Assembly: GCF_000949255.1 (NCBI RefSeq)
Contig: NZ_JXUW01000026.1
Coordinates: 1-44,995, forward strand
Source of the DNA: Ferrimicrobium acidiphilum DSM 19497
GTDB lineage: Bacteria > Actinomycetota > Acidimicrobiia > Acidimicrobiales > Acidimicrobiaceae
Length of the DNA stretch: 44,995 nt
Direction: 5' to 3'
Part shown: piece by piece, positions 1-44,995 of the stretch
How positions within the stretch are numbered: the first letter of the stretch is position 1
Layout: the number at the start of each line of letters is the position of its first letter
Notes under the pieces: generated by a model
The model's database searches: none
Seen by the model: only the letters and a program-made list of their open reading frames with translations
What the model was told of the DNA's origin: nothing
Translations under genes and position numbers: made by a program

Positions 1-295
1 AACTGGTCGGGCAAATGGTACTGCCTCAGTGATCACCCCGTGGGGTTGGACACCGGAGTCGTCTCAGCTGGCACGAGAGCCACGTCTGGTGAATCCCGAT
101 GTCGAGGTGTCTCCATCGGGAGTCGAGCGTTCTCGTGTCATAACAGGACCGGGTCGTATAGGAGCACTTAGGGCATACCAACCGCGATCGGGTAAGCCTG
201 AGCTTTACCAGCAGTTCGTGTGGACGAACTAAAACCTCGATGACGGTGACACTGCGAAGGCCCAGCATCTGCTTAACTAGAGAGGTAGCGCGCAC
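1..295 (-). pseudogene. ISL3-family transposase, N-terminal fragment, frameshifted
   Basis: This is the start of an ISL3-type DDE transposase that reads off the left edge of the window. The N-terminal zinc-ribbon region is visible (CPKC, then a second pair ending in RRLRCPT). The frame breaks at the four-G run at 42-45: in the starting frame translation continues PRGDH and stops near 29, whereas removing one base gives CPTHGVITEAVPFARP, the normal ISL3 continuation. The start is probably the GTG at 293-295, with AAGGAG (rc of 305-310) nine bases upstream. It is either a true one-base insertion or a homopolymer sequencing error. Family assignment is by recognition of the cysteine and 'CPTHG' motifs. 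Confidence 0.75.
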
Positions 296-345
296 GGTTC
301 TGAACTCCTTTTTGATGGGTTTCCAACACCAAATTTAGAGCTCAG
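296..345. mobile_element. Probable terminal region of the left-edge ISL3 element
   Basis: The 50 bases upstream of the transposase start contain a stretch that reads on the minus strand as GCTCTAAATTTGGTGTTGG, resembling the outer end of ISL3-family elements as I recall them. An imperfect inverted pair (gcgcacggttctga near 290-303 and ctcagaaaccgtgtgc near 341-356) brackets it. The partner end lies outside the window, so the boundary cannot be confirmed. Confidence 0.35.
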
Positions 346-440
346 AAACCGTGTGCGTTTCTTATGTGGCTACTTCAGCCTCAAATACCCCCACTGAACT
401 GGGGCTATGGATCAGATCCAGGCCAAATCTATCCACATGA

Positions 441-1667
441 ATGTCAATAGAGCCCGTGACCTCTGGCCTTCTCTCGGCCGCTGGCGGTGCTGTCTGGCCG
501 TATCTGATCCTTTACCTCCATTTCTCACGGAATATTTCGACCCCCTTAGCTGGGAGCGTCGTCGCCATGGAGGGAGTTGCTACCCTCGGTGGGGCACTCG
601 TAGGTGGTGTTCTAGTCGACCGTTTTGGAGCGCGAAATACGGCTACTCTAGGGACTTTCGTCGAAGTAATTGGATACCTACTTGTGTTCCTAGCACGGAC
701 ACCCCCGCTATTTTTTGTCGCATCACTCGTCTTTGGCTTCTCGAACATTCGTTACTCTGCTCGCAACGTCGCCACCGCCAATGCGCTGCCGGCGGATCTC
801 CCAGCCGCAAAGTTCTTCTCCTACGACTTCATGGCCTCCAACGCTGGCTTTGCCGTCGGCACCTTGACAGGGGGTCTCTTTATCAACCTTCATCGTCCGT
901 CCACATTTCTTGATCTTCTCCTGCTGGGGATGGGGTGTGGAATCCTCGCAGCATTCGCCTTCGTCCTCCTCCCCAACGACCGCCATGTGAGCGATCACCC
1001 TGTGGAGCCAAGCTATCGCGAGGCCCTGACCGATCCACGGCTAAGACTCTTCCTAGTCTTCGCGGTCTTCCTCTCATTTACGAGCTACGCCTCATTTGAC
1101 ACCGGGATCCCTGCACTAATCGGGATAGCATTACATAAATCACCACAGGTGATCGCGATAGGGTTTGTCATAAACCCGGTGCTCATCGTCTTGTTGCAGC
1201 GGCCGGTATACGGGCTAATCAACAAGATAGGCTTTCGTCGAGCATTAAAACTCACGGCGCTAGTGTTTGGCATAGCCTGGCTCATCCCTCTAGTAACCGT
1301 GTTTGCGCACACCACAGTCTTCGTCCTCGCCGATCTGGCGGTGTTCGCAGCCATCTTCGGCTTTGGAGAGATGTGCTATTCTCCGATTAGAACCCCTGTA
1401 CTTCTCGCTCTGGCACCAAAACGCCTGCGTGGACGCTACTTCGGCCTCAGTCAGTTTTCACGAGCTCTGGCCAACGTCATTGGACCAGTGACCGCCACCG
1501 AAGCGGTGGGACATGGCCTAGCCTACATTTGGCTCGGAGGACTCTTCGCGCTGGGTTCTATGAACGCAGCCATCGGCAGCAAGCTCGGGCGCCAGGTGGA
1601 GGAGGGCAGCCAGCAGTCGAACGCCGAGGAGCCAACGGTCCAGCACGACAACCCTATGGAAGGGTAA
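441..1667 (+). CDS. MFS transporter, possibly truncated at the N-terminus
   Basis: This is an integral membrane permease of the major facilitator superfamily, 408 residues, with about 11 hydrophobic segments. Motif A appears in the first cytoplasmic loop (GGVLVDRFGARN), and a long loop with charged residues separates two halves near residue 185. The substrate is unknown. A TGA lies directly in frame before the ATG (438-440). The protein starts inside what is normally the first transmembrane helix, and no convincing ribosome binding site precedes it. The 5' end may therefore have been lost, perhaps with the ISL3 insertion that ends about 100 bp upstream. Its last 14 bases overlap the convergent lactate dehydrogenase gene. 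The family call is secure; completeness is not. Confidence 0.8.
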   Translation: MSIEPVTSGLLSAAGGAVWPYLILYLHFSRNISTPLAGSVVAMEGVATLGGALVGGVLVDRFGARNTATLGTFVEVIGYLLVFLARTPPLFFVASLVFGFSNIRYSARNVATANALPADLPAAKFFSYDFMASNAGFAVGTLTGGLFINLHRPSTFLDLLLLGMGCGILAAFAFVLLPNDRHVSDHPVEPSYREALTDPRLRLFLVFAVFLSFTSYASFDTGIPALIGIALHKSPQVIAIGFVINPVLIVLLQRPVYGLINKIGFRRALKLTALVFGIAWLIPLVTVFAHTTVFVLADLAVFAAIFGFGEMCYSPIRTPVLLALAPKRLRGRYFGLSQFSRALANVIGPVTATEAVGHGLAYIWLGGLFALGSMNAAIGSKLGRQVEEGSQQSNAEEPTVQHDNPMEG

Positions 1668-2862
1668 CGTAACTGGGGTCAAGTTCAGCAAGAGTGCGCA
1701 CACCGAGGAGAGCCATCGTACGCCGTATCTGGCTCGTGAGGATCTCGATTACACGATCGACTCCCGCCTCTCCGCCCGCCATCAACCCATAGAGGTAAGC
1801 ACGACCGACGAGTACCGCCTTCGCCCCAAGGGCGATTGCGGCGACGACGTCCGCGCCATGGGTAACACCCCCATCGATGTAGATCTCCATCTGAGAACCA
1901 AGCTCCTCAACGACGGTACCAAGAAGTCGCAGCGGAACCGTCGCACGGTCGAGCTGTCTACCGCCGTGGTTGGAGAGTACTATCGCGTCCACTCCAATAT
2001 CCGCAAGCGACACGGCATCCTCGAGGCGTTGAATTCCCTTCACGATCAGCTTGCCGCTCCAGTGTTCGCGGAGAAAAGCAAGGTCATCAATGGTTGCCGA
2101 CGGATCAAACATCTGGTTGATCAGGGCACCAACGGTGCCCCCGTAGGAGTTCATGCTGGCAAACTCCAGAGCTGGTGTAGTCAAGAGATCGAACCACCAT
2201 CCGGGATGCATGGCGCCGTCTATGAACGTCCTGGCTGTAATCTGCGGCGGGATCGTCAATCCGTTATAGACATCGCGCAACCGATTACCCGCCACCGGGA
2301 CGTCTACAGTGAGCACAAGGGCCTCGTACCCACTGGCTTGTGCGCGCCGAAGAAAGTCGAGTCCCGCCTCCCGATCTCGCCACAGATAAAGTTGGAACCA
2401 CCTTCGCAGCCTCGGTGCAGCAAGAGCCACCTCCTCGATCGAGGTAGTTCCCATGGTGGAGAGGGCATAAGCAATTCCAGCCCGCTCTGCAGCCCTCGCA
2501 ACAGCCGGTTCTCCATCAGCACGCATCATGCGCGTGAACCCTGTGGGTGCAAAGGCGAATGGCAACGCAGAGCTTGCTCCGAGGAGCTCAATCGAGGTGT
2601 CTATGTCTCCTACATCCTTGAGGACACGAGGATGAAAGCTGAGCGATCCAAAGAGCTCGCGTGATCGAGCAAGCGTGACCTCGCTGTCGGCAGCGCCATC
2701 GGTATAGTCGAAGACGGCACGCGGTGTCCTGATGCGTGCAAGCGTTCGTAGATCACCAACCGTCTGGGCACGCTCTACCCTAGCCTTCCACATATCCAGG
2801 CGAGGCGCGCGCGGTGCTAGCAGAGATCTCAAGGCAACCATGTCTGGGAACTGTCGCTTCAT
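1654..2862 (-). CDS. lldD: FMN-dependent L-lactate dehydrogenase (LldD2-like)
   Basis: This FMN-dependent alpha-hydroxy acid dehydrogenase oxidises L-lactate to pyruvate, probably passing electrons to the quinone pool. At 402 residues it is the expected length. The active-site signature SNHGGRQLD (about residues 296-304, His as catalytic base), the FMN-binding PTGF near residue 107 and the phosphate-binding GGV and GRAYLYGL segments are all present. The order of motifs and the MDxxK/RTPRAVFDYTDG start resemble mycobacterial LldD2 rather than the mycofactocin protein MftD. GGAGGAG lies about 10 bases before the ATG. Related 2-hydroxyacids such as glycolate or mandelate are possible substrates. 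Confidence 0.85.
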   Translation of the reverse strand: MKRQFPDMVALRSLLAPRAPRLDMWKARVERAQTVGDLRTLARIRTPRAVFDYTDGAADSEVTLARSRELFGSLSFHPRVLKDVGDIDTSIELLGASSALPFAFAPTGFTRMMRADGEPAVARAAERAGIAYALSTMGTTSIEEVALAAPRLRRWFQLYLWRDREAGLDFLRRAQASGYEALVLTVDVPVAGNRLRDVYNGLTIPPQITARTFIDGAMHPGWWFDLLTTPALEFASMNSYGGTVGALINQMFDPSATIDDLAFLREHWSGKLIVKGIQRLEDAVSLADIGVDAIVLSNHGGRQLDRATVPLRLLGTVVEELGSQMEIYIDGGVTHGADVVAAIALGAKAVLVGRAYLYGLMAGGEAGVDRVIEILTSQIRRTMALLGVRTLAELDPSYVTLP

Positions 2863-2910
2863 CTATCCAATCTCCTCCTTCTAGCTATGGGTACAACCGA
2901 TGATGCCAGC

Positions 2911-3474
2911 TCAACGTAGCGACTGAAGTTGTGCCGCATGCTCTTTCAGATGCTCTATCCCAAACTCAGTGATAATTGCCTCAACGGTCATGGAGCCGCG
3001 CTTCGGATGGTCGCCGCGCTTATTGAGTTGCGCTGGCGTGAGGATGCGACACAAGTCAATTGAGGCTGCGGCTCGAAGGTCAATCTCCTGTCGGAGTTCG
3101 GGCACCGTCAACCGCGAACTTTGATCTATTCGAATCAGTCGCTCTGGTGATCGCTTCAGGCGTCCAAAGGGTTCATCCGGACCGTGAGCCAACACACGAA
3201 GCACCTCTACAAGCCAGTACTCAAGCATCTCAGAGACATGGCCAAGTAGGTGCGCTAGATCCCACTGCTCGCCGGTCTCAGGGTCTGGCGCGGTGGAGCT
3301 ATCGGCATTCACCTCCGCAACGGCAGCATTAAAACGCGCGAATGCCTCCACAAATAGTTGAGATAGCGCTTCAGCCCCCACCCTTACTCCATCTCTCTCG
3401 CATCCAAAACGGGACTCGGAACCCAAAGCCCGCCGAGCAGCTGCGCCCATGGGACAGTTGCAACATTGACGCAC
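2911..3474 (-). CDS. DinB-like / mycothiol-dependent maleylpyruvate isomerase-like protein
   Basis: About 187 residues in a four-helix-bundle pattern typical of the DinB/MDMPI superfamily. The three metal-binding histidines are plausibly in WDLAHLLGHV (near residue 76) and in GIEHLKEH (near residue 174). Such proteins bind a divalent metal and often act in thiol-dependent chemistry; no specific reaction can be assigned. The start is uncertain: the GTG at 3472-3474 gives a cysteine-rich 30-residue extension, and an internal GTG near 3384 would start closer to the domain. It lies 48 bp upstream of lldD on the same strand and may be co-transcribed with it. Confidence 0.65.
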   Translation of the reverse strand: MRQCCNCPMGAAARRALGSESRFGCERDGVRVGAEALSQLFVEAFARFNAAVAEVNADSSTAPDPETGEQWDLAHLLGHVSEMLEYWLVEVLRVLAHGPDEPFGRLKRSPERLIRIDQSSRLTVPELRQEIDLRAAASIDLCRILTPAQLNKRGDHPKRGSMTVEAIITEFGIEHLKEHAAQLQSLR

Positions 3475-3762
3475 GCTCCTCTACGAGCCTCTCGCAACTC
3501 AATTTAGGAGAGCAAGCCAGACCAAAGTCAGCACAACCAAGGCATTCACCAACCAAGGCATTCACAACCGACATGCTCTCAACCGGTTCCGGCCCAGGCC
3601 CCAATTAGTCCGCCGACACCAGTGTTCTCGCTCTACGAGTTGACCACCGCGTAGCCATGGTGGCTATGTTAGCAGAAAGTGTCCCGACCCGCAAGGAACG
3701 ATAGACCACAGTCGTGGACTAAGTTACCTTAGGAGCCCGAAGCAGCCGAAAGGACGTTAGCG
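3475..3762. other. Intergenic region between divergent genes
   Basis: It separates the DinB-like gene (minus) from the acuI-like gene (plus) and should carry both promoters, but I cannot assign hexamers with confidence. A 14-base direct repeat (AACCAAGGCATTCA) occurs at 3535-3548 and 3551-3564. No coding signal is convincing. Confidence 0.5.
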
Positions 3763-4764
3763 ATGCCATCCGTAAGAGCACTTGTTGTCCGAGAGTCTAG
3801 CGATCAACCCACACTCGCTATTGAAGAACTCGATAACTCAGACTTCGTCCAGCGACCTCTTAGGGTACGTGTCGGCTACTCAACGTTGAACTACAAGGAC
3901 GGAATGGTCATGAAGGGGATAGGACGACTCGTACGTAGCTACCCTCACGTACCCGGTGTCGACCTCGTAGGCGAGGTTGTCTCAGACACCAGCGGCACCT
4001 TCACACCAGGTGACTGGATCATCGCAACAGGATTTCGTATCGGAGAACTCTACTGGGGAGGGTACTCCGAAGAGGCATGGCTCGACCCCAGCTGGGCGCT
4101 AAAGCTACCCACTACAATCCCTCCGCGACGTGCCATGGGAATCGGCACCGCTGGTCTGTCCGCCATGCTCGCGATAATGGGGTTAGAGACGATGAACGTA
4201 CTTCCGGGATCCGAAGATCCACTCCTCGTCACCGGAGCAGCGGGCGGTGTCGGCTCTATAGCCACTGCCCTAGCTCATAAGCTTGGCTACCTAGTGGCGG
4301 CCTCGACCGGGAGAGCAACAGAGGCAGAGTATCTGAAACATCTGGGAGCTTCATTCATTGTTGCCCGGAGCGACCTCGATACTGGTCCAGAGCGTCCGCT
4401 CGAGTCAGAACGTTGGCTTGGTTGCATCGACTCAGTTGGCGGCCAAACCCTTGCGCGGGTGCTAGCGCAGACCAAAAGCGCCGGAGCGATCGCCGCCGTG
4501 GGGCTAGCTGGCGGAGCAAACTTTACCTCATCAGTGATGCCATTCTTGTTGCGCGGCGTCTCCATCGTCGGCATCGACTCGGTAAACGCACCTCTTAGTG
4601 CACGAGAGACAGCCTGGCAGCGAATCGGGGAACTTCTCGACGCCGAGCTTCTCGATAGTATGATAACCGAGATTGGACTAGACGACCTGCCCACATATGC
4701 GGATCGCATACTGCATGGAGAGGTACGCGGCAGGATAGTGGTAAGACTAAACCCGAGTCTCTAG
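3763..4764 (+). CDS. acuI: Acryloyl-CoA reductase / YhdH-YhfP family quinone oxidoreductase
   Basis: A 333-residue zinc-independent medium-chain dehydrogenase/reductase of the AcuI (YhdH) branch, which uses NADPH to reduce acryloyl-CoA or similar enoyl-CoA compounds. Seen directly: NYKDGMVMKG near residue 43, the PGVDLVGEV segment, the nucleotide-binding GAAGGVGS near residue 160 and the late SVNAP motif. No structural zinc cysteine cluster is visible, as expected for this branch. AAAGGA lies about 10 bases before the ATG. The 3' end overlaps the convergent GGDEF gene by 18 bases. Neighbouring genes do not reveal the physiological substrate; acrylate detoxification or a propionyl-CoA route are both possible. 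Confidence 0.85.
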   Translation: MPSVRALVVRESSDQPTLAIEELDNSDFVQRPLRVRVGYSTLNYKDGMVMKGIGRLVRSYPHVPGVDLVGEVVSDTSGTFTPGDWIIATGFRIGELYWGGYSEEAWLDPSWALKLPTTIPPRRAMGIGTAGLSAMLAIMGLETMNVLPGSEDPLLVTGAAGGVGSIATALAHKLGYLVAASTGRATEAEYLKHLGASFIVARSDLDTGPERPLESERWLGCIDSVGGQTLARVLAQTKSAGAIAAVGLAGGANFTSSVMPFLLRGVSIVGIDSVNAPLSARETAWQRIGELLDAELLDSMITEIGLDDLPTYADRILHGEVRGRIVVRLNPSL

Positions 4765-5751
4765 CCGGTTCTCTAGCGCTGTCAGATCGATGGTCAATCG
4801 TTCCTGGGTGCCCGTCGCCTCCTTGCGTTGTGCCTTATCGGCATACATCGCCTGATCGGCCTGGGAAAGCAAGGCGGCTAAAGACATGTTCTCGCCCTCG
4901 GATGCAGCAACTCCAATAGAGACCGGAAGCCGGCGCGCATCGAAGAGTCGCCTTAGACGGCGCGCTAACTCTTCAGCGTTAGCTCTATCGGTCTGCGGTG
5001 CAAGGAGAGCAAACTCATCACCACCGAGACGACCAACAACATCCATCGCACGTAAATTATCTCGTAATGTCCTTGCGAACTTGATCAGGTAATCGTCGCC
5101 CGCCTCATGACCGTAGAGATCGTTAACTGACTTGAGTCCATCGAGGTCAAAAAGCAAGATCGCCATAGGTGCTGGATTGCGGGCGAGCCGACTCGCTTCA
5201 CGTTGGAGTACCTCTAGGAAGCCGCGTCTGTTGAGCAACTGAGTGAGAGGATCATTCGACGCCTGTTCTCCTAAAATCGCAAGCTGGTCGGCCAATGAGC
5301 GAACCTGTCGCTCGTAGTCAACTCCCATACTCATCGTGATCTCTATCATCCTACATAGAGCGATCAGAGTAGTCCTAGGGCAGCGTAGCTCACGATTCGA
5401 GAAGATAACCGTCGTGAGGTTTCCGTCTCTCGTCGCCTCAAATGGAACTAGATAGAGTGATGCCAACGGCGAGAACCCAATGTAGTCAGAGAAAATTCGC
5501 CCAGGGCCATCAGCATCGGCAGGCACAGGACCCGAAAGATCCACAGCATTCTCGAATTCGATAATATCGCCCTCGCGCAGAATCCTTGGAACTACCCGAA
5601 CCCTCTCGATCATGTACTTCGACTCGAGCTTGCGCGCCACCATAACGCCCATTGCACCAGTTGCTATCATTAGTTGTTCCAGAAGGCTCGCGAGCGCGGT
5701 ATCGCCACTATTGCCCAGCACGCCTATATTGAGTGAACTTGATCGCTGCAT
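4747..5751 (-). CDS. Diguanylate cyclase (N-terminal sensor region plus GGDEF)
   Basis: This makes cyclic di-GMP from two GTP molecules. The C-terminal GGDEF domain (about residues 165-320) has the intact signature RLGGDEFALL, the metal-binding segment LDGLKSVNDLYGH and a product-inhibition I-site (RAMD) five residues before the signature. The first 160 residues lack transmembrane helices and may form a GAF-like sensor, but I cannot name the ligand. The ATG overlaps the stop of the small ORF at 5751-5867 (TAATG), implying translational coupling. The 3' end overlaps acuI tail to tail. Confidence 0.88.
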   Translation of the reverse strand: MQRSSSLNIGVLGNSGDTALASLLEQLMIATGAMGVMVARKLESKYMIERVRVVPRILREGDIIEFENAVDLSGPVPADADGPGRIFSDYIGFSPLASLYLVPFEATRDGNLTTVIFSNRELRCPRTTLIALCRMIEITMSMGVDYERQVRSLADQLAILGEQASNDPLTQLLNRRGFLEVLQREASRLARNPAPMAILLFDLDGLKSVNDLYGHEAGDDYLIKFARTLRDNLRAMDVVGRLGGDEFALLAPQTDRANAEELARRLRRLFDARRLPVSIGVAASEGENMSLAALLSQADQAMYADKAQRKEATGTQERLTIDLTALENRLETRV

Positions 5752-5867
5752 TACACCAACCCCTCGCGAACTGTATCGGTAATTCCCTCGATGGCCTTAA
5801 AACTAATTTTGACCGGCAATCCGATCTCCCGCATGACGTTGAACAAGGCAATCTCGGCACCAGACAT
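5751..5867 (-). CDS. Small ORF (38 aa) coupled to the diguanylate cyclase gene
   Basis: A 38-codon reading frame begins MSGAEIALFNV and ends ITDTVREGLV. Its TAA shares one base with the cyclase ATG. Composition is protein-like (balanced acidic, basic and hydrophobic residues, about two amphipathic segments), unlike the other frames here. A weak GGTGAG precedes the ATG by three bases. In-frame stops a few codons upstream rule out a much longer gene in this frame, so it is either a genuine micro-protein, a translational coupler, or the tail of a decayed gene. I do not recognise a family. Plausible roles, by position only, are a sensor partner of the cyclase or a leader peptide. Confidence 0.45.
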   Translation of the reverse strand: MSGAEIALFNVMREIGLPVKISFKAIEGITDTVREGLV

Positions 5868-6186
5868 ACTCTCACCAGCAGCGTACTACGATCCGTATCC
5901 ACCCAGCCGCTATAGCAGTATTGTCCTTTGGGTGGTACTCATGGCCCGTCCACGATATCTGACTGCTTTTTATCCGCCACCTCCTCTCCTGGCTTCGAGA
6001 CAGTGCCAAAGCCAACGCTCTTGTCAACCACCCCGGCGGACTCAAGTATCTCGAAACTCATCTTTATTGCTATTATTCACCATGGGACATCGCTATGCCC
6101 ATTCCAATAATTCAGAAGATCTCGACCCATCGACGCCAGTTCAACTGCCTGGTTGTCGCACTTGTCGCCATAGCCTCTATAACACT
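5868..6186. other. Intergenic region, divergent promoters expected
   Basis: About 320 bases between the divergent small-ORF/cyclase pair and the ABC ATPase gene. The ATPase reading frame stays open upstream to 5791, but the extension is rich in Pro, Ser and Arg and does not look like protein. TATAAC lies at about 6178-6183, very near the ATPase ATG, and is only a weak -10 candidate. No gene or RNA is evident. Confidence 0.5.
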
Positions 6187-6993
6187 ATGAACGCGCCCAC
6201 CGACACCGCATTGATTCGCATGGAAAATGCTCAATTAGTTCGCGGTGAAACAACAGTCTTTAGCGGCCTTAGAGCCACAGTTCATACGAGTCAACGACTA
6301 GCCATCTTGGGACCTAACGGCATTGGGAAAACCTCGCTTGCCATGGTGCTGGCCGGACGCCTTCGGCTCAGCAGGGGAACCCTGGAACTCTTGGGTATCG
6401 ACGTACGCAACACCGACATCAGGGCACTCCGTCCAAAGATCGGATACTTCTCTGACGAGCTCATAACGCGGCTGTCGCCGGATATGACTGCACTCGAAGT
6501 TGTGGCCCTTGGAAAGTTCTCTGGCCTCCGCAGCGAATGGTTTAAGCTCGACGACGACGATCACGCGGAGGCCAACCATCTTCTGACCCTCGTGGGTCTG
6601 GCCAACTTCGGCAGACGCACACTAGATTCGCTCTCCACCGGGCAACGACAGCGCGTCATGCTCGCTCGTGCCTTCAGTGGGACACCTCGCCTAACCGTTC
6701 TTGATGAACCTACCTCACATCTTGATCTAGTGGCCAGAGAGCAGATGATAGAGGCACTCGAACGAATCCTTGATGAACATCATCAAGATGGAGCCTTGGT
6801 CATGGTCGCTCACCATCTCGAAGACCTGCCTCCTTCTATAACTCATGCATTGCTCATGAGCGAAAGCGGGCAGTGGTACGGCAGCAGTGACGACGTACTA
6901 ACCTCTGAGACGCTAACTCAAGCCTTCGATCATCCAATTGAAGTGCATAACCTCGCCGGGCGTCGGATTGCAACCGCCCTTCGCACGAACTAG
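6187..6993 (+). CDS. ABC transporter-type ATP-binding protein
   Basis: A 268-residue ATPase subunit. Walker A is GPNGIGKTS (near residue 40), the ABC signature is LSTGQRQR (near residue 150), Walker B is LTVLDEP, and the switch histidine is in VAHHLEDLP. The Q-loop region reads KIGYFSDE. There is no transmembrane domain and no permease gene next door. Soluble single-domain ATPases of this shape, similar to the ModF/molybdate-regulation type, may work without an adjacent permease, so substrate and direction are unknown. I chose the ATG at 6187 because homology to ABC domains begins about 10 residues later. The gene is monocistronic as far as can be seen. Confidence 0.8.
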   Translation: MNAPTDTALIRMENAQLVRGETTVFSGLRATVHTSQRLAILGPNGIGKTSLAMVLAGRLRLSRGTLELLGIDVRNTDIRALRPKIGYFSDELITRLSPDMTALEVVALGKFSGLRSEWFKLDDDDHAEANHLLTLVGLANFGRRTLDSLSTGQRQRVMLARAFSGTPRLTVLDEPTSHLDLVAREQMIEALERILDEHHQDGALVMVAHHLEDLPPSITHALLMSESGQWYGSSDDVLTSETLTQAFDHPIEVHNLAGRRIATALRTN

Positions 6994-7147
6994 AACTCGG
7001 CCGCCAAAGCAACAACCCTGTCGCTGACCGCTCATACAGCTCGCTGGTGTGAGCCGTTATGTCCATCTACCAGTATGTGCTAGACGAAACAGTCGAGCCG
7101 CTCCGTGCCAATGGCGGAGGCTAGCTTCGAACCTACAGCAAGGCTGG

Positions 7148-7666
7148 CTAGGCCAAACGAACTAGCTCGCTCCGATAGCGCTGACCGTTGGCAACATAGA
7201 GTGCGACCGCTTGGGCAAAAGCTCCCTTTGACACCCGATCTGGGAAAATCGTAGCTGGAACACCAAGAGCCATCGCAAACGATGGAACTACGGTGTCGTT
7301 GGTGACCATTGCGTTTGCACCTACCAGCGCGTGTTCATGGACACGCACACGGTGGAGTACCACAGATGCGGAACCAATCAGGCAGTGGTCCTCAACTATG
7401 CAGCCCTCAAGGTGTACCAGATGGCCAACGACGCACTCGGCTCCCACCACCGTCGGCAACTCTGCGGTGGCGTGAATGACGCTACCATCCTGAATGGAGG
7501 TCCGATCTCCTACTTCAATTCGCCCATAGTCTCCGCGCAAGACAGCCTTTGGCCATACCGAAGCCTGCTCTCCAATCACCACCGAACCGATAATCACCGC
7601 ATCTGGGTGTACGAAGGCCGTAGAGGCAATCTCTGGAACTTGACCACCAAGACTGTATATAGGCAT
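7148..7666 (-). CDS. Gamma-carbonic-anhydrase-like hexapeptide-repeat protein
   Basis: A left-handed beta-helix protein of the YrdA/PaaY/gamma-CA group, 172 residues from the ATG at 7664-7666 (MPIYSLGG, the usual family start). Imperfect hexapeptide repeats run through most of the length, and the conserved R and D of LRGDYGRIEVG and the SIQDG segment are present. Zinc ligands are unusual: the first two histidines fit (VIHATAE and VVGHLV), but the position five residues after the second, normally His, is Glu in GHLVHLEG, with a His two residues earlier. Whether it is a working anhydrase is unclear. It is divergent from the SCO6745-like gene, 100 bp apart. Confidence 0.82.
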   Translation of the reverse strand: MPIYSLGGQVPEIASTAFVHPDAVIIGSVVIGEQASVWPKAVLRGDYGRIEVGDRTSIQDGSVIHATAELPTVVGAECVVGHLVHLEGCIVEDHCLIGSASVVLHRVRVHEHALVGANAMVTNDTVVPSFAMALGVPATIFPDRVSKGAFAQAVALYVANGQRYRSELVRLA

Positions 7667-7766
7667 GTACCCAGGATATCGAAAAACACCTGCAACCACT
7701 GCTCAATACCAACTCAGAATCCAAGATCGCTGCCCATGTCCGACATTGGCTGCTAGCGTAGGCAGC

Positions 7767-8651
7767 ATGGATCGTAATGAACGACTTGCAAGCGCGCTGC
7801 AGACCTGGGCCCAACTGGAGAGTCTACATGATCTCACCTATTTCGCAAAAGAATGTCGTGCAAGTTACAAGCAACTTGGCGTTGCCGATTCCTGGGCTCG
7901 ATACTTCGGCGGCAGGGCAGCTCCTCTGGGTAGAGTTGAGCCCGGGATAGTTACCGCGGTTTTTTACAGTTTTGCAGGCCGTAACGTCGCCGCCGCCATC
8001 CCTAGCGTTTGGGAGACCGCCACACCGGATCAGTTTGTCGAGGCTCGTTTTCACGGCCTCATGGCCGCCTGGGACCGAATCATGAACCAATCACCGCTAG
8101 CACCAGATCAAGAGGTTGTAGTCAGAGCCGGCCAGATCGCGGATAAGGCTGCAAACAACGGTGATACCTCTGGACATCCCCTCTACGCAGCAAACCTGTC
8201 GGTGCAACCACTAGATGACCCAGTATCGAAGCTCTTCCATGCGGCGACCCTCATCCGCGAGTATCGTGGCGATTGTCACAACAATCTTCTAGCCGTCAAC
8301 CAAATTGGTGGATGTCAGGCACACATTCTGATGGTCGCCATCGGAGCTGAGGAACGCTCGGCTGCACAGAAATCGCGTGGATATACCGATGCTGAGTGGA
8401 TGGAAGGCTCCGAAGAGCTGATAGCAAGGGGCCTGATCGACCAGGACCTAAACATCACGCCAGAAGGAAGAGCTTTCCGAAGCGAATTGGAGCTACGCAC
8501 AAACCTCTTAATGGCGACGCTGTTCGACGCAGTCACTGACGCAGAGCTCGGAGAGCTCCAAGCCCTCACTGCGCCGATCGAGATGGCCATAGCTGAGTCC
8601 AGCTCGCTACCTGCCTTTACCCGTACCTATGAGCTCTTGACACCCAATTAG
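7767..8651 (+). CDS. SCO6745-family protein
   Basis: A 294-residue protein that I place in the actinobacterial SCO6745 family (winged-helix-like, related to SalK-type proteins) from the RGDCHNNLLAV segment near residue 180, the FEARFHGL-like region near residue 92 (VEARFHGLMAAW) and the alpha-helical composition. Biochemical function is not established. The C-terminal half (ARGLIDQDLNITPEGRAF) resembles the wing of a MarR-like helix-turn-helix. The ATG at 7767 was preferred over earlier starts because the upstream extension overlaps the divergent gamma-CA gene. It appears to be a single-gene unit. Confidence 0.7.
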   Translation: MDRNERLASALQTWAQLESLHDLTYFAKECRASYKQLGVADSWARYFGGRAAPLGRVEPGIVTAVFYSFAGRNVAAAIPSVWETATPDQFVEARFHGLMAAWDRIMNQSPLAPDQEVVVRAGQIADKAANNGDTSGHPLYAANLSVQPLDDPVSKLFHAATLIREYRGDCHNNLLAVNQIGGCQAHILMVAIGAEERSAAQKSRGYTDAEWMEGSEELIARGLIDQDLNITPEGRAFRSELELRTNLLMATLFDAVTDAELGELQALTAPIEMAIAESSSLPAFTRTYELLTPN

Positions 8652-8894
8652 CTCGCTACAATAGTCAGCAAGAAAAACACCGCGGCAGTATGCACCGCTC
8701 CATGCTGGCGTTACCATCGTGCTGCACTCGCATCGACGCCCAAGTTGGAGTCTGCGTTATCGGCACTGCAACCAACCCACAGCCGTCGCGGTGGCCGAGA
8801 GGGTGTTGCCTGAAAGCGGAGGTGAGCCGCGTCCGCAAGCGCAGAGGTCGGATGGCGCATGGGCATCGTCAAGCTAGACGATGTCAGCCAGCGA

Positions 8895-10841
8895 TCACGG
8901 CAATCGTCCTTCCACGAGTGCCTCGAACTCAGCCAACACTGCGGGGTTTGCCACTGAATCAGCAGAGGCGACATCTGCCATGCGAGCCCCTAGGAACAGA
9001 CGCCTAATGGGAACCTCAAGCTTCTTACCATTTAAAGTCTTTGGTATGTCAGATACGAAGAAGATTCGGTCGGGGACATGCCGGGGTGATAGCTGCTCAC
9101 GAATTGCAGAACGCACCGTTTGGACGAGTTCATCATCCGCTCTGTCGGTTGTGACTAGGAACAAAATGAGCTCACCACTGTGATCGATCGCAGACGTGTC
9201 AACCACCAATGACTCCTTGACACCATCGATGGCTTCAACTACTCGATAGAATTCCGCGGTTCCCATGCGAACCCCACCCCGATTCAATGTCGAGTCAGAA
9301 CGACCGTAGATGACGCTGGCGCCATCCTCGTAAAACGTCACCCAGTCTCCATGACGCCAGACGCCCGGATACTGCGCGAAATAGGCGTCATGGTATCGGT
9401 GCCGATCCTGGTCATTCCAAAATCCAATCGGCATGGAGGGCATCGGTTCGGTGATAACGAGTTCACCCATCTTGCCCACCACCGGCTCTCCTTGTTCGTC
9501 AAAAGAGGCTACAGCTACGCCGAGCGCGGGTGCCGCTATCAGCCCGGCTCTAGTCGGATGCATCGGAGAGCTCCCAAGAAACGCTGTGCAGACATCGGTG
9601 CCCCCGGAGGCTGAGATCAGCTGTACAGGACCGCGAACATGCTGATATACCCAGTCGAACCCATCTATGGTCAACGGAGCGCCGGTGGAACCAATGGCAC
9701 GAAGTGAGTCTCCGTTGATCAACGACTGAGGATCGACGTGGCCAACCTGTGAGCTTCGCAAAAACGGAGCCGAGACCCCAAAGAAGTTGATCTCCGCTCG
9801 ATCGATTAATCGCCACAGTTGACCAAGATCAGGGTAACCTGGGGAACCATCGTAGAGAACGATGGATGCACCAACCAGCAGGCCACCCATCAAAAAATTC
9901 CACATCATCCAACCTGTTGATGAGAACCAGAAGAATCTACTCCCCTCAGCGATCCCATTCTGGATCTCGAGCACTTTCTTGTGCTCCAGCACTATTCCAC
10001 CGTGGGAGTGGATGATCGCTTTTGGGATGCCGGTAGTTCCAGAGGAGTACAGAATCCACAAAGGATGATTAAAGGGCACGCGAGCAAAGCTAAGTGGGTG
10101 GTCACCTTCGATGGCCTCATCAAAGGTGACGACCTTCCATCTACCCTGCGGAGGGTTCAAAGACGAACCAGCAAATATGACGGTCGTGACCGTTGGCAGC
10201 TCCCTTAGGATCGCCCCGAGCGTCTCCCGTCGGTCGATCAGACGACCTCCATAACGGTACTCGCTGACGGCGAGGACTACCTTCGGCTCGATCTGTCGGA
10301 ACCTATCGACCACCGCCCCAACACCAAAGTCAGGCGACGTGCACGACCATACTGCACCGATACTCGCAGTCGCAAAAAGTCCAACCACAGCCTCATAGAT
10401 GTTGGGAAGATAGCCTGCCACCCGGTCCCCCACCTCGACGCCTGCCGCCTTCAAGGAGACACCCAGTTGTGCGACTGCGCGCCAAAATTCGCTGGCGTCG
10501 ACGTGTTCGAGTGCACCGGATTCGTCCGCTAATAGGAGCTCTGCTGGATCACGGAACCGCGCGTAAGCCTCCTCGGCATAGTTCAAGCTGCCATCAGGAA
10601 AAAAGACTGAATCAGGCAATCGGCCAATCAGATCACGATCGCCAAGCTCGCCCGTAAACCCACAGAAGCGAGCGACCGAGCGCCAAAAAGGACCCAACTG
10701 TGTGATACTCGCCCGATACAGGTCGTCATAGGAACGGCTGGTTACTCCCAGCCGAGGTCCCTCGGCTGCGAAAAATTGCCCCAATGGGCTCGACAGACCT
10801 TCGTCGGTAGGTCGCCATAAAATATCACCAACTTGAGTCAC
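8895..10841 (-). CDS. Acetoacetyl-CoA synthetase (acetoacetate--CoA ligase)
   Basis: A 648-residue member of the ANL superfamily that activates acetoacetate with ATP and CoA. The AMP-binding P-loop is YSSGTTGIPKAIIHSHGG (near residue 268). The acetoacetyl-CoA-synthetase-type segments FFWFSSTGWMMWNFLMGG and SASGGTDVC are present, as is the C-terminal catalytic lysine motif LNGKKLEVPIRR. Full length is typical of the family (about 650). It starts with GTG at 10839-10841, preceded by GAGGAG, which itself forms the last codons of the 71-residue gene upstream. It is the last gene of a tight three-gene operon, consistent with ketone-body or polyhydroxyalkanoate-derived acetoacetate use together with fatty-acid activation. 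Confidence 0.9.
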   Translation of the reverse strand: MTQVGDILWRPTDEGLSSPLGQFFAAEGPRLGVTSRSYDDLYRASITQLGPFWRSVARFCGFTGELGDRDLIGRLPDSVFFPDGSLNYAEEAYARFRDPAELLLADESGALEHVDASEFWRAVAQLGVSLKAAGVEVGDRVAGYLPNIYEAVVGLFATASIGAVWSCTSPDFGVGAVVDRFRQIEPKVVLAVSEYRYGGRLIDRRETLGAILRELPTVTTVIFAGSSLNPPQGRWKVVTFDEAIEGDHPLSFARVPFNHPLWILYSSGTTGIPKAIIHSHGGIVLEHKKVLEIQNGIAEGSRFFWFSSTGWMMWNFLMGGLLVGASIVLYDGSPGYPDLGQLWRLIDRAEINFFGVSAPFLRSSQVGHVDPQSLINGDSLRAIGSTGAPLTIDGFDWVYQHVRGPVQLISASGGTDVCTAFLGSSPMHPTRAGLIAAPALGVAVASFDEQGEPVVGKMGELVITEPMPSMPIGFWNDQDRHRYHDAYFAQYPGVWRHGDWVTFYEDGASVIYGRSDSTLNRGGVRMGTAEFYRVVEAIDGVKESLVVDTSAIDHSGELILFLVTTDRADDELVQTVRSAIREQLSPRHVPDRIFFVSDIPKTLNGKKLEVPIRRLFLGARMADVASADSVANPAVLAEFEALVEGRLP

Positions 10842-10843
10842 GC

Positions 10844-11059
10844 TTAGTTCTCCTCAATCTCCAAATCCAGCTGGCTTAAGACCTGATGAGCTTTGATCAG
10901 TGCACGACGCACCTTGGCGAGCTCCTGCTGTACTTGCTTCACCCTTGTCTGGTCGAGACGCCTAAAGCGCAACAGCTGTGAGAAGCTGACGTCGTCGAGC
11001 TGTGATAGCAGATCGTCAATGCCCGCGAGCATGCGATCTCGGCTCTCATCTGCCGGCAC
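10844..11059 (-). CDS. Small coiled-coil protein in acyl-CoA synthetase operon
   Basis: 71 residues, GTG start, two bases after the upstream ligase stop and two bases before the next gene. The whole protein is predicted helical by eye, with heptad-like leucine spacing (LLSQL, FSQLLRF, VRRALIKAHQVLSQL). It has no cysteines and no signal peptide. I do not recognise the family. Its sandwiched position between two CoA ligase genes, with overlapping ribosome-binding signals, suggests co-translation and perhaps an accessory or oligomerisation role, but that is inference. Confidence 0.7.
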   Translation of the reverse strand: MPADESRDRMLAGIDDLLSQLDDVSFSQLLRFRRLDQTRVKQVQQELAKVRRALIKAHQVLSQLDLEIEEN

Positions 11060-11061
11060 TG

Positions 11062-12729
11062 CTAACGCGATCCTTCTGATCGATCCACCTCATGGATCGA
11101 ATAGACGCCGGACTGATATCCCTCTCGAAGTACCTTTTTATGAAACTTACCCACCGAGGTGCGAGGAATGGCATCTACAAATGAATAACGCTCGGGTAGC
11201 CACCACTTAGCCACCCTAGTGGAGAGGAACTCTCTCAGTTCAGCCACCTCTAGATCGGTGCCAGGCTTGACAACTACAAAAGCTAGCGGGCGTTCGAACC
11301 AGCGATCATCGGGAACCGCGATGACAGCAGCTTCAGCTACGGCGGGATGGGCCATGATGGCGTTCTCGAGTTCGATCGAGGAGATCCATTCACCACCCGA
11401 CTTGATCACATCTTTGGTGCGGTCGACAATCCGCACGTAGCCCTCGGGGTCTACGGTGGCAATGTCCCCAGTGCGCAACCAACCATCATCGAAGTTCTCA
11501 ACTCCATGTCCACCCAAGTAACCGGCCGTGATCCACGGTCCTCGCACCTCGATCTCCCCGAGTGCCTTCCCATCCCAGGGTTGCACCTGCTGATTTTCTC
11601 CAACGATCCGCAGTTCAACACCGGGTACAACCTTGCCAGCGGTCTCTAGATAGTCAACCAAGCGCTCACGAGGGGTCCCCGATGGTGGGATCGCCAAAGT
11701 GCATACCGGCGAGGTCTCCGTCATGCCCCAACCGGACACTACCGGGATACCGTACTTATCAAGGTACTCCTGGATTAGAGACCGAGGCGTCGCAGACCCT
11801 CCTGAGGTAAGCATCCGCAGGCTTGATACATCTGTCGGATGTTCCTCCAGATAGTGAAGCAAGTCATTCCAGATAGTAGGAACTCCGGATGAAACCGTTG
11901 GCCGGAACATCTCGATCATAGATGCGAGTGGCTCTGCCTGAAGAAAGCGGCCTGGCATGATCATGGTCGATCCTGTGAACCAGCAAGCATAAGGCGCACC
12001 CCATGCCGCGGCGTGGAACATAGGAACGACGATAAGGGCAATATCACCCTTAGAACCTAAGATGTTCCAACTGCGCTGGCCATAGAGGGGCAACGCGCTA
12101 ATCGCATGCAGGTAAGTGGAGCGATGCGAATAAACCACGCCCTTCGGGTTCCCGGTCGTCCCCGAGCTATAACAGATCATGGCGGCGTCGGTCTCGACAA
12201 TATCGGGCCACTCGAAGGTTGGCTCTGCGCCGCTCAAAAACTCCTCGTAGTCTAGAACTCGCAACTTCTTGCTGAGCTCTTCTCGCACCGCTTGATCTAG
12301 AACCGCACCCACCACGATCAGGGTTTCAACAGATGGACATCCATCGAGCACCTGTGCCAGCATTGGAAGTATGATGCCATCCACGATGATCGCCCGATCG
12401 CCGGCATCGTCAATGACGAACTGAAGCTGATCAGGGGCTAGACGTACATTCAAAGTATGGATCACCGAACCCGATGCTGGGATTCCGAGATACGACTCCA
12501 GGTGTTCGTGATGATTAAAGCAAAAAGTCCCCACCCGATCTGAGGGCTGAATGCCGATACCAGCTAGGGCGTTGGCAAGTTGCGCCGCCCGCTGAGCTAC
12601 CTCTTTGAAACTTATTCGACTTCCATGCGTACCGTCATAGGTGATCACCTCCGCTTCCGGAAATGCATGCAACCCATACCGAAGTATCCCCGCGACCGTT
12701 AGTGCACCTTGCTGCATGGTCGATTCCAT
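11062..12729 (-). CDS. Long/medium-chain fatty-acid--CoA ligase
   Basis: An AMP-forming acyl-CoA synthetase of about 555 residues. It shows the P-loop CYSSGTTGNPKGVVYSHR (near residue 184), the GWGMTETSPV motif (A5), the GWLRTGDIA motif (A7), the DRTKDVIKSGGEWISS motif (A8) and the catalytic lysine in SVGKFHKKVLR (A10). Overall it resembles AlkK-like or FadD-type ligases using medium to long chains. Two ATGs are possible: AGGAAGGGG (rc of 12736-12744) abuts the one at 12735 but sits six bases from the one at 12729, which I therefore prefer. It is the first gene of an operon continuing into the 71-residue protein and acetoacetyl-CoA synthetase. Confidence 0.9.
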   Translation of the reverse strand: MESTMQQGALTVAGILRYGLHAFPEAEVITYDGTHGSRISFKEVAQRAAQLANALAGIGIQPSDRVGTFCFNHHEHLESYLGIPASGSVIHTLNVRLAPDQLQFVIDDAGDRAIIVDGIILPMLAQVLDGCPSVETLIVVGAVLDQAVREELSKKLRVLDYEEFLSGAEPTFEWPDIVETDAAMICYSSGTTGNPKGVVYSHRSTYLHAISALPLYGQRSWNILGSKGDIALIVVPMFHAAAWGAPYACWFTGSTMIMPGRFLQAEPLASMIEMFRPTVSSGVPTIWNDLLHYLEEHPTDVSSLRMLTSGGSATPRSLIQEYLDKYGIPVVSGWGMTETSPVCTLAIPPSGTPRERLVDYLETAGKVVPGVELRIVGENQQVQPWDGKALGEIEVRGPWITAGYLGGHGVENFDDGWLRTGDIATVDPEGYVRIVDRTKDVIKSGGEWISSIELENAIMAHPAVAEAAVIAVPDDRWFERPLAFVVVKPGTDLEVAELREFLSTRVAKWWLPERYSFVDAIPRTSVGKFHKKVLREGYQSGVYSIHEVDRSEGSR

Positions 12730-12735
12730 CAGCAT

Positions 12736-13045
12736 CCCCTTCCTATCCCAAAGAGCAGCCTATCAAAATCCTGCCGGATCTACCAGGCATATGGATGCTA
12801 AGGCATGCAAGCACCGTAACAGCTTGTCCAACTACACACAAGACCACAATTTCAGATTCCATATGGCCGCCTCTCGGAATGCCGAAGTAGAATGGCGACT
12901 ATCGGGCAAGGGCTAACAAAACCGGCGTAGATACGTTGATCAATCGGGAACGTAAGGACCGGGATGATGTCACACTTCTAGCTTGCAGGGCTTGCCCTCT
13001 CGTTTTAATAGGCCGCATGACCCACCAAGAAGGATCGAGAGTGAT
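12736..13045. other. Intergenic region between divergent ligase operon and GGDEF-EAL gene
   Basis: About 310 bases that must hold the promoter of the acyl-CoA synthetase operon and that of the GGDEF-EAL gene. No convincing open frame or hairpin was seen. Confidence 0.45.
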
Positions 13046-14983
13046 ATGCATAGAACCCACCCACTGCAGCCATGGTTCGGCAATCCAGCCTTCGTCGAAG
13101 AGGTAATCACGGCCACGATCGCCAATCTGGACCAACTGGAGCCACAACTCGCAGCTACAGTGGCAACCCCGCTAATCCTCGCGCTGACACCTTCCTTACT
13201 AGACCCGGTTGCGAGCCGCAAAAGTGCAGAGCTCACAGCCGTAACCCTCCAACGCCTTGGCTACTCCCCCTCTGTCAGCCTCGCCCTCATCGAGTCACTT
13301 GCGCACTTGGTAGCTAAACATGGAACTGCCAATGAAGCAGCGACCATAGAACGACAACGTCAGCGTCTACAGGCTCGTGCCGTCGATTCCCTGCACCGGC
13401 GTCAACGTGCTGAGTTGCAATCCGCCCTCGCGTTAAGCCACCATGACCCACTCACAGGCCTAATGAATAGGCGTGGTTTTGTTGATGCTATGTCTGCTAG
13501 TCTGCAAAGAGCACAACGATCACATTCCACCGTCGCTATAGCCATCCTCGATCTCGGAACACTAACAATGGCGAGCTCCGAACGCGATCCTCGAGACAGT
13601 GACCGGCTACTAGTGGAGTTGGCTAGACAACTTGACTCGCTCACTCGATCGACCGATACCATCGCCCGTCTCGGTGGCGCAACCTTCGCACTCCTTGTCG
13701 AGGGCGATAGTGAGCGCACCGAGATGCTCGCCATAGTCGAACGTGAGCTGAGAGGGGTTGAGCTTAGCGCTTCGTTGGCTGGCCAACCAAGCCCGCCGAC
13801 ATGGCATGCCGGCCTCGCGGTCTACCCTCACGATGGTACCGATTCTCTAGCACTTCTAAGTGTTGCCGAGGCCGCTCTAGTTGAGGCACGCACGATGAAC
13901 GCTACACCCGGCCTCAACCTAGCCTTAGCATCATCTCGCCAACTCCAGGAGTCGAGACCGATGACTGGTGTATACTCACCAATCGGCGATGGCGGGAACC
14001 ATCTCGAGGTGCGTTACCAACCAATCGTTGATCTCACCACTGGATCTATAGCCCACCTAGAGGCACTTGTTCGACTGAAGACACATGCAGGGATTGTAGG
14101 CCCAGAGGACTTTATCGACTCGCTCGCACGCGATGAGCGGCGCACACTCTTTGAGGTTGTCCTCTCCCAAGTAGCCGATGACATCCAAGACTACGACGTG
14201 TCATTACCCATCTCAGTCAATATCGAGCCCGACCTTGTCTCCGAAGATGGTTATGCAGAGTCCATCATTGCCAGTTGGGCAGCACGAAGCATACCAGCTC
14301 ATCTGCTAACAATTGAGATCACTGAGACGCAAGACCTTGTGTCACTCGCCTATGGACCTTTGGCGCTACTCAAGGCAGCTGGACATCGTTTGGCGCTCGA
14401 CGATTTCGGAGCTGGATACGCCTCGCTATCGCGTATTATGAGCTTCCCGTTCGACGAGATCAAACTCGACCGAGCCTTCTCTGAACCAATAGATCTGCTC
14501 AACGTTGGCCTCCCGCTCATGACGGTAGCAATCGACATGAGCCAGCTGATGGATTTCGACCTCGTCATTGAGGGAATAGAAGACCCTAGAGTTATCCCGG
14601 TCTTACGGACCTTGGGTGCACGACTCGCTCAAGGTTATGCGCTCAGCCGTCCATTGTCCATGGCCGATGTACTCGCGCTCACGAATCCACTGCCTTTGAC
14701 CACCGACTTGTCGCACTCCATGATAGCGGCTGCGGTTCAGGTTTTCCGATGGGAACGCGCCGTGCTCTCGCTAGCCGCGAGTGAAGGCGCAACCGCCGAT
14801 CTGGCCCCTGAGTGCATAATCACCGATACGCTGGTCGATCCGGATCTGATCAGATTGCACCAAGCTCAGCATCTGCTCGCTCAGCGCTTGCTCCTTGACA
14901 ACGACTCGGCTACCGTCAACGAATTCTGTCGGTTGGGCAGGGAGTTAAGACAACTCGTCTCCACTCGTCTCGCCACCGACTGA
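13046..14983 (+). CDS. GGDEF-EAL protein with degenerate GGDEF, likely c-di-GMP phosphodiesterase
   Basis: About 645 residues from the ATG at 13046. The N-terminal 120 residues are helical with no transmembrane segment. The GGDEF domain follows (DPLTGLMNRRGF), but its signature reads RLGGATFALL and the metal-binding loop reads LDLGTLTMASS, so cyclase activity is unlikely. The RSTD I-site is kept. The EAL domain retains the catalytic set: EALVRLK, NIEP, EITET, LDDFGAGY, IKLDR, EGIED and QGYALSRP. A further 110-residue helical tail is unassigned. It probably hydrolyses c-di-GMP to pGpG. The 3' end overlaps tyrA tail to tail by 39 bases. A TTG at 12983 would give a longer, non-conserved start. 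Confidence 0.88.
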   Translation: MHRTHPLQPWFGNPAFVEEVITATIANLDQLEPQLAATVATPLILALTPSLLDPVASRKSAELTAVTLQRLGYSPSVSLALIESLAHLVAKHGTANEAATIERQRQRLQARAVDSLHRRQRAELQSALALSHHDPLTGLMNRRGFVDAMSASLQRAQRSHSTVAIAILDLGTLTMASSERDPRDSDRLLVELARQLDSLTRSTDTIARLGGATFALLVEGDSERTEMLAIVERELRGVELSASLAGQPSPPTWHAGLAVYPHDGTDSLALLSVAEAALVEARTMNATPGLNLALASSRQLQESRPMTGVYSPIGDGGNHLEVRYQPIVDLTTGSIAHLEALVRLKTHAGIVGPEDFIDSLARDERRTLFEVVLSQVADDIQDYDVSLPISVNIEPDLVSEDGYAESIIASWAARSIPAHLLTIEITETQDLVSLAYGPLALLKAAGHRLALDDFGAGYASLSRIMSFPFDEIKLDRAFSEPIDLLNVGLPLMTVAIDMSQLMDFDLVIEGIEDPRVIPVLRTLGARLAQGYALSRPLSMADVLALTNPLPLTTDLSHSMIAAAVQVFRWERAVLSLAASEGATADLAPECIITDTLVDPDLIRLHQAQHLLAQRLLLDNDSATVNEFCRLGRELRQLVSTRLATD

Positions 14984-15958
14984 GACAATCATGATCGTCT
15001 CCGCTGACTGGGTGAGCTCTACGACCACGCCTCCAACTCGAGCCATCCTTTGGAACTCCGAAGCCAGTTCGGGAAGGGGAACGCGATGCATTCTCTTGGA
15101 GTCGTTACGGGGCAGCAGACCCTCAGCTCCCCGATGACCCGACTGAGTCCAAGCAAGCAGCCAGGCTTCATCATCCAAGTTATCTCGGCACGCCTCGAGC
15201 TCCGAGATCAAAGCGTCAATCGCCGCCTTGAGCTGGCTGCGATTCGGATAGAGCATCTCGACAATGCGAGTTGGTTCAGTGCGCGCCACACGAACACTGT
15301 CGCGAATCGAACCCGCCGCCAAAAGTTGAAGGAGAGCATGGCTTTCGCCCTCTCCCACCAGGCGCCCAAGCGCCACCGCGCTAACATGTGGCAACGTTGA
15401 CACCATGGCAATGGCACGATCATGATCCGTCAGTTCGATTGGGACGACTCCATTGCCCAGCATCAGAGGTACCCGAGTCGCTAGCGCCAGCGCGCCTGGT
15501 TCCTCATGGCCGGTGAGTACCAGCGCCCAATTGGCGTGGACAAAAATAGAGGGGTCTGCGCTCTTGGCTCCATTCCCTTCGCGCCCTGTCATTGGATGCA
15601 GGCTCACGTAGCGTATTGTTGATGGCATAGGACTATCGAGCGCTAGTTCACGCTTCACCGAGGCTATATCGCAGACAACAGGACGTCGCCCCATGGCACC
15701 CGCTAATCGGTCGATCTCATCGCGGATCTGTCGCACCGATGGTGTAGGTGATGCAATGACAACGACATCACTCGCACGAACAAGGTCCTCTAGCGACCTG
15801 GTTACCTCTACCTCAAACTGCCGTCGCACGTAGTCAACCGAGGCTGTGCTGAGGTCATACCCGACCACTGCGACGTGCGGTGCCAGTGCGCCAGCAAGAG
15901 AAGCACCCATGTGGCCCAGACCGACAATTCCAACCCGGTCTAGAGGCTCTACAGACAC
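14945..15958 (-). CDS. tyrA: Prephenate dehydrogenase
   Basis: Converts prephenate to 4-hydroxyphenylpyruvate in tyrosine synthesis. 337 residues with an N-terminal Rossmann nucleotide-binding motif GLGHMGASLAG, the VVIASPTPSV segment, and the substrate-binding SLHPMTGREGNG motif containing the family's HPM(A/T)G. The helical C-terminal dimer domain follows, with no obvious ACT domain. The GTG start at 15956-15958 has GGGAG eight bases upstream. It follows pheA by 14 bases on the same strand, so the two terminal aromatic steps are co-transcribed. Confidence 0.9.
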   Translation of the reverse strand: MSVEPLDRVGIVGLGHMGASLAGALAPHVAVVGYDLSTASVDYVRRQFEVEVTRSLEDLVRASDVVVIASPTPSVRQIRDEIDRLAGAMGRRPVVCDIASVKRELALDSPMPSTIRYVSLHPMTGREGNGAKSADPSIFVHANWALVLTGHEEPGALALATRVPLMLGNGVVPIELTDHDRAIAMVSTLPHVSAVALGRLVGEGESHALLQLLAAGSIRDSVRVARTEPTRIVEMLYPNRSQLKAAIDALISELEACRDNLDDEAWLLAWTQSGHRGAEGLLPRNDSKRMHRVPLPELASEFQRMARVGGVVVELTQSAETIMIVSVGGETSGDELS

Positions 15959-15972
15959 CGTACATCTCCCAT

Positions 15973-16887
15973 CTAAGCGTCAGGCGGAGAGGTATCTTCG
16001 TAAAGTAATACTCCACGAGGTAGCTGTGTTGAAGGTGTCACTACCTCTTTTTCCGCCCAACGAGGATAGCAACCCATCAATTTAACCTGGTGCCCGGCTC
16101 GCAGGAGCGAACGGAGTAATGAACGCACCGGATCCACGTGTGCGTGTCCATCAGCCACGACGACAAAGCAGTGGACATCTCGTTCACCCGCAAGTGGGCG
16201 CGAAAGAATTGAGGTCATGTTGACATCATGGTTCTTGAACTGACTCGCGATCTCACTCAATGCACCTACAGCATCAAACCGCGGAACTATAGCCAGCATC
16301 GTGCGGTCAGAACCAGTAGGTGCTGGAAGGGTGTTCGCGATCAAGGCATACCGTGTTCTAAGCTCACTCACCTGAGCCACCTCAGTTGCAACGGCATTAA
16401 GCCCCGCTTGGGCGCCAACACTCGGTGGTGCGAGTGCCATGAGCCCCGCATCTCGTGCACTAACGACCTCGTCACAGGCTGCTTTGGTTGAGATTGCGTG
16501 GCGTACGTTCATCCCACGATGACGAATAAAGTCCGCACAGAGGTCCAGAATCATTGAATGAGAGATAACTGTATGCACAGACGCCTCGCCATTTAAGGAA
16601 AAACCCCAAATTTCTTCGGCGAGAACCGCCTCACCGACGATCATCGCATCCTCAGCGTCAAATATCAGACGATCGAGCGTTAGAGTTAGCTCGCCCTCCG
16701 TGGAGTTCTCGATAGGGAGCACGCCCAGGAGTCCAGGTGTGGTAGATACCGTAAAGATGACCTGCTCTACCGATGGCATCGGTAAGGGATCAAACTCTGT
16801 GAACCCAAAAAGCTCGATGACTCGATGGTCGGAACTGCCCAGCGGTCCAGCGAAACAGATCATAGGCTGTTCACGGTTCTGTACCAA
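15973..16887 (-). CDS. pheA: Prephenate dehydratase
   Basis: Converts prephenate to phenylpyruvate in phenylalanine synthesis. 304 residues. It shows the catalytic-domain segment GVLPIENSTEG, STKAACDEV, the substrate-binding threonine motif TRYALIA (the family's TRF) and a C-terminal ACT regulatory domain. In the ACT domain the usual ESRP reads LSRP (TSILSRPLAG) and the GALV region reads GALSEI, so phenylalanine feedback may be altered. The start is a TTG at 16885-16887, supported by a strong AGGAGGG six to seven bases upstream; the next ATG, eight codons in, has no such site. No chorismate mutase domain is fused. Confidence 0.88.
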   Translation of the reverse strand: MVQNREQPMICFAGPLGSSDHRVIELFGFTEFDPLPMPSVEQVIFTVSTTPGLLGVLPIENSTEGELTLTLDRLIFDAEDAMIVGEAVLAEEIWGFSLNGEASVHTVISHSMILDLCADFIRHRGMNVRHAISTKAACDEVVSARDAGLMALAPPSVGAQAGLNAVATEVAQVSELRTRYALIANTLPAPTGSDRTMLAIVPRFDAVGALSEIASQFKNHDVNMTSILSRPLAGERDVHCFVVVADGHAHVDPVRSLLRSLLRAGHQVKLMGCYPRWAEKEVVTPSTQLPRGVLLYEDTSPPDA

Positions 16888-17180
16888 CGAAACCCTCCTT
16901 CATGTGTGCGCTGTTCCCTCAAGCCTAGGACGAGAAGACTCCCGTCGCCAACAGCCAGCCTGTGAGCACCATCAAGGAACGCAATCACAGCCAGGATCTT
17001 GGGAGACCTCGTCGAAGAGAGGTCCATACAAACAGCCATCAACTTGGGCCAGATCTCCCCTACCTCAGCGCGGTGGACACTGCTAGCAGCTAGACGTTCT
17101 AACCTGCACAGCCTCCTCTCACTGGGAAAATTCGCCAGAGTAAGCCCACATGGTCACAGCCGATAGCTAAAGTCAAGAAG
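16888..17180. other. Intergenic region upstream of pheA
   Basis: Divergent spacer between pheA-tyrA and the PNPOx-like gene. On the minus strand one frame stays open for about 100 codons (from near 17149 down to 16860, overlapping the pheA start). It contains a fairly protein-like stretch (LAVIAFLDGAHRLAVGDGSLLVLGL), but no good start codon or ribosome binding site supports it. It could be a leader or a decayed gene. I see no phenylalanine-rich attenuator peptide. Confidence 0.35.
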
Positions 17181-17723
17181 ATGACTACGCACGCTGAGCT
17201 GACAAAAGATGACATAGACTTCATCCACAGTCAGGAGTTGTTTTTTGTTGCGACAGCACCGCTTAGCGACCATGGCCACATCAACTGTTCTCCCAAAGGC
17301 TTGCGTGATACCCTTTATCTTCCGGATCCTCGTCACGTGGCCTATTTGGATCTGACCGGCTCGGGTGCGGAGACGATCGCTCATCTTCGAGAAAACGGGC
17401 GAATCACCTTGATGTTCTGTTCTTTTGCCGGGGTGCCAAACATCCTCCGGATCTACGGTAGCGGTCAACCGCTGCTTCCCGGCGGTTCAAGATATGACTC
17501 GCTGATCACCAAGTTTCCCAGTCGTCAAGGTGCTCGAGCCATTATCTTGATCACGATCTCGAGCATCGCGAACTCTTGTGGTTATGGAGTACCGATGGCG
17601 GCACAGATGCGTCAACGTGAACGGCTTGAGAACTGGATTGCCGCCAAAGGGGAGGAGGACTTGAAGACCTATCGAAAGCGCCACAACACCCGCAGCATCG
17701 ATGGCCTGCCGGCAATCCCATAA
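17181..17723 (+). CDS. Pyridoxamine 5'-phosphate oxidase-family protein
   Basis: A 180-residue split-barrel flavin-binding-type protein. The family pattern is clear: QELFFVATAPLSDHGHINCSPKG near residue 18, then AYLDLTGSGAETIAHLRENGRITLMFC, which lines the flavin site. These proteins bind FMN, haem or F420, and this subgroup is usually called 'pyridoxamine 5'-phosphate oxidase family' without a proven substrate. It lacks the C-terminal residues of true PdxH, so vitamin B6 synthesis is unlikely. TnpB remnants start directly after its stop codon. Confidence 0.8.
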   Translation: MTTHAELTKDDIDFIHSQELFFVATAPLSDHGHINCSPKGLRDTLYLPDPRHVAYLDLTGSGAETIAHLRENGRITLMFCSFAGVPNILRIYGSGQPLLPGGSRYDSLITKFPSRQGARAIILITISSIANSCGYGVPMAAQMRQRERLENWIAAKGEEDLKTYRKRHNTRSIDGLPAIP

Positions 17724-17725
17724 AT

Positions 17726-17766
17726 TGACCAAACCGGAGCGCAAAGCCCCGTCTGTAAGGGCTGGG
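17726..17766 (+). repeat. Copy 1 of IS200/IS605-like end sequence (hairpin)
   Basis: TTGACCAAACCGGAGCGCA followed by AGCCCCGTCTGTAAGGGCTGGG. The segment is closely similar to the reverse complement of 27566-27616, and its hairpin core matches 18909-18935. It stands three bases after the PNPOx-like stop codon and upstream of the TnpB pseudogene. The AGCCC/GGGCT arms form a short hairpin. It is likely a relic of a TnpB element end. Confidence 0.5.
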
Positions 17767-17822
17767 TCGAGCGACCTCGATTACATCCCAGAGTCAAGTC
17801 TGTCAGACTCCCTACCAATACT

Positions 17823-18898
17823 ATGAGTATTCGTGAGCGACTTTATCCACAAGAGCAGGAGTTATCCGTTCTCGTGCGTCACTGCTCCGATGCTCGCTAT
17901 GTCTGGAATCTAGCACTTGAACAACGCAACTCATGGAGACGCCGACGATCACAGAGGATCACCACCCATTCTCAAGATGCTAGAACTCGCTGAGGCTCGC
18001 AAGCTAACTTGGCTCAAAGAAGGCTCGTCCACAATTCAACAACAGGCTCTTCGAGACCTAAATCAAGCATTTCAAAACTGGTGGAAACGACCAGACCATT
18101 TCGGGCACCCCATTTGGCCTAAAGCCGGTATCAATGAAGGCTTTGTAATACGGGATCTGTCTATTCGACGGCTCAACCGCAAGTGGGGCCAGGCGTTCAT
18201 CCCTAAGTGTGGGTGGGTTAAGTTCCGCGTCACCTGTGAGTGGCGTGATATAGAGACAGCGTTGTCCGCACGAGTTACCAAAGATCGCGCCGGACGATGG
18301 TTTGTGAGCTTCACCCGTCTAGCTCCACAGATTGAACGCGAGCCTACCGGCGAGATAGTCGGCCTGGACATGGGTGTCACTCATACGGTGGCTACATCCA
18401 AGGGCAAGTTTCTCGATATGAAACTACTCACCAACCGAGAGCGCCAACCTAAGAGGCGACTACAACGCAAACTAGCTAGACAGACCAAAGGCTCCAACCG
18501 TCGCAATGCCACAAAGCTAGCTATCAGCAAAGGAGACCGATCAACGCAAAGACTGGATCGAGTGGACCACGACCTGATTGCCCTAGAGGATTTGGGGGTC
18601 AAGGGACATGACCCGTTCGACCACGGGCACGGTCAAGAACCCAGGCAAGAACGTTGCTCAGAAGTCCGGACTCAACAGGTCTATCCTCGAACAGGGCTGG
18701 GGTATGTTCCACAGACGGCTCACTGACAAAGCTATCAATGCCATAACCCCAATGCCATAACCCCAGTAGAAATTATCGCCATCAACCCCACATACACGAG
18801 CCTACGTTGTTCTAAGTGTGGTTAAAGGACGTGGAGGGACATCGCACGCTAACAAGCACCCAGACCCAGTGAAGCGCCAACCAGCCGAAGCTGCATGA
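17823..18898 (+). pseudogene. Decayed TnpB (IS200/IS605-type RNA-guided nuclease) gene
   Basis: Reading starts at the ATG at 17823 (MSIRERLYPQEQELSVLVRH, RYVWNLALEQRN), breaks near 17960-17990 and resumes in another frame (LKEGSSTIQQQALRDL onwards, about 18020). The RuvC-I segment IVGLDMGVTHTV is visible at about 18356. A further frame change lies near 18540. EDLGVKG (RuvC-II) is readable, and the zinc-ribbon region stops at RCSKCG with TAA, near 18825. A 14-base tandem duplication (AATGCCATAACCCC, 18737-18750 and 18751-18764) adds another disruption. No TnpA gene accompanies it. It is non-functional as read. Confidence 0.85.
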
Positions 18899-18908
18899 GC
18901 AGCCTAGG

Positions 18909-18940
18909 AAGCCCCGTTCGTAAGGGTGGAGGATGTCACT
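18909..18940 (+). repeat. Copy 2: TnpB-element right-end hairpin
   Basis: AAGCCCCGTTCGTAAGGGTG followed by GAGGATGTCACT. This matches the pattern of right ends of TnpB-encoding elements, where the guide RNA scaffold ends. It lies just beyond the TnpB pseudogene, where such an end is expected, so it probably marks the element's right boundary. Confidence 0.55.
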
Positions 18941-19017
18941 CAGAGCAAAGCTGTAACCCGAAAAGGTAAAGCAGGCAGGGCCAATCCGACCCACTGCGGC
19001 CACCTCTGAGCGCAGAT

Positions 19018-20241
19018 CTAATCATCCCAACTAAGTCTCGCTCGGGTCGCTCTGGCTAATCTCATACCGGCGGTCAATGCAAGCCAAGCGCCAAAAGAGC
19101 CTGGTTGCGGTCCAGAATACTGGGTTAGGTCGTTCCAAAACATCCCCCAGGCGCTCGCGATGCGCTCAGAGTGGCTGCCAGCGCGAACCAGCGACCGCAT
19201 AGCTAAATCAGCGACCTTGGGGTGGCCGAGCGCAATGCTCTGGGCAAGATAGCCGGTAGAGAGAAAGCCGCCGAAGTGTTCGTGGATCGCAGATCGATAG
19301 GCTGCCGCTCCGTCCGGACCAGATCGGTCGACCACCGAAGCGCATAACGAAGCGCTAACGAGTGCAGCTGCGATCCCCTCTCCCTGCAATGGATTGACGA
19401 GTCCAGCTGCATCCCCAACCAAATAGACGCCATCGGTAGCCACTCGAGTCCCGACGAGTCCCATTTTCAACCAGCCTCCCATCTCCTGGTGACCACCACC
19501 GAGCTTTACAACACCACGATCAACGAGATCCTGCTGATAACGATCCAATAGCTCCCGCGCTCCCTTTGCACGGCTACGGTCAGAGCCAACACCGATACCA
19601 ATACCAAGATTCAGCTGGTTGTCTCCCTGATCGAAGACCCATCCATACCCAGGGGTAGCAGCTGGGCCGTTCCTAAGCAGCAGGTCAACCCTATCGGCCT
19701 TGGCAGAACCTGGGACGTGGCGTCGCAACGCGAAACCGAGGAGGATCCGTCCCTGGTCGGTCATGTTCATAGAGCGCGCAACGCTTGAGTTTGCACCATC
19801 GGCCCCAATAACTACATCAAACTCATCGTTCTGATCGGAAATCCGCGCACGAAGTCGATTACCCAGTCTCGCAACCCCGCTGACTACTCCATTCCTAGCT
19901 ACGGCACCTTCAGAGAGAGCTTGCCTGTAGAGAAGGTCGTCAAAGTCGCGCCTGGGAATGGTCAAGCCAAATCCCCGATGACCAAGCCCAGGACGAGCTG
20001 GCATCAACATCTCACGCCCCTCGAATCCGAGCCACATCGACCCAATGTGGTGCCGATCAGCACCAAGATCGACCCCCACTCGCTCTAGCACCGCGAGAGC
20101 GAGTGGGCCAATCACATCTCCACAAGCCTTATCTCTAGGAAATTGGGCTCGATCTGCGAGCACTACGTCGTGTCCATCTCTAGCTAAAAGTATGCTCACT
20201 AGCGATCCCGCTGGCCCAGCTCCAGCTACGAGAATCCTCAC
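19018..20241 (-). CDS. Geranylgeranyl-reductase-family FAD-dependent oxidoreductase
   Basis: A 407-residue flavoprotein with an N-terminal dinucleotide fold GAGPAGSLVSILLARDG, the CGD motif (DKACGDVIGP) typical of the geranylgeranyl reductase family, the VVIGADGANSSVAR (DG) motif and the second FAD motif VYLVGDAAGLVNPLQGEGI. Members reduce isoprenoid double bonds (prenyl lipids, menaquinone side chains) or act as hydroxylases; the substrate is not deducible. The start is a GTG that overlaps the preceding gene's stop by four bases (GTGA), so the two are translationally coupled. Confidence 0.85.
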   Translation of the reverse strand: MRILVAGAGPAGSLVSILLARDGHDVVLADRAQFPRDKACGDVIGPLALAVLERVGVDLGADRHHIGSMWLGFEGREMLMPARPGLGHRGFGLTIPRRDFDDLLYRQALSEGAVARNGVVSGVARLGNRLRARISDQNDEFDVVIGADGANSSVARSMNMTDQGRILLGFALRRHVPGSAKADRVDLLLRNGPAATPGYGWVFDQGDNQLNLGIGIGVGSDRSRAKGARELLDRYQQDLVDRGVVKLGGGHQEMGGWLKMGLVGTRVATDGVYLVGDAAGLVNPLQGEGIAAALVSASLCASVVDRSGPDGAAAYRSAIHEHFGGFLSTGYLAQSIALGHPKVADLAMRSLVRAGSHSERIASAWGMFWNDLTQYSGPQPGSFGAWLALTAGMRLARATRARLSWDD

Positions 20242-20747
20242 GAGAAGCTGACCTGCAGGATCCGGAGTTGAAGTTCAGAAGCACTACTTTTGGCAGGATA
20301 GGGATCCTTTATGCCGACCTCCCAGTAGAACCCGTTGTTCCCTGCCTTTGAGGCCAGGATCACATCCTGACCCTTGGTGACGCTTGCATCATAAAGATGC
20401 CAGCCTGCATCCGGAAGTGATGCCTTAAAGAACGCGAGAACCTGTCGCGGCCGCATTTTAGACTGGTAAAGGATATAACCATCAAAATTAGCGCCCCCAG
20501 CATTTAGGTTTTCATAAGCCTTGGCGACCATGCCAACCGGAATGAGAACCGTCTCTGCAATGTTCTTGGGAATCTCGCCTGCTGGGCCCAGCTTCAGGAG
20601 CTGCGGCATCGCCGTCGTTGCCGACGTCGGAATAGGGATCTGCGCTGGCCTCTGACCCCCACTTGGAATCGCAGCCAATGTTCCGATACTCACAACAACG
20701 ATTGCACCGACTCCGACCGTCCAACCTATCACCCTACGTCTGTTCAC
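20238..20747 (-). CDS. Membrane-anchored hypothetical protein
   Basis: 169 residues, GTG start. One N-terminal hydrophobic segment (about residues 8-28, after the positive patch NRRR) suggests a signal anchor, followed by a Pro/Thr/Ser-rich linker and an extracytoplasmic domain of about 110 residues. That domain contains FDGYILYQSKMRPRQVLAFF and AGWHLYDASVTKGQDVILAS. The pattern (an element for pulling a pair of variables, then a beta-rich end) is reminiscent of small lipoprotein-like domains, but I do not recognise the family. It is the first gene of a two-gene unit with the geranylgeranyl-reductase-like enzyme. Confidence 0.7.
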   Translation of the reverse strand: MNRRRVIGWTVGVGAIVVVSIGTLAAIPSGGQRPAQIPIPTSATTAMPQLLKLGPAGEIPKNIAETVLIPVGMVAKAYENLNAGGANFDGYILYQSKMRPRQVLAFFKASLPDAGWHLYDASVTKGQDVILASKAGNNGFYWEVGIKDPYPAKSSASELQLRILQVSFS

Positions 20748-20829
20748 GCTCTATCTTGTTCCAATCTGAAGGACTTAGCCAACCCGATCGGTTCATATTG
20801 CTGACCCGATTAGTCTCCTATAGATTACT

Positions 20830-20903
20830 GGCGGTGTGGCCGAGTGGTTAGGCAGAGGCCTGCAAAGCCTTGCACAGCGGTTCGAATCCGCTCGCCGCCT
20901 CCA
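20830..20903 (+). tRNA. tRNA-Cys (anticodon GCA)
   Basis: Acceptor arm GGCGGTG pairs with CGCCGCC (one G-T pair). The D-arm sequence is GCCGAGTGGTTAGGC and the anticodon loop is CTGCAAA with anticodon GCA. The T-arm AGCGGTTCGAATCCGCT is intact. The discriminator is T, as expected for Cys, and CCA is encoded at 20901-20903. Confidence 0.95.
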
Positions 20904-20972
20904 GTTGTTCTGTTCATCAGCGTCCGCCCTCGCCAGAACGGATGCGGTCAATGAGCCTAGAACCTAACATCG

Positions 20973-22037
20973 CTAAGTGACGACCGCGAGCTCCACCGCC
21001 GAACCTAGTCTGAGCTTCGCCCGATACATGGCTCCATCTGCTCGCCGCAAGAGGTTGTCTACGCTCTCATGCGGATCACCAGTCACCGCAATCCCTACAC
21101 TCAAAGAGATATTGGCGGCGGCACCGGTTTCAAAACTCATAGAGTCATCCGCCGCGCGTAACAAACGCTCCCCAATCCGCACCGCATCGCTCGGTTCACC
21201 AAGATCCGGACAGATGATAACAAACTCGTCACCCCCGAGTCTCGCGAGCGAATCTGTAGGCCGGATATGACTCCTCATCGCGGCAGCCATCACCTTCAAG
21301 ACATGATCTCCAACGGCATGACCGAAGTGATCATTAATCTCTTTGAAGCCATCGAGATCGACAAAGAGCACGGCGAGCAGCTGCCCGGTACCCAACAGCT
21401 GCGCAACGGCTCGTTGTATGTATTCAACACACCAGGCACGATTTGGGAGACCAGTTAGCGAGTCGGTCATCGCGGCGCGCCGCAGCCCCAGGACTGCAGA
21501 TGCAAGTTGAGCAAGATGGCGAAGAAGACTTAGCTCATCGCTGGTGAACTCCCTCGGCTGAGAATCAAAGATCGCGACACTTCCGATGACAATCCCGTTG
21601 TCAACCAGCGGTTCTCCCGCATAGGCAGCAACCACATGGTCACGCACTAACGGATTGGCTCGATAGACCCGATGCGTCGCGGCATCGGCCACAACCAGGC
21701 TCCGTCCGGTATTGACGACTTCAGCACAAAAGGACTCTTCGTCAGGCACGCTAGTGGAACTTTCCCCTACTCCGATCTCGGCAGCATACGTTTGCTTGCC
21801 TGGAGTTACGATATTCACAACAGCTATAGGAACATGACAGCCAATTCCCAGCGATGCAACTATCGCATCAAAGTCCTTGTCTCCCAAATGACCTGACAGT
21901 TGAAGATTATCTACACCATTCAATCTCTCGACGTTCTCGACACCAGTCACCAGTCTTGTTGGCAACTGGGCAGAGTCGATGTATTCAGAACCACTTAACC
22001 GACAACTCATCGACGCACCACCACTTCGAGGGGACAT
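20973..22037 (-). CDS. Diguanylate cyclase with N-terminal GAF domain
   Basis: Synthesises c-di-GMP. About 354 residues from the ATG at 22035-22037, chosen because GGGG lies four bases upstream; an earlier start at 22076 adds 13 residues. Residues about 40-185 form a GAF domain (PIAVVNIVTPGKQTYAAEIG, VADAATHRVYRANPLV, AYAGEPLVDNGIVIGSVAIFD). The GGDEF domain follows: TDSLTGLPNR, VDLDGFKEINDHFGH, RLGGDEFVII, with an RPTD inhibitory site five residues before the signature. There is no membrane segment, so it is a cytosolic sensor. It is separated from tRNA-Cys by about 70 bp. Confidence 0.9.
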   Translation of the reverse strand: MSPRSGGASMSCRLSGSEYIDSAQLPTRLVTGVENVERLNGVDNLQLSGHLGDKDFDAIVASLGIGCHVPIAVVNIVTPGKQTYAAEIGVGESSTSVPDEESFCAEVVNTGRSLVVADAATHRVYRANPLVRDHVVAAYAGEPLVDNGIVIGSVAIFDSQPREFTSDELSLLRHLAQLASAVLGLRRAAMTDSLTGLPNRAWCVEYIQRAVAQLLGTGQLLAVLFVDLDGFKEINDHFGHAVGDHVLKVMAAAMRSHIRPTDSLARLGGDEFVIICPDLGEPSDAVRIGERLLRAADDSMSFETGAAANISLSVGIAVTGDPHESVDNLLRRADGAMYRAKLRLGSAVELAVVT

Positions 22038-22314
22038 AATCCCCAACTCGCCGACTCTACAAGCACCGTCAGCCAACTAACTTATCGGCATAACCGGATG
22101 AGCGCTGTAGGCAACAACCTCTACATCCTTAAGGTAATGTGCCAAATTCACGTACAATCCGCTATTCCATTTTTGGTGCTTGCCAGAGCTAGCGGGTGAA
22201 AAAGTCCAGATAATGGAGGTTACAACTCAGACGCGCATTTCGGTCATGCCAGCCGACGTGAACAGCCTCTCACTCCTCTGCATTTGCCTGCATAGAGGCG
22301 GCTCACGAAAGCAG

Positions 22315-23514
22315 CTAGGCAGCTGCAGTGCGCTGGAAGAGCGAGACGATCGCGGCAAGGCCAATGACAGCAGCGCCGGCACCAACAGCCCATGTCAATC
22401 CAAGATGTGAGTCAGCAATCTGGCCAGCTACGAGTGGTCCCAAACTCTGTCCAAGAGCGATAGCGACAGTTGCAACCCCCATGGCACCTGTCTGGAGCGA
22501 GGGCGGTAGCACCGCACGCGTCACGACCCCGAAGGCAGTCGAACAGCTCATCAATGCGAGTCCAAACAAAACTGCAGCCACTGACTCGACAAGCAGGGTG
22601 GTTGATACTAAAAAGAGGGCAGCCCCAAGCGCTCCGGAGAAGTAAATAAGCGCGGTTACACGCCCAGGGTGGCGGCCGGCAAGTGGCCGGTACCACACAA
22701 AGCCACTCACCACAGCCACGACTCCGAAGATGAGGTAGGAGATCACCACTCTTGAAGATGCGAGTCCCAGATGACCCATCAGTGCAACTTGAAAGGTCAG
22801 AAAGGCGAGGTAACCGAATCCAAATAGCCCATAGGCGATGAGCGCTGGAAGGAGCGCTTTGTAGTGGCCAAGGTGGCGTTCCCCAGACGATCGAACTGGA
22901 GGATCGGTTACCTGCAACGATGCATAGGTAGCTCCAACCATCGCCACAAGAGTTATAACCGCCAAGACTCCCCAGTCGAGACGCCACAAGGTGGCTGGGG
23001 ATCCATGAATTGAAGGGATAATCGCGCCACTGATCGCGGTTCCAAGACCAGCTCCACCGAAGTAGATGCCTAGTATGGCTGCCGCCCCAGTCCTTGTCAG
23101 CCCGACAGTGGCCTGCTGTGCAAGAGAGGACCCAACCACAAAGATCACCGCCCCGCAGAAACCAGAGACGAGTCGAAGAGTCAATAGCGGAACAAGGTGA
23201 GGACTCGCAGGGGTCAATGCAAGTGAGGCAACTATCCCACCGCCTGCTAGAACAAAAGAGCGTCGATTACCAAAACGATCAGTTATGCGGGTGACAAAGA
23301 TCGCTCCTGTAAGGTATCCGAGCGCATTCACTGTGTTCATCGCGCCGGCTGCAAAGTAGCTCCAATGGAGCGCCAGACGCATGGTTGGCAATAAGAGTGA
23401 GTATGCAAATCGAGCGAACCCAAGCGACGTCGCGGCTGCGAGTGACAGGCCAAAAGCCGTCAGAACAACCCTGATCTCAATACGCCGAAGACCGGCCTTT
23501 GGACGCTCCACCAA
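22315..23514 (-). CDS. MFS transporter, YbfB/YjiJ-like
   Basis: A 12-helix major facilitator of about 399 residues. The first segment reads SLGFARFAYSLLLPTMR and the next helix begins YFAAGAMNTVNALGYLTGA, both characteristic of the YbfB/YjiJ branch; motif A appears as DRFGNRRSF. The substrate is unknown. The coding frame opens with TTG GTG (23514, 23511). AAGGAG sits three bases before the TTG and six before the GTG, so GTG at 23511 is the likelier start. It is divergent from the copper genes, and no shared function is evident. Confidence 0.82.
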   Translation of the reverse strand: MVERPKAGLRRIEIRVVLTAFGLSLAAATSLGFARFAYSLLLPTMRLALHWSYFAAGAMNTVNALGYLTGAIFVTRITDRFGNRRSFVLAGGGIVASLALTPASPHLVPLLTLRLVSGFCGAVIFVVGSSLAQQATVGLTRTGAAAILGIYFGGAGLGTAISGAIIPSIHGSPATLWRLDWGVLAVITLVAMVGATYASLQVTDPPVRSSGERHLGHYKALLPALIAYGLFGFGYLAFLTFQVALMGHLGLASSRVVISYLIFGVVAVVSGFVWYRPLAGRHPGRVTALIYFSGALGAALFLVSTTLLVESVAAVLFGLALMSCSTAFGVVTRAVLPPSLQTGAMGVATVAIALGQSLGPLVAGQIADSHLGLTWAVGAGAAVIGLAAIVSLFQRTAAA

Positions 23515-23579
23515 CAGCTCCTTACATCCACCAACTACGGCAAGGATAGACTAGAAATAACAGAAAGTTGAGGTACCAG

Positions 23580-23783
23580 ATGATGCAATTTAGCGTGCCC
23601 ACCGTCAGTTGCCATCATTGCCAGCTGGCGATCCAGGGAGAGGTCAGCAAACTTCCAGGCGTGCAGTCCGTCGATGTCGATCTTGAGACCAAGACGGTGA
23701 AGGTCGAAGGAGATGACCTCGGGGTTGACGAGCTACTCGCTGCTATCGATGAGGCTGGTTACGATGCCAAGCTCATCAACTGA
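23580..23783 (+). CDS. copZ: Copper chaperone (HMA domain, CopZ-like)
   Basis: A 67-residue heavy-metal-associated domain, full length for CopZ. The metal site is SCHHC (CxxC with two intervening histidines, an uncommon filling), followed by the IQGEVSKLPGVQSVDVDLETKTV pattern, which is the babbab fold core. TGAGG lies six bases before the ATG at 23580. It should carry Cu(I) to the ATPase encoded by the overlapping next gene. Confidence 0.88.
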   Translation: MMQFSVPTVSCHHCQLAIQGEVSKLPGVQSVDVDLETKTVKVEGDDLGVDELLAAIDEAGYDAKLIN

Positions 23784-25842
23784 ACAGATCGACCTTGATC
23801 TCTTCGGGATGACCTGCACGAGTTGTGCATCTCGAATCGAACGCAAGCTAAACCGCCTACCTGGCGCAAATGCGACGGTTAACTATGCACTCGAAGAGGC
23901 AACTATTAGTTATGATCCAAACGCACTCGACATCGATAACATCGTCGATGCCGTTAGGCAGGCTGGCTACGACGCAGTCAAGAAAGACAAAGCAGGGCCA
24001 ACACCGAAAACTCACCACCCAACTTGGCCGCTCGCAATCAGTGCAGCTCTGAGCGCGATACTACTAGGTAGTGATCTATCGATCTGGTCAATCTCCAGAC
24101 CGATAGCATTCCTCCTTGCGGCCGTAGTCGTCCTCTTGGTCGGACGAGACTTTTTGGTCACCGCTATACGCGATCTTGGCCACTTAACAGGAGGCATGGA
24201 CTCTCTCGTTTCATTGGGGTTCGTAACTGCATTTGTGTGGTCAACGGCTGTCACTTTTGCCGGCCTTGGACACGAACCGATCTTCTTTGATGCAGCAGCG
24301 ATCGTTCCGACGGTGATCTATCTCGGACGATGGATCGAGGATCGGGCCAAAACGGTTGCGAGATCCGATCTCAACGATCTGCAAGCGCAGATACTTGGTG
24401 ATGTCATGATCAAACGTCAAGGTGTCGAGATGATCGTCCCAGCGAGTGAGATTCTACGTGAGGACGTTGTGACAGTGCGCCCGGGTCAAGTAGTCCCAAC
24501 CGATATAACGGTCACCATCGGAGAATCAACGGTTGATACTGCGATCATCACGGGAGAATCCGACCCTACCCCAGTAGCACCTGGGATCAACGTACTGGCA
24601 GGGTCCTTGAACCGAGACCAGCTTCTCGAGGGAGTTGCGACCACCAGTGCTCAGCGCAGCTTCCTCTCACAGCTCACCCTACAGGTGGCTCAAGCACAGG
24701 CCAGGAAGGCCAATCTTGAGCGTATAAGTGATCGTATCTCCAGGGTATTCGTGCCGATCGTGATTTTGATAGCAATCGCTACTTTCTTGGCCTGGCTAGC
24801 CGAAGGGTCTGCGACTAGGGCATTGGTGGCAGCAATAGCCGTTCTCGTTGTCGCATGTCCGTGCTCCCTCGGTCTCGCCACACCAATAGCATTCCTTGTC
24901 GCCACCTCTAGAGCTGCCAGATCTGGTATCCTGATCCAAAGTCCTACCGTCCTCGAGCAGGTACCAAAAATCGACACCGTTTTCCTCGATAAGACCGGCA
25001 CGCTTACCGATGCAACCTTGTCATTCGATCATCTACCAGCTCAACTGTCACCCATCGAACGCGAACGCATCGCCGCTATAGCCCAGGCTTCAACACATCC
25101 AGTAGCACGCGCTCTTGGCACGTTATCGACCACCCAGCTAAGCGTGGAGGCCGTGAAGGAACTCCCGGGTTCCGGCATGGTCGGGACAGTAGATGGCCAC
25201 ACGATCACCATAGCAACACCTCAGTTCTTCAATATCCAAACAAGCGACGGACCAAGAACAGTCGCGTGTCAGATCGACGATCAGCCTCCCATGATATTTA
25301 CCCTACGTGAGACCCTAAGAGACGGTGCTACCGACCTTGTGCAAGCGCTGCGAGACAACGGAATCCAGATCGTCATGTTGACTGGAGATCGGCTTAACAA
25401 TGCGGAGCCACTAGCAAGAGCGTTAGGGATAGACACAATCCGCGCCAATGTACAACCGGCAGAAAAGTCTGCAGCAATCCGAGACGCCCAGGCTCTCGGG
25501 AAACGTGTAGCAATGGTAGGAGACGGCATCAACGATGCAGCTGCTCTCGCTCAGGCCGATCTAGGTATTGCACTCGCTGGCGGTACCGACATCGCAAAGG
25601 CCAGCGCTGACATCACGATCCTCGGTGACGACATTCTAAAGGTTCCTGGCGCTATTGGTTTAGCTCGTGCCACACTTCGTAACATTCATCAAAACTTTGC
25701 ATGGGCCATCGGATACAATGTCGTCGCCATTACTTTGGCAGCAGTTGGCATCTTGAATCCCATGCTCGCGGCAGCACTGATGGCGAGTTCATCCCTGATC
25801 GTGGTAACCAACGCTCTGCGGCTCAGAAGATGGCATCTTTGA
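23764..25842 (+). CDS. copA: Copper-translocating P1B-type ATPase
   Basis: A membrane ATPase of about 692 residues that exports Cu(I). One N-terminal HMA domain (GMTCTSCASRIE), then eight transmembrane segments. The intramembrane metal motif is CPCSLGLATP, where CPCALGLATP is usual. The phosphorylation site is DKTGTLT, the actuator loop ITGESDP, the HP motif STHPVARAL and the hinge GDGINDAAALAQAD. YNVVAI in helix 7 and MASSS in helix 8 suit P1B-1 copper pumps. The ATG at 23764 lies inside copZ, 20 bases before its end, implying coupled translation. No copper-responsive regulator gene is adjacent. Confidence 0.9.
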   Translation: MPSSSTEQIDLDLFGMTCTSCASRIERKLNRLPGANATVNYALEEATISYDPNALDIDNIVDAVRQAGYDAVKKDKAGPTPKTHHPTWPLAISAALSAILLGSDLSIWSISRPIAFLLAAVVVLLVGRDFLVTAIRDLGHLTGGMDSLVSLGFVTAFVWSTAVTFAGLGHEPIFFDAAAIVPTVIYLGRWIEDRAKTVARSDLNDLQAQILGDVMIKRQGVEMIVPASEILREDVVTVRPGQVVPTDITVTIGESTVDTAIITGESDPTPVAPGINVLAGSLNRDQLLEGVATTSAQRSFLSQLTLQVAQAQARKANLERISDRISRVFVPIVILIAIATFLAWLAEGSATRALVAAIAVLVVACPCSLGLATPIAFLVATSRAARSGILIQSPTVLEQVPKIDTVFLDKTGTLTDATLSFDHLPAQLSPIERERIAAIAQASTHPVARALGTLSTTQLSVEAVKELPGSGMVGTVDGHTITIATPQFFNIQTSDGPRTVACQIDDQPPMIFTLRETLRDGATDLVQALRDNGIQIVMLTGDRLNNAEPLARALGIDTIRANVQPAEKSAAIRDAQALGKRVAMVGDGINDAAALAQADLGIALAGGTDIAKASADITILGDDILKVPGAIGLARATLRNIHQNFAWAIGYNVVAITLAAVGILNPMLAAALMASSSLIVVTNALRLRRWHL

Positions 25843-26078
25843 ACAAACGTTCGATCTCATCCATAAGTGCTAAACCACAACTGTCTGTCTAACTAAGCCG
25901 TACGACGTCGAGTTCATCCTCGCTACCATCTATCGAGTCAATGAAGCAACACGCGGGGATGCGCCAACAGCAGGTCTGTACTAGATCCACCGCCCTGAGC
26001 GTGGACCCCCATATTTTGCTGTATAAATCGTCGCGACCGACTTGCCAGATGTGACCTAAGCCACTAGGATTTAGCCCC

Positions 26079-26507
26079 ATGAGCAAACGTACACTCGACC
26101 TGAAACTACTGTCTTTCACCTCGATTGTTGCTCTACTCATTGAATTCATCTTCGGAACGGCGAATGTATTGTACGTCACAATTGCGCCACGCAATCCCTG
26201 GGGTGCCTCTCATCCCATCGCCGTGCTCTACATCCACGTCATTATCGGACTGGCCCTTCTGATCAACGGCATCATGATGATCAACGCCTCTCTCGAGCAG
26301 CCAGAGGCCGGTGCACTTGGCCATACGATCGTAGGTGTGGCAGGTATTATTATTGCAATTGCCGCTGGACTCGCTTTTGTCAACGGAGGCGGACGTTCAA
26401 ACCTACTCTCGCTGATTATGGCACTCGGATTCACGCTTGCCCTATTTGCATATGCATTTCTTCTCTACCACCTCAGCCGGACTAGCCCAAAGCAAACTGA
26501 CGCATAG
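26079..26507 (+). CDS. Four-helix membrane protein of unknown function
   Basis: 142 residues with four hydrophobic segments (about 10-32, 48-70, 82-102 and 110-132) separated by short loops, and a polar C-terminal tail. The composition (Ile, Ala, Gly, Leu rich) marks a small integral membrane protein. I recognise no catalytic motif. It stands alone between the copper ATPase and an apparently non-coding stretch. Confidence 0.7.
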   Translation: MSKRTLDLKLLSFTSIVALLIEFIFGTANVLYVTIAPRNPWGASHPIAVLYIHVIIGLALLINGIMMINASLEQPEAGALGHTIVGVAGIIIAIAAGLAFVNGGGRSNLLSLIMALGFTLALFAYAFLLYHLSRTSPKQTDA

Positions 26508-27081
26508 CGGAGCAGGATCTCTCCGAGCTGCCCGATCGTCTGGCTGACGCCGATCTCCACCTACGACCCACTCCGACAACCCGGGAACGCCACGGAAATG
26601 ATTGAAGTGCACTCAACCTATCCACGGCTCTGCGAATCGCATAGTTCTCGTTGCATGATGTTTATCGAATATCGTGCGTGTCGCACATCGCAATGTTACT
26701 GGAACAGTAATCGCACATCCTCGATCCACGGTGGAAATGAACCGACACTGCAAGTAACCCAAAGTTTCATCCAGATCTGTTAACGACCGTTAGCACCAAC
26801 TAGTCGGCCCGGAAGTGGAAATACTTGTCTGAATCTGCTCTACTGGCGCATTATACCAATGGCAGAGGGCGCAGTTGTGCTACAAGAACCCACAACAACA
26901 TGCTCAGAAAACCCTACCGATAGATCCTCTGCCGCACCCAGAGTACACATCGGGCTCCGAAATCTTTATTATCGAGCTGAAGTGCGCCGAGCTTCGACAA
27001 AAATAGCTGTTCATGGAGCTCGAATCTAGGAATCCTAGAACAAGCAGTACAGAACCGACATACTTTGACGGTGTCAAGCGG
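26508..27081. other. Long intergenic region, no gene seen
   Basis: About 570 bases without a persuasive reading frame on either strand, no repeats that I could detect, and no tRNA-like or CRISPR structure. It ends at tRNA-Val. Confidence 0.5.
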
Positions 27082-27154
27082 TGGGCCGTAGAGGACTCGA
27101 ACCTCTGACCCCTTGCGCGTCATGCAAGTGCGCTACCAGCTGCGCCAACGGCCC
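27082..27154 (-). tRNA. tRNA-Val (anticodon GAC)
   Basis: On the minus strand the acceptor arm GGGCCGT pairs with ACGGCCC. The D-arm is GCGCAGCTGGTAGCGC, the anticodon stem CTTGC/GCAAG encloses ATGACGC with anticodon GAC, and the T-arm AGAGGTTCGAGTCCTCT is intact. The discriminator is A. The following bases are CCG, so CCA is not encoded. Confidence 0.94.
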
Positions 27155-27565
27155 GTGCGCTACACTCTATAGCCTTTGGCGCCTCAATCGGGCCATCAGA
27201 CCCTCCACACTCAAACAATCGAGACCTTATTTGGAAGGATGCAACCGAAGACGGCACAGCGAGCGAGCACGATCAGGGTGGGCCTATATTGGCGCGTCCA
27301 CAACACGCCTCTCAAGAGCTGGGCGAAAATGACTCATAATTCAAATGCTGCATAGCATCATGGAATGCGGTAGCTTGTGGCAGGGCATGCTAATCACTCA
27401 GTGGCCGATCCACAATGGCGACAGATCTTGTGAGATCGGAACATCCGAGTGCTGCACACGCATAGACGACGGCTTGAGTTGTTATAGCTGAACGGCAACT
27501 GCAGCGGCGCTGGGTACCCCGCCATCGACCGGCAAGAACGATCTGGTCGTCTCTGAACGTCGCAA
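27155..27565. other. Intergenic region upstream of TnpB-end relic, no supported gene
   Basis: About 410 bases. A minus-strand frame at 27390-27629 stays open but runs through the IS-end hairpin and lacks a ribosome binding site. Its cysteine-rich sequence (RRCSCRSA, ALGCSDL) did not match a family I know. I see no other feature. Confidence 0.4.
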
Positions 27566-27616
27566 GTGACATCCTCCCCACCCTTGCAGACGGGGCTTGC
27601 GCTCCCGGTTGGTCAA
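27566..27616 (-). repeat. Copy 3: solitary TnpB-element end hairpin
   Basis: Read on the minus strand this is TTGACCAACCGGGAGCGCAA, then GCCCCGTCTGCAAGGGTGGGG and GAGGATGTCAC. It is the best-preserved copy of the end also seen at 17726-17766 and 18909-18940, yet no TnpB coding remnant lies within about 1 kb. It may be a solo end left by deletion or excision. Confidence 0.55.
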
Positions 27617-27807
27617 ACAGGTTCATCACATCTAATCATGGCACATCATTCCTCAGCAGTTGCTACCTCTGGCTTCCTGAGCCCAGCCACGTTCGAACGC
27701 CTAGCAGCGGGTCGACTAGGATCGTGGTCAAAGCCGAACCACAGCAAAGCCACAACCGCTGCTTGTAGTTGACCGGTTGTACTCGACAAGGAACAGGAGA
27801 TTCCACC

Positions 27808-28761
27808 ATGCGTTGTGCCGTTCTAGACGACTATCAAAATGTGGCGGTCTCAACTGCGGACTGGACCTCCTTACAGGCGACTATATCAGTCGATCCCTTC
27901 CACGATCATCTAGAGAGCGAGAACGAACTGGTTTCGCGTCTATATCCCTACGAGATCCTGGTTGTCATGCGCGAACGCACACCGCTCCGCAAGTCTCTTT
28001 TGGAGCGCCTTCCCAGCTTACGGCTAATCGTGACCACCGGAATGCGTAACGCATCGATCGATGTCGCTGCCGCCAATCAATTGGGAATCGTCGTCTGTGG
28101 TACCAGTGGTCATTCCGAACCACCAGCGGAACTGACTTGGGCTTTAATTCTCGCTCTTAGCAGGCACATTGTCGAGGAGGTCTCATCGGTACGCAACAAC
28201 GGGCTATGGCAGACGAGCCTCGGTGTCGATCTGTACGGTAAGTGTCTTGGACTGATTGGATTAGGCAAGATCGGCAACCGAGTTGCCCGTGTTGGTGCTG
28301 CATTCGGCATGGAGGTCGTCGCATGGAGCCCACACCTAACGGAATCCCGGGCAAGTGAAGCTGGCGCAAGTCTGATGGAATCGCTAGAGGCACTCCTTGC
28401 GACTAGCGATATAGTGAGCATACACCTTGTTCTCGGAGAGGGTACCTACGGCCTGTTAGGCCGCCATGAACTCAATCAGATGCGGTCCACTGCTCTATTG
28501 ATTAACACGTCTCGAGCGGCCATCGTCGACCAGCAAGCACTGATCGAAGCTCTACAGATGGGCACAATCGCCGGAGCGGGACTCGATGTTTTTGATCACG
28601 AACCACTCGCCAAAGACGATCCAATCAGGAGCACACCCAACCTGATCGCCACTCCACACCTTGGCTACGTCACCGAGCGCAACTACTCTACCTTCTTTGA
28701 GCAGGTGATCGAGGATATCGCCGCATTCGCCACAGGTACGCCCATTCGTTTATTGTCATGA
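27808..28761 (+). CDS. D-2-hydroxyacid dehydrogenase (NAD-dependent)
   Basis: 317 residues, CtBP/SerA-type. The NAD-binding motif is LGLIGLGKIGNRVA (near residue 150). The catalytic residues are in place: Arg in INTSRAAIVD, Glu in DVFDHEPL and His in ATPHLGYVTE. It reduces a 2-oxo acid or oxidises the corresponding D-hydroxy acid; phosphoglycerate, glyoxylate or hydroxypyruvate cannot be separated by sequence. AGGAGA lies six to seven bases before the ATG at 27808. No ACT or regulatory domain is fused, so it is less likely the main SerA. Confidence 0.87.
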   Translation: MRCAVLDDYQNVAVSTADWTSLQATISVDPFHDHLESENELVSRLYPYEILVVMRERTPLRKSLLERLPSLRLIVTTGMRNASIDVAAANQLGIVVCGTSGHSEPPAELTWALILALSRHIVEEVSSVRNNGLWQTSLGVDLYGKCLGLIGLGKIGNRVARVGAAFGMEVVAWSPHLTESRASEAGASLMESLEALLATSDIVSIHLVLGEGTYGLLGRHELNQMRSTALLINTSRAAIVDQQALIEALQMGTIAGAGLDVFDHEPLAKDDPIRSTPNLIATPHLGYVTERNYSTFFEQVIEDIAAFATGTPIRLLS

Positions 28762-29051
28762 CAGCTGGCTGGAAATAGATGTGCACAGCTTCAATAGCAT
28801 GTGAACACCGGACGGCACCCGAGCAACCCGACGCTCCTCACCACTCCGGATTGCTACGTACTTAATACCTAGCAACCAATCCAGTACAGCGCATTCGGTC
28901 AACGTTGCGATCAGATCATCGCAGCCGTCGCACAACCTCTACTCAGGATACAGACTTGGCTGAGGGTTGGAGGCACGGCGCCACCAGCTGAATAGCCGAC
29001 AGCAGCTAGCTATAGTATTTCGGAGGCGGTGCACGCTACCAAGGGGGAAAG

Positions 29052-30308
29052 TTGATTTTCCAGGAGAGATATCTTTCGCAGGAGCAGCTACTCATGCGTG
29101 ACACCTGCAAACGCTATGTCGATGACGTTCTCGCACCGTTCATCCGTGAAAATAGAGAGCGTGAGTGGTCGTTCGACCCCAACACACGGCTCTCTCCTCA
29201 CATCCTAGAACAGGCGGATCTTGTAGGGCTGCGCTCACTCGGTGTTCCAGAGGAGTTTGGAGGCATAGCGCTCGATCCCACAACGGAGTCTCAAACCTTC
29301 GCCATTATAGCCACAGAGCTAGCCCGAGGTGACTCGGGTGTGGCTGACAAGCTTGTTCAGAACTGGAAAATCTCTGTCCTTCTCCGCGAACTCGCGCCCC
29401 GCCATCTGCAAGAACATTGGTTCTCTCGCTATATGGCAGAGCCTCAGTTCCTGATGGCACACTGCTTGACAGAACCCAGAGGAGCATCAGACAGGTGGTT
29501 GCCTTACAACGTCCCAGAGGCGGCAATGGACACTCGAGCAGTTCTGGAGGGTGACCATTGGAAGATCAACGGCCGCAAGCAGTTCATCTCTAACGGATAC
29601 GACGCGAGCCTCTATGTCGTCTATGCAAATACAGACTCGTCTGCTGGCATGTTACAAGGGACCTCGAGCTTTCTAGTACCCCGTGATACGCCGGGCCTAG
29701 AGGTGACTCGCTGTAACGAAACTATAGGCGGCCGGTTCATGAATAACGGAGAAATTGTCTTCGATGACTGCCGAGTACCCAACGACCACCTGCTCGCGCA
29801 TAATGATGCGCTAGGCAAGGCCGGTGTCTACTTCAAACCAGGCAAAATTATCCAAGCCGCAAAAAACCTGGGGATTGGCATTGCCGCCTATGAAGACTCG
29901 GTCGCCTTTGTACACGAACGCGTACAAGGGGGCCGCGTCCTGATCAAGCATCAAGCAGTTGCAATACGTATAGCAGAGATGGCAACCAAGCTCGAGGCCG
30001 TAGCCTCCCTGCTTCGCCATGCAGCCCTTGCCGTGGACGAGGGTTCCCCAGACTCTCAAACCCTCTGCGATATGGTAAAGGTATTTGCATCACAGGAGAT
30101 ATTCAAGGTATGCCAACACGCCGTTGAGCTCCATGGGGGCTATGGAGCCATGCTAGAAGTTGGTGTCGAGAAGTACTTCCGCGATGCAGCCGTCTACCTT
30201 CACATGGATGCCACCGTTGATGTCTCAAACTTCAAAATTGTTCGATCGATGTTTCCGGCTACCGCTGGGCTCTATGCCGGTCCGGAGCTGGCATCAACCG
30301 ACCGTTAA
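29052..30308 (+). CDS. Acyl-CoA dehydrogenase-family protein
   Basis: A 418-residue FAD-dependent acyl-CoA dehydrogenase. It shows the GLRSLGVPEEFGG start segment, the CLTEPRGASD flavin/substrate region, INGRKQFISNG and the C-terminal ELHGGYGAMLEVGVEKYFRDA. The usual YEGTSE loop that carries the catalytic glutamate reads HMDATVD, so the base may be Asp or may lie elsewhere. The start is a TTG at 29052 with GGGGGAAAG just before it. It is probably involved in beta-oxidation of a branched or unusual acyl-CoA. It stands alone between a hydroxyacid dehydrogenase gene and IS relics. Confidence 0.85.
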   Translation: MIFQERYLSQEQLLMRDTCKRYVDDVLAPFIRENREREWSFDPNTRLSPHILEQADLVGLRSLGVPEEFGGIALDPTTESQTFAIIATELARGDSGVADKLVQNWKISVLLRELAPRHLQEHWFSRYMAEPQFLMAHCLTEPRGASDRWLPYNVPEAAMDTRAVLEGDHWKINGRKQFISNGYDASLYVVYANTDSSAGMLQGTSSFLVPRDTPGLEVTRCNETIGGRFMNNGEIVFDDCRVPNDHLLAHNDALGKAGVYFKPGKIIQAAKNLGIGIAAYEDSVAFVHERVQGGRVLIKHQAVAIRIAEMATKLEAVASLLRHAALAVDEGSPDSQTLCDMVKVFASQEIFKVCQHAVELHGGYGAMLEVGVEKYFRDAAVYLHMDATVDVSNFKIVRSMFPATAGLYAGPELASTDR

Positions 30309-30434
30309 CTAACAAAGCGGCGAACTGCCCGTTGGCTCCGTCTTACAGCACTACTACAAGTCGAATGACCCGTACCACTCTTTAAAGGACAGGATCACAC
30401 CAGTCAACGAACAGATGTACCATAATAAATACTG

Positions 30435-30581
30435 ATGAACTTACATGAGTGGGCACTGTCCCAAGGTATAGACCTGCAGACGGCATATAGGTGGTATAGG
30501 ACAGGCAAGATACCTGCGCCGACTCATCGCGTAGGCCCTAGCCAAGAACAACGCCAGGCTGTTCAACTGTACGATCTCTAA
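30435..30581 (+). pseudogene. IS607-type serine recombinase, N-terminal remnant
   Basis: 48 codons: MNLHEWALSQGIDLQTAYRW then GKIPAPTHRVGPSQ. This is the MerR-like DNA-binding head of IS607 TnpA (the 'xxxWAxxxGvxxxTAYRWFrxGklPvPaxxvG' pattern). The serine recombinase catalytic domain is missing; a stop follows directly. Confidence 0.75.
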
Positions 30582-30629
30582 AACGATGGCGCCGATTGTT
30601 CATCTCCTGTCGGCTCGCAGACAAGATAG

Positions 30630-31403
30630 CCTCACCAACCAACGAGGCCCCCCGAAGCCAACCGTGCACGCCGAGGTTGACTTCGGACTCAGAATCGTTA
30701 GTTGCTCTCACTAACGGCGATGAAGATCGAATCCAACCCCGTTCAGAGCATCAATAGCTGAAGTTAGACGGACTCAGAGAGAGCCTTCACGGCGTATACC
30801 TAGATCACATGGATACGAGCAGGCAAAAACCAAGCTCAATCGCCTCTGTCGCAAGACCATGCAACCACGTTTCTGCGCCGTGAAAACGTCCATCAGGTGA
30901 CTCGTCAACTGCTGGACACCTATGGCGAAATAAAGATTGCCGACCTCAATATCGCAGCCATGAACGAAGTATGGGTAAACGCACCCCCTCGACTGGAAAC
31001 GCTTCACTACAAGACAGAACGTGCCAACGTCAAGGTAGTAGTTGATCGCTACCTCCCTTCATCTCAACTACATCACGGCTGCACCACCAGGTTGGTCGGA
31101 GCCAAGCTCGCCAAGAGACTGAGCTGTGATAGGTGCCACGTTGAGGCAGACAGAGATGACATTGCTTCATTGAATATCTGTGACTGGTCGGTTATCAGTT
31201 GTGGGCTAGTTGAGTCCAGCGCCCTGTTCGTTCCCAGGCCATTTGGTACAGGCGGCAGTTCAGATGATGGGTTGACTCATCACCTGGAGAGAGCATGTAA
31301 GACCGGTAGCAATACTGGCCGTGCTTGGCGAGGCGAGAACGACTCTTGGACGAGTGAGCATGAAGTCCGAGACGAGAACCTTGTAAAAGGTGCATCTAAG
31401 TGA
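30630..31403 (+). pseudogene. Degenerate IS607 TnpB gene with C-terminal tail
   Basis: Fragments of a TnpB nuclease in changing frames. Around 30670 reads HAEVDFGLRIVSC (RuvC-I Asp) and then LTNGDEDRIQPRSE after a frameshift; near 30820 reads YEQAKTKLNRLCRK. From 30897 a single frame continues: IADLNIAAMN (RuvC-II), VVDRYLPSSQ, a zinc-ribbon-like CDRCHVEADRDD with altered cysteines, and the typical tail SCGLVESSALFVPRP, LERACKTGS, to the stop at 31403. The middle of the protein and its first cysteine pair are missing. With the recombinase remnant it forms one broken IS607 element. Confidence 0.8.
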
Positions 31404-31433
31404 GTGACTCACCATTTATCACACAGATGCAAC
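31386..31433 (+). repeat. IS607 right-end nested hairpin, copy A
   Basis: The outer arms are TGCATCT (31391-31397) and AGATGCA (31425-31431). An inner palindrome GTGAGTGACTCAC lies at 31400-31412. The same nested structure with several base changes occurs at 33584-33627. It overlaps the TnpB stop codon, where such elements carry their guide-RNA scaffold end. Confidence 0.6.
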
Positions 31434-31796
31434 GGCAGGTAGGCGGAAGCCCGTTGAGCACGATCGCATCGCGCGTCATAATCGAGGTAAGCGCGATCAG
31501 GAACGTGAAACGAGACTCGTATGGGCAACTCTGAACGCTCACGGTTCTCGGCATAAAAGGCTGTCCTCGCAGCTTCCCAGCGAGAAGGTGCAGGTGGACA
31601 GCACCTTGAGCCCGAGCCGTGCCAAGATCGACGTTGAGGTAAGTAACAGGGATCTTCGGAAATCAGCGGTAATCCGGCACCAAGATCGACCAGGAATCGA
31701 TAAGTCGTTGAGCGCATCTGAGGTGATTGGCCAGATTGGGACCGTCATGTGGAGAGTTCTAAACTACACAACCCGTGAACGGGCAAGAGGGGACAA
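31434..31796. other. Unassigned region between IS607 remnant and ISL3 element
   Basis: About 360 bases. Short frames exist on both strands (for example 31539-31748 minus), but none has a ribosome binding site or a recognisable motif. It is probably IS-degraded chromosome. Confidence 0.4.
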
Positions 31797-33316
31797 GGGG
31801 TTCTCCCTGGTGTCTTACTTATTGGGTTAGTTGGTTCGGGTTACGAACCAAGTGCGCTAGAGATATGCGTTGTCACCGGGGTAACCGTAGCTAGCAGTGA
31901 CCAGTCAGGCTTACCAGCGCTAAGGAGTACTCGAATGCGAAAGTTCGCAAAGTTCGTCATCCCAAAGGCGATGCGCTTGATCCGCTTAATGAGGTTGTTC
32001 ATCGACTCTGTCGGTCCATTGGTCACAAAGGACCTATGCCAGGCCAGGATCTCATCATGCCAGCTTTTCAAGGTTCTCCCAAGTAGCTGGACCTCGGGTG
32101 GTCGTTGGTTATCGGTGAAGTCACTGATAAGGGCATCGAGGTGGTCTCTGGCGAGATCTGGGTCACGATAGGTATAGAGCTCTCGTAGGGACTCCTTGAC
32201 TCTCCAGCTGGTAGCTACCTCGTTGTCTGGGTCACCTAGTTCAAGTAGGTGAGTAAGTTTGGCGTTGGCACCCTCGGTAAGTTTCTCCTTGGCCATATTC
32301 AGGAGTCGCCGGATGCGATAGAGCGGATCCCCGCCTCTGCCTCTGTGACCAAGGATGTTCTGTTGTACTCGTCTTCTCGTCTCATCAAGACGAGTGTTGG
32401 CGAGCTTTATGAGGTGAAATGGATCGGCCACCAGGACAGCATTGGGTAACGCCTCTTTAAATACCGCTCTATAGGAACCAGCCAGGTCAAGGGTTCCCCA
32501 CTTGATATCATCACGCCACTCCCTGGAGTGACTAGCTATCCACTTCTTTGGCTCCGCTCCTCCTTTACCAGGAACTACATCGAGAAGGGTTGCGCTCATA
32601 ACGTCCACGATTGAGGTAGACCACTTCTGGTTGTGATAGCGACCCTCGCGATAGAACAGGGTCTCATCTAATCCAAGTGCACGAACCTTGCCAAAGCGAT
32701 TTGGATCCTCAACGAGGGGAGTCCCGTAGGCAATCACAGCATCATTGATCGTGTGCCAGTCACAATCGAGTTCTCTGGCTACCGATGACACCGATCGCCC
32801 GTCTCTACCAACCACTCGGGTTGCGAATCTAGCTGCCCTATCGGTGAGCTTTAGCCTTGGGGCTGCGATCCTAGTGTCCACATCGCTCCATGACGGGGCG
32901 ATGCAGGTCTCATCCTTGCACACCCACCTGCGTTTGTGCCAGATGAGCCTTACGGGACGGCCAAAGCTTTGTAGATCAATCAGCTCTACTAGTGAGCCTC
33001 CCTTGGAATAACTCATCCCATTACAGACTGGGCATTTTGGCCGCTCGCCTCGACACTCGATATGGACCCGAAGGGGTGTCTTTGAATCTTCGTTACCCAG
33101 ATCCTCGACACCAATCAAATTGACATCCTTTAGACCGAGCAAGATCTCTGCAATGCGGATAGGATTTTGTTCCACAGGGGTCCTCCAGTGATGAGTTGTT
33201 ACTAATCCCATTCTGGCAGAGCCCCTGTGACCCTCCCAAACTCACCCCTAGTGCGTGGCTATACCCGACTAATTTCCCCACTTAAATCCGAAGTCCCAGT
33301 AACAGGGAAGCTCCTT
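31797..33316. mobile_element. ISL3-family insertion sequence, provisional boundaries
   Basis: The element holds the intact transposase. Candidate ends are GGGTTCTCCCTGGTGT at the left and GGAGCTTCCCTGTTACT read inward from the right. They share the CCCTG core and a few more bases, so the pairing is weak. No target duplication could be established. Boundaries may shift by tens of bases. Confidence 0.45.
31841..33175 (-). CDS. ISL3-family transposase, intact
   Basis: 444 residues. The N-terminal zinc ribbon is CPVCNG plus CKDETCIAPSW, followed by a helix-turn-helix (SVSSVARELDCDWHTINDAV) and a DDE domain with ALGLDETLF, ADPFHLIKLAN and NGPTESMNNLIKRIKR. Length and motif spacing are normal, so it is probably functional. 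I place the start at GTG 33173-33175 because GGAGG lies six bases upstream; the earlier ATG at 33211 has no such site. It differs in sequence from the ISL3 fragment at the left edge of the window, so two ISL3 types are present. Confidence 0.9.
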   Translation of the reverse strand: MEQNPIRIAEILLGLKDVNLIGVEDLGNEDSKTPLRVHIECRGERPKCPVCNGMSYSKGGSLVELIDLQSFGRPVRLIWHKRRWVCKDETCIAPSWSDVDTRIAAPRLKLTDRAARFATRVVGRDGRSVSSVARELDCDWHTINDAVIAYGTPLVEDPNRFGKVRALGLDETLFYREGRYHNQKWSTSIVDVMSATLLDVVPGKGGAEPKKWIASHSREWRDDIKWGTLDLAGSYRAVFKEALPNAVLVADPFHLIKLANTRLDETRRRVQQNILGHRGRGGDPLYRIRRLLNMAKEKLTEGANAKLTHLLELGDPDNEVATSWRVKESLRELYTYRDPDLARDHLDALISDFTDNQRPPEVQLLGRTLKSWHDEILAWHRSFVTNGPTESMNNLIKRIKRIAFGMTNFANFRIRVLLSAGKPDWSLLATVTPVTTHISSALGS

Positions 33317-33429
33317 GCACGATTGCAGCGTGCGCCAAAACGCATCGAGTGGGATCCGTCCAGAGGATCATCCCATGCAGGATCGGAGCATCGCCAAAGC
33401 GGCATCTTGCTTGAACCGGTTTGAGGGTG

Positions 33430-33630
33430 CGCCGTTGGTTCTTGGATTGTCCAAAGCGAGAGTCCAGATGATGGAATGAGTCATCATCCGGACAGAGCTG
33501 GTGATACCGGCAATGCTCGAAAATGCGAAAACAGCTCTTGTACTGCTTAGAGCGGAGTCGAAGATGAGAGCTCTGCAAAGGGGGTGCATCTCCGTGAGTG
33601 GACTCACAACTCATCACGCAGATGCTACGG
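33430..33630 (+). pseudogene. Second IS607 TnpB 3'-end remnant with nested hairpin
   Basis: This segment aligns base for base with the last 200 bases of the IS607 remnant ending near 31433: it shares TCCAGATGATGG..GA.TCATC, then GGGTGCATCT, GTGAGTGGACTCAC (33594-33607) and AGATGC.ACGG. The protein frame is destroyed by stops. It lies just right of the ISL3 element, so two diverged copies of one IS607 end bracket ISL3. The following 290 bases up to tRNA-Gly have no recognisable gene. Confidence 0.6.
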
Positions 33631-33922
33631 GTGACCGACTCTGTTCGAGCTACTTGTCAGCACCCTGTCAGAGTGGCCAGCGCCCCTGCTTCGATGGCAG
33701 CCACGCCCGTCGTTAGACGCCAGCCCGAGTTGCTAATACGAGGGCCACAGCGTCTCGATCCGCGTGATAGTTGGCAAGAGCTGTTCGCTATACCATCAGC
33801 ACGGTAACCCGCCGACCAGAACCCCGCGACGGCTGTCCTTCGGCCGCGAACCCGAGGAGACTGTTGTGGCAATAAGCCTCAAAAACAAGAAACTCGATCG
33901 AGTCCAAGACCTGAACTATTCC

Positions 33923-33998
33923 TGGAGCGGACGACGGGATTCGAACCCGCGACCCTCACCTTGGCAAGGTGATGCTCTACCAACTGAGCCACGTCCGC
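33923..33998 (-). tRNA. tRNA-Gly (anticodon GCC)
   Basis: On the minus strand the acceptor arm GCGGACG pairs with CGTCCGC. The anticodon stem TCACC/GGTGA encloses TTGCCAA with anticodon GCC, and the T-arm GCGGGTTCGAATCCCGT is intact. The discriminator is T, with CCA encoded at 33923-33925. Confidence 0.95.
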
Positions 33999-34091
33999 GT
34001 TACGAGCTACAGTATAACCGATGACTGGAGTCGGGTTGCTCATCTCAACGACATACACCCAGTTGTCGAAAGGTGATCGGTTTTAACCTGG

Positions 34092-34526
34092 TCAGCGGTG
34101 GCCAGTGTGCCCAAAACCACCAGTCCCGCGTAGCGTCTCAGTCAATTCATCCCGCACCAAGTAATCAACCCCCAAATAGCTCGCCACCACGAGTTGAGCG
34201 ATACGAACTCCAGGATCCAAGTCTACGGTTTCACCACCTAAATTCACCAAAAGCACTCTTACCTCACCGCGATAACCAGCGTCGATGAGACCAGGGGCAT
34301 TCAACACTGTGATCCCATGGTTGAGCGCCAATCCACTTCGCGGCATCACCAAGCCCATTGTCCCAGAGGGCAACTCGAGTGCAACTCCAGTTCTAGCTAG
34401 CCCTCTGGAACCAGGGAGCAACGTTAGGGGCTCAACGAGGGTAAGGTCCGCACCAGCATCGTCTGGCAGCTGCCGAACCGGCACCTGCGCCTTCGGGTGA
34501 AGCAGCTTTACAGCGACATTGGTCAC
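34092..34526 (-). CDS. dut: dUTP diphosphatase
   Basis: Hydrolyses dUTP to dUMP, keeping uracil out of DNA and supplying the thymidylate precursor. 144 residues, trimeric type. All five motifs are present: DDAGADL (I), PRSGLA (II), GLIDAGYRGE with the catalytic Asp (III), RIAQLV (IV) and RGTGGFGHTG (V). The ATG overlaps the glycosyltransferase stop by four bases, so the two are translationally coupled although functionally unrelated. Confidence 0.95.
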   Translation of the reverse strand: MTNVAVKLLHPKAQVPVRQLPDDAGADLTLVEPLTLLPGSRGLARTGVALELPSGTMGLVMPRSGLALNHGITVLNAPGLIDAGYRGEVRVLLVNLGGETVDLDPGVRIAQLVVASYLGVDYLVRDELTETLRGTGGFGHTGHR

Positions 34527-35320
34527 CTGTTGATCCGGATCAGCTTCTCAAGTTGATCGATCAATCTATCCTGCCGCGATCCCTGGCGCAGCCAACGAAA
34601 ACGACGACCAATTCCCCAAACCGTACAGAGCATCATCGCCTCAATCACGATATGGCTAGACATTTTTGAACTACCCGATCGCCTATCGTGAAAGGTTATA
34701 GGAACCTCAATAACACGAAAGCCCAGTTGCGAAACAAGATACGCCATCTCGACTTGAAAACCATAGCCGTCGGCGCGAATCTCGTCCAAGTTGATCAACT
34801 TAAGGACCTCGGAGTCGTAGGCTCGGAATCCGGCGGTAGCATCACGCACACTGATACCGAGCATCGCCGAAGCGTATAGGTTTCCAAGGCGCGAGATCAA
34901 CAACCGTGGCATGGGAAGCCCCTCTGAAGAGCCACCAGCAACATAACGCGACCCTATAGCCAGCCCAGCGCCAGCATCAAGTCCATTAAGTAACTCCGGG
35001 ATAAGCTTTGGATCATGTGAGAAGTCTGCGTCGATCTCAACGACTGCGCTTGCTCCAGAAACTAGAGCTTCGTGAAATCCGGCACGATATGCTGCGCCAA
35101 GTCCATCCTTCTCTGGGCGGCGAAGCACTCGCACATGCGGGTCATCCACGCCAACCTTCTCCACCAGGTCAGCTGTGCCGTCGGGTGAACTATCGTCAAC
35201 CACGAGTACAGTCGACGAAGGCACGGCCTCACGCACCGCGTAGACGATATCTACGACGTTGCTAGCCTCATTGTACGTTGGAACGATCACCCAAGGGTGC
35301 TCTGACGCCGTCCGACCCAT
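34523..35320 (-). CDS. Polyprenol-phosphate mannosyltransferase-like GT2 (DPM1/Ppm type)
   Basis: 265 residues, family 2 glycosyltransferase. PTYNEASNVVDIV, VVDDSSPDGTADLV and the DxD-containing VEIDADFSHDP match dolichol-phosphate-mannose synthases, as do GSRYVAGGSSEG, ATAGFRAYDSEVL and the IPITFxDRxxGxSKM-type motif (VPITFHDRRSGSSKM). It should transfer mannose from GDP-mannose to polyprenyl phosphate at the inner membrane face, supplying lipomannan or glycoprotein synthesis. No transmembrane segments are fused. The gene starts at 35320, divergent from orn. Confidence 0.87.
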   Translation of the reverse strand: MGRTASEHPWVIVPTYNEASNVVDIVYAVREAVPSSTVLVVDDSSPDGTADLVEKVGVDDPHVRVLRRPEKDGLGAAYRAGFHEALVSGASAVVEIDADFSHDPKLIPELLNGLDAGAGLAIGSRYVAGGSSEGLPMPRLLISRLGNLYASAMLGISVRDATAGFRAYDSEVLKLINLDEIRADGYGFQVEMAYLVSQLGFRVIEVPITFHDRRSGSSKMSSHIVIEAMMLCTVWGIGRRFRWLRQGSRQDRLIDQLEKLIRINR

Positions 35321-35389
35321 ATGTCCCTTCTTGTTCGACGTACATCAATGGTACCCCACTCAGCATACACAGCGAGTAACCTGGCTGTC

Positions 35390-35953
35390 ATGTTGGCATG
35401 GATGGATCTTGAAATGACTGGCCTGCTCCCTGAGCGCCACGTGATCATAGAAATCGCGATGATTGTTACCGACGATGATCTTAATACAATCGAGGAGTTT
35501 GGCCCAATCGTCATTCATGCAAGTGAAGCCGAACTTGCGGAGATGGAAAAGGTCGTTTGCAAGATGCATGAGACCAACGGACTGCTTGCCGACGTGCGTA
35601 GCTCAACGACAACACTCGCCGAGGCCAGCGCCCAAGCGTTAGCCTTTCTGAAACGCCATTGCCCTAACGCACGTCAGGTGCCACTATGTGGTAACTCCAT
35701 CGGTACCGATCGTCGATTTCTCGTTAAATACATGCCCGAACTAGAGAACTGGCTACATTACCGTTCGGTTGATGTCTCAAGCATTAAAGAGCTTGCAAAG
35801 CGATGGTACCCAGGGCTAACCGAGCTCGTTCCCAACAAAGATAGCTCACATCGCGCACTAGATGACATTCGCGACAGCATCGCTGAGTTGCAGTTCTACC
35901 GCGAACATCTATTCGTCGATGCTCCAGTGATCATCAGCTCTGACAATACGTGA
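35390..35953 (+). CDS. orn: Oligoribonuclease
   Basis: A 3'-5' exoribonuclease that digests 2-5-mer RNAs, including pGpG, the product of c-di-GMP hydrolysis. 187 residues from the ATG at 35390. DEDDh residues are visible: WMDLEMTGLLPERHVIIEIA (D and E of ExoI), GNSIGTDRRFL (D of ExoII) and HRALDDIRDSI (H and D of ExoIII). The ATG was chosen because the family begins two to five residues before the (W)xDxEMTG motif; the frame stays open further upstream without conservation. Its 3' end overlaps the crtO-like gene by 45 bases, tail to tail. Confidence 0.93.
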   Translation: MLAWMDLEMTGLLPERHVIIEIAMIVTDDDLNTIEEFGPIVIHASEAELAEMEKVVCKMHETNGLLADVRSSTTTLAEASAQALAFLKRHCPNARQVPLCGNSIGTDRRFLVKYMPELENWLHYRSVDVSSIKELAKRWYPGLTELVPNKDSSHRALDDIRDSIAELQFYREHLFVDAPVIISSDNT

Positions 35954-36388
35954 GAGTCGTAGACGGTTATAACGTTGCACCGCAATGAACGGCAAATTCG
36001 CAATCACTGCGTACGCTACCGGCAGCACGCGAAAGCCGGCGTGCAGCCACAACACGGGCACCCATTGCACCGCTAGTAAGCCAGTATGGACCAGCTCCGC
36101 TCGAACGGTTTCGAGATACATGCGCTCGAGCGCGGACCGTTGACGAGTCAAAAGGTGTCGTTTTGACATACCGCCCCCGAATCCTCCCGCCTCAGGCAGT
36201 CTGTCCTTCCAGGTCTCGATTTGAAGTTGACGGCGATACCAGCCAACCGATGGTCCCCTTAACCACCAAGCTACACGTGCGATAGAGCGTAAAGTCCCGA
36301 GCGATAGCCGCGATCCTACGAGACCGATCAACAGACTCGCGCCCACCCAGAACACTACCGCGATAGCCACCGCTACAAGATTGGACAT
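35909..36388 (-). CDS. crtO: CrtO-like carotenoid-glycoside acyltransferase
   Basis: 159 residues, membrane protein with an N-terminal helix and one or two later segments. Its sequence matches the staphylococcal glycosyl-4,4'-diaponeurosporenoate acyltransferase CrtO in the WKDRLPEAGG core, then KRHLLTRQ, ETVRAELVH and the C-terminal AVIANLPFIAVQRYNRLRL, which is nearly the same as the CrtO end. In staphyloxanthin synthesis CrtO esterifies the glucosyl residue of the carotenoid with a fatty acid. The ATG directly abuts the stop of the CrtQ-like gene with no gap. I infer an acylated glyco-lipid, most likely a carotenoid, as product; no carotenoid-acid synthesis gene is in the window. Confidence 0.75.
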   Translation of the reverse strand: MSNLVAVAIAVVFWVGASLLIGLVGSRLSLGTLRSIARVAWWLRGPSVGWYRRQLQIETWKDRLPEAGGFGGGMSKRHLLTRQRSALERMYLETVRAELVHTGLLAVQWVPVLWLHAGFRVLPVAYAVIANLPFIAVQRYNRLRLSRIVRADDHWSIDE

Positions 36389-37513
36389 CTAGCGCCTGGT
36401 CCTCATCGATTGACCCCTCCACTTGGTTTGCCCACGGACAAGATCGAATCCAGAAGTTGCCACTATCCAGACAAAGACTGGAAGATAGAGGAGCTGCAGA
36501 ACCACACTCGACCACCAGAACGTCCCGATCCGACGTGCAACCAGGGTGTTGGATGCACACGTTACAGCTAGCACTGCTACAGCCAATAGCAAAACTTTCG
36601 AAGCAGAGGTCGCGATCACCACCAGAGCCGACAACTGAGCCGCAACCATCAAGATCGCCACCCCAGCTCCAGCTCCACGCACCATGAGTGCTCCACGTGC
36701 GACATTCTTACGGAACCCCTCAAACAACGATGCAAAACCTGCTGGATACATCCGAAACTCGATCCATCCACGCCCAGCCAGCAGAATGGTACGACCGCCC
36801 CATCTCCAAAATCGCTCACCCAGTGCCTGGTCATCAAGGACTGACTCAAGAATCGCTACATGCCCTCCGACCTCCTGATAGCGCACCACCTGGCAACAAA
36901 GAACTGGCCCGAAAGTGGCCCGCGAAGATCCGGGCCCTAGAGCGCTAAACGCACCCGAAGCAATCAATGACACCAGGTTTGGATAGAACGCAAACTGCTC
37001 ATACCACCTGAACATGCGGTGAAAGGGTTGCACACTGACGAGATCATCTGGGTGGCTTCTAGCCAAACCGACCAGCTTCGCCAATGCATCCTCCGCCACG
37101 AGGTCGACATCTGCATCCATGAATACAACTGTCTCAACGCCTGGTCTGGGGCTCCACGCACTCAAGGCGCCGGCCTTCGGATTATTGCCGCGACGCCGAT
37201 CAAGACGCAGGACTCGGGCTCCATGGCTGAGTGCTATCTGACCGGTGGCGTCAGTCGAGCGGTCATCAATAACCGTCACCTCGAAGTCCACACCCTGTTG
37301 GTGAGCCAGCGCAGAAAGAAGTCTCGGCAGGAGGAGAGCTTCGTTGTGGGCTGGGATGACGACCTCAACTCCTGCCAATGGGTCGCAATCATCTGCTGTC
37401 ACAAGCCTAAAGCGAGCAGAGAAAAGCCTCCACGCGAAATAGACCTCGCCGACGACTATAAAGAGCGGCCACGTCACCGCGATGTTGGCAAACAGGTTAG
37501 AGCCGATCGACAA
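36389..37513 (-). CDS. crtQ: CrtQ-like family 2 glycosyltransferase
   Basis: A membrane-bound GT2 enzyme resembling 4,4'-diaponeurosporenoate glycosyltransferase. It has an N-terminal helix, the VVIPAHNEALLLPRLL nucleotide-binding start, DDRSTDATGQ, the DADVD metal motif, VSVQPFHRMFRWYEQF and the acceptor motif FRMYPAGFASLFEGFRKN, then two or three C-terminal helices. The frame is open to 37630, but that would overlap the upstream gene by 134 bases. A TTG at 37513 gives 374 residues (S. aureus CrtQ is 375 as I recall) and leaves a 17-base overlap; a GTG at 37477 is the alternative. It forms a pair with crtO. Confidence 0.72.
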   Translation of the reverse strand: MSIGSNLFANIAVTWPLFIVVGEVYFAWRLFSARFRLVTADDCDPLAGVEVVIPAHNEALLLPRLLSALAHQQGVDFEVTVIDDRSTDATGQIALSHGARVLRLDRRRGNNPKAGALSAWSPRPGVETVVFMDADVDLVAEDALAKLVGLARSHPDDLVSVQPFHRMFRWYEQFAFYPNLVSLIASGAFSALGPGSSRATFGPVLCCQVVRYQEVGGHVAILESVLDDQALGERFWRWGGRTILLAGRGWIEFRMYPAGFASLFEGFRKNVARGALMVRGAGAGVAILMVAAQLSALVVIATSASKVLLLAVAVLAVTCASNTLVARRIGTFWWSSVVLQLLYLPVFVWIVATSGFDLVRGQTKWRGQSMRTRR

Positions 37514-38525
37514 TCTCTCGCAGTCGACGAAACGATCCCAACGGATCATTCCCAACAGGAGATACCATGAGCGTGCCCACTCCTGCCCCAGCATGAGCCC
37601 TGACCCTATCCTCCACGAATCCCGAATCACCTACCAGATTGAGACGCTCTAGCAGATCCAATGGTATGCATGCCGCTGCCTTCTCACGTTCACCGCCCAG
37701 GTACAGTTCCTGAATCTGCTCCGCTAAGTCTCCATAACCATAACGATGGAAGAGGTCGTTGTAGAAATTCTTTGTCCTTGCACCCATTCCGCCTACGTAG
37801 AGGGCGATATGAGGGCGCGCAAGCTCCAACAACTGCTGGACATCGTCTCCGATCGCTAGCATGCCACCTGCCACAACGTCAAAGTTGGCAAGACTGCCAT
37901 CACGCCGTGCCAAACCCTTTTTGACCGCCTCTCCCCACACAGCCTCCGCCTGTTCGGGCAGATAGAATATCGGGAGCCAACCCTCGGCTAGTTCTGCAGC
38001 TAGAGCCACATTCGCTGGACCGATCGCTGCGACATAGATCGGCAGCCGAGGACGAACCGGCTGTGTGATCAACTTCAATGCCTTGCCCAGACCAGTACCA
38101 CCTGGAAACGGAATCTGATAGATCCCATCGGCCTCTAGACGTTCGCGACGCCAAACCTTCCGGCAGATCTCGATGAGTTCACGTGTCCGTGCAATCGGCC
38201 GATCATACGCGACCCCGTGCCACCCTTCGATAACCTGTGGGCCAGAAGCCCCGAGCCCAAGAACCGCACGACCCCCAGAGACGTAGTCAAGTCCGGCTGC
38301 CGTCTGAGCAATCAGCGCAGGCGTCCGCGAGTAGATCGGCAGGATGCCAGGTCCAAGCTCCACCCGAGTCGTTCTCGCCGCCAAATACCCCAGAATGGAC
38401 ACCGCATCAAACCCGTAGGCCTCTGCAACAAAGACGATGTCAAGCCCTGCCTGCTCATAGGTCACCACCTGCTCGACCGTCTCAAGAATATCGCCCGCAT
38501 AGTTGACCTGCATAGCTAACTTCAT
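37497..38525 (-). CDS. LLM-class F420-dependent oxidoreductase
   Basis: A luciferase-like TIM-barrel flavin enzyme, about 342 residues. It matches actinobacterial F420-dependent oxidoreductases: NYAGDILETVEQVVTYEQAG, VFVAEAYGFDAVSILGYLAA, TRVELGPGILPIYSRTPAL, and GRAVLGLGASGPQVIEGWHG with the cofactor loop. Later YVAAIGPANVALAAELAEGW is also typical. The substrate is unknown. Start at the second ATG (38523-38525), four bases after GGAGG. Its 3' end overlaps the crtQ-like gene, so it may lead a three-gene unit with crtQ and crtO. Confidence 0.85.
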   Translation of the reverse strand: MKLAMQVNYAGDILETVEQVVTYEQAGLDIVFVAEAYGFDAVSILGYLAARTTRVELGPGILPIYSRTPALIAQTAAGLDYVSGGRAVLGLGASGPQVIEGWHGVAYDRPIARTRELIEICRKVWRRERLEADGIYQIPFPGGTGLGKALKLITQPVRPRLPIYVAAIGPANVALAAELAEGWLPIFYLPEQAEAVWGEAVKKGLARRDGSLANFDVVAGGMLAIGDDVQQLLELARPHIALYVGGMGARTKNFYNDLFHRYGYGDLAEQIQELYLGGEREKAAACIPLDLLERLNLVGDSGFVEDRVRAHAGAGVGTLMVSPVGNDPLGSFRRLREIVDRL

Positions 38526-38528
38526 CAT

Positions 38529-38831
38529 TCCTCCATCGCAGTCATTCCCAGTCTACGTTAGGAGATCTTCCTCGTCCCAGCAGACCGGCGCTACTTCTCC
38601 ACCACCCATTCGCGACTGACATATTGCGTTCACGTTTCCGTGAAAAACCGCGCCCGCAGCCACCGGTTAAACACGCTCTGCAACATCCAAGACGACATGA
38701 TCCAGCTTGGCTCGACGTTAATTCTGGCAACCTTGGAGAGGTGTCGCTAGCCGTCGACGAGTCCACGCTTTGGCTTTGGCAGCATCTGCCAACCCAAGCC
38801 ACGTTCTCCACACCCGTTGACGTGCCCTAAG
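38529..38831. other. Unassigned region left of the IS1380 copy
   Basis: About 300 bases between the oxidoreductase and IS1380 copy 1. A plus-strand frame ending at 38830 (ESTLWLWQHLPTQATF... TAA) lacks a start signal and matches nothing that I know. No Rep N-terminus is visible here, so the missing part of the rep gene is not directly left of the element. Confidence 0.4.
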
Positions 38832-40463
38832 CCTGAATCTACCGACGCACCCCGGTGTCGGGGCGTGGCGGTGGCCCTTGGGCTGTGATTTCGTTCCGTT
38901 GATTTAACCCGGGGTTCTGGATCGGTTCTGACCCAGAGTTAGGCGTGGTGGGTTAAGGATCTGATTTGGTGTTTCATTTGTGGGGCGCATGGAGAGTGTT
39001 GCCCGACCGCGCTTTCGAGTCGGAGGTAGTTCCCTAGATGGGAACCGGTTCGAGTGCCCTAAGGGTGATGAGTGCTCTTATGAAGGCCTTGGCCCATGGC
39101 CAACGAGCCGGAGTACGCAGTATCATCTTTCCCGATCGGTTGACGAGTCGTCCGACAAGCGAGATGAAGTGGTTACGAAAGCTACGAGCTATGACCATGG
39201 ATTCTCGAGGGGTAATGGTACCAAGGTAGCTCACCTGACGGGTGAGGTTATGGGCAAGGACCGCATGGGCTAGCCATGCTCCATTGGCATGAAACTTACC
39301 AGAGGGGATATGTTCTAGTCCTGCCCCCTCTTTGAGATCTTTGATGGAGAGTTCAATCCGTGCTCGGTTCCGATGGAACTGATCCACCTCAACAGCTGAA
39401 CCTTCCAAGTCAGTAACAAACCCGAAGTATCTCCAGTTAGGAAAGAGCTCTGCCTGGTCACCAATGAGGCGGGTACGACGGATAATGAGACGTCTGCCCT
39501 TATAGGTGGTCTCGGCTACTTGGGCCTCACCGTTCTCGGTGTAGTCAATAGCTACCCAGGAGTCCTTACTGATCTCCTCTACCAGCGACTTTATCCCCTT
39601 GGCGTTTGCACGAACCGCCATGGTGTAAGAGATGCCTAGACGTTCTAACTCCTTCAAGGTCGCATCTGATTGATACCCAGAGTCAAAGCGGATGGTGATC
39701 TTGCCTGTTGCACCGATGCGTCGACACCTAGCGATGAGTTCTTGAACAAAGCGTTTGGTTCCCCGTTGTGTATTGGCTGAACCCTTTCGCATTCGACAAT
39801 GAAGTACCTCACCAGTGTCAGAGCGAACCGCGAGTATGGGGTGATAGCCCAACTTCTTGGTATAGCCATAGGCTGCTCCCTGCTTGTGATACCCAGATAC
39901 CTCACAGATAGTAGAGTCGATGTCGATGACGAGGGGATCGTCTCCCGGGGCCATCCCAAAGGACCAAGCCTTTGCAAGCTCTGCCTCAATCACCTCATCT
40001 AATTGACGAACGTGACATGAGGTAAAGGAGCGCAGATAAGTACCAAGGGTTGAGGGAGCTACTACCCGAAAGGGAAGCAGCTTCGAAGATGACCCGGCTC
40101 TCAACATATCTATATGGTCGATGTGAGAGGCTCCCGCCACCATCGCATGAATGAGGGTCAATGACTTACTCGCCGGATTGGCTCCACCCACTCGACCGGT
40201 GAGATCGACCCGCTCGGAGATGAGAGCATCTAGACCAAGCTTGGAAGCAAGCGTGGAGACTAGAAGGAGTCCCGCATTGGCGACCAGATTCTCGTCGTCA
40301 AAGGCAACCTCGATAGCCTCTGGCGTGTGGTAAGATTGTGTCACAGAAAGTGTTCTCCTTGGTTGGTCGTTTTGGCTGCTTTCTAACTTCCATTCTACCA
40401 GCTCAGGGGGCACTTTCTTCAGTTTTGGGGGACCAATTCTCCGGGTGCGTCGGTGGTTCTAGG
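38832..40463 (-). mobile_element. IS1380-family element, copy 1 (complete)
   Basis: A 1,632-base element bounded by imperfect terminal inverted repeats: CCTGAATCTACCGACGCACC at 38832-38851 and, read inward from 40463, CCTAGAACCACCGACGCACC. Both then continue with C-G-rich bases. Flanking bases are CTAAG on the left and CTCAG on the right, which do not form a perfect target duplication. The right edge cuts into the rep gene. A second copy begins exactly 5,045 bases to the right in the same orientation, with one difference seen in the left repeat (T at 38840, C at 43885). Confidence 0.85.
39034..40344 (-). CDS. IS1380-family transposase
   Basis: 436 residues from the GTG at 40342-40344 (VTQSYHTPEAIEV), preceded by AAGGAG about 13 bases upstream; the open frame reaches 40413. 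DDE-type motifs: VIDIDSTICEVSG (first Asp), IRFDSGYQSDATL (second Asp) and HRNRARIELSIKDLKEG (Glu with the following basic residues), in the order and spacing of IS1380 transposases. The protein encoded by the second copy is identical over the visible 272 residues and beyond, which suggests very recent duplication or recombination. Confidence 0.92.
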   Translation of the reverse strand: MTQSYHTPEAIEVAFDDENLVANAGLLLVSTLASKLGLDALISERVDLTGRVGGANPASKSLTLIHAMVAGASHIDHIDMLRAGSSSKLLPFRVVAPSTLGTYLRSFTSCHVRQLDEVIEAELAKAWSFGMAPGDDPLVIDIDSTICEVSGYHKQGAAYGYTKKLGYHPILAVRSDTGEVLHCRMRKGSANTQRGTKRFVQELIARCRRIGATGKITIRFDSGYQSDATLKELERLGISYTMAVRANAKGIKSLVEEISKDSWVAIDYTENGEAQVAETTYKGRRLIIRRTRLIGDQAELFPNWRYFGFVTDLEGSAVEVDQFHRNRARIELSIKDLKEGAGLEHIPSGKFHANGAWLAHAVLAHNLTRQVSYLGTITPRESMVIARSFRNHFISLVGRLVNRSGKMILRTPARWPWAKAFIRALITLRALEPVPI

Positions 40464-40630
40464 CTCAGAGGTAGACCTGTGGTGGTCGGATAAGCCCACC
40501 CAAAGCGACACCCTGTGGCCCAACACAATCACCATATCTCCCGCCTTCCGCGATTCGATCAAGGTGTCGTCCGTACCGCTCGACACTCGTGGCTTAGCGC
40601 TTGTCCAGCAAGCTAAGGCAGGCCCGCTAG
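40464..40630 (+). pseudogene. RepA-type replication initiator, internal fragment (5' part lost)
   Basis: Reading directly out of the IS1380 end gives GSEVDLWWSDKPTQSDTLWP, then NTITISPAFRDSIKVSSVPL and DTRGLALVQQAKAGPL. This corresponds to the middle of plasmid RepA-type initiators, where 'LWxxxITLSxxFxxxxxxxxVPLDxRaLxxLxxSPLALDxYxWL' is the pattern I know from the family. The 5' end of the gene has been removed by IS1380 copy 1. The fragment ends at the CTAG where the IS1182 element is inserted and continues at 42433. It is not translatable as a full protein. Confidence 0.82.
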
Positions 40631-42432
40631 GAGCGTGGGTCTGAATCACCTTCCAGATCCGGTGGTGGGGCCCTAAAATTTGCCAAAATTGGGATTGTGG
40701 TCTTGAGTTCTCGGTTTCGGTTCTCAATTGGGGTCAATGATCCCAAGTCGGGCCGATTCGCTGCGCTCTAGGCCATCGCCAACCCTGCATTCACTCTTGC
40801 ATTGGAGAGCTTTCGTAAGTTATGACAGATTGAGTGCAGCGTCCACTCAGTCTCGGCTCCTTGTAGTCCTCGAAGGCGTAGGTGGCCCGCTTTCTGTCTA
40901 ACTTTCATCTGTCCAAATACTGGTTCGACGATAGCTTTGCGTCTTGCATAGTCGATGCGTCCAGACTTGGTTCGAAGGCGACGGGCCATGCGCTCTCTTC
41001 GCGTTGCGTTCTTTGGGATCCGCCCGCGTGGAGAATCACTCACGCATTCATTGTGCTTCATGCGTCCGGTTGCGACGAGAGCGTTGATGTCGAACTTGGT
41101 GATGTGGCCAAGGTTGGCCTCCGAGCAGTAGCCAGCATCAGCTAGGTAGACCCGTGGGGAACGGGTGATGTTGGCTGCTTTGAGACTTGTCGTAGTCGCC
41201 TCAATCATAGGGATGAGTTCGTTGACGTCTGTGGCGGCTTGGGTTACCTTGGTTGTAACGATCACCTGAGAGCCCTCATCCACCACTGCCTGGGCGTTGT
41301 AGGCGAACTGGAACCCATCGTTAGTCTTCATCATCCGAGAATCGGGATCAGTGAAGCTGCGTTGGGCCTTTGGGTTTGGTCGTATTGGGGTTTGTGTAGC
41401 ATCAGTATCGGTGCTGGCTGGGCTAACGGTTTCGGTAGTGGCCTTGGTTGAGCCGGCGACCTTCGCATCATCATCAACAACAGTGGTCTCTGTCTTGGCA
41501 ACGGTGTTGGTTGGGGCCTGCTTGTTGAGCTCTGCCTTCTTGCTGGTCGTGGCCTTGGTGTGCCTATCGGCCTTAACACGGGCCTCAGCCTCGATAGCCT
41601 CCTTTGCTTGGCGCATCTTGGCGATCCGGGTCTCGCGACGACGAAGCTCCTCTGGGATCTCATCACCTCGCTTGTCAACCCCATAGGCCTCATCCTCGGC
41701 TGAGTCGGTAGCTTCAGCCTCAGCGAGCATCGTAGCTACCTGGGCCTCGATCTCTTCGATCCTCGGTCCAAGACGTTCATAACTCATGGACTTACGCCTA
41801 GACGCTCGGGCTCGAAGCTTAGTCCCATCGAGGGCAACCCTACCAAGGGTAACGAGTCCTGCCTCACAACAGAGAACCAGTACCTGGCCAAAGAGATCAC
41901 CAAGTGCGGCCTCGTGGCGACGACGGAACCGAGCCAGGGAGCGATAGTCAGGAGTCGTGTTGGCACTGAGCCATCGAAAGGCGATATCAACGCAGCATCT
42001 CCTCTCCATCTCTCTTGAGGAAGTCACTCCAGTCGAGTAGGCATAGAGGAGAAGCTTTAACATCATTGCCGGGTCATAGGGTGGTGCACCAGAGGCCTCG
42101 GCATAAGAGTCATAGATATCAGAGAGATCCAAGAGCTCATCGACAACCTCTGAGATGAAACGTGCAGTGTGATCATCTGGAAGCCAGTCATCAAGGGAGG
42201 GAGGCATGAGGAGCATCTGGTCTTGGTCATAGGAGCGGAAGGTCTTGGTAGAACGAATCCGAGTTTTGCCCCGAGGGACTAGCTGTTCCTGAGTCGGTAC
42301 CATAGTGACATCATCGCAGCTCATAGCCACTATTTTAGCATAAGATGACCCATAAGTCCAGCTCAAACGCCATAATTGGGATCCGAATTGCATTCCCTAA
42401 CATGATCAAAGAAGGGATTCTGACCCACGCTC
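40631..42432 (-). mobile_element. IS1182-family element inserted in rep with CTAG duplication
   Basis: A 1,802-base element. The left end reads GAGCGTGGGTCTGAATCACC and the right end, read inward, GAGCGTGGGTCAGAATCCCT, an inverted repeat with three mismatches in 20. CTAG occurs immediately outside both ends (40627-40630 and 42433-42436), a 4-base target duplication. Removing the element and one CTAG reconnects the rep reading frame without change. It contains one complete transposase gene. Confidence 0.92.
40768..42324 (-). CDS. IS1182-family transposase
   Basis: About 518 residues from the ATG at 42322-42324; the frame is open to 42393. The N-terminal helix-turn-helix and CSTG-type region (FRSYDQDQMLLMPPSLDDWL, YSTGVTSSREMERRC, FRWLSANTTPDYRSLARFRR) and DDE residues in VALDGTKLRA, LADAGYCSE and AIVEPVFGQMK identify the family. 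Between the first two acidic residues lies a low-complexity stretch of about 100 residues rich in Ala, Thr, Lys and Glu (EARVKADRHTKATT to VSPASTDTDATQ). TATGCTAAAAT upstream of the start may be part of a promoter. Confidence 0.92.
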   Translation of the reverse strand: MSCDDVTMVPTQEQLVPRGKTRIRSTKTFRSYDQDQMLLMPPSLDDWLPDDHTARFISEVVDELLDLSDIYDSYAEASGAPPYDPAMMLKLLLYAYSTGVTSSREMERRCCVDIAFRWLSANTTPDYRSLARFRRRHEAALGDLFGQVLVLCCEAGLVTLGRVALDGTKLRARASRRKSMSYERLGPRIEEIEAQVATMLAEAEATDSAEDEAYGVDKRGDEIPEELRRRETRIAKMRQAKEAIEAEARVKADRHTKATTSKKAELNKQAPTNTVAKTETTVVDDDAKVAGSTKATTETVSPASTDTDATQTPIRPNPKAQRSFTDPDSRMMKTNDGFQFAYNAQAVVDEGSQVIVTTKVTQAATDVNELIPMIEATTTSLKAANITRSPRVYLADAGYCSEANLGHITKFDINALVATGRMKHNECVSDSPRGRIPKNATRRERMARRLRTKSGRIDYARRKAIVEPVFGQMKVRQKAGHLRLRGLQGAETEWTLHSICHNLRKLSNARVNAGLAMA

Positions 42433-42690
42433 CTAGCCCTAGATCTTTATACCTGGCTCGCGCATCGATTTTACTCTATCCGCCGCACTACAACGGTTCC
42501 GTGGATCTTACTCTCTGAACAGTTTGGATCGCAGTACGGTCGTGTGCGAAACTTCAAGGCCAATGTCATCAAGGCACTCCCAGTCGTGCACCTCGCCTAC
42601 CCCGAGGCCAACGTCTCGCCGTCCGCAGGCGGTTTGGTTCTAAAGCCTTCGCCTTTACCAGTTACCAGAAAGATCGTGCTCGACGCATGA
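42433..42690 (+). pseudogene. RepA-type replication initiator, C-terminal fragment
   Basis: Continues the fragment at 40464-40630 after the IS1182 element: LALDLYTWLARASIFYSIRR, TTTVPWILLSEQFGSQYGRV, RNFKANVIKALPVVHLAYPE and ANVSPSAGGLVLKPSPLPVT, ending with TGA at 42688-42690. The pattern 'SPLALDxYxWLxxR...IpWxxLxxqFGxxYxrxRdFkxxFxxALxxVxxvYPeAxvxxxxxGLxLxPSPpPV' is that of the RepA_C-type plasmid initiators as I remember them. The frame is open to 42424, inside the IS. It should bind the iterons 40 to 140 bases downstream in the intact plasmid. Confidence 0.88.
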
Positions 42691-42694
42691 CAAG

Positions 42695-42921
42695 TTGTCC
42701 ACCGATGGGCTGTGTGAAACACAGTTATCCACGCATACGAACTAGCGCCCCAGTAAGTTTGCCAAAAACCTACACAAATCCCAGCTCAGGGCACGCATAC
42801 GAACTAGCGCCCCGTGCGCATACGAACTAGCGCCTGTCCCTGTGTTCTCCCAGCTCACAGCGCACAAATCGCGACCGCCTATATATCTACTCCTATTGGT
42901 TTTAAAAACCTAGTATTAGGT
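42695..42921 (+). other. Candidate iteron plasmid replication origin (oriV)
   Basis: Immediately after the rep stop codon come two DnaA-box-like sites, TTGTCCACC (42695-42703) and TTATCCACG (42725-42733, one mismatch from the E. coli consensus). Three iterons follow (42732-42834), then an AT-rich tract ending in CTATATATCTACTCC and TTTTAAAAACC (about 42880-42915). DnaA boxes, Rep iterons and an AT-rich unwinding region in this order, next to rep, are the hallmarks of theta-type iteron origins. Function here is doubtful because rep is broken. Confidence 0.75.
42732..42834 (+). repeat. Three direct iterons CGCATACGAACTAGCGCC(CC)
   Basis: Perfect 20-base copies at 42732-42751 and 42794-42813, and an 18-base copy at 42817-42834. 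The last two are spaced 23 bases start to start (about two helical turns); the first is 62 bases upstream. Further short repeats CCCAGCTCA (42780-42788 and 42849-42857) and CACAAATC (42773 and 42863) lie among them. They are the presumed binding sites of the neighbouring RepA-type initiator. Confidence 0.85.
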
Positions 42922-43015
42922 AGCCGAACTTGTTGAAAACTGTCTCCCCGCTCGCTACGCTCACGCTGCCGCCGCAAGGCTACGCCTTGCGTTATCCTGG
43001 CAAGGATGGTAGGTC

Positions 43016-43037
43016 AATCATGATAACCGGGAATCAT
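43016..43037 (+). repeat. 22-base direct repeat, copy A (left of toxin-antitoxin operon)
   Basis: AATCATGATAACCGGGAATC followed by AT. It matches 43841-43862 in 20 of 22 positions, same orientation. Each copy contains ATGAx(n)ATCAT inverted arms around CCGG. The pair brackets the toxin-antitoxin genes. Confidence 0.6.
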
Positions 43038-43366
43038 TCGAATATCGGGATTAGCCTCGCCAACACTTCGTCCATAACTAGCGCTGGTACACTTTCCAGC
43101 CTGCGGGCATTGCGGGCTCCTAAATCGATCGCACGTGGCTGATCGCAGCGGATTACGCCGGTGGTTTTCGTGCCCGCTTCCTGGAGCGACACGGCAAACC
43201 CCGCAGTCCTGGCAAAGTTACCTCCGGTGGTGATCGGCAACACGATAGGAGTCCGCGTCAGCCGATTAAACGCGGTCGCCGACACCACCAGTACTGGACG
43301 CGTGCCTTGCTGTTCGTGCCCCGATGTCGGGTTAAGCGACACGAGGTAGATATCGCCACGCTCCAC
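43034..43366 (-). CDS. ChpB/MazF-type mRNA interferase toxin
   Basis: 110 residues, PemK/MazF fold, a ribosome-independent mRNA endonuclease. The start MERGDIYLVSLNPTSGHEQQ, then RPVLVVSATAFNR (family RPxLVVS), ITTGGNFARTAGFAVSL and VIRCDQPRAIDLGARNARRL match ChpB closely. The conserved Arg and Thr catalytic pair is plausibly R22 with T in LPITTGG. The GTG start overlaps the antitoxin stop by one base (TAGTG). It is typical plasmid-addiction cargo. Confidence 0.92.
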   Translation of the reverse strand: MERGDIYLVSLNPTSGHEQQGTRPVLVVSATAFNRLTRTPIVLPITTGGNFARTAGFAVSLQEAGTKTTGVIRCDQPRAIDLGARNARRLESVPALVMDEVLARLIPIFE

Positions 43367-43623
43367 TAAAGCAACTCATTGCCGACAGGTTTTGCATCGA
43401 GCCATTCCCGGTCTTGCTGAGATAGTTCATGTGACATATCACATTGGGCCAGTAGGTCGCCTAAGGTGTAGTGCGCTCGTGGTGCTGGCTCTATTACCAT
43501 CCGCCCGTTATCTACTCCAATTCCGACCGTCGCACCAGCGTGTAGGTGCAGCAAATCGAGAATAGCAGGAGGAACGGCCAGCATGACTGAGCCTCCAACC
43601 CTGCGAAGATTTGTCGTGTGCAT
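43366..43623 (-). CDS. ChpS/MazE-type antitoxin (AbrB-like)
   Basis: 85 residues. The N-terminal AbrB/MazE swapped-hairpin DNA-binding domain (LRRVGGSVMLAVPPAILDLLHLHAGATV) is followed by a disordered toxin-binding tail with the YTLGDLLAQCDMSHELSQQDREWL element, nearly identical in pattern to E. coli ChpS. It neutralises the toxin and should repress the operon. GGAGGTG lies four bases before the ATG. Confidence 0.9.
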   Translation of the reverse strand: MHTTNLRRVGGSVMLAVPPAILDLLHLHAGATVGIGVDNGRMVIEPAPRAHYTLGDLLAQCDMSHELSQQDREWLDAKPVGNELL

Positions 43624-43876
43624 TACGCACCTCCATTGAATTAGTTATATACAAGTATAACACCTGGCAACCCTATCGCTCCGCCTTTTTTTGATCCGAT
43701 ACAGTTTTGCCAGTTCATCACGCAATTTCTCGCGAGGCTCACCCCCCCCCCGCTCGTCGCCAGCCCTCACACGATCCAAAACACTCGGCACAGTTAGCGC
43801 ATTGCAGCTCTGGCAAAGAACACAAGCAGCCCGGCCATGAAATCATGAAAACCGGAAATCATGATTCTCTACTAAA
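43624..43876. other. Spacer between toxin-antitoxin operon and IS1380 copy 2
   Basis: No gene is supported. It holds a T-run after GGAG-rich sequence, a run of about ten C (near 43742-43751) and copy B of the 22-base repeat (AATCATGAAAACCGGAAATC then AT, 43841-43862). No Rep N-terminus is readable next to the IS1380 end. Confidence 0.5.
43628..43670 (-). promoter_or_regulatory. Promoter and palindromic operator of the toxin-antitoxin operon
   Basis: On the minus strand TTGCCA (43670-43665) is followed after 15 bases by TATAAC, with TAACTA two bases further as the alternative at spacing 17. A palindrome GTTATA(6)TATAAC covers 43644-43661, overlapping the -10 region. GGAGGTG (43634-43628) is the ribosome binding site. 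An AbrB-type antitoxin bound to the palindrome would block the promoter; autoregulation is inferred. Confidence 0.6.
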
Positions 43877-44995
43877 CCTGAATCCACCGACGCACCCCGG
43901 TGTCGGGGCGTGGCGGTGGCCCTTGGGCTGTGATTTCGTTCCGTTGATTTAACCCGGGGTTCTGGATCGGTTCTGACCCAGAGTTAGGCGTGGTGGGTTA
44001 AGGATCTGATTTGGTGTTTCATTTGTGGGGCGCATGGAGAGTGTTGCCCGACCGCGCTTTCGAGTCGGAGGTAGTTCCCTAGATGGGAACCGGTTCGAGT
44101 GCCCTAAGGGTGATGAGTGCTCTTATGAAGGCCTTGGCCCATGGCCAACGAGCCGGAGTACGCAGTATCATCTTTCCCGATCGGTTGACGAGTCGTCCGA
44201 CAAGCGAGATGAAGTGGTTACGAAAGCTACGAGCTATGACCATGGATTCTCGAGGGGTAATGGTACCAAGGTAGCTCACCTGACGGGTGAGGTTATGGGC
44301 AAGGACCGCATGGGCTAGCCATGCTCCATTGGCATGAAACTTACCAGAGGGGATATGTTCTAGTCCTGCCCCCTCTTTGAGATCTTTGATGGAGAGTTCA
44401 ATCCGTGCTCGGTTCCGATGGAACTGATCCACCTCAACAGCTGAACCTTCCAAGTCAGTAACAAACCCGAAGTATCTCCAGTTAGGAAAGAGCTCTGCCT
44501 GGTCACCAATGAGGCGGGTACGACGGATAATGAGACGTCTGCCCTTATAGGTGGTCTCGGCTACTTGGGCCTCACCGTTCTCGGTGTAGTCAATAGCTAC
44601 CCAGGAGTCCTTACTGATCTCCTCTACCAGCGACTTTATCCCCTTGGCGTTTGCACGAACCGCCATGGTGTAAGAGATGCCTAGACGTTCTAACTCCTTC
44701 AAGGTCGCATCTGATTGATACCCAGAGTCAAAGCGGATGGTGATCTTGCCTGTTGCACCGATGCGTCGACACCTAGCGATGAGTTCTTGAACAAAGCGTT
44801 TGGTTCCCCGTTGTGTATTGGCTGAACCCTTTCGCATTCGACAATGAAGTACCTCACCAGTGTCAGAGCGAACCGCGAGTATGGGGTGATAGCCCAACTT
44901 CTTGGTATAGCCATAGGCTGCTCCCTGCTTGTGATACCCAGATACCTCACAGATAGTAGAGTCGATGTCGATGACGAGGGGATCGTCTCCCGGGG
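43877..44995 (-). mobile_element. IS1380-family element, copy 2 (runs off the right edge)
   Basis: It repeats copy 1 with an exact offset of 5,045 bases from 43877 to the end of the window. The only difference noticed is at 43885 (C against T). The left inverted repeat is CCTGAATCCACCGACGCACC. Left flanking bases are CTAAA. The right inverted repeat and its flank lie outside the window. Confidence 0.9.
44079..44995 (-). CDS. IS1380-family transposase, copy 2, 5' part outside the window
   Basis: The last 305 or so codons of the transposase, identical in translation to copy 1, including IRFDSGYQSDATL and HRNRARIELSIKDLKEG. The start and the first Asp motif lie beyond the right edge. A second Met inside (44897) is not the real start. 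Confidence 0.92.
   Translation of the reverse strand, partial: PGDDPLVIDIDSTICEVSGYHKQGAAYGYTKKLGYHPILAVRSDTGEVLHCRMRKGSANTQRGTKRFVQELIARCRRIGATGKITIRFDSGYQSDATLKELERLGISYTMAVRANAKGIKSLVEEISKDSWVAIDYTENGEAQVAETTYKGRRLIIRRTRLIGDQAELFPNWRYFGFVTDLEGSAVEVDQFHRNRARIELSIKDLKEGAGLEHIPSGKFHANGAWLAHAVLAHNLTRQVSYLGTITPRESMVIARSFRNHFISLVGRLVNRSGKMILRTPARWPWAKAFIRALITLRALEPVPI

Follow-up and report, generated by a model that had tools for sequence, protein, structure and literature searches.

A probable relic of an iteron-type plasmid origin of the RepA_C kind in the chromosome of Ferrimicrobium acidiphilum

A stretch of DNA behind a broken rep gene of Ferrimicrobium acidiphilum, an iron-oxidising acidophile, is very probably what remains, in the chromosome, of a theta-replicating iteron plasmid: its replication origin (oriV), once served by a RepA_C-type initiator. 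The origin is real, and the replicon looks dead. Origins with iterons and a RepA_C initiator are already known; this one is a new member of the kind, dead in the chromosome. The window that we analysed is the whole of contig C26 (44,995 bp), in an assembly of 68 contigs and 3,088,654 bp; the genome of strain T23T is described as 68 contigs, 3.08 Mb and 55.3% G+C (PMC4417700). Searches of open-access papers returned no account of a plasmid origin from Acidimicrobiia.

The origin parts stand directly 3' of the rep stop codon, TGA. A preliminary description had reported three near-identical iterons, two DnaA-box-like sites and an AT-rich tract in this place; all of them are there, and the iterons prove to be exactly identical. 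The region combines the features of an iteron-type oriV, for which at least three direct repeats with a length of about 17-23 bp are expected next to rep: it has three of 18 bp, and a DnaA box and an AT-rich tract close by, both recognised as consensus matches.

Table 1 Features of the origin, the broken rep gene and their surroundings in the window.
Feature	Position	Strand	Remarks
Outer flank CTAA, left	38827..38830		partner CTAA at C10 1798-1801
IS1380-type copy A	38831..40463	-	transposase ORF 39034-40413, DDE_Tnp_1_4
repA middle piece	40464..40630	+	58% to LSA5 RepA residues 185-251; 149 plasmid records
IS1182-like element splitting repA	40631..42432	-	transposase ORF 40768-42393
repA C-terminal piece with stop codon 42688-42690	42433..42690	+	no stops or frameshifts
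DnaA-box-like TTGTCCAC	42695..42702	+	weakly conserved
DnaA-box-like TTATCCAC	42725..42732	+	runs into iteron 1, offset 7
Iteron 1, exact 18-bp CGCATACGAACTAGCGCC	42732..42749	+	
Iteron 2, exact 18-bp CGCATACGAACTAGCGCC	42794..42811	+	
Iteron 3, exact 18-bp CGCATACGAACTAGCGCC	42817..42834	+	
AT-rich tract, presumed DNA unwinding element	42880..42923		aligns in part with G024 and C4
Short hairpin CGCAAGGC-tac-GCCTTGCG	42973..42991		present in C4 too
MazF/PemK-type toxin gene	43034..43366	-	PF02452, E 1.2e-29
MazE-like antitoxin gene	43366..43623	-	PF04014, E 0.0002, 21.7 bits (curated cut-off 24.7)
IS1380-type copy B	43876..44995	-	cut by contig end; continues as C10:165-1797

The first DnaA-like box is weak, its counterpart in a related genome (G024, below) reading TTGCCCAC. 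The second, which has one base in common with iteron 1, is retained both in G024 and in a second relic on contig C4. The AT-rich tract is 73% AT, a richness reached by 0.004% of the contig's 44-bp stretches, and is the richest of 12 offsets tried; the richest 44 bp lying wholly within the interval of the preliminary description (42695-42921) are 70% AT. The stretch with the hairpin (42930-43010) folds no better than its shuffles, 23 of 200 of which do equally well (z -1.2), and the three sequences at hand are too few for covariation; G024 has a hairpin at this position with other paired bases. A search of the origin against Rfam returned nothing at gathering scores.

In the host's own dnaA region the exact TTATCCAC occurs solely inside the dnaA frame or at its border, so that host use of this exact form is only putative. 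Just after dnaA, on contig C16 (L097), there are three looser sites of the type TT[AGT]TNCACA, and this stretch is the likely chromosomal oriC.

The rep gene survives in two pieces. Its closest intact relative is the RepA of the metagenome-assembled genome (MAG) LSA5.bin8 (JAJZKA010000027.1; genome G658, of the window's order), at 66% and 68% over the two pieces. Used as a query against the genome of F. acidiphilum, this protein matches with residues 185-251 at 40435-40635 (58%) and with residues 248-332 at 42430-42684 (66%), and nowhere else at E <= 1. What is missing is the N-terminal part, about 184 of about 333 codons and more than half of the gene; residues 1 to about 184 are absent from the assembly as searched, a draft of 68 contigs in which they could sit in a gap. 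No intact RepA of the RepA_C-related type was found in the assembly either. The remaining rep is split by an IS1182-like insertion element of 1,802 bp, with a 22-bp inverted repeat, the Pfam domains DUF772 and DDE_Tnp_1, and a CTAG target duplication at 40627-40630 and 42433-42436.

The C-terminal piece (84 aa) matches RepA from 819 plasmid records, in every case at less than 60% identity. As DNA, it gave no match among plasmids, and the origin gave none by DNA similarity in the plasmid and phage collections. RepA_C (PF04796) was recognised in each of the 13 full-length relatives that were compared with Pfam (7 + 6), which came from the RepA matches of the window piece or of the middle piece, with L060, L091 and L092 left out. 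The PF04796 model matches neither of the short window fragments, and membership of the window's rep in RepA_C therefore rests on pairwise matches, the best being 66% to a RepA that itself matches the model; the window holds the remnant of a member, not a complete translatable gene. In a tree of 17 rows and 82 columns, with 8 of its 14 inner branches open, the window and LSA5.bin8 form a pair with support 96/96. Relatives of this initiator are uncommon around the host, the window piece finding RepA matches in 6 of 395 genomes of the class and a profile search in 10 of 397 genomes of the order (own genome included in both counts), and widespread in Proteobacteria.

A DNA search with the origin in 42 genomes of the family returned the host's own genome twice (C26 and C4) and G024, which belongs to another genus of the family, once (69%). 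The origin of G024 is collinear with that of the window, with a DnaA box and three iterons at exactly the same 62/23-bp spacing. It keeps TTATCCAC, whereas its iterons, CGCACACGAGGTGAC, CGTACACGAGGTGAC and CGCATACTAGGTGAC, differ from CGCATACGAACTAGCGCC in their right half; the second and third have drifted to 94% and 76% of the first. The adjoining rep has decayed, with one stop in the match and shifted frames, read by eye. This locus, a frame-broken rep plus collinear origin, lies on contig C72 (L042 4456-5560).

Three further members of the window's family or order carry three iterons each beside repA: CGCATAAACGGTAATG in 22-bp steps in G014, where the RepA match is split over two frames; CGCATAAACGCTTACGC-like copies in 22-bp steps in G320, with an open frame of 309 aa; and CGCATAAACGCCGAG in steps of 35 and 22 in G494, with an open RepA frame. 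In G494 (contig C48, L052, minus strand) a DnaA-like box at most 25 bp after the RepA frame runs into the first iteron, and an AT-rich stretch is present as well; the locus is another candidate intact relative. These origins have the left part of the iteron, CGCATA, in common, slightly altered in G024, while the right part varies from one to another; copies within one origin are mostly alike, right part included.

Among 23 loci with RepA homologues, the window included, 13 have iteron-like repeats downstream, in a stretch of 1.2 kb per locus (504 bp for G387 and 760 bp for a Methylococcaceae MAG). Together with the G024 spacing, this shows an iteron-type layout conserved in part of the relatives, and the association with rep genes on which the preliminary description had made its reading depend is borne out in many of them. 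It is not universal: 10 of the 23 loci had no counted iterons within the stretch read, namely G387, pMRAD02, C. gilardii, pTM2, C. oxalaticus, Micrococcus, a Xanthobacteraceae MAG, Lichenicola, G469 and G655. The C. gilardii locus has weak 15-bp repeats inside an annotated gene, that of Micrococcus a 36-bp tandem and that of Lichenicola a 60-bp tandem; G291 has three iterons, and G469 and G655 none within 1.2 kb. The survey covered RepA loci other than those of G454, which lies at a contig edge, of G095, with one stop in 27 aligned positions, and of G509, with 33 aligned positions.

In 7 of the 13 iteron-bearing origins a box of the form TTATCC[AC]C begins exactly 7 nt ahead of one of the iterons: those of the window, G024, LSA5.bin8, G494, pLAtc2, the Methylococcaceae MAG and Paracraurococcus. 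The junction is absent from the other six (G320, G014, Nitrosospira, G203, Altericroceibacterium and G291), the iteron strings for this count having been picked after the repeats had been seen. The recurrent junction suggests, from the sequences compared, that DnaA and RepA may meet there, at a site touched by both proteins. By analogy with the family, in the plasmid RepA would have bound the three iterons and DnaA the second box, at its junction with iteron 1; opening would have taken place in the AT-rich tract, some 45 bp past iteron 3.

The preliminary description had further proposed that the iteron may define a replicon type of this actinobacterial lineage. In that breadth the proposal fails: the iteron within 1 mismatch is confined to 1 of the 42 family genomes, the nearest origin has another right half, and the initiator has its widespread relatives in Proteobacteria. 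A narrower version holds, resting on the RepA pair of the window and LSA5.bin8 and on a backbone common to G024.

Of the known systems compared, pLAtc2 of Acidithiobacillus caldus (RepA_C) resembles the window, with a homologous RepA, downstream iterons in steps of 24, 33 and 24 bp, a DnaA-like box that joins an iteron at the same offset of 7, and AT-rich DNA beyond the iterons. Plasmid pNRS527-2 of Nitrosospira likewise has a RepA homologue, iterons downstream of repA (several steps of 21-27 bp) and AT-rich DNA beyond, but is without the box-iteron junction. The window differs from both in its iteron sequence, in the phylum of its host, in its broken rep and in the chromosomal place of its origin. 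LSA5.bin8 also has 18-bp iterons, into one of which a TTATCCCC box runs, and its intact RepA is encoded beside a ParA-like gene; its iteron, however, is CGCCTAGGAGGTCGCACC, and the four copies lie about 0.9 kb after repA with another ORF between. Among candidates for an intact replicon of the window's subtype, the contig of LSA5.bin8 (L059 1286-4300) ranks first.

The RepA of pMRAD02 (PromA) belongs to PF04796, as does the window's family, and no repeats were found within 1.2 kb of its repA. For pSFA231, putative iterons, a DnaA site and an AT-rich region are described, but this oriV-like region is placed 5.1 kb from repA; the link between PromA and IncW (R388) is stated in the same publication (PMC4290620). 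In pSN1216-29, the full set of repA, iterons, DnaA box and AT-rich region replicated in E. coli, and constructs without the AT-rich region, alone or with the iterons, did not (PMC6232296). Its RepA is of the PF10134 RPA family, not RepA_C, and the parallel is one of layout only.

A structural model of the LSA5.bin8 RepA has a mean pLDDT of 54 (low confidence), with residues 251-320 at 77-93. RepE of mini-F, for which an initiator-iteron complex has been solved, and RctB, which binds origin repeats, both rank among the best matches, at middling scores (RepE54, Z 5.6-6.8; RctB, Z 6.7 and 6.2); winged-helix regulators that are unrelated also appear in the list, with scores up to Z 5.7. Foldseek returned no match to this model at E <= 0.001, and the sequence of the related G320 RepA found nothing in the PDB at E <= 1.

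Two copies of one insertion element bound the segment with rep, origin and toxin-antitoxin pair, as in a composite transposon, copy B being completed only via the overlap with contig C10. We take the element to be of the IS1380 type from its Pfam domain, ends and 4-bp flanks. Over 1,285 bases the end of C26 matches the start of C10 at 98%. The first 726 of these bases contain 2 differences; beyond them, C26 resembles copy A, which a draft assembler could produce. The join is based on this overlap and on synteny, not on reads. The sequences on the outer sides of copies A and B are direct neighbours in all five sister genomes examined (G016-G020), and the left flank is present in G015 as well. 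For G020 an alignment of the empty site across the junction reaches moderate identity, and the site has no CTAA; in G018 such an alignment failed. Elsewhere in the window, a gene for an ISL3-family transposase is found at 31841-33211.

This arrangement supports a single insertion of the whole IS-to-IS unit into the chromosome, as judged from the assembled contigs. Copy A lies at a CTCA site in rep and the second copy beyond the mazEF pair, and the unit would have moved as a composite transposon; without RepA, the origin would be unable to start replication by itself. The flanks fit this course with some ambiguity. Copy A has CTAA on its left and CTCA (40464-40467, inside rep) on its right, and copy B has CTAA on its left (43872-43875) and, read on C10, on its right. 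The outer CTAA pair and the empty site of G020 agree with composite transposition, yet the pair is weak proof because IS1380 copies share similar targets (mostly YTWA, also CTCA and CCAA) and copy B by itself is likewise flanked by CTAA. Nor was a second copy of the whole origin-mazEF segment found in 7 genomes of the genus, and there is no independent sign of its movement.

Since the element favours CTAA-like targets, recombination between its copies stays a rival to the composite route, a less likely one but with real weight: the plasmid would have entered by homologous recombination at IS1380, forming a cointegrate, followed by deletion between copies. The genome offers several full or partial copies for it (12 matches, the window's two included), the unequal flanks of copy A (CTAA/CTCA) are as in recombinant copies, and copy B, once completed from C10, stands between two CTAA sites, the pattern of a simple insertion. 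A plain cointegrate, on the other hand, should show equal inner flanks, where CTCA and CTAA are found, and recombination has to reckon with matching outer flanks that join at a site empty in G020. We prefer movement as a composite transposon.

The genome holds a second, shorter relic. On contig C4, 202 bp are 80% identical to window 42824-43013, and a box and a single degenerate iteron come before them. This relic (L031 12578-12795) represents the same origin, more decayed and with a different toxin-antitoxin-like pair. It lies between inverted 58-bp copies resembling an IS end; the distance between its flanks is about 164 bp in G020, and about 2.3-2.5 kb, filled with unmatched DNA, in G018 and G019. 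One protein of its pair is MazE-like below the curated cut-off and the other met no Pfam family; as homologues of mazEF the two are unconvincing (28% over 46 aa, E 0.005, in one comparison and no alignment in another). In the window, both frames of the mazEF pair (43034-43623) are open next to the dead origin. Inverted palindromic motifs of the AATCATGAT type flank the pair at 43016-43037 and 43845-43866 and are possibly operators; a motif similar to this type occurs in the C4 relic.

Perfect iterons beside a broken rep, and two relics of one origin in one genome, could be read as a domesticated barrier against plasmids. The orphan iterons would titrate or handcuff the RepA of incoming related plasmids, lowering their copy number or excluding them, while mazEF blunts their addiction genes; selection would then favour repeated capture of the window's origin by one genome. 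We give this a slim chance. A recent insertion explains the undecayed iterons equally well, the rep pieces being free of stops too; the C4 relic has kept a single degenerate iteron, and iterons 2 and 3 of G024 have drifted; and no plasmid or phage record matched the origin. A 16-mer of the iteron has one match in viral contigs (L047), in single copy, with no repeat in the 500 bases read around it, and was taken as chance.

Intact origin parts, mutually identical iterons and an adjoining toxin-antitoxin pair would also be expected if the contig were a live plasmid or megaplasmid with its origin in use. This is very improbable: the synteny with sister chromosomes extends on both sides, the window has three tRNA genes, and rep is split and has lost its N-terminal part, with no other RepA of the family found in the assembly. 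The likeness to theta-replicating iteron plasmids, as first described, hence stands for the anatomy and its tie to a rep gene, and falls for a working origin, the locus being very probably a chromosomal relic.

That the repeats arose by chance or are an ordinary dispersed repeat has nothing in its favour and is refuted by counts in shuffles (at up to 3 mismatches, 3 matches in the window against 0.03 expected, a number reached in 0 of 100), in the own genome (3 exact matches and 2 others, these at 3 mismatches, so that the iteron is not scattered, a check that the preliminary description had set) and in the family (no match at up to 1 mismatch in any of the other 41 genomes searched), as well as by the conserved layout of G024.

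Between neighbouring origins much of the left half of the iteron is kept and the right half changes largely together, so that the co-evolution of initiator and iteron becomes testable. The window relic, the origin of G024 and the loci of LSA5.bin8 and G494 form a RepA/iteron set with which a cloning vector for Acidimicrobiia may be tried.
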